Assembly (NCBI GenBank): GCA_002748665.1
Contig: PDTB01000004.1
Location: 1 to 37,089, forward strand
DNA: 37,089 nucleotides
Origin: Dethiosulfovibrio peptidovorans
GTDB taxonomy: Bacteria; Synergistota; Synergistia; Synergistales; Dethiosulfovibrionaceae
Reading direction: 5' to 3'
Position numbers and translations under genes: made by a program. The notes beneath the pieces are model-generated. The model saw nothing but the letters and a program-made list of their open reading frames with translations, made no database searches and had not been told where the DNA came from. Shown one piece after another: positions 1 through 37,089 of the stretch (position 1 is its first letter; the number at the start of each line of letters is the position of its first letter).

Positions 1-2
1 TG

Positions 3-566
3 ATGACTAAATCGAACCTTCGAGCTGCCGCCTTTCGACTGAGAGGCGGTATCTGGACGGCTCTTTTCTTGGCCATCCTCTGGCTCGCCTCCCCCTCTGC
101 TCCTTCTGTGGCTATCGGGTTGATTCCCGTGATGCTTGGGCAGGCCCTTCGATGCTGGGCAGCTGGATGTATTGGGCGGTATAGGGGGGAACGGGTTTCA
201 GCCAAACGGCTGGCGACTTGGGGGCCTTATTCCCTGTGTCGGAACCCATTGTACGTGGGTAACGGTCTCATTGGGCTGGGGTGGGGGATCATGGCCGGTA
301 TCGTGCCTCTGATACTGTTCGCCTTGACGTTTTGGGTTCTGTACGGTCTTCTCATCGTGCCATGGGAAGAGCGTTTTCTTCTGAAAAAATTTGGAGATGC
401 GTACCGTCGATACCGTCGAACGGTTGGTGCTTTTTGTCCCAAACAATGGCCAGTTTGCGTCGAATTGGGAAGTTTTGATCTCTCGATACTCTGGAGAAGT
501 GAAAGGCACAGTCTTCTGGTTACCCTCCTGGGAACGGTAGTTCTTGCCTCTCGTCTGTGGTGGTGA
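3..566 (+). CDS. Isoprenylcysteine carboxyl methyltransferase (ICMT)/PEMT-like membrane methyltransferase
   Basis: This 187-residue integral membrane protein carries the core signature of the ICMT/phospholipid methyltransferase fold. There is a GPYSLCRNPLYVGN motif near residues 74-87, with the usual Gly-Pro-Tyr and Arg-Asn-Pro, followed after two membrane spans by EERFLLKKFGDAYRRYRRTV. In known members these bind S-adenosylmethionine and the headgroup side of the substrate. Hydrophobic segments lie near residues 16-55, 88-118 and 170-187. Bacterial members methylate varied or unknown small substrates, so the substrate cannot be read here. The ATG overlaps a TGA (TGATG at the very start of the window), so it is probably translationally coupled to a gene cut off by the window edge. 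A strong terminator follows. Confidence 0.8.
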   Translation: MTKSNLRAAAFRLRGGIWTALFLAILWLASPSAPSVAIGLIPVMLGQALRCWAAGCIGRYRGERVSAKRLATWGPYSLCRNPLYVGNGLIGLGWGIMAGIVPLILFALTFWVLYGLLIVPWEERFLLKKFGDAYRRYRRTVGAFCPKQWPVCVELGSFDLSILWRSERHSLLVTLLGTVVLASRLWW

Positions 567-583
567 CGGAGCTTTAAATATAT

Positions 584-628
584 GACGAAGGCCTGGAAAA
601 CCGATTTTTCCAGGCCTTCGTCGTTTTT
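584..628 (+). terminator. Rho-independent terminator after the methyltransferase gene
   Basis: A perfect 17-bp stem (584-600 with 606-622) with a 5-nt loop is followed by a T-rich tract (GTTTTTTA). It sits 18 bp after the methyltransferase stop. It lies between convergent genes, but the opposite strand has only a weak T tract. Confidence 0.9.
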
Positions 629-636
629 TATGTCGT

Positions 637-1884
637 CTAAAATTTTGCGATGTGGCCCCCGAAGAGGCGGTTCCAAGTCTTTTCGTAGACCTCTTGAGGT
701 TGGGGCACGATCCGAGCGAGTCCCTCTTCCACGCAGGCCTGGGCTACGGCTTCGGCGATTCGGGGGACAAGTTGGTCGGAAAAAATAAACGGTGTGATGT
801 GGTCTGGTCCTAATCGACTGGTATCCACGTTGTCAGCGTATTCCCTGGCGACCTTGAGCTGCACACCGAATGTGAGCCCCGTTGCCCGAACGTCCAGGAT
901 ACCCCGGGTGAACCCGGGAAAAATAGCCAGGTTGGGCATACAGTTGATTCCATCCATGATACCGCATCCCACGACCGCAGCTCCCGCCTCTTTTGCCTCA
1001 TTCTGTGTCATTTCGGGGACGGGGCGGGTGAGGGGAAAAACCACGCTCTGGGGTGCCATCAGGGCCACATGCTCTTTTCCAAAAGCCTTGGGCTGGCCTG
1101 TGAGTCCGATCAGGATATCGGCTCCTCTGATCGCCGTTTCAAGTCCGCCTCGAAGCCCTTCCGGGTTGAGGCGGTCCAGAATAAACCGCTGTACGCCGTT
1201 GAGGCTCTCCATCTCAGGGTGGATGATTCCCTGCCTGTTCAGCATGACGATATTTTGAGCACCGGCGTGGAGCATGAGTTCCGCCGTAGCGATGGCAGAG
1301 GTCCCAGCACCGACGATGACTATTTTAACAGAGTCTAGCTCCTTCCCGACGACCTTGAGGGCGTTAAACAGGGAGCCTAGGATGACCGCCGACGAACAGT
1401 GCATGTCGTCGGCGAAGATGGGGATGTCGAGCTCTTTTCGGAGTTTCCGGACCAATAAAAAATCCGTCGGACTCTTTATGTCCTCCAGATTGATTGCTCC
1501 CACGGTGGGAGCCAAGAGTCTGCAGAAATCCGTGAGTTGGTCAATCTCGGTGGTGTTGACACACAGAGGGAGAGCGTTGACGTCACCAAATCGCTTGTAG
1601 AGCAGGCATTTCCCCTCTATCATTGGCAGGGCTGCCTCGGGGCCGTAGTGTTCCTGACCCAGGAGTGAGGTCCCATTGGAGATGATGGCCAGCCTGTCTC
1701 GTTTTCCGGTTAGCTCGTAGACAGCCTCTCGATTGGCCTGTATCTCCTTGGCCGCTATGGCTCCGCCCTGTATGTAGGCCATGGCCAGGTCCTGTTTGTT
1801 TCTGATAGAAATAGTGGGAGAGAGCTTGATCTTTCCCTGGGCTCGCCGATGGAGCTCCAGTGCTTCGGTTCGGTCTACAGGCAT
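637..1884 (-). CDS. Divergent malic enzyme (malate dehydrogenase, oxaloacetate-decarboxylating) family protein
   Basis: This 415-residue protein matches the short bacterial malic enzymes, which oxidatively decarboxylate malate to pyruvate with NAD(P)+. Expected catalytic positions are present: Tyr37, Lys92 in EGKCLLYKRF, metal-ligand pair Glu134-Asp135 in GAINLEDI, and Asp159-Asp160. A Rossmann dinucleotide site GAGTSA lies at 192-197. The surrounding signatures differ from the family norm. YTPGV is YIQGG at 37-41, SDGT is SNGT at 69-72, and HDDQHGT is ADDMHCS at 158-164. It may therefore be a subfamily with changed substrate or cofactor preference. The start has TAAGGAG about 9 nt upstream. 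It is the last gene of a leftward operon, 28 bp after the metallo-hydrolase gene. Confidence 0.85.
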   Translation of the reverse strand: MPVDRTEALELHRRAQGKIKLSPTISIRNKQDLAMAYIQGGAIAAKEIQANREAVYELTGKRDRLAIISNGTSLLGQEHYGPEAALPMIEGKCLLYKRFGDVNALPLCVNTTEIDQLTDFCRLLAPTVGAINLEDIKSPTDFLLVRKLRKELDIPIFADDMHCSSAVILGSLFNALKVVGKELDSVKIVIVGAGTSAIATAELMLHAGAQNIVMLNRQGIIHPEMESLNGVQRFILDRLNPEGLRGGLETAIRGADILIGLTGQPKAFGKEHVALMAPQSVVFPLTRPVPEMTQNEAKEAGAAVVGCGIMDGINCMPNLAIFPGFTRGILDVRATGLTFGVQLKVAREYADNVDTSRLGPDHITPFIFSDQLVPRIAEAVAQACVEEGLARIVPQPQEVYEKTWNRLFGGHIAKF

Positions 1885-1912
1885 AATGTCTCACTCCTTA
1901 GGTCTCAGTCAG

Positions 1913-2701
1913 TTACGTCGGCAGATGGTTCAGGTCCAGGATCATTCCATCGGTGGCGGCGATCACTGTGGTGTCCTCGGTGCAGAGCTGTGTGGCCAAA
2001 GCTTCGGGGTCGTTTTTCAGGATGCTCGTCCCCAGATGGGTCATGACCAGCAGCTTAGGGTAGACTTGGCGGAGAAAACGAGCCATGTCCGGGACGGACA
2101 GATGCTGGATGGGAGGACGATTCTCCAGCAGGGTTACGTTAGCGACGATCACCTCTCGGTCGTGGAAGAATCTCTCCAGTTTTGGGAGATAGGCAGTGTC
2201 GCTGATCAAGCCCAGCTTGGGGATGCCCGATCCGTCGAAACGAAGTCCGTAACACTCGACCCCATGATGACGGAGGGAGATCGGCCTCACTGTTCCTCCC
2301 GGGGACTGGACGGGGTTCAGGTCGCTCCAACGGACGAGCTGGAGAAATCTGTCTCGGAGGTTCCTGTACAGCACCGGTTCGTCGTCGATGGCGTCCGATG
2401 GCAGGGCCGTGAGAATACCGGGACGTCGGCCGCCTTCGGTCATGGCTTCTGCCAGGCTATTGCAGTCACCGCTGTGATCGATATGCCGGTGAGTCAGGAG
2501 CATGCCGCTTATGTGGTTCGGGTCCACGAGAGGACGAAGGACACACATTCGAACCAATGCTCCGGGGCCTGGATCCACCGCCATCCGAAATCCTCCCAGG
2601 GAGATCACCATGCCGCCGGAGCTTCTAGTCTGGTTGATCACGTTGAATCGGGTTCCAGCGGTTCCCAGAAAAACCATGGGGTTCTGAGGAAGTTGCGTCA
2701 A
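1913..2701 (-). CDS. Metallo-beta-lactamase fold (RNase Z/arylsulfatase-like) metal-dependent hydrolase
   Basis: The 262-residue protein has the metallo-beta-lactamase metal site HRHIDH (71-76, preceded by LT), the early turn DPGPG (43-47) and later His/Asp positions in SDTAYLP and MTHLGTS. This layout fits the one-domain hydrolases related to RNase Z and arylsulfatases, which bind two zinc ions. The substrate is unknown. I chose the TTG start because it overlaps the upstream stop as TTGA, implying translational coupling with the isochorismatase-family gene. The alternative is the internal ATG eight codons later. Operon context with a malic enzyme does not reveal the substrate. Confidence 0.85.
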   Translation of the reverse strand: MTQLPQNPMVFLGTAGTRFNVINQTRSSGGMVISLGGFRMAVDPGPGALVRMCVLRPLVDPNHISGMLLTHRHIDHSGDCNSLAEAMTEGGRRPGILTALPSDAIDDEPVLYRNLRDRFLQLVRWSDLNPVQSPGGTVRPISLRHHGVECYGLRFDGSGIPKLGLISDTAYLPKLERFFHDREVIVANVTLLENRPPIQHLSVPDMARFLRQVYPKLLVMTHLGTSILKNDPEALATQLCTEDTTVIAATDGMILDLNHLPT

Positions 2702-3249
2702 TTCTTAAACAGTGGGAGCAACTTGGAGAACTCTGGGGTCCCTGCTCGTTGAAGAAGCTGATAGATCACCGACTCCAGAGGGAGAACATGAACGCCACAG
2801 GCAGTCATGTTGCTCAAAGCCAGGCGATGGTGTTCCGGGTTTCTGCTACCGCAGGCGTCTGCGACCACTGCCACCTGGTACTCTCGTTTCAGAAACTGAA
2901 GGGCTGTGGTGTGGATGCAGATGTGGCTTTCGATGCCGAAGAGCACCACCTGGGTCTTTTGGGGGCAGAAAATATACTCGTTGAACCCCTGCTCGTTGAA
3001 ACACCCGAAGCTTTGCTTCTCGAAGGGAGGATCCTCCAGATATTCCCGAAGGTCTTGGATCGTTGTTCCCAGGCCTTGGGGGTACTGTTCGGTGTACCGC
3101 ACGGGGATGCTCATGACCTGGGCTGCTATGAGGAGTTTTTTTACATTTCGAAGGACGTCCTGATGGCTGTGGATGGCGGGCAGGAGTTTTTCCTGAATAT
3201 CCACGAGGAGAAACAGTGTCGTTTTCGTCTGAAGCGTATGTGGTTTCAA
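2698..3249 (-). CDS. Isochorismatase-family cysteine hydrolase
   Basis: This is a compact hydrolase of the isochorismatase-like fold (ISOC1/YcaC-type). The expected triad is visible: Asp in LLVDIQ (residue 20 counted from an upstream GTG), Lys in FEKQSF (81) and nucleophilic Cys in GIESHICIHTTA (114). Family members hydrolyse C-N or vinyl-ether bonds, and the natural substrate is usually unknown. A frame opens at a GTG at 3258, but AGGAGG abuts that codon. The TTG at 3249 has AGGAGG about 8 nt upstream and is the better start. It is the first gene of the leftward three-gene operon and overlaps the next gene by 4 bp. Confidence 0.85.
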   Translation of the reverse strand: MKPHTLQTKTTLFLLVDIQEKLLPAIHSHQDVLRNVKKLLIAAQVMSIPVRYTEQYPQGLGTTIQDLREYLEDPPFEKQSFGCFNEQGFNEYIFCPQKTQVVLFGIESHICIHTTALQFLKREYQVAVVADACGSRNPEHHRLALSNMTACGVHVLPLESVIYQLLQRAGTPEFSKLLPLFKN

Positions 3250-3329
3250 CGGAGCCACCTCCTGATGTTCTCTTCTCCTGTTATTATGCCATATGCTTCC
3301 TCTTGCCGGTATCGCAAAACGCTCTTTTA

Positions 3330-3338
3330 TGCTATCCT
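3330..3338 (+). promoter_or_regulatory. Possible extended -10 promoter element (TGCTATCCT)
   Basis: TGC-TATCCT lies 38 bp before the start of the unknown gene at 3376. It resembles TGCTATACT boxes found in front of three other genes in this window. A weak -35 (TTGCCG at 3303-3308) is not well spaced. Confidence 0.35.
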
Positions 3339-3375
3339 TACCGTCGTTATCTCACCCATGGAGGATCCAAAACCG

Positions 3376-3951
3376 ATGACCGATAAAAACGACGATCTTC
3401 AGGAATGGACCGTGGAGCAGGTCTTGAAGGCAATGACCACCCCGGAGTACCCCGAATACGTACTACAAGCGGTGGAACAGCTTCAGATCTGGATGAACGA
3501 AAAACTCTCTGCCCCCGGAGATGAGGGCCTGACCACCGATTATGATCGATTGTACGCACAGCTGGACTGGATTCGGAAACATGCCGCTTTTCTGGGCGAG
3601 GACGGTGATACTAGCCCTTCGGAGGCTGTAGTTGTCTCTCTGGAGCCCAGTGATCAGGATGAGGCAATGCGAATGGCCATCGATCATGTAGCGATATTCA
3701 ACAGAAACTGCCAACGGATATGGCTGCTCAGCGATTCCTGGGTTCCTGGAGAAGTCCTTCGATACCAGCGTCACATAAGAGCCTTAGAGGGGCGGAACGT
3801 ATCCTTTCGCTTTCTCCTCATCACCCCTTGCGGTTGGACCGAGATCCCCCTTCGGCAGGATGATGCACCCGGTGACAGCTTAGGATGGAACAGCACTACT
3901 ACGGGAGTCTTGGGCCGGGATCGAGTCGAGGACAAGGACGGCGAAAAATGA
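3376..3951 (+). CDS. Hypothetical soluble protein
   Basis: I do not recognise this protein of about 191 residues. The frame is open far upstream on the strand opposite the isochorismatase gene, but that part is antisense. The likely start is the ATG at 3376, preceded by GGAGG at 3360-3364; the ATG at 3358 has no ribosome site. The N-terminal half is acidic and looks helical, with a Glu-Gln-rich stretch. A middle segment reads like an alpha/beta core (VVVSLEPSDQDEAMRMAIDH, then RIWLLSDSWVPGEVLRY). The C-terminus is polar. No signal peptide or membrane span is seen. It is followed directly by the tRNA-Pro promoter, so it is probably monocistronic. Confidence 0.65.
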   Translation: MTDKNDDLQEWTVEQVLKAMTTPEYPEYVLQAVEQLQIWMNEKLSAPGDEGLTTDYDRLYAQLDWIRKHAAFLGEDGDTSPSEAVVVSLEPSDQDEAMRMAIDHVAIFNRNCQRIWLLSDSWVPGEVLRYQRHIRALEGRNVSFRFLLITPCGWTEIPLRQDDAPGDSLGWNSTTTGVLGRDRVEDKDGEK

Positions 3952-3952
3952 T

Positions 3953-3981
3953 TTGACGAAGTGGAATGGTGACTGTATAAT
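3953..3981 (+). promoter_or_regulatory. Sigma-70-type promoter of tRNA-Pro
   Basis: TTGACG and TATAAT are separated by exactly 17 nt, with the -10 ending 10 nt before the tRNA 5' end. The -35 overlaps the end of the upstream hypothetical gene. Confidence 0.9.
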
Positions 3982-3991
3982 GCCCTTCGTT

Positions 3992-4069
<78 letters not shown>

Positions 4070-4081
4070 GACTGGACGAAA

Positions 4082-4113
4082 AACGATCTTGGCCTCGGTC
4101 AAGGTCGTTTTTT
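4082..4113 (+). terminator. Rho-independent terminator after tRNA-Pro
   Basis: A 10-bp stem (AACGATCTTG with CAAGGTCGTT, one wobble pair) is followed by a T tract. It separates the tRNA from the smpB promoter. Confidence 0.85.
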
Positions 4114-4135
4114 CTCAGGAGACATCAACTTCTCC

Positions 4136-4164
4136 TTGACTATTACTGACTATATTGTTATACT
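4136..4164 (+). promoter_or_regulatory. Promoter of smpB
   Basis: TTGACT and TATACT have a 17-nt spacer and lie 26 bp before the smpB ATG. The reading frame remains open through this promoter, so the promoter argues against any longer SmpB start. Confidence 0.85.
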
Positions 4165-4189
4165 TGTTGATACAAGAGAGGTGACCGTT

Positions 4190-4651
4190 ATGGCCGTGGA
4201 GAGGGTCTCACATAATCGCAAAGCCCGCCACGACTATTTTATCGTAGATACCTACGAGTGTGGTATCGTCCTTACCGGTACCGAGATAAAATCGATCCGA
4301 GCCGGACGAGTGAACCTGAAGGATGGATATGCCAAGCTCGATAACAGAGAGCTCTGGCTTTTCAACATCCATATATCTCCTTATGAACACGCCAGTTGGC
4401 GTCAGCACGAACCTACCCGAAAACGCAAGCTCCTCATGCGTAAGGGAGAGCTCCGCCGGATTGCCTCCAAGGTGAAAGAACGGGGTTTTACCTTGATCCC
4501 CCTGTCGCTTTACATCAAGGATGGTCGGTGGGCCAAGGTCGAGCTTGGTCTCGCCAAGGGCAAGGCTCTTCATGACAAGAGGAACGCTCTGGCGGAGAAG
4601 GATGCCAAGAGAACCATGGAGAGAGAACTCCGAAATCGCCAAAAAGATTGA
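4190..4651 (+). CDS. smpB: SsrA-binding protein SmpB (trans-translation)
   Basis: SmpB binds the tRNA-like domain of tmRNA and delivers it with alanine to ribosomes stalled on broken mRNAs. The 153 residues cover the full family length. Seen are NRKARHDYFIVDTYECGIVL, GTEIKSIRAGRVNLKDGYA, NIHISPYEHA and the basic C-terminal tail (KGKALHDKR onwards) that enters the decoding site. The ATG at 4190 follows AGAGGTG. The ssrA gene begins 10 bp after the stop, so both parts of the rescue system are adjacent and probably co-transcribed. Confidence 0.97.
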   Translation: MAVERVSHNRKARHDYFIVDTYECGIVLTGTEIKSIRAGRVNLKDGYAKLDNRELWLFNIHISPYEHASWRQHEPTRKRKLLMRKGELRRIASKVKERGFTLIPLSLYIKDGRWAKVELGLAKGKALHDKRNALAEKDAKRTMERELRNRQKD

Positions 4652-4661
4652 GCGTCGACGT

Positions 4662-4978
4662 GGGGGTGACCGGTTTCGACTGGTATGTCGCAAGTCTGGG
4701 AGCAGGTCGAGTGATGGCCGTAAGCCATTACCAAATGAACTGACAACAACTACGCTCTGGCTGCTTAAATAAGCAGTCACCTGTCGGGAGGGGAGCGCTC
4801 GCAGATCCGAGGCAGGTTATCAACGCGGGCAACGTATGGGTCCAGTCGGATGAGGTATCATGGTGTTCTGTCGATCACACCAGATATCTCCCGTAGAAAA
4901 AGAGATCGTCTAAGCCTGTAGCCGCCCATTCATACACGGTATGTCAGGACCGGGGTTCGACTCCCCGCACCTCCACCA
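4662..4978 (+). ncRNA. ssrA: Transfer-messenger RNA (tmRNA, ssrA)
   Basis: The 5' end (GGGGGTGACCGGTTTCGAC) and 3' end (GGTTCGACTCCCCGCACC, then TCCACCA) are diagnostic. The acceptor GGGGGTG pairs with CACCTCC, leaving A-CCA. The tag reading frame ends GAC AAC AAC TAC GCT CTG GCT GCT TAA (4742-4768), giving DNNYALAA. An in-frame TGA at 4736-4738 means at most one more residue (ACT, Thr) can precede it. There is no separate obvious promoter; the RNA is probably processed from a transcript shared with smpB. Confidence 0.95.
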
Positions 4979-5011
4979 TTTTAATTTTATAATTAGGAAG
5001 GATTACTGTAT

Positions 5012-5043
5012 AGGCCTCGCTATGGCGGGGCCTTGTTTTTTTT
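5012..5043 (+). terminator. Terminator of the smpB-ssrA unit
   Basis: A 9-bp GC-rich stem (AGGCCTCGC with GCGGGGCCT, one wobble pair) with a 4-nt loop is followed by a run of T. Confidence 0.9.
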
Positions 5044-5521
5044 AGTATTCTATAAGTATATTTATAGAATGTCATGGATAAGTCAACATATAAATAAGTA
5101 GATTTGTAGCTATACAGGTATTGTACTCATTTCTGAGGGAGGCGGCATTGTGGTTATGCGCCGACCTATCTCGAGATTTACGAATATGCCTGATTTTCTG
5201 CAAGGAGGAAGAAGTTTCATTCCTCGCTGGGAGATTGAGATACGACAGGAGAGCTGTCGCGGAAGTGGGAAGCTGGAGTTGCGAGCCTTTAACTACTCTA
5301 AGGGCACCTCTAAAAACGGTTTTTCTTGAGATAACAACCCATTTCCATCCAAGATAGAATGGTAAAATATCAATAAATTCCAATATATCCAAAGGCCCCA
5401 AAAAAGAGTCCCTTCCTCTGAAACAAGGAAGTCCTTTTTATCGGAAGACTGGAATTTACTTTTCAGGGGGCCAGAGACGTTAGCATCGTTTTATATGGAA
5501 AGACGATCGGGAGGAAGATAT
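5044..5521. other. Gene-free region, about 480 bp
   Basis: I see no credible gene. It holds a 9-bp inverted repeat ATTCTATAA/TTATAGAAT (5047-5055 and 5062-5070). It also holds a possible solo insertion-sequence end (5302-5375). A weak hairpin (CTTCCT/AGGAAG, 5412-5431) lies between A-rich and T-rich flanks, so it could act as a weak terminator in either direction. Confidence 0.6.
5302..5375 (+). mobile_element. Possible solo end of an insertion sequence
   Basis: GGGCACCTCTAAAAACG at 5302-5318 matches, at 16 of 17 positions, the complement of 27957-27973. A second box about 46 nt inward (5351-5375) matches 27319-27343 at 21 of 25 positions. In the other locus this box sits about 52 nt inside the left end of a similar motif. 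The shared architecture suggests two copies of one IS left end. No transposase follows here. Confidence 0.3.
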
Positions 5522-6100
5522 ATGACGCAAGACCATATCCGAGAATATCTGGAAGAAAAATTTACCCGAGATCCTCAAACTGGGGCTTTGGAGGTGCGGC
5601 TACGTTTCAAGAGCTACGAAGATCTTTTCGAACCTCTTGATGGAGCTCCTTATGGAGAGAAAAACCTTTCTTCCGCTCTTGTTCGCGTTCTCCTGCATCT
5701 TTTTGAGGAGATCCCTTTGGAATATCCTTACGTCCTTGTTTTTGAGTTTACCGGAGTGTGTCGAGTCCCCCGGATGGAGGAACGATGCGCAAAAGACTTC
5801 TACCGGTGGTGTCACTACCGTTCGGCTCTGGCAAGGAAGAGGGTACAAAAAAATACCAAGGACACTCTGCTCTATGCATGCATTGCTGCCATACTTATCG
5901 GAGCGAGTTCGCTAATGGGAAAGTTTTACCCTTCAAGTATGCTGGAAAGGGAACTCCTGCATCAGGTTCTTACCGTAGGATGGTGGATTTTTGCATGGCA
6001 GGCGGGGTCTAATCTGCTTCTTAATTGGGGGCACATCCGGGCTCCCCTTCGGCAATTCACACGACTTCAGACCTATCCTGTTCGATTTGAATATTTTTGA
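5522..6100 (+). CDS. Hypothetical protein with two C-terminal membrane spans
   Basis: I do not recognise this protein of 192 residues. The first two thirds are soluble and charged, with an acidic N-terminal helix and a YVLVFEFTGVCRVPRMEERC segment. Two hydrophobic stretches follow (DTLLYACIAAILIGASSLMG and QVLTVGWWIFAWQAGSNLLL). The C-terminus is short and basic-aromatic. Membrane topology with a cytoplasmic N-domain is likely but inferred. The start at 5522 has GGGAGGA about 7 nt upstream; an earlier in-frame ATG at 5495 lacks a ribosome site. It stands alone between gene-poor stretches. Confidence 0.7.
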   Translation: MTQDHIREYLEEKFTRDPQTGALEVRLRFKSYEDLFEPLDGAPYGEKNLSSALVRVLLHLFEEIPLEYPYVLVFEFTGVCRVPRMEERCAKDFYRWCHYRSALARKRVQKNTKDTLLYACIAAILIGASSLMGKFYPSSMLERELLHQVLTVGWWIFAWQAGSNLLLNWGHIRAPLRQFTRLQTYPVRFEYF

Positions 6101-6479
6101 GAGCGTGAATCTCTTATCCCTTGCTTGGTCTTAGCTTCTACACTTTGACCAGGGGGGATGAACACCCCGATCTCTCCTCATGCAACAAATCCGAAGATAT
6201 TCGTGATGGGATTCAAGGCTGTGAGGGGAGGAAATGCGCTATGGGCAGAATGATATATGTCGAGGCAAGAGAGAATAAATAAGAAAAGTTGTGCCTTTTT
6301 TACCCTGCGGCCTCTGTGTTTTTGCTCGGATCGAAAAGTATTGGAGGAACGACGCTTTTATTCTTTCGTGGAGAAGAGGTATGGGAATCGGACATTCTCT
6401 TGCCCTAGATTACTGAGTGCTAGGTTCTCTAAAAATCGTTGTGGGGTCGTGATGAATTGCCAAGGGAAGGGAGAATACG
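6101..6479. other. Gene-free region before the M20 hydrolase
   Basis: This stretch of about 380 bp has only short frames, including tiny ones behind purine-rich sites near 6235 and 6380 that I cannot support as genes. No clear promoter or terminator is visible. Confidence 0.5.
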
Positions 6480-7703
6480 GTGAAGATTTCGGTGAACCGT
6501 GAGCGGTTGATCGCGACATTGCAAGATTTAGGAGCTGTCGGACTGGACGGAAGCGGTGGGCGTACCAGGCTTGCCTTGGATGATGGTGACAAGGCGGGGC
6601 GGGATCTGTTTGTCAGGTGGCTGAGAGACCTGGAGCTGGATGTCAAAATCGACGCTATCGGAAACATCTTCGGCGTGTTGCCAGGGTTCGAACCGGGAGA
6701 TCCAGTAACCATGGGATCCCACATAGACACCGTCAGAAACGGCGGTATGTTTGATGGAGCTGTCGGTGTATTAGGGGGACTGGAGGTTCTTCGTACCATA
6801 AGGGAAAAAGAGATCTCTCACAGGCGCTCGCTGGCAGTAGCTGTCTTCACCAACGAGGAAGGAGCTCGATTTGCTCCCGATATGATGGGAAGCCTTGTTC
6901 TGACTGGTGTTATGGATCCTAACGATGCGTACAGAATATCCGATGATTGCGGACGGACTGTCGGTGAGGAGCTGGATCGGATCGGTTACAGGGGGATTGA
7001 TTCGGTGATCCCGTCCACCTATCTGGAGCTTCACGTGGAACAGGGACCGTTCCTGGACCGTGAAGGTGTCTCCATGGGGGTTGTGGATGGAGTACAGGGT
7101 ATCGCTTGGTGGAAGGGATGTTACCGTGGTCAGGCCAACCACGCTGGAACGACCCTTATGACAATGAGAAACGATGCTTTGTTGGCTGTCTCCCATCTTC
7201 ATGTGGCCGTGACCGACCTGGTTCGGGAATGGGGCGGTTGTGCCACAGTGGGACGAGTCGCCGTTCAGCCCGACATAGTCAACGTCATTCCTGGCGAGGC
7301 TCTATTCACACTGGATGTGCGTCATCCTGACGTCTCTTGTTTTCATCAGCTGAAAATAAAGGTGCAGGAGATCATGCATCGTTTGGCCCAGCGCTTTGAT
7401 CTTCAACTGGAGCTCTCGCAAAACGTCGACGTTCAGCCGGTGACCTTTGATCGAAGGCTGAAAGACTTGATTCAATCGGTGATGGTAGATCATGGGTTGA
7501 CCTTTACTCATCTTTGGAGTGGGGCTGGGCACGATGCGCAGATATTGGCGAGACGGGTTCCCTCGGCGATGATCTTCGTTCCGTCCATTGGAGGCAAGAG
7601 TCATTGTCCCCAAGAGGAGAGCGATTTCGACCAGATTGCTGATGGAGTGAATGTGTTGTTAGAATGTGCCCTTCGTGTGGCTCGTGGGGAGGGTGAACTC
7701 TGA
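6480..7703 (+). CDS. Zn-dependent M20-family amidohydrolase (N-carbamoyl-L-amino acid hydrolase/allantoate amidohydrolase type)
   Basis: This family cleaves ureido or carbamoyl groups from N-carbamoyl amino acids, allantoate or ureidoglycine in the cytoplasm, using two metal ions. The 407 residues show the full signature: GSHIDTVRNGGMFDG with His81 and Asp92, TNEEGARF with Glu126-Glu127, LELHVEQGP with His185, GQANHAGTT in the dimerisation lid, SGAGHDAQ, and GGKSHCPQEES with His375. The GTG start has AAGGGAG about 7 nt upstream. No hydantoinase, dihydropyrimidinase or transporter gene adjoins it, so the substrate cannot be fixed; carbamoyl amino acid or allantoate are the main options. Confidence 0.9.
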   Translation: MKISVNRERLIATLQDLGAVGLDGSGGRTRLALDDGDKAGRDLFVRWLRDLELDVKIDAIGNIFGVLPGFEPGDPVTMGSHIDTVRNGGMFDGAVGVLGGLEVLRTIREKEISHRRSLAVAVFTNEEGARFAPDMMGSLVLTGVMDPNDAYRISDDCGRTVGEELDRIGYRGIDSVIPSTYLELHVEQGPFLDREGVSMGVVDGVQGIAWWKGCYRGQANHAGTTLMTMRNDALLAVSHLHVAVTDLVREWGGCATVGRVAVQPDIVNVIPGEALFTLDVRHPDVSCFHQLKIKVQEIMHRLAQRFDLQLELSQNVDVQPVTFDRRLKDLIQSVMVDHGLTFTHLWSGAGHDAQILARRVPSAMIFVPSIGGKSHCPQEESDFDQIADGVNVLLECALRVARGEGEL

Positions 7704-8218
7704 CCTGAGTGCTGCGTTTTTTCCTGTAGATTTGACCGAGGGGCTCGAGTCGTTCGTTCGAGAATAAGTCGTTGAGATTTATCCCTAACCTTTGGCGAAA
7801 TGTATCACGCTCTTTTTTGAGAAACGGGCCTGATGTTGTGCTCGCCTCTCTCTTGTCAAGGCGATGTGTTCTCGAACACTTTTGATGTTGGATTTTCTCA
7901 TCGTATCCTGAGAGTGATCGGTGAGCTTATCGTGTTGTCCATTTTTCAGCTTAGGTTAGTCTGGGTCAGGCTGCTGTAGATTTTCTTTCTCGAAGTAGGT
8001 CTCCTGCGGTGTTCGGTGTCCCCGTATGGTCTTGACAATGGGGTCCGTCATACCCATAGCGTTTACATGTTGGCAGAGAGCCACGTACACGAGCACGAGC
8101 CGGGCCGATGGTGATAGGTTTGTATCCTCAATGACGTCGACCGGTACACGGCAAAACCAAAATTTTTTAGATGGGCACAACCTATCACCCCCGAAAAAAT
8201 GGGTGGCCGGTGATACCC
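7704..8218. other. Gene-poor region holding a decayed HTH gene
   Basis: About 515 bp separate the M20 hydrolase from the tRNA-Val terminator. Apart from the HTH remnant at 7956-8180 I see no gene. There is no clear T-tract terminator after the hydrolase; a small CTCGA/TCGAG hairpin near 7743-7761 is the only candidate. Confidence 0.5.
7956..8180 (-). pseudogene. Truncated phage/plasmid-type helix-turn-helix protein remnant
   Basis: The 74-codon frame begins FWFCRVPVDVIEDTNLSPSA and continues RLVLVYVALCQHVN, then PIVKTIRGHRTPQET. This pattern resembles the N-terminal winged-helix region of replication-initiator and phage HTH proteins (an LS-x-x-A start, an alanine/leucine helix, then 'PS-x-x-TI'). 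The frame ends where a full protein would continue, and its TTG start follows GGGGGTGATAGG. It lies on the 3' side of tRNA-Val, a common place for integrated elements. Family assignment is from pattern only. Confidence 0.4.
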
Positions 8219-8265
8219 CAAAAAAATAGCAAGGGCATCAGCAATATGCTGGTGCCCTTGCTATT
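8219..8265 (-). terminator. Terminator of tRNA-Val
   Basis: A 19-bp stem (8225-8243 with 8247-8265, one wobble pair) closes on a 3-nt loop. On the minus strand it is followed by seven T (8220-8226). Confidence 0.9.
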
Positions 8266-8278
8266 ACTTGGTCGGTAT

Positions 8279-8353
8279 TGGTGGGCGACACTGGGATCGA
8301 ACCAGTGACCCCTTCCGTGTGAAGGAAGTGCTCTCCCGCTGAGCTAGCCGCCC
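8279..8353 (-). tRNA. tRNA-Val (anticodon CAC)
   Basis: On the minus strand the acceptor GGGCGGC pairs with GTCGCCC (one wobble), and the D arm reads GCTCAGCGGGAGAGC. The anticodon stem CTTCC/GGAAG carries loop TTCACAC with anticodon CAC. The T loop is TTCGATC and ACCA is encoded. It reads GUG codons. Confidence 0.96.
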
Positions 8354-8370
8354 TTGAGATAACGAGAAGA

Positions 8371-8399
8371 ATTATATATCCCAAAGGCTTAGAATGCAA
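8371..8399 (-). promoter_or_regulatory. Promoter of tRNA-Val
   Basis: On the minus strand TTGCAT and TATAAT are separated by 17 nt, with the -10 ending 17 nt before the tRNA 5' end. Confidence 0.88.
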
Positions 8400-8506
8400 G
8401 AGTGTTGTTCTCCTTCTTTGCATAAACATCTGTCTTTTCACAGGTAGTGTATCTTTGAAGAATGCTCAAATATGGCTAGTATTCAAGGTTGAAGGTCGAT
8501 TTTGCC

Positions 8507-8535
8507 TTCACAGGGTAAGTCTTCTGGCGTATACT
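8507..8535 (+). promoter_or_regulatory. Candidate promoter for the gene at 8606
   Basis: TTCACA and TATACT have a 17-nt spacer, about 70 bp before the start of the unknown gene preceding cstA. Confidence 0.6.
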
Positions 8536-8605
8536 ATTAGTGATGACGAGGTACTAACATAAACTTTTTTACGAAACTGAACGATTGGTGAGGAGGATGA
8601 GCTCG

Positions 8606-9058
8606 GTGGATCTATCTGCTTTAGCAGGTGCGACCGATGTCTGGGAATGTTGGCGTTTTCTCCCCTGGGCTGACGGCGATTTAGCTGGAGTGTATCGCCG
8701 GGCTACGTTCATCAAGGCAGGGCTCATGGGAGAGGTGGCTCGGTATTACGCTGACGATTACATCCTGTGGACCTATGGTGCAGACTCTCTGGCACGGGTT
8801 CGTCGGGAATGGGGTTCTATACCAGATGTGATGATTCAACGGCTGATCTTTGTGTCTCCAGAGGATAAGTTTGATAAAAAGGTTAAGGCTTTTGCTTTGG
8901 GTTTGCGAGGGTATCTGGAGACGTATCGCTATGCTCCCATGGGGCAGGGATATGCCAAGATACGCGATCTTACTCCCTTAATCGACAAGGCATGGGAGCT
9001 GGTTCAGTCAATGGATAGGGGAGGTGTTGAACAGGGGAATCATCCGTGCGTAGTGTAG
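8606..9058 (+). CDS. Hypothetical protein upstream of cstA
   Basis: I do not recognise this roughly 150-residue soluble protein. It is rich in Trp and Tyr near the N-terminus (DVWECWRFLPWADGDLAGVY), then mostly helical with several Arg/Asp pairs; no signal peptide or membrane span is seen. The start is uncertain. AGGAGG at 8591-8596 abuts the ATG at 8597 but lies 9 nt before the GTG at 8606, which I prefer. It ends 65 bp before cstA on the same strand with no terminator between, so the two may be co-transcribed. It is not the small YbdD-type protein that often accompanies CstA. Confidence 0.65.
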   Translation: MDLSALAGATDVWECWRFLPWADGDLAGVYRRATFIKAGLMGEVARYYADDYILWTYGADSLARVRREWGSIPDVMIQRLIFVSPEDKFDKKVKAFALGLRGYLETYRYAPMGQGYAKIRDLTPLIDKAWELVQSMDRGGVEQGNHPCVV

Positions 9059-9123
9059 TTGCGGGAGCACTTTTTTATTCTACGTAAGAATAAGAAGGGG
9101 ATCTTTGTCTGGGGGTGTGAAGA

Positions 9124-10758
9124 TTGACGTTTACTTTGATGTTCATCGTGTCTGCCGTTGTCTTCGTGGTCGGTTTTAAGGTATATGGCAAGTTTATGGC
9201 CGATATCTATCAACTGGACGACTCAAGGCAGACGCCGGCTCAATGCATGTTTGATGGTATTGATTACTGTCCGGCCCATCCGGCGGTCCTTTTGGGGCAT
9301 CATTTTGCCTCTATCGCTGGGGCAGGGCCAATAACCGGTCCCATTGTTGCGGCGTCTATGTTTGGATGGTTGCCCACGTTGCTGTGGTGCATCATCGGTT
9401 CCACATTCCTCGGTGGCCCTCATGATATGGGAGCCTTGGTCGCTTCGATGCGTCACGATGGTCGTTCCGTCGGGGAGGTCGTTGAGCGTTGGATTGGCCA
9501 TAAGGGAAAGATCCTGTTTCTGTGCTTCACCATCTTGGCCTTGATTCTGGTCGTGGCGGTTTTCCTGGTCCTCTCAGCCAAGACATTTGCTGCGGATCCG
9601 GTGGTGGCTTTTGTCGGGTGTCTATATATCGCGATGGCCGTGATCTCGGGGATGTTGATTTATAAGTTTCACGCTCCTTTATGGCTGGTAACGGTTATTA
9701 TGCTGGCTATCGTGGGCTTTGCCTGTGTCAAAAGCGCTGATAGTCAGACTATCATGACTCTTTTTAAGCTGTCCAATAACACTTGGAATTACATCCTGGC
9801 TCTGTATATTGTGGCAGCTTCGGTGCTCCCCGTCTGGCTTCTCCTTCAGCCTCGGGACTATCTGGCATCGTATTTCCTGTATTTTGCCGTCATCGTCGGA
9901 ATTGTCGGTATGTTATTCGGCAACAAGTTTGACAGCGGAGCTATCCCTATGATAAAGCAGGGTGTTTCATATTTCGGAACGGCAGGGAAACCGATGTGGC
10001 CCATGATGTTCGTCATCGTGGCTTGTGGGGCGATTTCGGGATTCCATTCTCTGGTTGGAAGCGGGACAACCTCCAAGCAGCTTCGCAGGGAGAGCGATGC
10101 TGTCGTGGTTGGATACGGCTCCATGCTCATGGAAGGGCTTGTGGCTTGTATTGCCATTGGAACTCTTATGGTTGCTGGCTCAATCGTAAAAGGCGGTCCG
10201 GTTGTCACCTTCTCTAAGGGGTTTGGTCAGTTCGCCTCCTTGGTGGGGATTGACCCGGTGTTAGGGACTCGTCTCGGGGCCATCGCCATCAACAGCTTTT
10301 TGTTGACCTCTTTGGATACTGCGACCCGTCTCGCCCGGTACCAGATTCAGGAGCTTTCGGGGATGAAGATCAACAAATACGTGGCCACAGTAGTGGCTGT
10401 AGTTGCGGCTCTGGCCTTGGTCATGGTCAAGACCACGGACGTTGCGGGCAATCCCATTCCGGCCTGGAAGGCCATTTGGCCTATCTTTGGTGCCTCTAAT
10501 CAGCTTGTGGCTGCTTTGGCCTTGTTGGCTATTGGTGTCTGGGTTATCAGGGGATTGAAAAAGAGTGGAAACTTCCTTATGGTTCCCTTCTGGTTCATGT
10601 TGGCTACCACGCTCTTTGCCTTGTTCATTCTGATCAAGGGCTGGATTGGCATGGCGCAGCCGAACTATCTCCTTGCTGGTGTAGCTTTGCTCCTGTTTGT
10701 TCTCGCCGTGTTCCTGGTCCTTGAGGCCCTTAAGGCCTTGAGAGTCAAGGTGGAGTAG
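9124..10758 (+). CDS. cstA: CstA-family carbon starvation/peptide transporter
   Basis: CstA proteins are multi-span inner membrane carriers linked to peptide or pyruvate uptake under carbon limitation. This 544-residue protein has the family's N-terminal block YGKFMADIYQLDDSRQTPAQ, a DYCPAHPAVLLGHHFASIAG motif and GAGPITGPI. Further hallmarks are FLGGPHDMGAL, GAISGFHSLVGSGTTSKQL and SLDTATRLARYQIQEL. About 15 or more hydrophobic spans run its length. The TTG start has GGGGGTG upstream; the ATG five codons later is an alternative. It is shorter than the E. coli-type protein of about 700 residues, matching the compact form. An amino acid- or peptide-using lifestyle fits. It is followed by a strong terminator. 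Confidence 0.92.
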   Translation: MTFTLMFIVSAVVFVVGFKVYGKFMADIYQLDDSRQTPAQCMFDGIDYCPAHPAVLLGHHFASIAGAGPITGPIVAASMFGWLPTLLWCIIGSTFLGGPHDMGALVASMRHDGRSVGEVVERWIGHKGKILFLCFTILALILVVAVFLVLSAKTFAADPVVAFVGCLYIAMAVISGMLIYKFHAPLWLVTVIMLAIVGFACVKSADSQTIMTLFKLSNNTWNYILALYIVAASVLPVWLLLQPRDYLASYFLYFAVIVGIVGMLFGNKFDSGAIPMIKQGVSYFGTAGKPMWPMMFVIVACGAISGFHSLVGSGTTSKQLRRESDAVVVGYGSMLMEGLVACIAIGTLMVAGSIVKGGPVVTFSKGFGQFASLVGIDPVLGTRLGAIAINSFLLTSLDTATRLARYQIQELSGMKINKYVATVVAVVAALALVMVKTTDVAGNPIPAWKAIWPIFGASNQLVAALALLAIGVWVIRGLKKSGNFLMVPFWFMLATTLFALFILIKGWIGMAQPNYLLAGVALLLFVLAVFLVLEALKALRVKVE

Positions 10759-10788
10759 CTCTCTGCAAGAGACTAAACATTTAAAGAC

Positions 10789-10821
10789 AAAAGCCGGCTC
10801 GAAACGCGAGCCGGCTTTTTT
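10789..10821 (+). terminator. Terminator of cstA
   Basis: A 13-bp perfect stem (AAAAGCCGGCTCG with CGAGCCGGCTTTT) with a 5-nt loop runs into six T. Confidence 0.93.
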
Positions 10822-11088
10822 GATCGTTTGAAATGAGGAGATCAGTTATGCTGTCTCTCCGTCTGATTGGTTCAACTTAGGTGCTTCCACAGCTTCTGCC
10901 CCGATTGAACGAACTTTCCAAAGAATTGATTGGGGCAACTGGATATCTCAAACATCGTCTAGAGCGAGGAACAGAGTCCCTAACTCTGCTAAGCAAAGCA
11001 TGCCGTAAAAAATTACAGAAGAAAAACGGCGGGAAAGAGCCTTTTCGAAAAAACGCCCTTCCCCACCGGGAGGAAAAAAGACAGAAAC

Positions 11089-12534
11089 TTACTCTCTCTT
11101 CTTCAATCTTACGTCAGGTTCAGAGGGGATACGGAAGAGGGGAATAAAGCGGTCCCAGCCGGTTACAGTGAGTACCAGCATGGACCCCACTGCCACGAAA
11201 GCGAGGAAGTTGAGCCGGATAATATCCATGGGGACGAAGTGATAAAGAGGATAAACTGCGTAGGCGATGCCGACGAAAAATACAACGTAGCAATGCCAGG
11301 GAATGAGCTGAGACCCAAGCACCCCGAAGGCATCTGAGAGTGTGGCATTGCGAAGCCGAAGGGTGTACAAATCCTCTTCGCTGCCCTCTACGTTCTCCTC
11401 GGTCATCTCTCGAATAATGGGACCGATGGTGACAATCTGAGCCATTTCATCCCCTAAAGCGGCGTTACCTATGAGGCACATGATACCGTTGCTGAAGATG
11501 AGTTGCCGCACATTGTGCACCATTTTGAGAACTCCTCGGGCGACGGGTTCAAAAGCTTTCATGAGACGCATTACCCCTCCAAAGGCTCCTACCCACATCA
11601 TCATTACGATAGACCAGCTTCCGGCATCGGAAAAGCCTGTATAGACCAGGTCGAGGAATTCTATTACCGAGATTACAGTGCCGGCTATCAGACCAAAGAT
11701 CAGAGCCGCCACAATTCCTGCCCCTAGACAGAGAAGGGTCGAAATTCCCGAGACTGCCATGACCAAAACTATGAGAAGAGGCACAATCATATAGAGAGGG
11801 ACCCCTGATCGTACCTGTTCCAAAAGGGTTACCGCAGATGCCCTTTTCTCCTCCAGGCTAGTCCAAACCTCCGGAGGAATGGCATCGATAGCTGCAGCAG
11901 CACTCCCCACTTCACTGCCCAATTCCATGCTGCTTCCTGCAAAATAGAAAATGCCTGCCGAAATAAAAAGACAGAGGAAGGACCATACTCCTTGATGACG
12001 CACTCGCTGAATGATTTCCACTCCCTGCATTCCCGAGCTCACCACCGTAGTGTCTGAAATAAGACCAATGTTGTCCCCAAAACAGGACCCTCCTGCCACG
12101 GCAGCAACCGTAAGAACGGGGCTTCCCCCTACAATGTGACTGAGCCAGAGAAAGACCGGGGCACAGGCTGCAAATGTTCCCCAGGAGGTACCCGTAGCGA
12201 TGGAGAGTACTGAGGTAGCAAAAAGTCCGACAATCGCTACTGTCTTTCCAGAAATGCCGAGCTTAAGAGACATGATAATGATAGAGGCCCCCACCCCGGT
12301 GGCCATAAAAGCCTCCGCAAGAGCATATGCGGCCATGAGTATGAAAAAAACGATGATGAAATGTTTCACATTATCTATGGCAGCATCAAAAATTTCTTTA
12401 AAAGAGAGTTTGTCGAGGATCATGGCCAAGGCTGCTGCGATAATTGTAGCGAGAGGCGCAGACAACAGAATGTCCATGCCACTCAACATAAGTCCTGCCA
12501 GAACTACAATAGGTGCCAACTTCAATAGTGCCAC
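11089..12534 (-). CDS. NhaC-family Na+/H+ antiporter
   Basis: This 481-residue membrane protein exchanges Na+ (or an organic cation/anion pair) for protons at the inner membrane. NhaC hallmarks are ATGTSWGTFAACAPVFLWLS in the first half, GSCFGDNIGLISDTTVVSSG, and a second inverted half with ALGDEMAQIVTIGP and NATLSDAFGVLGSQLIPWH. Spans are spread throughout, with one longer soluble loop near residues 205-245. The GTG start follows AAGGAGGGG by about 6 nt. Some NhaC relatives exchange malate for lactate or transport other solutes, so the exact ions are not certain. Confidence 0.88.
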   Translation of the reverse strand: MALLKLAPIVVLAGLMLSGMDILLSAPLATIIAAALAMILDKLSFKEIFDAAIDNVKHFIIVFFILMAAYALAEAFMATGVGASIIIMSLKLGISGKTVAIVGLFATSVLSIATGTSWGTFAACAPVFLWLSHIVGGSPVLTVAAVAGGSCFGDNIGLISDTTVVSSGMQGVEIIQRVRHQGVWSFLCLFISAGIFYFAGSSMELGSEVGSAAAAIDAIPPEVWTSLEEKRASAVTLLEQVRSGVPLYMIVPLLIVLVMAVSGISTLLCLGAGIVAALIFGLIAGTVISVIEFLDLVYTGFSDAGSWSIVMMMWVGAFGGVMRLMKAFEPVARGVLKMVHNVRQLIFSNGIMCLIGNAALGDEMAQIVTIGPIIREMTEENVEGSEEDLYTLRLRNATLSDAFGVLGSQLIPWHCYVVFFVGIAYAVYPLYHFVPMDIIRLNFLAFVAVGSMLVLTVTGWDRFIPLFRIPSEPDVRLKKRE

Positions 12535-12874
12535 AAAGACCCCTCCTTTAATTTATAAATTTATTATGTAGAGTTGCGCCACTTTCCAAAAATTTTTTTA
12601 GTTCTCGATTTTCTCCCTTTCGTCTCATCACCACCTTTTCCTCGGATTGTTCCTTCAGGTTTGCCTCTCTCTTGTACCTGTTCCGGTCCGCCAGACGCAT
12701 CGTGCTTTTCAGTTCATGCAGAAAAGCAACCACTCCCTGAGCAGAGCCCGATACAGCTCCCATTTACCACCATGAGGTTGCTGAAAAGCCTAAAAGCCTA
12801 AAAGCCTTTGTAAAATCAAGGCTAAATATACTAGACCTAGTTCTGTTTCATCAAATATGTTACCTCTCGCTCGT
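12535..12874. other. Intergenic region with a possible 71-codon ORF and a short tandem repeat
   Basis: A minus-strand frame at 12548-12763 could encode a charged, helical 71-residue protein ending 13 bp before the antiporter gene. Its ribosome site (GGTGG) is weak and I recognise no family, so I do not call it as a gene. Near 12784-12807 the 8-bp unit AAAAGCCT is repeated three times in tandem. Confidence 0.35.
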
Positions 12875-13627
12875 TCAGGGCAATCCAGCTGTCTCTCCTC
12901 CATCGATGGGAATTGCAGCCCCCGTGATGTACCGTCCCTCCGAAGAGGCAAGAAAGGCAAAAAGCCCCGCGATCTCTTCCGGTTCAGCATGGCGTTTCAT
13001 GGGGATTTTTTGATTTGTGGCCTCCAGCATTTCTGGAGTGTATTCTGCTTTCTGCATGGGGGTGAGCACATATCCCGGACAGACAGCGTTCACCCGGATA
13101 CTCGGGGCAAGCTCCAAAGCCATAGTTTTGCAGAGCAGAATCACTCCCGCTTTGGAAGCGTTATAATCCGTGTAGAAAGGGTGCCCCTCAGTACCGTTGG
13201 TTGAGGCGGTTATGAGGATGACTCCCTCTCTCTGGGGAAGCATATGTTTCGCTGCTTCCTGAGCACAGAGAAAAACACCGTCCAGGTTTATGCCCATAAC
13301 TCGTCGCCATTGCTCCCAGGAAATATCCGCAAAAGGGGACCGAACGCTGATTCCCGCATTCGCGACAAGTATATCCAGTTGTCCCGTTAGTTGTATTGCC
13401 TCCCGAAAGCCTTGTTCCACCTCTTCCGGTCGACTTACGTCCACTTTAAGAGCCCCCACAAAACCTGCAGGGTTACAAGCGGCCTCCTCTAAACCCGTAG
13501 GATCAATGTCAAAAATCACCACCTGAGCCCCCTCCCGGGCAAAGCGTTCTGCCGTGGCTAGGCCAATACCACTGGCACCGCCGGTAACCACGACACCTTT
13601 ATTCTGTAAATCTGGATATCGGATCAT
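12875..13627 (-). CDS. Short-chain dehydrogenase/reductase (SDR), NAD-type
   Basis: A classical 250-residue SDR. It has the glycine-rich TGGASGIG (15-22), an acidic residue after the second strand (Asp40) that favours NAD over NADP, and NAG at 90-92. The catalytic tetrad is Asn114, Ser142, Tyr155 and Lys159 (YNASK). The C-terminus, GRYITGAAIPIDGG, is typical of this family. Substrate is probably a secondary alcohol or sugar acid, not determinable here. The ATG at 13627 has AAGGAGGG 8 nt upstream. An open extension to 13942 has no ribosome site and crosses the operator, so it is not coding. A palindrome 93 bp upstream suggests control by a repressor. Confidence 0.9.
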   Translation of the reverse strand: MIRYPDLQNKGVVVTGGASGIGLATAERFAREGAQVVIFDIDPTGLEEAACNPAGFVGALKVDVSRPEEVEQGFREAIQLTGQLDILVANAGISVRSPFADISWEQWRRVMGINLDGVFLCAQEAAKHMLPQREGVILITASTNGTEGHPFYTDYNASKAGVILLCKTMALELAPSIRVNAVCPGYVLTPMQKAEYTPEMLEATNQKIPMKRHAEPEEIAGLFAFLASSEGRYITGAAIPIDGGETAGLP

Positions 13628-14226
13628 TGAAAAAGCCCTCCTTTTATTCTGCCCTGAGCGGAGGCACTCAAGGGACAATATGCTTCGAAAAAACTTCTCA
13701 GAAAAAGGAATCGCATTCAATGCATACAAGGTATGCATAAATATACATGGTTCTAGTGTACGGGGATAGGAAAAGAAAGTAAAGTGGCGCAGTCTGTTGA
13801 ATCGAAGCGTCTTTAGTATCGAGTTCCGTATCTCTCTTGTGCCACCGTGTCTGAAAGCGTACCCAAAGCGTGGATGATTTTTTCTTGGAGCACCTGAAAT
13901 ATAATCCGTGCAAGAGGGGCTGCAAAAAATTAGCCCAAGCATTTCTGTAAAAGATGGCGTACGTTATCGCCCCGGATACAGGTTCCTCTCAAAAGAGGTT
14001 ACCTTTTATACTGAGGAACTTGTAAGATGATTTCTTACCGCCAGAGAGAAGAGGCATACGCCCACAGCGCTCTTGGCAAACATCTCGATATCGTGGACTT
14101 TGGGAAAGTGTGGCTCTTCCTGTTCCAGGGGGCAACAGGAAATCCTCCAAGATATGGCCTAAAGGCGATATTTGCCGAAGCCATTTTACGATGGAGCCCC
14201 CAGAAGCTCCAGGATATGTCCTGACG
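13628..14226. other. Intergenic region, about 600 bp, between SDR and histidine phosphatase genes
   Basis: Apart from the 13720-13738 palindrome I see no supported gene. Short frames on both strands lack ribosome sites. No strong terminator follows the histidine phosphatase gene on the minus strand. Confidence 0.5.
13720..13738. promoter_or_regulatory. Perfect 19-bp palindrome, probable operator for the SDR gene
   Basis: ATGCATAC-AAG-GTATGCAT is an 8-bp perfect inverted repeat with a 3-nt centre, upstream of the SDR gene. Its dyad form (half sites with a GTAT/ATAC core) resembles operators of GntR/FadR-like or LacI-like repressors. No regulator gene is present in the window. A TATATT -10-like box lies just upstream on the minus strand. 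Confidence 0.55.
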
Positions 14227-14862
14227 TCAGTTCCACTCTGTTTCGTGGTTCTTGAGGTGCTCAACTCGGTTCAAAGCGACCAGGGAATAATATCCTTTCT
14301 TGCATATCATGATGGAGATGGAGGCCGTATCGAAATGGAGTCGCCAGAACCATGGCTCCTGTATGCCGATACAAGACGAGAGCAAAGGCTTCAAAACCGT
14401 TCTGTGGCTCACCAGGGCAATGGTTTCCCCGTGATGTTTTTTGACGAGAGAGTCCAGTTTTTTTCGGGATCTTTGCATTACAGCTGTAAGGGGTTCTATA
14501 CCGGGTGCCTGCAGTTTCTCTGGTGTGTTGAGCCAAATCTCCCAGAGCTCGGGGCTTTCTTGGGCGATCTCTTCTTTTTTTCGTCCTTCCCAGGAGCCCA
14601 GAGATACGTTGGTAATCTCATGGGCTTCCACGGGCGAAAGACCAATTTTGTCTCCGATGACCTGCGCGGTCTCTCGAGCCCGAAGAAGAGGGCTGGTATA
14701 GAGGTGTTCAATGCTCAGATGTGTAGCAGCTTCGGCAACTTCCTTTGCCTGTCTTTTACCACAGGCATTCAGGGGAAAGTCCCTGGCTCCTCTGAACAGC
14801 CCCTGTACATTCCCTGCACACTCTCCATGGCGAATCAGGACTACCGTTGTCGGTCGATTCAT
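14227..14862 (-). CDS. Histidine phosphatase family protein (phosphoglycerate mutase-like)
   Basis: This 211-residue protein has the phosphohistidine motif LIRHGEC with His12, TSPLLRARETA with the second phosphate-binding Arg near 61-63, and the second His in ALVSHRTVLKP (His153). Family members are cofactor-dependent mutases or broad phosphatases (CobC, PhoE type). The usual general-acid Glu in the E-x-x-x-G-x-W-E-G block appears to be Asn85 (NVSLGSWEG), with Glu82 just before it, so a phosphatase role with a shifted acid is possible. The ATG follows GGAGGAG by about 7 nt. It is divergent from hrcA across a 170-bp gap. Confidence 0.85.
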   Translation of the reverse strand: MNRPTTVVLIRHGECAGNVQGLFRGARDFPLNACGKRQAKEVAEAATHLSIEHLYTSPLLRARETAQVIGDKIGLSPVEAHEITNVSLGSWEGRKKEEIAQESPELWEIWLNTPEKLQAPGIEPLTAVMQRSRKKLDSLVKKHHGETIALVSHRTVLKPLLSSCIGIQEPWFWRLHFDTASISIMICKKGYYSLVALNRVEHLKNHETEWN

Positions 14863-14935
14863 GGGAAACTCCTCCTTTTTTCTCAGTCTACTCCTCAGGA
14901 AAGCTCCGACAAAATATTTTTATGTCTGACCAGTC

Positions 14936-14964
14936 TTGACAATTATCCGCAAGATTGGTACTCT
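14936..14964 (+). promoter_or_regulatory. Promoter of the hrcA-grpE-dnaK-dnaJ operon
   Basis: TTGACA (perfect -35) is followed after 17 nt by TACTCT, a weak -10. The CIRCE element starts 20 nt after the -10, so HrcA bound there would overlap the early transcribed region. Confidence 0.7.
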
Positions 14965-14984
14965 ACTATCTGTTGTTTTTGCGA

Positions 14985-15011
14985 TTAGCACTCACCGTAG
15001 AAGAGTGCTAG
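14985..15011. promoter_or_regulatory. CIRCE element (HrcA operator)
   Basis: TTAGCACTC-N9-GAGTGCTAG matches the CIRCE consensus at all but the last base. It lies 19 bp before the hrcA start. HrcA dimers bind CIRCE and repress; GroE chaperones usually keep HrcA active, and heat relieves repression. Confidence 0.96.
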
Positions 15012-15030
15012 TATCTATCGGGGGTATGGT

Positions 15031-16059
15031 ATGCTTACCGAGCGTCAGCTGGAAATTGTGCTGTCCGTTGTGTATGACTATATATCTACCGGAGAACCCG
15101 TCGGTTCGAGGACCGTTTCCAAAAAATACATCAAGGGATGCAGCGCCGCTACGGTCAGAAACGAGATGGCCGATTTGGATGAGATGGGGTATTTCTTTCA
15201 GCCCCATACGTCGGCGGGTCGAATTCCCACACCGTTGGCCTATAGAGTATATGTCAACTCCATCATGCATCGTCAAAGGGCGGCACCTCCAGGCTTGGAA
15301 TTATGGGTTCGGACCGTACGTAGTCAGAGGGCCGATGTTGAGTCGACTCTCTCCCAGATCTCTCGTCTCTTGGGAAAAGTGACCAGTTATCTGGGAGTAG
15401 CCGCTGTTACCACGACCGATGTTCAGCGTCTTCAGAAGGTCGATTTAGTTCGTCTTGAGGACGGTTCGATCCTGGTTTTGGTGGTGTTGGAAAACGGGGC
15501 TATCCGCCATCGTCGCATAGTTCTGGACGGTGAATTGCCTCAGGGAGTCCTGGACGATCTAGCGGCGACCGTGAATAACGGAGCTTCGGGTAAATCGTGG
15601 TCTCAGGTGAAAGAGGCTCTCTATGGCTATATCTCCGTGCAACTTGAGGAATACTGGGGGCTTTGTCGGGCAGCCATTGATCGTTTGGATGCTATGCTGG
15701 CCCAGGAGACGTGTCACCTGAGTACTGGAAGGGTAAGCCAGATTTTCAATGTGCCCGATTTCGCCGACATCGGTCGTATACAGACTCTTTTGGCCCTCGT
15801 GGAGGACGAGCCCACCTTGGCTGGGATGATTCGGGAGCGAGCGGAGGATGACGGTGTGACCGTCACCATTGGAACGGAGAACCCCCATCCATCCATGAAG
15901 GATTGTTCTGTGGTTGTGGCGTCAGCCAGTCAGGGATATCGGAGGTCGGTCGTTGGGCTTATCGGCCCGGTTCGGATGGATTACGAGCGCTCCATATCGG
16001 TGTTGGAGGCTGTTTTGGGTGGTCTGTATGGCGATGAAAATGACTGCGAGGAGGAATGA
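15031..16059 (+). CDS. hrcA: Heat-inducible transcription repressor HrcA
   Basis: This 342-residue protein has the HrcA N-terminal winged helix (RQLEIVLSVVYDYISTGEPV, then GSRTVSKKYIKGCSAATVRN and MADLDEMGYFFQPHTSAGRI). The GAF-like core and the C-terminal IGPVRMDYERSISVLEAV motif follow. It represses its own operon through the CIRCE site just upstream. The ATG has GGGGGT a few nt upstream. The gene end overlaps the grpE region, with the grpE ribosome site inside the last codons of hrcA. Confidence 0.97.
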   Translation: MLTERQLEIVLSVVYDYISTGEPVGSRTVSKKYIKGCSAATVRNEMADLDEMGYFFQPHTSAGRIPTPLAYRVYVNSIMHRQRAAPPGLELWVRTVRSQRADVESTLSQISRLLGKVTSYLGVAAVTTTDVQRLQKVDLVRLEDGSILVLVVLENGAIRHRRIVLDGELPQGVLDDLAATVNNGASGKSWSQVKEALYGYISVQLEEYWGLCRAAIDRLDAMLAQETCHLSTGRVSQIFNVPDFADIGRIQTLLALVEDEPTLAGMIRERAEDDGVTVTIGTENPHPSMKDCSVVVASASQGYRRSVVGLIGPVRMDYERSISVLEAVLGGLYGDENDCEEE

Positions 16060-16064
16060 CCCTC

Positions 16065-16622
16065 ATGGACGATACCAAAGAGATACCTGAGGAAAGATAT
16101 GATGGTGTAACGGAAGAGCAGGAGTCCGTAGCTGAGGTTGATAACGACGACGAAAACGATCTTGATTCGAGGATACAGTTTCTTGAGGAGGAGCGGGATA
16201 CGTTTCGGGAATTGGCAGCGAGAGCTCAGGCCGATCTGATCAATTTTCGTACCCGTACCGAACGGGAGGTCCGTCGAATCAGGGAGTTAGCTGCAGAGAG
16301 AAGCGCTCTTGAGATGTTTCCTGTCTTGGACAACCTGGATCGGGTCTTGCAGGTCAAGGAAGATGCCGATGTGACGACGGTGGTTCAGGGTATCCGCATG
16401 GTTCGGAAGCAGTTTGTGGAGGCGTTGGCCGCTTTGGGAGTTCAGCCCATACAGGCGGTAGGCGAGGCTTTTTCGCCTGAATATCACGAGGCTATAGGTC
16501 TTGTGGAGGTCTGCGAGCGGGAGCGGGATGGGATAGTCGTGGAGGAATTCCAGACAGGGTATATCCTGGCAGACAAGGTCGTTCGTCCGGCCAAGGTTCG
16601 AGTCGGGCGTTGTACGGAGTAA
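16065..16622 (+). CDS. grpE: Nucleotide exchange factor GrpE
   Basis: GrpE releases ADP from DnaK and may act as a thermosensor. The 185-residue protein starts with an acidic disordered tail, followed by the long helix RAQADLINFRTRTEREVRRI. The four-helix region contains LEMFPVLDNLDRVL, and the C-terminal beta domain ends YILADKVVRPAKVRVG. An ATG at 16056 overlaps the hrcA stop (ATGA), but the GGAGG at 16050-16054 is better spaced for the ATG at 16065. It is co-transcribed with hrcA and dnaK. Confidence 0.96.
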   Translation: MDDTKEIPEERYDGVTEEQESVAEVDNDDENDLDSRIQFLEEERDTFRELAARAQADLINFRTRTEREVRRIRELAAERSALEMFPVLDNLDRVLQVKEDADVTTVVQGIRMVRKQFVEALAALGVQPIQAVGEAFSPEYHEAIGLVEVCERERDGIVVEEFQTGYILADKVVRPAKVRVGRCTE

Positions 16623-16678
16623 GACTCCTTATATTGAATAAGGGATTCAACATAATTTTTAGGTAGAGGTGAGGCATA

Positions 16679-18499
16679 ATGGCAAAGGTAGTTGGAATAG
16701 ATTTGGGAACGACAAATAGCTGTATCGCGGTGAAAGAGGGAGATAGCGTCACTATCATCCCTAACACTGAGGGAGCTCGAACAACGCCTTCCGTCGTCGC
16801 GTTTACCAAGGATGGTGAACGTCTTGTCGGGCAGTTGGCCAAGCGACAGGCCATCGTCAACGCCGACAACACCATCATGTCCATCAAGAGGCATATGGGT
16901 ACGGATCATACGGTGACTGCCGGTGGCAAAAAATACACGCCCCAGGAGATCTCCGCCATGATCCTGCAAAAGCTCAAGAGAGATGCCGAGGAGTATCTGG
17001 GTGAGGACGTGAAGCAAGCGGTTATTACCGTGCCTGCCTACTTTACCGACGCTCAGCGACAGGCCACCAAGGACGCTGGCGCCATCGCCGGCCTTGAGGT
17101 TCTTCGGATTATTAACGAGCCCACGGCTGCAAGCCTGGCCTACGGCATGAACAGACAGGGCGAGGCAAAATTGTTGGTCTTCGATCTGGGGGGAGGTACT
17201 TTCGACGTGTCCATCCTGGACGTTGGAGACGGGGTCTTCGAGGTCCTGGCTACTCACGGAGATAATCGCCTGGGTGGCGACGACTGGGATATGGCCGTGG
17301 TGGACTGGATGGTGGCAGAGTTCAAGAAAGCCGAGGGAATCGATCTCTCCGCTGATCGAATGGCGCTCCAGAGACTTCGAGAAGCTGCGGAAAAGGCCAA
17401 GATTGAGCTGTCGTCCATGCCGGAGACCTCCATCTCTCTGCCCTTCATCACCGCTAACGAGACGGGGCCTAAACACATGGAGCTGAGTCTCTCCCGGGCC
17501 AAGTTTGAGGAAATCACCTCCGAGCTGTTGGCCCGAATCGTGGGCCCCGTCCAGCGTGCTCTTGAGGACAGCGGTCTGTCAGCTTCGGCCGTGGACAAGG
17601 TCCTCCTGGTAGGTGGCTCGACCCGGATGCCTATGGTCCAGCGCAAGATCAAGGAATTGTTGGATAAAGATCCCACCAAAGGCATCAATCCCGACGAATG
17701 TGTGGCAGCAGGCGCCGCCATCCAGGGCTCCATTATGGTCGGTGATTCGGACAAGAACATCGTCCTTGTGGACGTGGCGCCCCTGTCCCTGGGTATTGAG
17801 ACTTTGGGAGGTGTCTGCACTCGAATTATCGAGCGCAACACGGCCATCCCCGTGACCAAGAGCCAGATATTCACTACTGCGGCAGATGGTCAGACCCAGG
17901 TTGAGATCAAGGTACTTCAGGGCGAGCGCTCAATGGCGTCCGATAACGTGGTTCTGGGGACCTTCGTCTTGGATGGCATCCCCTCGGCACCTCGGGGTAT
18001 TCCTCAGGTTGAAGTTTCCTTCAACATCGACGTGAACGGAATTCTCAACGTCAAGGCCACCGATAAGGGGACCGGCAAGGAGCAGCATATCACTATTCAG
18101 TCGTCCAACTTAAGTAAGGACGATATCGAACGAATGAAACAGGAAGCCGAGGCGAACGAAAGCTCCGATGCCAAGAAAAAAGCGTTCATCGAGGCCAAAA
18201 ACGAAGCCGACGCTCTGGTCTATCGTACGGAGAAACTCATGACCGATCTGGGGGATAAGATATCTCCCGAGGAGAAGGGAAGCCTTCAGACCAAGATCGA
18301 TGCTGTGAAAAAGGCTCTGGAGGGTGACGAGGCCGATGCTATTGAATCGGCGTGTATGACGTTGGATCAGGAGGTTCAGGCTTTCTCAACGAGGCTGTAT
18401 CAACAGGCCGGTACCCAGGGTGGTGACGGTGCTCAGTCCGGCGATGATGGCCAGGGATCGCCTCAGGATGACACGGTCGACGCTGAGTTCTCCGAGTAG
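16679..18499 (+). CDS. dnaK: Molecular chaperone DnaK (Hsp70)
   Basis: This is a complete 606-residue Hsp70. GIDLGTTNS is the first phosphate loop, followed by [28 protein letters not shown] and [12 protein letters not shown] of the ATPase domain. The [16 protein letters not shown] linker leads into the beta-sandwich, and a helical lid ends with a Gln/Gly-rich tail and [10 protein letters not shown]. After IMSIKRHMG the chain passes directly to [11 protein letters not shown], so the roughly 23-residue insertion found in proteobacterial DnaK is absent. The ATG follows AGAGGTGAGG. No second CIRCE lies in the 56-bp gap after grpE, so it depends on the hrcA promoter. Confidence 0.98.
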
Positions 18500-18526
18500 C
18501 TTCTAAATAAAGGGGAGTTCCCGTAG

Positions 18527-19654
18527 ATGTCCGTTGGAGGGGGGCGGGACTATTACGAGGTCCTGGGTGTTTCGAGAGAAGCGTCTCCCAACGAGATAAA
18601 AAAGGCGTATCGTCGCCTGGTCAGAGAGTATCATCCCGACGCCAAACCAGGAAGCGCCGAGGCCGAGGCCAAGTTCAAGGAAGTCAGCGAAGCTTATGAA
18701 GTTCTGAGCGATCCCAGGAAACGTTCTCAGTACGATCAGTTTGGTCGTGTTGGAGAGGGGCAGCCCTTTGGCGACATGGGGGGCATGGGCGATATCTTTG
18801 GAGACCTCTTCGACAGCATGTTTGGCGGTGGGTTTGGTCGATCGGGAGCTCGCCGAGATGGGCCTCGTCGGGGCTCTGATCTGGAGATGAGCCTGGAGAT
18901 CACCCTTGAAGAAGCGGCTCTTGGTGTGACGCGAACGGTTACAATTCCCCGGTGGGAGACGTGTTCCCGATGTGATGGCAAGGGGGCTGAGCCCGGATCG
19001 TCCGTTTCGGTCTGCGGGACATGTCATGGCTCCGGCCAGGTTCGGCGTACGAGTCAGACGCTCTTTGGTCAAGCGGTCACCGTAGGGACCTGTCCCGATT
19101 GCAGGGGAGCCGGCAAGGTTTTTGAGAGAAAATGTCAGGACTGCAACGGCGAGGGACGGGTTCGACGTAAAAGAGAAATCAAGGTCAACGTTCAGGCTGG
19201 AGTTGACCGGGGAACCAGACTCCGGGTTCCCGGTTCTGGTGAGGCTGGCTTGAATGGCGGGCCTCCGGGGGATCTGTTTTTGGTGATAGACGTTTTGTCT
19301 CACGAGGACTTTGAAAGGGACGGCATGGACCTTCATCGCCGGCTCCCTTTGGCCTTTCCCTTGGTGACTTTGGGTGGTGTCACGAACGTAACAACATTGA
19401 TAGACGATGTGCGTCCCGTGACTGTCCCTGCTGGAACGGAGCCGGGCGAAGTCCTTCGGCTCAAGGGGCTCGGTATGCCGAGCCTTCGGAATGGCGCCCG
19501 GCGTGGTGATCTCTTTCTTCACGTCACGGTGGAGGTTCCCAAAAAACTGACAGAGCGTCAAAAAGGCTTGATTGAGGCTCTGGCTACTGAGATGAATGTT
19601 CCTGTGGACACCGAGGAAGGTGTCTGGGATAAACTGAAACAGCTGTTTTCATAG
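18527..19654 (+). CDS. dnaJ: Chaperone DnaJ (Hsp40)
   Basis: This is a type I DnaJ of 375 residues. The J domain includes the YHPDAK motif that stimulates DnaK ATPase and is followed by a Gly/Phe-rich linker. Four zinc-binding repeats follow ([32 protein letters not shown]), then two beta-sandwich substrate domains ending in a short dimerisation helix. The ATG follows AGGGGAG, 27 bp after dnaK. It is the last gene of the operon before a terminator. Confidence 0.97.
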
Positions 19655-19659
19655 ATAGC

Positions 19660-19695
19660 AAAGACGAGGAGAGGTTTTTCTCTTCTCGTCTTTTA
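19660..19695 (+). terminator. Terminator of the hrcA-dnaJ operon
   Basis: A 14-bp stem (one wobble pair) of AAAGACGAGGAGAG with CTCTTCTCGTCTTT closes on a T-rich loop and ends in a short T tract. Confidence 0.85.
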
Positions 19696-20179
19696 TGTTC
19701 TCCATGCCGTGCCAGAAGCATGTGATCAGATCGATCTCTTCCTCCCGATACTCAAGAGGCGGGGGCGATACGCGAGACAGGGCTCTAATGGGACGACCTG
19801 AGGCTGGGAGACTCGGTTGTAGGTTTTTAGAACGGCCCTAATGCTTACCAGAAGCCCGCCTTCGTATTGATGTTTATTTGTGATGATTGAGACGAGCTTG
19901 ATGGGTTTGAAGTTGGGGTGTCTGCATTGCTAGAGTACCTTGGCCTGTTTAAAGAGATTTTGACAATCGAAAAAGGTCGCAACTTTCTTTTTGTTGAGCT
20001 CTATCATCACTGACCTCCAAGTATAAAAAACTAGGAGATGTAACGACGGAGACTCTCCGCCTCCTCTTTGGAGGAGGATATCAAAACAGTTGGGAAGAAT
20101 CAGACGAACATCTTCCTTCTTGCACATTATCGAAGAGATTGCTCCACTGATCTCCTCATTATTTGACTGTAAATTCCTA
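19696..20179. other. Intergenic region, about 480 bp
   Basis: No supported gene. On the minus strand a 25-codon frame (19930-20007) starts at an ATG with GGAGG 6 nt upstream, within a longer 65-codon frame. It could be a small peptide but nothing identifies it. A GC-rich hairpin (CCTCCTC/GAGGAGG) and the palindrome CGGAGACTCTCCG lie near 20047-20077. Confidence 0.4.
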
Positions 20180-20188
20180 TGCTATACT
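20180..20188 (+). promoter_or_regulatory. Extended -10 promoter element (TGCTATACT) of the glycine-betaine-type binding protein gene
   Basis: TGC-TATACT lies 30 bp before the gene. The nearest -35-like hexamer, TTGACT at 20163-20168, is only 14 nt away, so the extended -10 probably drives recognition. Confidence 0.6.
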
Positions 20189-20218
20189 GAGAAATATAGG
20201 TAAAGGAGGTATCTGTCT

Positions 20219-21229
20219 GTGAAAAAGAGTTTTATGGTGTTATCTCTCTCCATTCTTTTGGTAGGCGTTTTGAGTTTTATCTCCTTGGCTAAAACGTCGC
20301 CTGTCGTTTTTCTGGACGAGAGCTGGGATAGCGCGCAGGTTCACAATCGTATTGCTGCGTATATCGTAAAGCATGGGTATGAGCGAAAGGTCGAGTTTCT
20401 CTTTTCTGAGACGTTGCCCGGTATGCTTGGATTGGAGAGAGGGGACGTCCATATTTGTCTGGACGTGTGGGTGAATAACACTCCCGAGTGGTGGGCCAAA
20501 GCTCAGAAAAAGGACTCGCTGGTCAATCTAGGTGTGAATTACCCCAACGCCCCTCAAGGTTGGTATGTTCCGACATATGTTATCAAGGGAGATCCCGAGA
20601 GAGGAATTGAACCTGTTGCCCCTGATTTACAATATGTGGACGACCTTGAAGCCTATGCCGGGATCTTTAAGGATCCTGAGGATCCCTCCAAGGGACGTTT
20701 CTACAACGCACCGCCAGGTTGGAAAATCTCCAGTATCAATGAATACAAGATGAAAACTCTAGGATTGGACAAAATCTACGTGATTTTCTCTCCGGGTTCC
20801 GACACGGCTCTTCAGACCGTGGCACGGGCCAGCTACAAAAAGGGCGAGCCTGTTATTTTCTACTACTGGCAACCTACGGCTCTCATGGGCTTGTTTGACA
20901 TGACTCGTCTGAAGGAAAAAACTCCCTATGACGTGGCGAAGTGGAACGAGAAGGCTGGATATGGCTGTGATTTTCCCGCACAGTCAGTGCTCAAACTGGC
21001 CAACGCCAATTTTGCTGAAGCAAATCCCGAGCTTATCGACTTTTTTCGTCGTTATGAGACAACTCTGGGGATGAACGACCAGATACTGGCCCGCCGCTCT
21101 GTGGACAATCTCTCCCTTGAGGAGACAGCCATCTGGTTTCTCAAAACGTACCCGAATATCTGGAGAGCGTGGATTCCTGAGGATCGTCAGGATGTTCTGA
21201 AAAAGGTCAACCAGGTGCTAGGTCTGTAA
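20219..21229 (+). CDS. Glycine betaine/choline-type ABC transporter substrate-binding protein (OpuAC/ProX family)
   Basis: A 336-residue secreted protein with a signal peptide (MKKSFMVLSLSILLVGVLSF, cleavage near SLAKT) and an OpuAC-type domain. FLDESWDSAQVHNRIAAYI opens it, as in ProX-like proteins. GDVHICLDVWVNNTPEWW and GWYVPTYVIKGDPERGI supply aromatic residues typical of quaternary-amine cages, and PVIFYYWQPT is also typical. The GTG start has AAAGGAGG about 8 nt upstream. No permease or ATPase gene lies in the window, so it is either an orphan feeding a transporter elsewhere or a sensor component. Ligand assignment (betaine, choline, proline or carnitine) is by family only. Confidence 0.88.
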   Translation: MKKSFMVLSLSILLVGVLSFISLAKTSPVVFLDESWDSAQVHNRIAAYIVKHGYERKVEFLFSETLPGMLGLERGDVHICLDVWVNNTPEWWAKAQKKDSLVNLGVNYPNAPQGWYVPTYVIKGDPERGIEPVAPDLQYVDDLEAYAGIFKDPEDPSKGRFYNAPPGWKISSINEYKMKTLGLDKIYVIFSPGSDTALQTVARASYKKGEPVIFYYWQPTALMGLFDMTRLKEKTPYDVAKWNEKAGYGCDFPAQSVLKLANANFAEANPELIDFFRRYETTLGMNDQILARRSVDNLSLEETAIWFLKTYPNIWRAWIPEDRQDVLKKVNQVLGL

Positions 21230-21256
21230 GGACAGCGGCGCTATATATGAGAACAG

Positions 21257-21292
21257 CGTACGATCCTCGGCGTATTTGCCGGGGATCGTACG
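21257..21292. terminator. Long hairpin after the binding-protein gene
   Basis: A 15-bp stem (CGTACGATCCTCGGC with GCCGGGGATCGTACG, one wobble pair) lies 28 bp after the stop. It is followed by TATATTAC rather than a strong T run. It may be a weak terminator or an mRNA-stabilising stem, since the next gene has no clear promoter of its own. Confidence 0.5.
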
Positions 21293-21317
21293 TATATTAC
21301 AGAGGTGAGGTGTCGTT

Positions 21318-21833
21318 ATGGGAAATATGGTGTATCGTCCGATGAGGCGAAAGGATCGAGAAGTCTCCGATCCTAGATGGATGGAGTCGGTCCTGAGCAG
21401 TGGCGTGACCTGTTATCTGTCTCTTTTCGATGGAGAGTGGCCTTATGTGATTCCTCTTTCCTACGGCTATAGTGAAGGACACCTGTATTTTCACTCGGCC
21501 AAAGCGGGAAAGAAAATCGATATTATTCGGGAAAATCCTCGGACGTCCTTTGCTGTAGATGTAGAGACGATCTGCGCTCCCGAATCCAGGATCGAAACTG
21601 GAAGTGTCCCGCCATATCGGAGTGTCATCGGTTATGGAGAGATAGAGATCATTCCAGACGACCAGGAAGACAGAAAAAGAGAAGCGCTCAACATCCTGGC
21701 AGTACATCACGGGCGAGAGAGGCGAGAGACGCCCAGACCAAAGCGGATGTTAGATAGAGTATGTGTCCTGGACCTGACCATTATCCATATGACGGGAAAG
21801 GAGAAAAAACCCTCCAACGAGCGGTCTTGTTGA
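21318..21833 (+). CDS. Pyridoxamine 5'-phosphate oxidase family protein, NimA-like flavin-binding
   Basis: The 171-residue protein matches the split-barrel flavin-binding family that includes NimA/NimB nitroimidazole reductases. It has the N-terminal MRRKDREVSDPRWMESVL, the PYVIPLSYGY strand pair, the LYFHSAKAGKKIDIIRENPR block that contacts FMN phosphate, and SVIGYGEIEII. The ATG follows AGAGGTGAGG. Real activity could be flavin-dependent reduction or simple flavin/heme binding. It converges with typA, with only three bases between the stop codons and no terminator between them. Confidence 0.85.
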   Translation: MGNMVYRPMRRKDREVSDPRWMESVLSSGVTCYLSLFDGEWPYVIPLSYGYSEGHLYFHSAKAGKKIDIIRENPRTSFAVDVETICAPESRIETGSVPPYRSVIGYGEIEIIPDDQEDRKREALNILAVHHGRERRETPRPKRMLDRVCVLDLTIIHMTGKEKKPSNERSC

Positions 21834-21836
21834 GGA

Positions 21837-23702
21837 TCAGGCCGATCGCTTCGCCGCCTTTCGGCGTTCGTTCATATCTAGGATTGCCTTTCTGATGCGG
21901 ACCTCTCTCGGTGTGGCCTCTACCAACTCGTCATCCGTTATCCACTCTAATGCCTTATCTAGAGTCACTGGCCGAGGTACGTCGAGCTTGATGCCCATAT
22001 CTTTGGTGGACGATCGATGATTGGATGTCTGCTTCTTCTTCGTTGGATTACAGGGAATATCGCCAGGACGGGAGTGTTCGCCTACAACCTGGCCATTGTA
22101 AACTTCCGTCCCAGGTGAGATAAACAGAGTGCCTCGTTCCTGGAGATTTTCAAGCTGATATCCTGTTGCGATCCCCGTATCCATGCTTACCATCGAACCT
22201 CGATTCCGGGATGTCACGTCGCCCTTCCATGGGCCATAGCCAACGAATCGGGACGCCATGATCCCCAGTCCTCGGGTATCTGTGAGGAACTCGCCTCTGT
22301 AGCCTATGAGCCCTCTTGTTGGAATTCTAAAGTTCATCTTTACCGTTCCGGTCTGAAGGACCACCATGTCGGTCAGGTCAGCTTTTCGCATGGCCAACTT
22401 CTCGATCACCATGCCCTGGTACTCCTCGGGAACCTCAATAGCTAGATCTTCCATGGGCTCCAGCGTGTGTTCTCTATCGTCTTTTTTTGTGATGACCTCC
22501 GGTCGGGAGACACAGATTTCCGATCCCTCCCGGATCATTTCCTCTATGAGAATAGCCAGCTGGAGTTCTCCACGGCCTGAGACTTTCACTCCGTCAGGGC
22601 GTCCCAGATCCTCGACTCGCAAAGCAACGTTCGTTTTGATTTCCCGATCCAATCGAGTCTTGAGTTGTCTCAGGGTGATGGGATTGCCGTCCCGGCCAGC
22701 AAAAGGCCCGCTGTTGACCAGAAAAAACATAGAGACGGTTGGTTCCTCAATTTCCAGGGGCTGAAAAGCCGGTTCCAGACTTTCGGTAGACGCGAAAGTA
22801 TCGCCAATATCGATCATTTTGGGACCGGTGATCCACACGATATCCCCAGCAAACGCCTCGGCCACCTCGACCCGCTCCAGACCCCGCGTGACCCATATAT
22901 GCGTCACCTTTTCTCGGGATGAGGAGACAACGTCCCATCCTTCTTCCTTGTCCGACGGCGACCGCCAGGTCGTCTTGGTCTGGACAAAAGACTCCCCTTG
23001 ACGAACGATTCCTGATGTTATGCGTCCGCATCCGATTTGCCCCACGTACTCGTTCCATCCTAAAGTGCTCACCTGCATTCGGAAAGGCGAGCCCGGGTCG
23101 GACTCTGGAGGAGAGACGTAATCCACGATGGTCTGAAACAGGGGATCCATGCCCTCTCTTGAATCGTCCATATCCAGTACGACCCACCCATCCAGTCCAG
23201 AACCATACAGGACGGGGAATTCCAGCTGATGTTCGTTGGCCCCTAGCTCGATAAACAGATCGATGGTTTTATCCAATGCTAAATCCGGTGTGGCCCTCGG
23301 GCGATCGACCTTATTGATGATCACGACAGGACGAAGGCCCAGTTTGAGAGCCCGAGAGAGGACATAGCGAGTTTGGGGCATCGGGCCCTCGTTGGCGTCC
23401 ACGAGGAGAAGCACCGAATCTACCATGGAGAGAACTCGCTCCACCTCTCCTGAAAAATCGGCGTGCCCCGGTGTGTCAACGACGTTGATCAGATAGCCGT
23501 TCCACTCGACGGTACAATGCTTTGAGGTGATGGTGATACCTCGCTCCCGTTCGAGTTCGCCGCTGTCCATGACTCGTTCCTCAATACGTGCATTCTCTCG
23601 AAACACCTTGGCGGCGCGGAAGAGGGAATCTATGAGAGTGGTCTTGCCGTGATCAATATGGGCGATGATCGCCACATTCCTGATATGCTGTACATCGTAC
23701 AT
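21837..23702 (-). CDS. typA: Translational GTPase TypA/BipA
   Basis: TypA/BipA is a ribosome-binding GTPase of the EF-G type, linked to stress, cold growth and 50S assembly. The 621-residue protein has all G motifs: [10 protein letters not shown] (P loop), RGITITSKH (switch I), [12 protein letters not shown] (G3) and NKVDRP (G4). EF-G-like domains II, III and V follow, with the TypA-specific C-terminal domain ([20 protein letters not shown], later ECPCN-like [18 protein letters not shown]). The ATG has TAGGAG about 8 nt upstream. A good promoter lies upstream, and the leader of about 40 nt is U-rich at its start. Confidence 0.97.
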
Positions 23703-23750
23703 TATAGAAAGCTCCTAACTGGTGAAGTTGAAGTCAACGCTAAAAAAAGA

Positions 23751-23779
23751 ATTATACACTTCCTTCTCTACATCGACAA
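23751..23779 (-). promoter_or_regulatory. Promoter of typA
   Basis: On the minus strand TTGTCG and TATAAT are separated by 17 nt, and TG directly precedes the -10. Transcription would start about 40 nt before the typA ATG. Confidence 0.85.
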
Positions 23780-24374
23780 GTATAACCGGTAAGGTGCAGA
23801 AAATGACGGCTTTTTTGCAATTCAGGTAAGAGTTGGAGGGCGAAAAGACCGGGAAGGAGAATGAGGTACCCCTATCTTTTACACATGTACTTAATCTGTA
23901 CGTTTGCAGTCGCTCTCCATCGTAGTGTCTACAGAGGAGCTATTTCCAAATAGGAGGTATAAGAAGAGACCTGATGTTCACAGTAACCCAGGAATACGAA
24001 GATCTCAAAGAAGCCTGAGAAAAACAGAGACACCATGGCTAAAAAGCTCGAGAGGATAGGACTCAAAAACCTGCTAAGCTTCATCATAGAGGTCAGGAGG
24101 AGGCTCCAATGTTTTTTCACTTCGTGCCTCGGAGTATCGGCTCTTCTTTTGGTAACTGTGAGAGTAGGACACGCAGCCTCAAACAAGTATAGCGCAAGAG
24201 CATAAATAAACGTGAGGGATCTCCTAGAACAGAGACGAGATCAGGAAGACGTTTCTGTCGCTCGTAAAGATCCTTAAAACAAAAAAGTAGCCCTCATAGG
24301 TTTGATAGCTCAAGGATAAAAAGCCTAAAAGACTGAATAAGACCACGGCCTGACGTCAGGTTATGGTGTATAAG
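23780..24374. other. Intergenic region with a possible small membrane protein ORF
   Basis: This stretch of about 595 bp between divergently placed units has one candidate. A minus-strand frame at 23929-24120 starts at a GTG with CGAGG 6 nt before it. It would make a 63-residue hydrophobic protein with one strong membrane stretch (SPILSSFLAMVSLFFSGFF). I recognise no family. Codon context is weak, so it may be chance. Confidence 0.3.
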
Positions 24375-24408
24375 AAAAGAGGCTCTCTTTGCCGAGAGAG
24401 CCTCTTTT
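24375..24408 (-). terminator. Hairpin terminator downstream of the diguanylate cyclase gene
   Basis: A perfect 14-bp stem (AAAAGAGGCTCTCT with AGAGAGCCTCTTTT) has a 6-nt loop. It lies 33 bp past the minus-strand stop. T-rich flanks on both strands could allow two-way function. Confidence 0.75.
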
Positions 24409-24441
24409 GTGTACTTATACGCATAAAAAATTTGAGGTGTT

Positions 24442-25602
24442 TTATAAAACCACGGTGCAGTTTTTGCCCCTCTCTTTTGCCTGATACATGGCTTGATCCA
24501 CCAACTTTAAGACATCCTGCATATTTTCATTGTTGTCCTTATTCAGTTGGACAACGCCAAAACTAGCAGTAATATGGAGGTCTTTGGAAAATTCTGCTGA
24601 GGCAATCGCTTCCCGAAGCTTTTCAGCGACGTTAAATGCCTGTTCTTTATCGGTTTTGAGGAGGCCCAGGATGAATTCCTCCCCCCCCCATCGAGCGAAT
24701 AAGTCGGTACTGCGAATGTTTTTTTGGATGAGTGCAGATATATCCATTAAAAGATCATCGCCTATAAGGTGCCCGTAGGTATCGTTCATGTTTTTGAAGT
24801 TGTCCAGATCAAACATGATTAATGAAAAAGCCTCGTCTTGTTTTTGAGCAAAATGAATAGCTCGAGAGGCCTGTTCGTAGAAATCCCGGCGATTTGATAT
24901 GCCTGTGAGGGTATCAGTCCGAGCCTGATGGTCTATCTTCTGGAATTGCAGGGCGAGCTTCTGTCTCATATTCTCGATAGCCCGGCCCAAGTGGGAGAAC
25001 TCGTCTTGATCGGTCCATGCACAGGCTCCATCCGTAAGTTGCGATGATATTTTTTCCGTCTGGTCTAAAAGTCGATGGATTGGTCGAGCTATCGTTGTCC
25101 GAAACACCACCGATGTAATGCAAAAACTCGACAAAAAGAGGAGTAAAAAAACAACGATTGTTGTTTGGAAGTTCCACAGCAAGTTGTTCATAGCCGGTGT
25201 CATTGAAATACTGATTCGGACGGAGCCTACAGGGAGGTCGTCAAAATAGGCTATTTCCTCGCAGGTGTAGAGATCCTTGTGTGAACGAAAGGGAATCTTT
25301 ATGTGAGCGAGGGAGATATCGAATACGCTTGAGTAGATATCAACCTCAACGACGTTTTCATTGAGGGCAACAAGTTGGGCAGCTCGAAGAACCTGCTGAG
25401 GCGCAAAATATTTCATAGGTTCGGCGACACATTGAGCGAGAGTCTTCGTGTTTTCTTGGGTACAATGAATCAAGGAGTCTCGAACGTTGTTTCTTTCGCT
25501 CATTGTCAACAAAACAAGCCCTCCAAAAAATGGGAGGAAAAAGGCTAAGAAGAGCCAGAAGAAAAATTTAGAAATTTTGTTATTGACAATATTATTGTTC
25601 AT
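24442..25602 (-). CDS. Membrane diguanylate cyclase with periplasmic sensor region and HAMP-like linker
   Basis: This enzyme makes cyclic di-GMP from two GTP. The 386 residues show a membrane span near 12-34, a roughly 110-residue extracytoplasmic region (35-145), a second span near 146-166, a HAMP-like linker (167-220) and a GGDEF domain (225-386). The active-site motif is intact as RWGGEEF (GGEEF 306-310), and the inhibitory RxxD site is present as RSTD (297-300), five residues before it. DNFKNMNDTYGHLIGDDLL is the substrate-binding stretch. The start has no visible Shine-Dalgarno; the region before the ATG is A/T only. It begins 15 bp after a BMP-type binding protein gene on the same strand, suggesting the two proteins work together. 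Confidence 0.92.
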   Translation of the reverse strand: MNNNIVNNKISKFFFWLFLAFFLPFFGGLVLLTMSERNNVRDSLIHCTQENTKTLAQCVAEPMKYFAPQQVLRAAQLVALNENVVEVDIYSSVFDISLAHIKIPFRSHKDLYTCEEIAYFDDLPVGSVRISISMTPAMNNLLWNFQTTIVVFLLLFLSSFCITSVVFRTTIARPIHRLLDQTEKISSQLTDGACAWTDQDEFSHLGRAIENMRQKLALQFQKIDHQARTDTLTGISNRRDFYEQASRAIHFAQKQDEAFSLIMFDLDNFKNMNDTYGHLIGDDLLMDISALIQKNIRSTDLFARWGGEEFILGLLKTDKEQAFNVAEKLREAIASAEFSKDLHITASFGVVQLNKDNNENMQDVLKLVDQAMYQAKERGKNCTVVL

Positions 25603-25617
25603 ATTTTTTTAATTAAT

Positions 25618-26601
25618 TTAGTCGATTTTCTTGGGTTTTTTGATTTTTCCAAGTATGATATCGCATTTTATATATCTAAGCCTCTCTTTTATTTTCTGGG
25701 GAACCAGCCCCTCTTGGACACCATCGAATTCCAGTCCCACTATATCTTGAGCTAGTCCTATTCGCTTGACTTTACATTGTTTTAACCCTGAGAGCGGCAT
25801 CTGTAGAGCTATAGGTATGATTTTATTCAGCCGCTTGACCATTGATCCGATCATGGAGCCAGGATGAAGATGATTTTGGTTCTTGTCCATTCCGATAGCA
25901 TAGATGCCACTCTCCGCAGCCTGGGCCAGAACGCCCGTTCCTGCGAATCCGGCAACGGCAAAGAGAACGTCAGCACCCTTTTTGATCTGTTGCGCCGCTA
26001 TGTTTTGCGCTTTTGCGACGTCATACCACATTCCAGGATAATTGCCCAAGGTACTTTCCAGAATTTGAACGCTTGAGTTTACCGAATGAACGCCATGCTT
26101 AAATCCGGCTTGAAATTGACGAAGTATGGGATAGTCATTATTTGTGTATATGAAGCCGACAACGTTCGTCTTGGTCATGAGAGCAGCTAAAGCACCAGCC
26201 ATGAAAGAACCTTCGTAGTTGCTGAATTGAAAGATTCGAACGTTTGGAAGATCGATATCTTTTACACAGTCCAAAAGAACAAAACGAACTTCTCTGTGGC
26301 TTTCGTATTTTTGAATGGCATCGAGAACCCTCGGGGAGTTGTAGGGAAGTACGATAGGTGAGTAGCCATTAGCGACACTTTCTTTTATTTTTGCGATATA
26401 ATCTACCTCTTCTGAGACGGCTTGGATTTCAATACACTCTTTATGGGTGCTGTTTCTAAACGCCTCGACTCCTTCGTGAATAGCTTGATTGTAGGCTCCA
26501 ACGTTAGGATCTCCTCTGTAAATGACAACTGGCGTTGCCTGTGCCGTGTTTGGCACAGTAAACAAAAGCATCATCAGCAACAGAACGATGCTCAGCTTCA
26601 T
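25618..26601 (-). CDS. BMP-family (PnrA-like) periplasmic ligand-binding protein paired with a diguanylate cyclase
   Basis: A 327-residue secreted protein with a signal peptide (MKLSIVLLLMMLLFTVPNTA, cleavage near QATP) and a two-lobed periplasmic-binding fold. The first lobe has VVIYRGDPNVGAYNQAIHEG. FSNYEGSFMAGALAALMTKT matches the ligand-loop block of BMP/Med proteins, and GADVLFAVAGFAGTGVLAQA and IYAIGMDKNQ resemble their second lobe. BMP proteins usually bind nucleosides for ABC importers. Here no permease or ATPase is adjacent; instead the next gene encodes a membrane diguanylate cyclase. A role as the ligand receptor for that enzyme is my inference. The ATG follows GAGAGGG. Confidence 0.85.
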   Translation of the reverse strand: MKLSIVLLLMMLLFTVPNTAQATPVVIYRGDPNVGAYNQAIHEGVEAFRNSTHKECIEIQAVSEEVDYIAKIKESVANGYSPIVLPYNSPRVLDAIQKYESHREVRFVLLDCVKDIDLPNVRIFQFSNYEGSFMAGALAALMTKTNVVGFIYTNNDYPILRQFQAGFKHGVHSVNSSVQILESTLGNYPGMWYDVAKAQNIAAQQIKKGADVLFAVAGFAGTGVLAQAAESGIYAIGMDKNQNHLHPGSMIGSMVKRLNKIIPIALQMPLSGLKQCKVKRIGLAQDIVGLEFDGVQEGLVPQKIKERLRYIKCDIILGKIKKPKKID

Positions 26602-27263
26602 GGTTACGACCCTCTCTCAATAAAACAGAAATAAATATTAATTAAACATTGCGCGATTATTTCGTGAATGACCCCAGATATCACAATGTGAATGCTTGAC
26701 TTGCCTACCTGAATTTGCTGGACAGAGGAGTATTCGCATTTACTAGAGAACAGGGTAGGCAGCTTATCAACAGCCCTGCAAACGTCACTCTGGTCGTGAG
26801 AGTTGTCAGAACTCTTGGGGGCAAGCACCTTCGTACTTAGGGGTTTTATACTTTATCTGATTGTCCTATGATGGAGGCAACACATTTTTTATCTGAGAGT
26901 GCACATGGTGAAATAGTACTTGGAGTTACATCGGACAGAAACAGGTTGCCCAAGTCCCTGGATACGCTATGGAGGGCAGATGCTTTTTTGTGATTTTTAC
27001 CCCAAGGATCTTTGCGCTCTCTTTGAGAAGCTGGCTCTGGATTTTATTCTAATGAGGATAACTTTCTGTTCGAATGGCGATTTTTTATTTTTTAAAACGT
27101 AAGGATTTTAATATAGCCAATCATTTTTGTCAAGTAGGCACTGTGATAGCATGTCATTGCCCAGAGGTGAAGTTGTCCTGTAAATGCTCAAAAAAACATG
27201 TCACCCTCGCTTGAAAGAAAGGATTGATCGGGAAGAATATATCGAGTTAAGTTGCGACCATAT
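26602..27263. other. Gene-poor region upstream of the sensor pair
   Basis: About 660 bp without an intact gene. The only coding-like sequence is the frameshifted ORF at 26868-27102. No clear consensus promoter for the leftward binding-protein gene is visible, though the 26602-26660 stretch is very A/T rich. Confidence 0.5.
26868..27102 (+). pseudogene. Frameshifted small ORF (possible pseudogene or frameshift gene)
   Basis: The frame from ATG 26868 reads MMEATHFLSESAHGEIVLGV, then TSDRNRLPKSLDTLWRADAF, and stops at a TGA just after a run of six T (26984-26989). Removing one T joins it smoothly to CDFYPKDLCALFEKLALDFI and on to a TAA at 27102, giving about 75 residues. Both parts look protein-like, so a single slip or mutation in the T run is plausible. 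No family is recognised and the ribosome site is weak. Confidence 0.3.
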
Positions 27264-27973
27264 GGCGACCTCTAATAAATCCCTCTCTAAGAAGAGAGAA
27301 TGGCTTCTGCCCCTCCCTAAGATAAAATGGTACAATACCAATTATAACTAAAAGCTTGGAAAGGGATGCTACGCCGCTGAAACAGCGTCTCCTCCTTGTA
27401 GAAAAAATCGTCTACGATACCTTGATATGCTGAACGGCCCACTGGTATGTGTCAACGAAACGCTGGAGAAGTTTATTCATTGACGGGAACTTGCGAGGAT
27501 CTCCAGATATAGGGCTGAACTCCCCTTTTCACCTCTTCTCGGACAGGCAGGGAGATCGAAATCGATCCGAAACCCAAAACTGTGTGGAACACGCATTTGG
27601 AGTTCAAGCCATGGAAGCGGGAAAACTGATCCTTTGAGGCATCGGGAAGATACAAACCTCCACCGCCATAGCTTTGTGGAACCTGGCCTATACCACCACT
27701 CGATTCTCGTACCTGATAAGACAATCAGGGACGCTGTATTTTGCCTCAAGATACCATCAGGCACCATGTAAATCGAGAGACACCTATGGCCTAAGCAAGT
27801 TCTTGCGGCTTTTAGTCTTATCTTCTGTTGTTTCATCTGTCGTTTTTTCTCAAAATGTAACTTTTTGACTGTAGAGCATGCGTTCAACTCACAAGAAAGC
27901 CTGTGGGATAAAGGCAAGAGGTCTGTGGCTTATTTTTCAGCGACCTGTAGTTTTTTCGTTTTTAGAGGTGACC
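27264..27973. mobile_element. Probable decayed insertion sequence
   Basis: The stretch is bounded by GGCGACCTCTAATAAA (27264-27279) and, inverted, GGTCACCTCTAAAAACG (complement of 27957-27973), which look like degenerate terminal inverted repeats. The same motif occurs at 5302-5318. Inside the left end is a promoter-like box (27319-27343) also present at 5351-5375. Frames inside are broken by stops; one begins with coding-like ATPLKQRLLLVEKIVYDTLI and meets a TGA. No transposase motif can be recognised, so the family is unknown. The 9-mer GACCTGTAG occurs on both sides of the right end (27942-27950 and 27970-27978). Confidence 0.4.
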
Positions 27974-28004
27974 TGTAGAGATTCGGAAGTTCCAGAAAAA
28001 AGAC

Positions 28005-28142
28005 CGATGGCCCATATCGCTCTGCCATCGTGATTATGAGGCTCAATGTTATGGGGAGAACGAAAGACGGTATCTCCGTGCTGGTGTGGATCTCTACACG
28101 CACAACTTGTTGAGATAGAGATTTGATGGTTCGTTTTTTTTT
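28005..28142 (+). ncRNA. Structured leader upstream of the zinc-ribbon/ArsA operon
   Basis: A 7-bp stem CGATGGC/GCCATCG (28005-28011, 28024-28030) is followed by a second fold. There ATCTC (28072-28076) pairs with GAGAT (28112-28116) around a nested GTGC/GCAC and GTGT/ACAC helix. An alternative helix ATCTCTA/TAGAGAT (28090-28096, 28116-28122) excludes it. A run of T (28134-28142) follows, 26 bp before the first gene. It could be an attenuator, but no known riboswitch class is recognised. Confidence 0.3.
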
Positions 28143-28167
28143 GTGGTGCTATGAGAGGGAAGATTGA

Positions 28168-28482
28168 ATGAAGGGCTTTGAGTTACAGTTGAAAAACTGC
28201 TCTCTTTGTGGCCGAGCGTTTTTTGGAACCTTTGACGAGATGGCCTGTAAAAAATGTGAGAGCCGCTATCGTCAGTTACGTGAGAAAATCCGAAATTACC
28301 TGTGGAATCATCCGGGCCAAAAAGCTACCTTGACGAGCATCTCTCAGGATCTGAATATCCCTTTGGAGATCGTCAAGGTGTTTCAGAAAGATCCTCGATT
28401 TCAAGGTGTGTTTGACGAAAATGAGAGGGCAAAAAGAAGGACGACTTTCGCCCGACAGATTGAGGGGAGGAGACGGTCATAA
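28168..28482 (+). CDS. Small zinc-ribbon/HTH-like protein (YvyF-like)
   Basis: A 104-residue protein with two Cys pairs near the N-terminus (CSLCGRAFFG and CKKCESRY), a likely zinc ribbon. A short helix-turn-helix-like segment (ATLTSISQDLNIPLEIVKVF) follows, then a basic C-terminus. The layout resembles the flagellar-operon regulator-like YvyF proteins, though no flagellar gene is nearby. It could act as a DNA- or RNA-binding regulator. The ATG follows GAGAGGGAAG. It is the first of three closely packed genes ending in an ArsA-family ATPase. Confidence 0.7.
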   Translation: MKGFELQLKNCSLCGRAFFGTFDEMACKKCESRYRQLREKIRNYLWNHPGQKATLTSISQDLNIPLEIVKVFQKDPRFQGVFDENERAKRRTTFARQIEGRRRS

Positions 28483-28484
28483 AG

Positions 28485-28754
28485 CTGCGAAACTTTTTGT
28501 ATTGGGCAAAACTCTTTCTGTTCGGTACCTTCATGGATAAGCGACACGGGGTCATTCGTAAGGAGGCTTTTGACGAGAACGACGATCTGATGCTTCTTCT
28601 GTTCGGGGAGTTCCTGGGGATCCCTAATCCCATTTCCTATTACACTCTGGAGCTTCTTCCCTACGTCGTGACCGAGTTGGAGCCATGGGAACGGCGGATA
28701 CAGAACCGAAAGATGATTTTGGCGGAGAAAGCGGCCCAGTTCGACTTTGACTGA
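28485..28754 (+). CDS. Small conserved-looking protein next to ArsA-family ATPase
   Basis: About 89 residues, acidic with an aromatic core: FDENDDLMLLLFGEFLGIPN, then PISYYTLELLPYVVTELEPW. From memory this resembles the small 'cory-CC-star' proteins encoded beside ArsA-like ATPases in actinobacteria and haloarchaea, but the C-terminal Cys-Cys of that family is missing here (ends AQFDFD); this is unverified. The start is unusual. GGGGAGGAG (28464-28472) lies ahead of an ATA at 28479 that overlaps the previous stop (ATAA) and of a CTG at 28485. The first standard codon, TTG at 28497, is 24 nt from the ribosome site. I give the CTG start tentatively. Confidence 0.7.
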   Translation: MRNFLYWAKLFLFGTFMDKRHGVIRKEAFDENDDLMLLLFGEFLGIPNPISYYTLELLPYVVTELEPWERRIQNRKMILAEKAAQFDFD

Positions 28755-28778
28755 GCACGATTGGGGAGGGGGAGCTTT

Positions 28779-29723
28779 ATGTATCGGCGATATACGTTTT
28801 TTGGCGGGAAGGGTGGAACGGGCAAGACCACCTGTGCGGCTGCCTATGGCCTGTCTTTAGCTCGAGAGGGTGTGCGAACCCTTGTGGTCTCGACCGATCC
28901 GGCCCATTCCTTGTCCGACGCCATGGGCCGGCACATCGGAAGTGACGTGATCTCTCTGGACCCCTGTCTCTGGGGGCTGGAGATCGATGCGGAGCTTGAG
29001 GCTAAAAAGTACATGGGATCCATCCAGGAACAGATGCTTCACATCGTGAGTGCCGCTATCGTGGAGGAGATCAAACGGCAGCTTCGAATTGCCTATCTCT
29101 CGCCGGGGGCCGAAGAGGCTGCTATCTTTGATCGGTTCGTGGATATCATGGAGGGGGCCGGTCACACATACGATGCAGTGGTTTTCGACACGGCCCCTAC
29201 GGGGCATACACTCCGACTTCTGACCCTGCCTGAGGTCCTTAAAGTCTGGATTGATCACCTGATCGCGAAGCGAAGCAAGGCTATGGATCTCATGCGCATG
29301 GCCGCCAAATACGAGAAAGAGCTTCAGGAAAAGCTGAAGGACGATCCGATTTTTTCAATCCTCTCTCGGCGCAGAGACCGATTCCAACGGGCTCGGGAAC
29401 TTCTGACCGATTCGGAACTCTCCGTGTTTCACTTTGTTCTTAACCCTGAAAAAATGCCAATTTTGGAGACCGAGCGAGCCATTGCCCTCCTAAACGAATT
29501 TAATATTCAGGTAGGATCGGTGGTGGTGAATCGGATTATTCCCCCCGAGGCTGGCGACTTTTTCGTGTCCCGTCGGGAGGCTCAGGAGGCGTACCTGAAA
29601 GAGATCGACGATAAGTTCGGGACATACGGGGTAGTGCGCCTCCCCATGCTTCGGACCGATGTCCAGGGAGTGGAGCAGCTGGATGAGATATCGGGGTACC
29701 TTGCAGAGGTTGAGCGAGGCTAG
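28779..29723 (+). CDS. ArsA/Get3-family ATPase
   Basis: A 314-residue soluble ATPase of the ArsA/TRC40 class. The deviant Walker A is GGKGGTGKTT (9-18), followed by VVSTDPAHSLSD (switch I) and DTAPTGHTLRLL (switch II), then a helical domain rich in Arg/Glu and VVVNRIIPPEAG (nucleotide contacts). It is a single ATPase half, as in Get3-like dimers, not the duplicated arsenite pump ArsA. No arsB or arsR is present, so a metalloid pump role is unlikely. Partners are probably the two small upstream genes. The ATG at 28779 follows GGGGGAG; an in-frame TTG at 28761 lies before the ribosome site. A terminator follows. Confidence 0.9.
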   Translation: MYRRYTFFGGKGGTGKTTCAAAYGLSLAREGVRTLVVSTDPAHSLSDAMGRHIGSDVISLDPCLWGLEIDAELEAKKYMGSIQEQMLHIVSAAIVEEIKRQLRIAYLSPGAEEAAIFDRFVDIMEGAGHTYDAVVFDTAPTGHTLRLLTLPEVLKVWIDHLIAKRSKAMDLMRMAAKYEKELQEKLKDDPIFSILSRRRDRFQRARELLTDSELSVFHFVLNPEKMPILETERAIALLNEFNIQVGSVVVNRIIPPEAGDFFVSRREAQEAYLKEIDDKFGTYGVVRLPMLRTDVQGVEQLDEISGYLAEVERG

Positions 29724-29740
29724 GTGCAGCAAACGAGAAT

Positions 29741-29782
29741 AAAAAAACCGGTGAGCCCATTACAGGGCCGCCGGTTTTTTTT
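29741..29782. terminator. Bidirectional terminator between the ArsA and BMP-importer operons
   Basis: An outer stem of seven A plus CCGG pairs with CCGG plus seven T, with an inner GCCC/GGGC helix. A/T tracts on both sides allow it to end both convergent operons. Confidence 0.9.
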
Positions 29783-29812
29783 ATGGCTGTGATCTTTTTG
29801 AAAGCCTGTAGC

Positions 29813-30739
29813 TCAGCGTTCCTCCCGATAGAACGGGGTGCCAAGGGCGGCCGGTGCTCCGAAGAGGATACCTTGTCCCTTTCGGATGGAGATAACCAGG
29901 AGGACAATGATCGTCAATACGTAGGGGAGCATGAGAAGCAACGGTGCCGGGATGTTGGTCCCAGCCGCCTGAATACGAAGCTGACAGGCTTCGACGCCAC
30001 CGAAAAGGTAGGAACCGAAGGCGGCTCGGGCGGGGTTCCAGATGGCGAAGATCACGAGGGCAACGGCTATCCATCCACGACCAGCGGACATTCCCTCGGT
30101 CCACATATGACTGTACGAGATGGAAAGATAGGCACCGCCGATCGCCACGATACCACCGCCGATGACGGTGTAGACGTATCGAATAAGGACGACCGATAGT
30201 CCTACCGAGTCGGCGGCCTGGGGACTATCACCCACTGCTCGAAGATTCAGTCCTGCTCTGGTTCGCCAGAAGAACCAGCAAAGGAAAAGTACCAGGCCAT
30301 AGGAAAAATAGACTAATGGATCGTGATCGAAGAAGACTGGGCCAATAAGGGGAATTTGAGCGAGTCCGGGAATCGGTCTCTTAGTCAGTCCCACGATGGT
30401 TTGGCCGATATACTCTCGCCCCATGATTGCCGAAACGCCCGTTCCTAACATGGTCAGGGCCAGCCCGCTGACGACCTGGTTCCCGCCCAGAGAGACGCAA
30501 ACTGCTGCGTGAATGAGGCTGAAAAAAGCCCCGACTCCGAAGGCTATTGCGACGCCGAGCCAGGGGGTCCCCGTGGCAGAGGTAACGACGAATCCTGATA
30601 GAGCACCCAGGAGCATCAGGCCCTCCAACCCCAAGTTCATGACGCCGCTTTTCTCGGTCACGATCTCGCCCAGCGTGGCGTAGAGGATGGGAGTTCCGCT
30701 TCGCACGGCAGCTGCCAGGATAGGGATAACGATCTCCAT
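29813..30739 (-). CDS. BMP-type ABC importer permease (second permease, NupQ/YufQ-like)
   Basis: A 308-residue membrane permease of the branched-chain/nucleoside ABC class (BPD_transp_2). It has about 8 to 10 spans and the family markers GEIVTEKSGVMNLGLEGLML, NQVVSGLALTMLGTG and TRAGLNLRAVGDSPQAADSV. That last loop contacts the ATPase. With the next permease it forms the transport channel. The ATG follows GAGGAG by about 9 nt and starts directly after the stop of the preceding gene. It is the last gene of the operon, ending before the shared terminator. Confidence 0.92.
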   Translation of the reverse strand: MEIVIPILAAAVRSGTPILYATLGEIVTEKSGVMNLGLEGLMLLGALSGFVVTSATGTPWLGVAIAFGVGAFFSLIHAAVCVSLGGNQVVSGLALTMLGTGVSAIMGREYIGQTIVGLTKRPIPGLAQIPLIGPVFFDHDPLVYFSYGLVLFLCWFFWRTRAGLNLRAVGDSPQAADSVGLSVVLIRYVYTVIGGGIVAIGGAYLSISYSHMWTEGMSAGRGWIAVALVIFAIWNPARAAFGSYLFGGVEACQLRIQAAGTNIPAPLLLMLPYVLTIIVLLVISIRKGQGILFGAPAALGTPFYREER

Positions 30740-30740
30740 G

Positions 30741-31805
30741 TTATATGTTCTCCTCTACGACAACAAAGCGATACCGACGGAAAAACTCTCCCGCCAGGAT
30801 AAAAAACAGGATACAGCCCTGAACCACAAGAGTACTGGCGATAGGCAGCCCCATAACGATCTGAAGGGACTCGCCTCCTACGAGTAATCCTCCCATAAGA
30901 AAGGAGACCACGGCGATAGCCAGAGGATTGAGTCTGGCCAGCCATGCCACGATGATGGCTGTGTAGCCGAATCCCCCTGAAAATCCGTGCTGGAGCCGTC
31001 CCTGGAGGCCAGCGACCTCGCTCATTCCCGCCAATCCTGCGATGGCTCCCGATATGAACATGACCACGACGACGTTCTTCACGTAGTTCATTCCAGCGAA
31101 CGTAGCGGCCTTGGGATTTTCTCCAATGACCCGAATTTCGTAGCCCCAGCGGGTACGCTTGAAAATCCACCAGGTAACCAGCACGAGCCCCAGTGCCAAG
31201 AAAAGCCCTGAATGCACCCGACCCCATCCTAACTCCACAAGTCTGGCCGATTCAGGGAAGGGAGCCGTCATGGGAAAGCCAAGGCTGGACGGATCTCGCC
31301 ATGGTCCGTAGACGAAGTAGTCCATCAGATGGATGGCGATGTAGTTCATCATCAAGGTCGTGATAATCTCGTTCACGTTCCACCGGGCTCGAAGATAGCC
31401 AGCGGTGCCAGCCCATATCCCTCCAACGACGATGGCCAAAGTAGCCATGACGGTCATCATGGCCCAGTGGTTCTCCATGGGAAAATATCGCACCGCCGCC
31501 GCTGCTGCGATGGCCCCCATGAATATCTGTCCCTCGGCTCCGATGTTCCAGATGAGCATCTTGAAGGAGAGCATCACTGCCACTGCCGTCATGGCGAGGG
31601 GGATAGCCTTCACCATACACTCACTCAGGCCGTAGCTGTTTCCAAAGGCTGAGATGTACATTTCCCGGTAGGCTTCGAGGGGGGAGACTCCCATAGCCAT
31701 CAGGAACAGACCGCTGGCCCCGAATGCCAGTACGAGCCCTGCCGTGGGGATGATGATGTCCAACCATAAGGGGTGATCAGGGCGTTTTTGTCGTTTGAGT
31801 CTCAT
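30741..31805 (-). CDS. BMP-type ABC importer permease (first permease, NupP/YufP-like)
   Basis: A 354-residue permease with an N-terminal cytoplasmic basic stretch (MRLKRQKRPD) and about 9 spans. Family markers are AEGQIFMGAIAAAAAVRYFP, RWNVNEIITTLMMNYIAI and RTRWGYEIRVIGENPKAATF (coupling loop), with GFSGGFGYTAIIVAWLARLN following. Its start overlaps the ATPase stop as ATGA, implying translational coupling. It pairs with the downstream permease to form a heterodimeric channel for nucleosides. Confidence 0.92.
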   Translation of the reverse strand: MRLKRQKRPDHPLWLDIIIPTAGLVLAFGASGLFLMAMGVSPLEAYREMYISAFGNSYGLSECMVKAIPLAMTAVAVMLSFKMLIWNIGAEGQIFMGAIAAAAAVRYFPMENHWAMMTVMATLAIVVGGIWAGTAGYLRARWNVNEIITTLMMNYIAIHLMDYFVYGPWRDPSSLGFPMTAPFPESARLVELGWGRVHSGLFLALGLVLVTWWIFKRTRWGYEIRVIGENPKAATFAGMNYVKNVVVVMFISGAIAGLAGMSEVAGLQGRLQHGFSGGFGYTAIIVAWLARLNPLAIAVVSFLMGGLLVGGESLQIVMGLPIASTLVVQGCILFFILAGEFFRRYRFVVVEENI

Positions 31806-33349
31806 GAGGCTGATCCTCCCAGGCGGTCCATCTCGGTTCCAGCCATCATCATGCCAATTCTCTCAATCCCGAAGGATGCGGGCTCCTTCACCGTCCCCAT
31901 GATAGAGCCTCGATACATGATGGCCAGGCGGTCACTTAAGAAAAGAAGCTCATCCAGGTCCTCCGATATGAGGAGGATAGCCGTTCCCTTTTCCCTTTCC
32001 TTCAGAATCTGTTCACGGACGAATCGGGTAGCCGCCACGTCGAGTCCCCAGGTGGGATTCATGGCGATGAGGACGTTGGGAACGTCGCTGAGCTCACGAC
32101 CGAGCATGAGTTTCTGGATGTTGCCTCCCGAGAGGTTACGTACTGGGGTCTCCACCGATGGTGTGTCGACGTTGAAATCGGACACGATGTGCAGGGCGTG
32201 ACGCAGGACGGCTTTCCAGTCGATGAGTACGCCATAGGCTACAGGCTTCCGCCAATATCGCTTGAGAGTGGCGTTCTCCCGAACGTCCATGTTTGAAATC
32301 ATCCCCGTACCTTTTCGGTCGGCCGGGATGTACCGGACGCCTGAGTCTATCATCAGCCTGGAGCCTTTGTCCGTGACGTCCTGATCGTTCAAAATCAGGG
32401 TCCCTGCTGTGGGCTTCCTGAGGCCGGCCATAACCTGACAGAGCTCGGTCTGGCCGTTGCCGGCTACACCGGCTATTCCGAGTATTTCCCGTTCTCTGAT
32501 CTCCAGGGAAACCTGATGCAATGCGGTAAGTCCGCGGTCGCTCGTAGCGCTGATGCCATTCACCTGATACACAGACCGGCCCGGGGTCAATGGTTTTTTG
32601 TCCATGTCGAGGGTCACCTGCCGGCCGACCATCATCTCGGCGATCCCCTCTTTGGTCACCTCATCGGTTCGGACGGTCTCCACGAGTTTCCCTTTTCGGA
32701 GGACCATGACCCGGTCGGAGATCTCCATGACCTCGTCCAGCTTATGGGAGATAAAGATGATCCCTCTGCCCTCAGTGGTCATTCTACGCACTGTGGAGAA
32801 GAGGTTTTGGGCCTCCTGGGGAGTGAGGACGGCCGTGGGTTCGTCCAGAATGAGGACGGTAGCCTCCCTGTACAGAGTTTTGAGGATCTCCACTCGTTGC
32901 TGTTCCCCAATGGAGAGTTGCCATATGAGGGCCTCTGGATCGATGTCCAGACCATATTGTTCCGATATGGACCTGATCTCGGCAATGACCTTTTTCTTAG
33001 GAAGTATCTGAGGGGTTCCGTGGTGTCCCAGGATCATGTTTTCCCACACTGTCTGAGATGGAACAAGCATGAAATGTTGATGAACCATGCCGATGCTGGC
33101 GGCGATGGCATCGTGAGGAGAGCTGAACACTCGTTGCTGTCCGTTGATAGTGATCTGGCCACTGTCGGGGCGGTAGAGTCCCGACAGTACGTTCATCAGG
33201 GTGGACTTTCCGGCACCGTTCTCCCCCAGAAGCGCCAAAACTTCCCCCCCATGAAGAACCAGATCGACCTGATCGTTAGCTCTGACGTCCTGAAAGATCT
33301 TGGTGATCCCCTTCATGGACACCAACTCGGTCGAGACCGGTTCGGTCAT
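31802..33349 (-). CDS. BMP-type ABC importer ATPase with two nucleotide-binding domains
   Basis: A 515-residue tandem ATPase as in sugar and nucleoside importers. Domain 1 has Walker A GENGAGKST, the Q-loop region VHQHFMLVP, signature LSIGEQQRVEILK and Walker B VLILDEPTAVL. Domain 2 has a degenerate Walker A (GVAGNGQTE), signature LSGGNIQKLMLG and a weakened Walker B VLIAMNPTWGLD, lacking the usual Asp-Glu. So probably only domain 1 hydrolyses ATP, as is normal in this family. The ATG at 33349 follows AAGGGG; a GTG three codons earlier is too close to it. Confidence 0.92.
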   Translation of the reverse strand: MTEPVSTELVSMKGITKIFQDVRANDQVDLVLHGGEVLALLGENGAGKSTLMNVLSGLYRPDSGQITINGQQRVFSSPHDAIAASIGMVHQHFMLVPSQTVWENMILGHHGTPQILPKKKVIAEIRSISEQYGLDIDPEALIWQLSIGEQQRVEILKTLYREATVLILDEPTAVLTPQEAQNLFSTVRRMTTEGRGIIFISHKLDEVMEISDRVMVLRKGKLVETVRTDEVTKEGIAEMMVGRQVTLDMDKKPLTPGRSVYQVNGISATSDRGLTALHQVSLEIREREILGIAGVAGNGQTELCQVMAGLRKPTAGTLILNDQDVTDKGSRLMIDSGVRYIPADRKGTGMISNMDVRENATLKRYWRKPVAYGVLIDWKAVLRHALHIVSDFNVDTPSVETPVRNLSGGNIQKLMLGRELSDVPNVLIAMNPTWGLDVAATRFVREQILKEREKGTAILLISEDLDELLFLSDRLAIMYRGSIMGTVKEPASFGIERIGMMMAGTEMDRLGGSAS

Positions 33350-33385
33350 GGATAGCACATCCCCTTCATGATCTCTCGATCATAA

Positions 33386-33416
33386 ATTATGAGGGCACCT
33401 AAGGTACCCTCATAAT
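33386..33416 (-). other. Intercistronic hairpin between binding-protein and ATPase genes
   Basis: A 10-bp perfect stem ATTATGAGGG/CCCTCATAAT extends by three more pairs across one mismatch, on a 3-nt loop. Without a strong T tract it more likely protects the 3' end of the binding-protein message, giving more binding protein than transporter. Confidence 0.65.
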
Positions 33417-33457
33417 CATATACCGAAGTCCGTCTTTTTCAAAATGAACGTCAGGGA

Positions 33458-34546
33458 CTATTTGGGAATGGTTGCCTCAACTCCCTGGACGAACCAATCC
33501 ATGCCGAGCATCTCAGTATCGGTGAGCTTGACGCCATCGGGGACCTTGATCTTGCCGTTCTGATCCCAGATGGGGCCCCAGAAAACATCCCATGTACCCG
33601 AGATAATAGCTTTCTTTCGAGACTCCACCGTCTCTTGAAGGCCTTTAGGAACGGCTTTGCCAAAGGGGGCCAGGGCGACGAGCCCTTCCTTGAGGCCCCA
33701 CCAGATCTGCCGGGGCTCCCAGACGCCCTCGGAAACCTGCTTCACCGTGTAGTCATAGACCGTGCCCCAGTGCCAGATGGGAGCCGTCAGGTGCATTGTT
33801 GGAGCGAAGGTGGACATGTCGTCGTTGTACCCGATGACGTAGACCCCAGCTTCCTCGCAGGCCTGAGGAGCCGCACCGCTGTCGGCATGCATGCCGATGA
33901 CGTCAGCTCCCGAGTCGATAAGGGCTTTGGCGGCTTCCTTTTCCTTACCGGGATCGAACCAGGAAAAGAGCCAGATAACCTTGACTTTAACCTTGGGGTT
34001 GACGCTCCTGGCTCCCAGGGTGAAAGCGTTGATCCCCCGGATGACCTCGGGAATCGGCTGAGCTGCCACATACCCCAGAACGTTGCTTTTCGTCATGGAG
34101 CCTGCCACGATGCCCGAGAGGAAACGGGGCTGGTACATGCGACCAAAGTAGGTCCCCATGTTAGGCGCTGTCTTATATCCCGAGCAGTGCATAAAGTAGA
34201 CGTCTGGATGGCGCTTCGCCTCGTCCACCATAAAATCCATGTAGCCGAAGGAGTTGCCGAATATCACGTTGCATCCCTTGCGGATAAGGGTCTCGATGAC
34301 TCGAGCGGCGTCGGGGCCCTCAGGGACATTCTCGACGATGACACTTTTGGACAGTTCAGGGATTTGCTGGTGCATGTACTGTCGGCCTTGATCGTGCATG
34401 TACGTGTAGCCACCGTCGCCAACAGGCCCGATATACACGAACCCCACGTTGATGTCCTGGATTGGAATCATCTTCATAGCGGCCAAGGCCGCCCCTCCCG
34501 TGATAACGGAGAAACACAGAGCCAGAATCAGTGCCGATTTCTTCAT
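33458..34546 (-). CDS. BMP-family ABC importer substrate-binding protein (nucleoside type)
   Basis: A 362-residue secreted protein with a signal peptide (MKKSALILALCFSVITGGAA, cleavage near ALAAM). There is no lipobox cysteine, so it is probably free in the periplasm. Family blocks are NVGFVYIGPVGDGGYTYMHD, RVIETLIRKGCNVIFGNSFG, QPRFLSGIVAGSMTKSNVLG, DVIGMHADSGAAPQACEEAG and VYVIGYNDDMSTFAP. BMP proteins bind purine nucleosides or related compounds. The ATG at 34546 has AAGGAGG 8 nt upstream; an upstream in-frame extension lacks a site. It leads the importer operon and is divergent from gpt, which supports a purine ligand. Confidence 0.93.
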   Translation of the reverse strand: MKKSALILALCFSVITGGAALAAMKMIPIQDINVGFVYIGPVGDGGYTYMHDQGRQYMHQQIPELSKSVIVENVPEGPDAARVIETLIRKGCNVIFGNSFGYMDFMVDEAKRHPDVYFMHCSGYKTAPNMGTYFGRMYQPRFLSGIVAGSMTKSNVLGYVAAQPIPEVIRGINAFTLGARSVNPKVKVKVIWLFSWFDPGKEKEAAKALIDSGADVIGMHADSGAAPQACEEAGVYVIGYNDDMSTFAPTMHLTAPIWHWGTVYDYTVKQVSEGVWEPRQIWWGLKEGLVALAPFGKAVPKGLQETVESRKKAIISGTWDVFWGPIWDQNGKIKVPDGVKLTDTEMLGMDWFVQGVEATIPK

Positions 34547-34594
34547 CGAACATACCTCCTTCAATGGTCGTGAATCACGCTTCACATCACTATA

Positions 34595-34603
34595 AGTATA
34601 GCA
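34595..34603 (-). promoter_or_regulatory. Extended -10 promoter element (TGCTATACT) of the BMP importer operon
   Basis: On the minus strand TGC-TATACT lies about 50 bp before the binding-protein ATG. The hexamer 17 nt further up (AACGGG) is not a good -35, so the extended -10 is the main signal. Confidence 0.6.
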
Positions 34604-34750
34604 TGTCCTAACCTGTTCCCGTTCATTTACCAGGATTACGGCTTTTTCTTTTTATGCTCTTTCGGTACAATTATTGGTAACCGTTTAGGGATACATTCGA
34701 ACTTCCCGATGCATTGGGAAGATGTTTGCGTTTTTTCAGGAGGGGCATTG

Positions 34751-35302
34751 ATGGGGTTGGAGGGCAGATATCGTAGGACGTATACCATATCATGGGAGCA
34801 GATGCAGAGGGACTCTAAGGCTCTGGCGATTCAGCTTCTGGATCGAAAGTGGGAGAGAATTATCGGTATCGCCAGAGGAGGGTTGATCCCTGCGGCCATT
34901 ATCGCTCGAGAGTTGGACGTGCGTTTGGTGGATACGGTGTGTATCTCGAGCTATACCATGAAACGCCAAGGGGAGCTTCAGGTTATCAAGCAGATTGAGA
35001 CGTCCAGTCGGGGAGATGGGTGGCTGATCGTCGACGACCTTGTGGATACTGGCAAGACGGCCAAGGTCGTTCGGGAGATGTTCCCCGAAGCTTGGTTTAC
35101 CACGGTATACGCTAAGCCCGAGGGACGTCCCTATGTGGACACATACATCACGGAGGTGAGCCAGGACACGTGGATCCTGTTCCCATGGGATGCAGAGGCG
35201 CAGTACTCCGATCCTGTCAGCATGAAACATCATTTAGATCCTGAAAAGGCAAAAGGAGATCACAACCTCTCTGCCTTTCGGGGCGTGGACGAACCGTCAT
35301 GA
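34751..35302 (+). CDS. gpt: Xanthine-guanine phosphoribosyltransferase (Gpt-like)
   Basis: This enzyme converts guanine, xanthine or hypoxanthine plus PRPP to the nucleotide. The 183 residues align closely with E. coli Gpt: TISWEQMQRDSKALA at the start, IGIARGGLIPAAIIARELDV, VDTVCISSYTMKRQGELQVI, the PRPP motif WLIVDDLVDTGKT, and AKPEGRPYVDTYITEVSQDT followed by WILFPWD, which holds the purine pocket. The C-terminal tail is about 25 residues longer and charged. The ATG at 34751 follows GGAGGGG. A TACAAT -10-like box lies at 34666-34671. Divergence from the BMP importer suggests purine uptake coupled to salvage. Confidence 0.92.
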   Translation: MGLEGRYRRTYTISWEQMQRDSKALAIQLLDRKWERIIGIARGGLIPAAIIARELDVRLVDTVCISSYTMKRQGELQVIKQIETSSRGDGWLIVDDLVDTGKTAKVVREMFPEAWFTTVYAKPEGRPYVDTYITEVSQDTWILFPWDAEAQYSDPVSMKHHLDPEKAKGDHNLSAFRGVDEPS

Positions 35303-35601
35303 CGTTGAAGCTATTATTTGACGTTGAGGCGGTTTGCTCTTCTACAGCTAACATGTATTTTTCGTCTTTCTTTGAGACGTTATCGTCTATCAACGTTCAT
35401 GATGCCCAAACCTTTGGAGACATCGGGACAAAGTCAATCACACCTGTCGTATCCCCGGGAGTCTCCACTGTCCCTATACCTGAAGCAGCATGTGACAGTT
35501 CGACTGGTTACAGGGTGACAGAATCACTGAATAACGACATGTCTCCTTTGTGAGGCTTTTGACACAAAAAAGATGTCATATTAGTCATACTAAATTATTG
35601 G
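35303..35601. other. Intergenic region downstream of gpt
   Basis: A frame at 35299-35553 starts with an ATG overlapping the gpt stop (ATGA) and would encode 84 residues. It is Ser/Thr-rich, has no recognised motif and I treat it as doubtful. No clear terminator follows gpt. Confidence 0.4.
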
Positions 35602-35610
35602 TGCTATACT
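35602..35610 (+). promoter_or_regulatory. Extended -10 promoter element (TGCTATACT) of the Pmp-repeat gene
   Basis: TGC-TATACT lies 70 bp before the ATG at 35681. The leader in between is A/T-rich. No good -35 is present. Confidence 0.6.
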
Positions 35611-35680
35611 AAAATATATTGCTTGTTGTATGTCGTATCAACTGTATATTTTGGGGTAGAACTCGAAAGGAGAGATCCAT

Positions 35681-37089
35681 ATGTGTGAGAACAGATGCGC
35701 ACGAAGATGGGCGGCAGCGGGAACGCTGGTCGTCCTTATAACGCTTCTGACGAACTGCGCCTGGGCGGCGACGGTCCTGCGTGTCGACGCTACAAGCGTT
35801 GGCGGTGACGGTTCTAGCTGGGCTGCAGCTCTGGACGAACCTCAGTTTCGTGATGCTCTGAGAGCCGTCACCCCTGCGAGCGGCGAGGTGGAGTTCTGGG
35901 TGAAGGCGGGCGTCTACCGTCCCGGGACCATCAGAACCGACTCCTTCGTGTTGTCGAACGACGTGGCGCTCTACGGGGGGTTCGCGGGAGGCGAGACAAC
36001 CCTGGGAGAGCGGGACGTATCAACGAACGTTACGGTCCTCACGGGAGACATCGACAATAACGATGCCAATAAGGTGAACGGAGCAACTGTGTCGGCGGAT
36101 AATATCGTGGGAACGAACAGCTTCCGCGTGGTGAGATCCATCGGTTGTGACAACACGGCGATCCTGGACGGGTTTACTATCTGTGCAGGCTCTGCTGACA
36201 TTAATGGCGCTGGGATGCACAACTTTGTCAGTAACCCTCTCGTGAGGAATTGTACCTTCTCGGGGAATAAGGCATATGAGGCAGGTGGGATGTGCAATAA
36301 CGCAAGTAGTCCCACAGTGACGAACTGTACCTTCTCGGGGAACAAAGCGACGACCAACGGTGGTGGTATGAACAACTACGACAGCAGTAACCCCACAGTG
36401 ACGAACTGCACCTTCTCATGGAACAAAGCGACGACCAACGGTGGCGGTATGAACAACTACGACAACAGTAACCCCACAGTGACGAACTGCACCTTCTCGT
36501 GGAACACGGCAGAACAGATTGGCGGCGGGATGCTCAACAGCGATGACAGCAGTCCCACGGTAAAGAACTGCACTTTCTCAGGTAACGAGGCAGTTCTTCT
36601 TGCTGGCGGCGGTATGGTCAACGCTGCAAGGAGCGACGCCGTAGTGATGAACTGCACCTTCTCAGGTAACGAGGCAGGTATCTATGGCGGCGGGATGATT
36701 AACGCCACGAGCAGCGACGTTGTGGTGATGAACTGCACTTTCTTGGAGAACGAGGCAGGTGAGTATGGTGGCGGTATGGCTAACTACGACAGCAGTAACC
36801 TCACCGTGACGAACTGTACCTTCTCGGGGAACAGGGCCGTAAGTTATTCTGGCGGTGGCATGGTCAACGCTGTAGTGAGCGACGCCGTAGTGATGAACTG
36901 TACCTTCTCAGGGAACGAGGCAGATACGAATGGCGGTGGAATGTACAACACCCAAAGTAACGTCATCGTGACGAACTGCACCTTCTCGGAGAACATAGCA
37001 AAGTATGGCGGCGGGATAAGCAACGTTGCTGGCAGCAACCCCACCGTGACGAACTGCACCTTTTCGGGTAACCTGGTACATGACACTGG
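35681..37089 (+). CDS. Secreted Pmp-repeat beta-helix surface protein (partial, 3' end outside window)
   Basis: The frame is open from the ATG to the window edge (469 codons). The start follows AAAGGAG. A signal peptide (ending near NCAWAA) is followed by VLRVDATSVGGDGSSWAAAL, a segment common at the start of secreted right-handed beta-helix proteins. From about residue 187 there are at least 11 repeats of 25-28 residues with core NCTFSGN-x-A and GGGM-x-N. These match the chlamydial Pmp-type pattern (F-x-x-N plus G-G-A/G-hydrophobic). Such proteins are usually adhesins or autotransporters at the cell surface; the anchor or translocator is not in view. Every repeat carries one Cys. Confidence 0.88.
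   Translation, partial: MCENRCARRWAAAGTLVVLITLLTNCAWAATVLRVDATSVGGDGSSWAAALDEPQFRDALRAVTPASGEVEFWVKAGVYRPGTIRTDSFVLSNDVALYGGFAGGETTLGERDVSTNVTVLTGDIDNNDANKVNGATVSADNIVGTNSFRVVRSIGCDNTAILDGFTICAGSADINGAGMHNFVSNPLVRNCTFSGNKAYEAGGMCNNASSPTVTNCTFSGNKATTNGGGMNNYDSSNPTVTNCTFSWNKATTNGGGMNNYDNSNPTVTNCTFSWNTAEQIGGGMLNSDDSSPTVKNCTFSGNEAVLLAGGGMVNAARSDAVVMNCTFSGNEAGIYGGGMINATSSDVVVMNCTFLENEAGEYGGGMANYDSSNLTVTNCTFSGNRAVSYSGGGMVNAVVSDAVVMNCTFSGNEADTNGGGMYNTQSNVIVTNCTFSENIAKYGGGISNVAGSNPTVTNCTFSGNLVHDT
36242..37089 (+). repeat. Tandem coding repeats, about 75-84 bp units
   Basis: At least 11 in-frame units encode the Pmp-like motif. Units starting at 36311, 36392 and 36473 are each spaced exactly 81 bp, and the first two are nearly identical in DNA. 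This suggests recent duplication and possible length variation by recombination or slippage. Later units are more diverged. Confidence 0.85.

Follow-up and report, generated by a model that had tools for sequence, protein, structure and literature searches.

The anaerobic bacterium Dethiosulfovibrio peptidovorans possesses an intact pair of adjacent genes that encode a predicted periplasmic binding protein of the Bmp family (BMP1), whose members usually serve in the uptake of nutrients, and a predicted membrane diguanylate cyclase. Judging from their sequences, the two proteins are somewhat more likely than not to form a two-protein module for carrying an input from outside to inside. The pair is real, intact and plausible, and narrow in distribution. 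It lies in a stretch of 37,089 nucleotides, hereafter the window, whose relevant features are listed below.

25618–26601, minus strand: BMP1, a Bmp-family periplasmic binding protein of 327 amino acids (PF02608, hydropathy)
24442–25602, minus strand: predicted membrane diguanylate cyclase of 386 amino acids (Pfam, hydropathy, motif)
25603–25617, minus strand: intergenic gap of 15 bp between the BMP1 and cyclase genes
24375–24408, no strand assigned: intrinsic terminator 3' of the cyclase gene, 14-pair stem (fold and consensus scan)
27105–27133, minus strand: promoter-like site TTGACA-17-TAAAAT, 11 of 12 matches, about 500 bp upstream of BMP1, from a scan that as a whole was near chance (9 sites found against 5.6 expected, sd 2.9)
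23703–28760, no strand assigned: low-G+C stretch between typA and the arsA gene (composition)
29813–34585, minus strand: complete Bmp importer (BMP2, ATPase, two permeases)

Organization of the gene pair

The two genes are codirectional, with BMP1 first. The ATG of BMP1 is preceded by GAGAGAGGG, which on direct reading resembles a ribosome-binding site, and no clear ribosome-binding sequence is found ahead of the cyclase ATG within the gap. Behind the cyclase gene, the region 24360–24440 folds with −29.6 kcal/mol (z −7.9 against shuffles); this strong predicted terminator closes the BMP1-cyclase unit, and its nearly symmetric stem could act on both strands. No permease or ATPase gene adjoins BMP1.

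The G+C content of the stretch around the pair is mostly 0.41–0.46, with 0.55 in the last block, and is 0.44 in each of the two genes, whose third-position values are 0.45–0.50 versus 0.60–0.71 in three neighbours. Apart from the pair, no gene is recognised between 23703 and 28760, where two further open reading frames have no Pfam match. The part upstream of BMP1 (26602–28760) comprises about 2 kb of mostly low G+C with no recognised gene and is possibly decayed. The BMP2 importer and the arsA block are conserved across the genus with about 75–87% identity, and we judge that this importer is not part of the sensor. Elsewhere in the window, a gene for an OpuAC-type (glycine betaine) binding protein (20219–21229, plus strand) stands seemingly alone near dnaK/dnaJ.

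The predicted diguanylate cyclase

Hydropathy places two hydrophobic spans at residues 14–32 and 149–167 of the cyclase, which leaves a 116-residue outer loop (residues 33–148). They are followed by a HAMP domain (residues 168–216, E 1.6e-5) and a GGDEF domain (PF00990, residues 228–381, E 2.1e-45, 154.8 bits). At residue 297 the sequence reads RSTDLFARWGGEEF, an RxxD-X5-GGEEF arrangement in which the product-binding RxxD (I-site) precedes GGEEF by five residues, the canonical spacing. With the domain match, the GG[DE]EF motif and RxxD all present, the protein belongs with the GGDEF diguanylate cyclases and is predicted to be active. No EAL domain is matched up to E 1, and a Pfam search of the outer loop with a limit of E 10 gives no match to CHASE8 (PF17152) or any other family. 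An AlphaFold model from a three-row alignment (mean pLDDT 52, residues 33–144 under 50) is too poor for structural comparison.

BMP1 and its ligand pocket

BMP1 is a member of the Bmp family, matching PF02608 over profile positions 12–297 of 301 (E 1.4e-44; 152.7 bits against a gathering threshold of 24.1). This is its sole Pfam match up to E 1, and no polyamine-type binding protein family is matched. Its single N-terminal hydrophobic segment is signal-like and lacks a lipobox-like cysteine. The anatomy given in an earlier, sequence-only reading of this DNA holds: two same-strand genes 15 bp apart (the gap at 25603–25617), a secreted BMP-family protein without a permease or ATPase beside it (PF02608, hydropathy and neighbours), a two-span GGDEF enzyme with intact GGEEF and RxxD and an outer region of roughly 110 residues (116 by our count), and a full BMP importer 3 kb away, which starts 3.2 kb upstream of BMP1.

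Sequence relatives of BMP1 in the PDB are Lbp, PnrA, BmpD, TmpC and BmpA. According to the available text of PMC13325309, the nucleoside pocket of BmpA includes Asp24, Phe27, Phe176, Asp225 and Lys242, plus Asp19 and Asp98. In our own residue alignment, whose mapping covers the first five of these and not Asp19 and Asp98, the BMP1 counterparts are Val34, Tyr37, Trp192, Asp239 and Lys256. Four of the five mapped positions are kept in kind, namely the aromatics at 37 and 192, Asp239 and Lys256, and Val34 replaces the Asp24-equivalent, which is Asp in 25 of 25 other aligned Bmp proteins. Based on these residues, the ligand of BMP1 may possibly be nucleoside-like, and it is just as likely to have changed relative to a nucleoside.

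The suggestion in the sequence-only reading that BMP1 is a recruited duplicate of the binding protein of the neighbouring importer finds no support. The tree places BMP1 and BMP2 apart from each other, their identity over the matched stretch is 26% (45–47 bits), and their pockets differ; BMP2 carries Asn and Trp at the positions where nucleoside binders have Asp225 and Lys242.

Importers of the source genome

The source genome has 4 Bmp matches and 17 matches to the BPD_transp_2 permease family (PF02653). Two importers, C4 (that of BMP2) and C7, have an adjoining Bmp gene. For a third (C8), the Bmp gene lies about 1.4 kb off on the opposite strand and another frame intervenes, so its assignment to that importer rests on nearness. 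The remaining six permease loci are accompanied by Peripla_BP_6 (four), Peripla_BP_4 (one) and a DUF3798 protein (one, C20). Inspection of all 17 permease matches showed that each BPD_transp_2 importer found has a candidate binding protein at or near its locus. BMP1 therefore has neither adjoining ABC genes nor, within this survey of PF02653 permeases, an importer lacking a binding protein to which it could be assigned. BMP1 could still share an importer in trans.

A second pair in the genus

Another Dethiosulfovibrio genome (G003) contains a pair on a contig of 3,327 bases (L053), with the Bmp gene at 683–1654 and the cyclase gene at 1656–2906, separated by 1 bp. Gene order and the span-loop-span-HAMP-GGDEF plan of the cyclase are the same as in the window, and the genomic sites differ. 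The two pairs are divergent, with 25% identity between the Bmp proteins and 26% between the cyclases. The G003 cyclase has GGEEF, and RxxD is absent from its usual place. There is no detectable homology between the outer loops of the two cyclases (hhalign E 0.83), nor do their N-terminal halves align convincingly (hhalign E 0.031, probability 0.8%). In a relative, G005, the same genes flank an orthologue of the G003 cyclase (L123, 1408–2745), which has GGEEI in place of GGEEF, and the Bmp gene is missing there except for short ends. A cyclase of the G003 type is thus not lost when its binding protein goes, and the apparent loss of the Bmp gene in this relative counts against co-dependence of Bmp and cyclase.

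The seven genomes of the genus contain 24 Bmp matches, of which G003:C27 is a fragment at the start of a contig, and 120 GGDEF matches, of which one scores below the family cut-off. A Bmp gene directly upstream of a GGDEF gene occurs twice among them, in the source genome and in G003, and match coordinates reveal no Bmp near GGDEF in five of the other six Dethiosulfovibrio genomes. With these match numbers and an assumed density of one gene per kb, chance would give about 0.08 codirectional Bmp-then-GGDEF neighbours in the genus, and 2 are observed. The chance of two such neighbours is about 0.003 analytically and 0.005 by random placement, and 0.04 for any neighbour in any orientation. Because the window pair itself prompted this estimate, only the second pair counts as independent evidence, where about 0.075 are expected in the other six genomes. 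The source genome has 6 GGDEF matches versus 18–22 per genome in these other six.

Distribution beyond the genus

We inspected 90 distinct Bmp frames of Synergistota, which come from the upper part of the matches listed and leave most of genus g5 outside. ABC genes lie within 1.5 kb of 69 of them, 19 have none of the genes sought nearby (some of these are at contig ends) and 2 have a cyclase. Lone Bmp genes in the phylum adjoin ychF, a feoB-like gene or a Na/Pi cotransporter gene, so the absence of an importer alone does not make a sensor. Those beside ychF include L104, L106 and L120 of family f4; the feoB-like neighbour is identified by Pfam at L100 and suggested by similar N-termini at L072, L104, L106 and L116.

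When 185 Synergistota genomes were searched with the N-terminal halves of both cyclases (window and G003), three strong matches were obtained, i.e., both queries and G005; the weaker ones, among those listed, mainly covered the second span and the HAMP part. A widely conserved Synergistota sensor is rejected by these numbers, as 2 of 90 Bmp frames have a cyclase, both in Dethiosulfovibrio, and 3 of 185 genomes have a strong match to the sensor half. Outside Dethiosulfovibrio, no Bmp-GGDEF pair was found in the Synergistota neighbourhoods, 21 plasmid neighbourhoods and two genome-contig scans, the last being the sole reach into chromosomes of other phyla. BMP1 as a single query matched nothing in the genome-contig and viral-contig sets, and a two-row Bmp alignment searched against the genome contigs yielded two loci, the G003 contig and a lone Bmp of a Desulfovibrio metagenome-assembled genome (MAG). 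Conservation of the pair in relatives, an expectation of the sequence-only reading, has mostly failed: a second, divergent pair exists in the genus, but the other five genomes are without one.

Origin of the pairs

A tree of 100 rows places BMP1 in one clade with Bmp proteins from proteobacterial plasmids (Azospirillum, Marinobacter, Aeromonas and others); the Bmp of G003 groups with the lone Bmp of the Desulfovibrio MAG (100/97). The marked branches require two separate gains of the cyclase-paired state, with the proviso that both cyclase-paired rows have branches over 2 and that such rows may be misplaced. BMP1 reaches up to 164 bits with plasmid Bmp proteins and no more than 115 with other Bmp proteins of Synergistota; this comparison used a first reduced set, which left out ten loci with long or odd rows and all rows under 66 bits or 230 residues. 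A second reduced tree, also without L204 and nine more rows (seven long-branched, two kinase-paired), puts BMP1 on the branch that connects the two groups. The L204 row (Acetoanaerobium) belongs to Bacillota and lies inside the group other than the proteobacterial one.

From these sequence comparisons, a foreign origin of BMP1 and two origins of the cyclase-paired state are likely; both remain tentative because of the long branches and the position of BMP1 between the groups in the reduced set. The low G+C content and the position beside the arsA-BMP2 block agree with acquisition. The BMP1-cyclase unit was apparently acquired by Dethiosulfovibrio peptidovorans alone, and another member of the genus probably gained a comparable Bmp-GGDEF pairing independently.

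Kinase-paired Bmp genes on Azospirillum plasmids

The plasmid neighbourhoods comprised 20 of 54 matching records and one more, with 22 distinct Bmp frames: 14 with ABC genes, 2 with a kinase gene and 6 with none of the genes sought; none of the 21 contains a Bmp-GGDEF pair, and the sensor half of the cyclase had no match on plasmids. The two kinase-paired Bmp genes are on AZO_p2 of A. lipoferum (L195, 2920–5543) and pAB510a of Azospirillum sp. B510 (L197). The Bmp and kinase genes of AZO_p2 overlap by 10 bp, and the B510 arrangement is alike (overlapping or abutting). Both kinases have HATPase domains (81–90 bits). That of AZO_p2 also has HAMP, weak matches to HisKA (E 0.0012) and CHASE8 (E 0.0018) that are below the Pfam cut-offs, and hydrophobic spans flanking an outer part, a topology similar to that of the window cyclase. 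By analogy, these cases make signalling through Bmp proteins more plausible.

Two further observations concern these plasmids. An EAL-domain gene is next on AZO_p2, on the other strand. On pMAQU02 of Marinobacter nauticus (L192, 2884–4584), a 566-residue protein has an N-terminal Bmp domain and about 250 further residues without a Pfam match, which look like a second binding-protein domain; the protein contains no hydrophobic span by our scan.

Proposed mechanism and alternative explanations

Gene order, protein families, topology, motifs, the terminator and the absence of an adjoining ABC partner are read from the sequence, and on this basis we propose the following model. BMP1, free in the periplasm, would bind a small molecule, possibly of the nucleoside class, and close. 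Ligand-loaded BMP1 would then dock on the outer loop (33–148) of the cyclase dimer, and the resulting change would pass via the second span and HAMP and alter, in either direction, the turnover of GTP to c-di-GMP by the GGDEF domain, with product feedback expected at the RxxD site. The source genome has 6 GGDEF, 1 EAL and 1 PilZ match, so a small c-di-GMP network exists into which such an output could feed. The sensor interpretation of the sequence-only reading is partly supported, by the anatomy of the pair, the second pair, the importer survey and the Azospirillum kinases, but not by conservation, and the idea of a duplicate has to be given up.

An alternative that we regard as unlikely, though of some weight, is that BMP1 serves in trans as a subunit of some Bmp-type ABC importer encoded at another locus, its adjacency to the cyclase being incidental or a matter of co-expression. 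Most Synergistota Bmp proteins do look like importer subunits, given the ABC genes near 69 of the 90 frames. Bmp genes without the sought neighbours are common (19 of 90, including some at contig ends), e.g., beside ychF or the Na/Pi transporter gene, and the C8 Bmp gene likewise does not directly adjoin its presumed importer. However, each BPD_transp_2 importer found in the genome has a candidate binding protein nearby, and the tight spacing of BMP1 and the cyclase gene, the terminator behind them and the G003 pair all argue against incidental adjacency. Less probable still is that both genes were picked up as neighbours in a mobile or degraded segment and have no functional tie. Such a history would suit a low-G+C island that stands beside a conserved block, is absent from the other genomes of the genus and has flanks without recognised genes, and the G005 relative did lose its Bmp gene and keep the cyclase. 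Against it are the intactness of both genes and their motifs and the recurrence of the same order with a 1-bp gap in G003, which brings the count in the genus to two where about 0.08 are expected.

It is also conceivable, but very improbable, that BMP1 needs no small-molecule ligand to control the cyclase and acts on it as YfiR does on YfiN, being a periplasmic inhibitor or stress sensor. The valine in place of an aspartate found in all 25 other aligned Bmp proteins, and a cyclase plan (span, loop of about 115 residues, span, HAMP, GGDEF) that resembles that of YfiN, would fit such control; the other mapped pocket positions are nevertheless kept, and the loop lacks a Pfam match, to CHASE8 or otherwise. 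Ligand-dependent control of the cyclase by BMP1 remains the explanation that we prefer.

A more general and rather doubtful idea is that Bmp proteins are a portable sensing front end, which separate lineages would have repeatedly paired with a HAMP receptor of two spans. The output would be GGDEF in the two Dethiosulfovibrio cases and a kinase in Azospirillum, and an extracellular ligand, nucleoside-like or altered, would directly set c-di-GMP or a phosphorelay. If so, the lost aspartate of BMP1 would mark a ligand changed for sensing rather than salvage. Judging from the Azospirillum kinase pairs, one input module may serve more than one kind of output. With a Bmp input, lifestyle control would respond to extracellular nucleosides or a related small molecule, and the pair would offer a testable ligand-receptor pair in Synergistota.

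Comparison with known systems

Binding-protein control of c-di-GMP enzymes has, to our knowledge, been worked out for few inputs. The arrangement in the window has the layout of receptors controlled by solute-binding proteins, i.e., a binding-protein gene beside a two-span receptor gene and no importer of its own. Homologues of NspS-MbaA of Vibrio cholerae reportedly occur in Sinorhizobium. In NspS-MbaA, the ligand state of NspS sets the activity of a membrane c-di-GMP enzyme (PMC8967002), and both systems combine a periplasmic solute-binding protein with such an enzyme. NspS binds polyamines, whereas BMP1 belongs to the Bmp family, a difference in input that the sequence-only reading had anticipated and that the sole match to PF02608 confirms; MbaA carries both GGDEF and EAL, whereas the window cyclase has GGDEF alone. 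Because its binding protein is of another family and EAL is absent, the BMP1-cyclase pair is not a member of the NspS-MbaA system. By analogy, it is probably a binding-protein-controlled cyclase that would work like NspS-MbaA, with an unusual input protein.

In Salmonella, the periplasmic amino-acid-binding protein ArtI is required for the response of the cyclase STM1987 to arginine (PMC8846402). This is again a periplasmic binding protein with a membrane cyclase, but ArtI is not a Bmp protein, and the outer domain of STM1987 is dCACHE_1, unlike the window loop, which has no Pfam match. In the available part of that article, SBP_bac_3 is given as the sole PBP-clan domain studied among c-di-GMP proteins (PMC8846402). 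Another paper reports that 13 of 22 binding-protein families interact with receptors (PMC9602780). Our literature search found no paper joining the BMP family, a diguanylate cyclase and a substrate-binding protein, no title on a Bmp-controlled cyclase among the matches listed and no paper combining Dethiosulfovibrio and c-di-GMP; the available part of a survey of Azospirillum two-component systems contains no occurrence of BMP (PMC4618731).

The nucleoside binders TmpC, BmpA, BmpD and Lbp of the Bmp/PnrA group share the Pfam family and most mapped pocket positions with BMP1. Such proteins are described as importer subunits, with direct interaction with an importer not yet shown for BmpA (PMC13325309); BMP1, in contrast, has no adjoining importer and lacks the Asp24-equivalent.

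YfiN/DgcN consists of a span, an outer domain of about 110 residues, a second span, HAMP and GGDEF, and has the periplasmic partner YfiR. It resembles the window pair in receptor topology and in having a periplasmic partner, but BMP1 is a full solute-binding protein and the window cyclase has no CHASE8 match. The Azospirillum pairs are similar to the window pair in that a Bmp gene overlaps or abuts the gene of a HAMP receptor with an outer domain, and differ in having HATPase output instead of GGDEF and N-terminal halves that are about 17% alike. The general principle, control of a c-di-GMP enzyme by a binding protein, is known; if experiments bear out our proposal, the Bmp-family input would be its new part.
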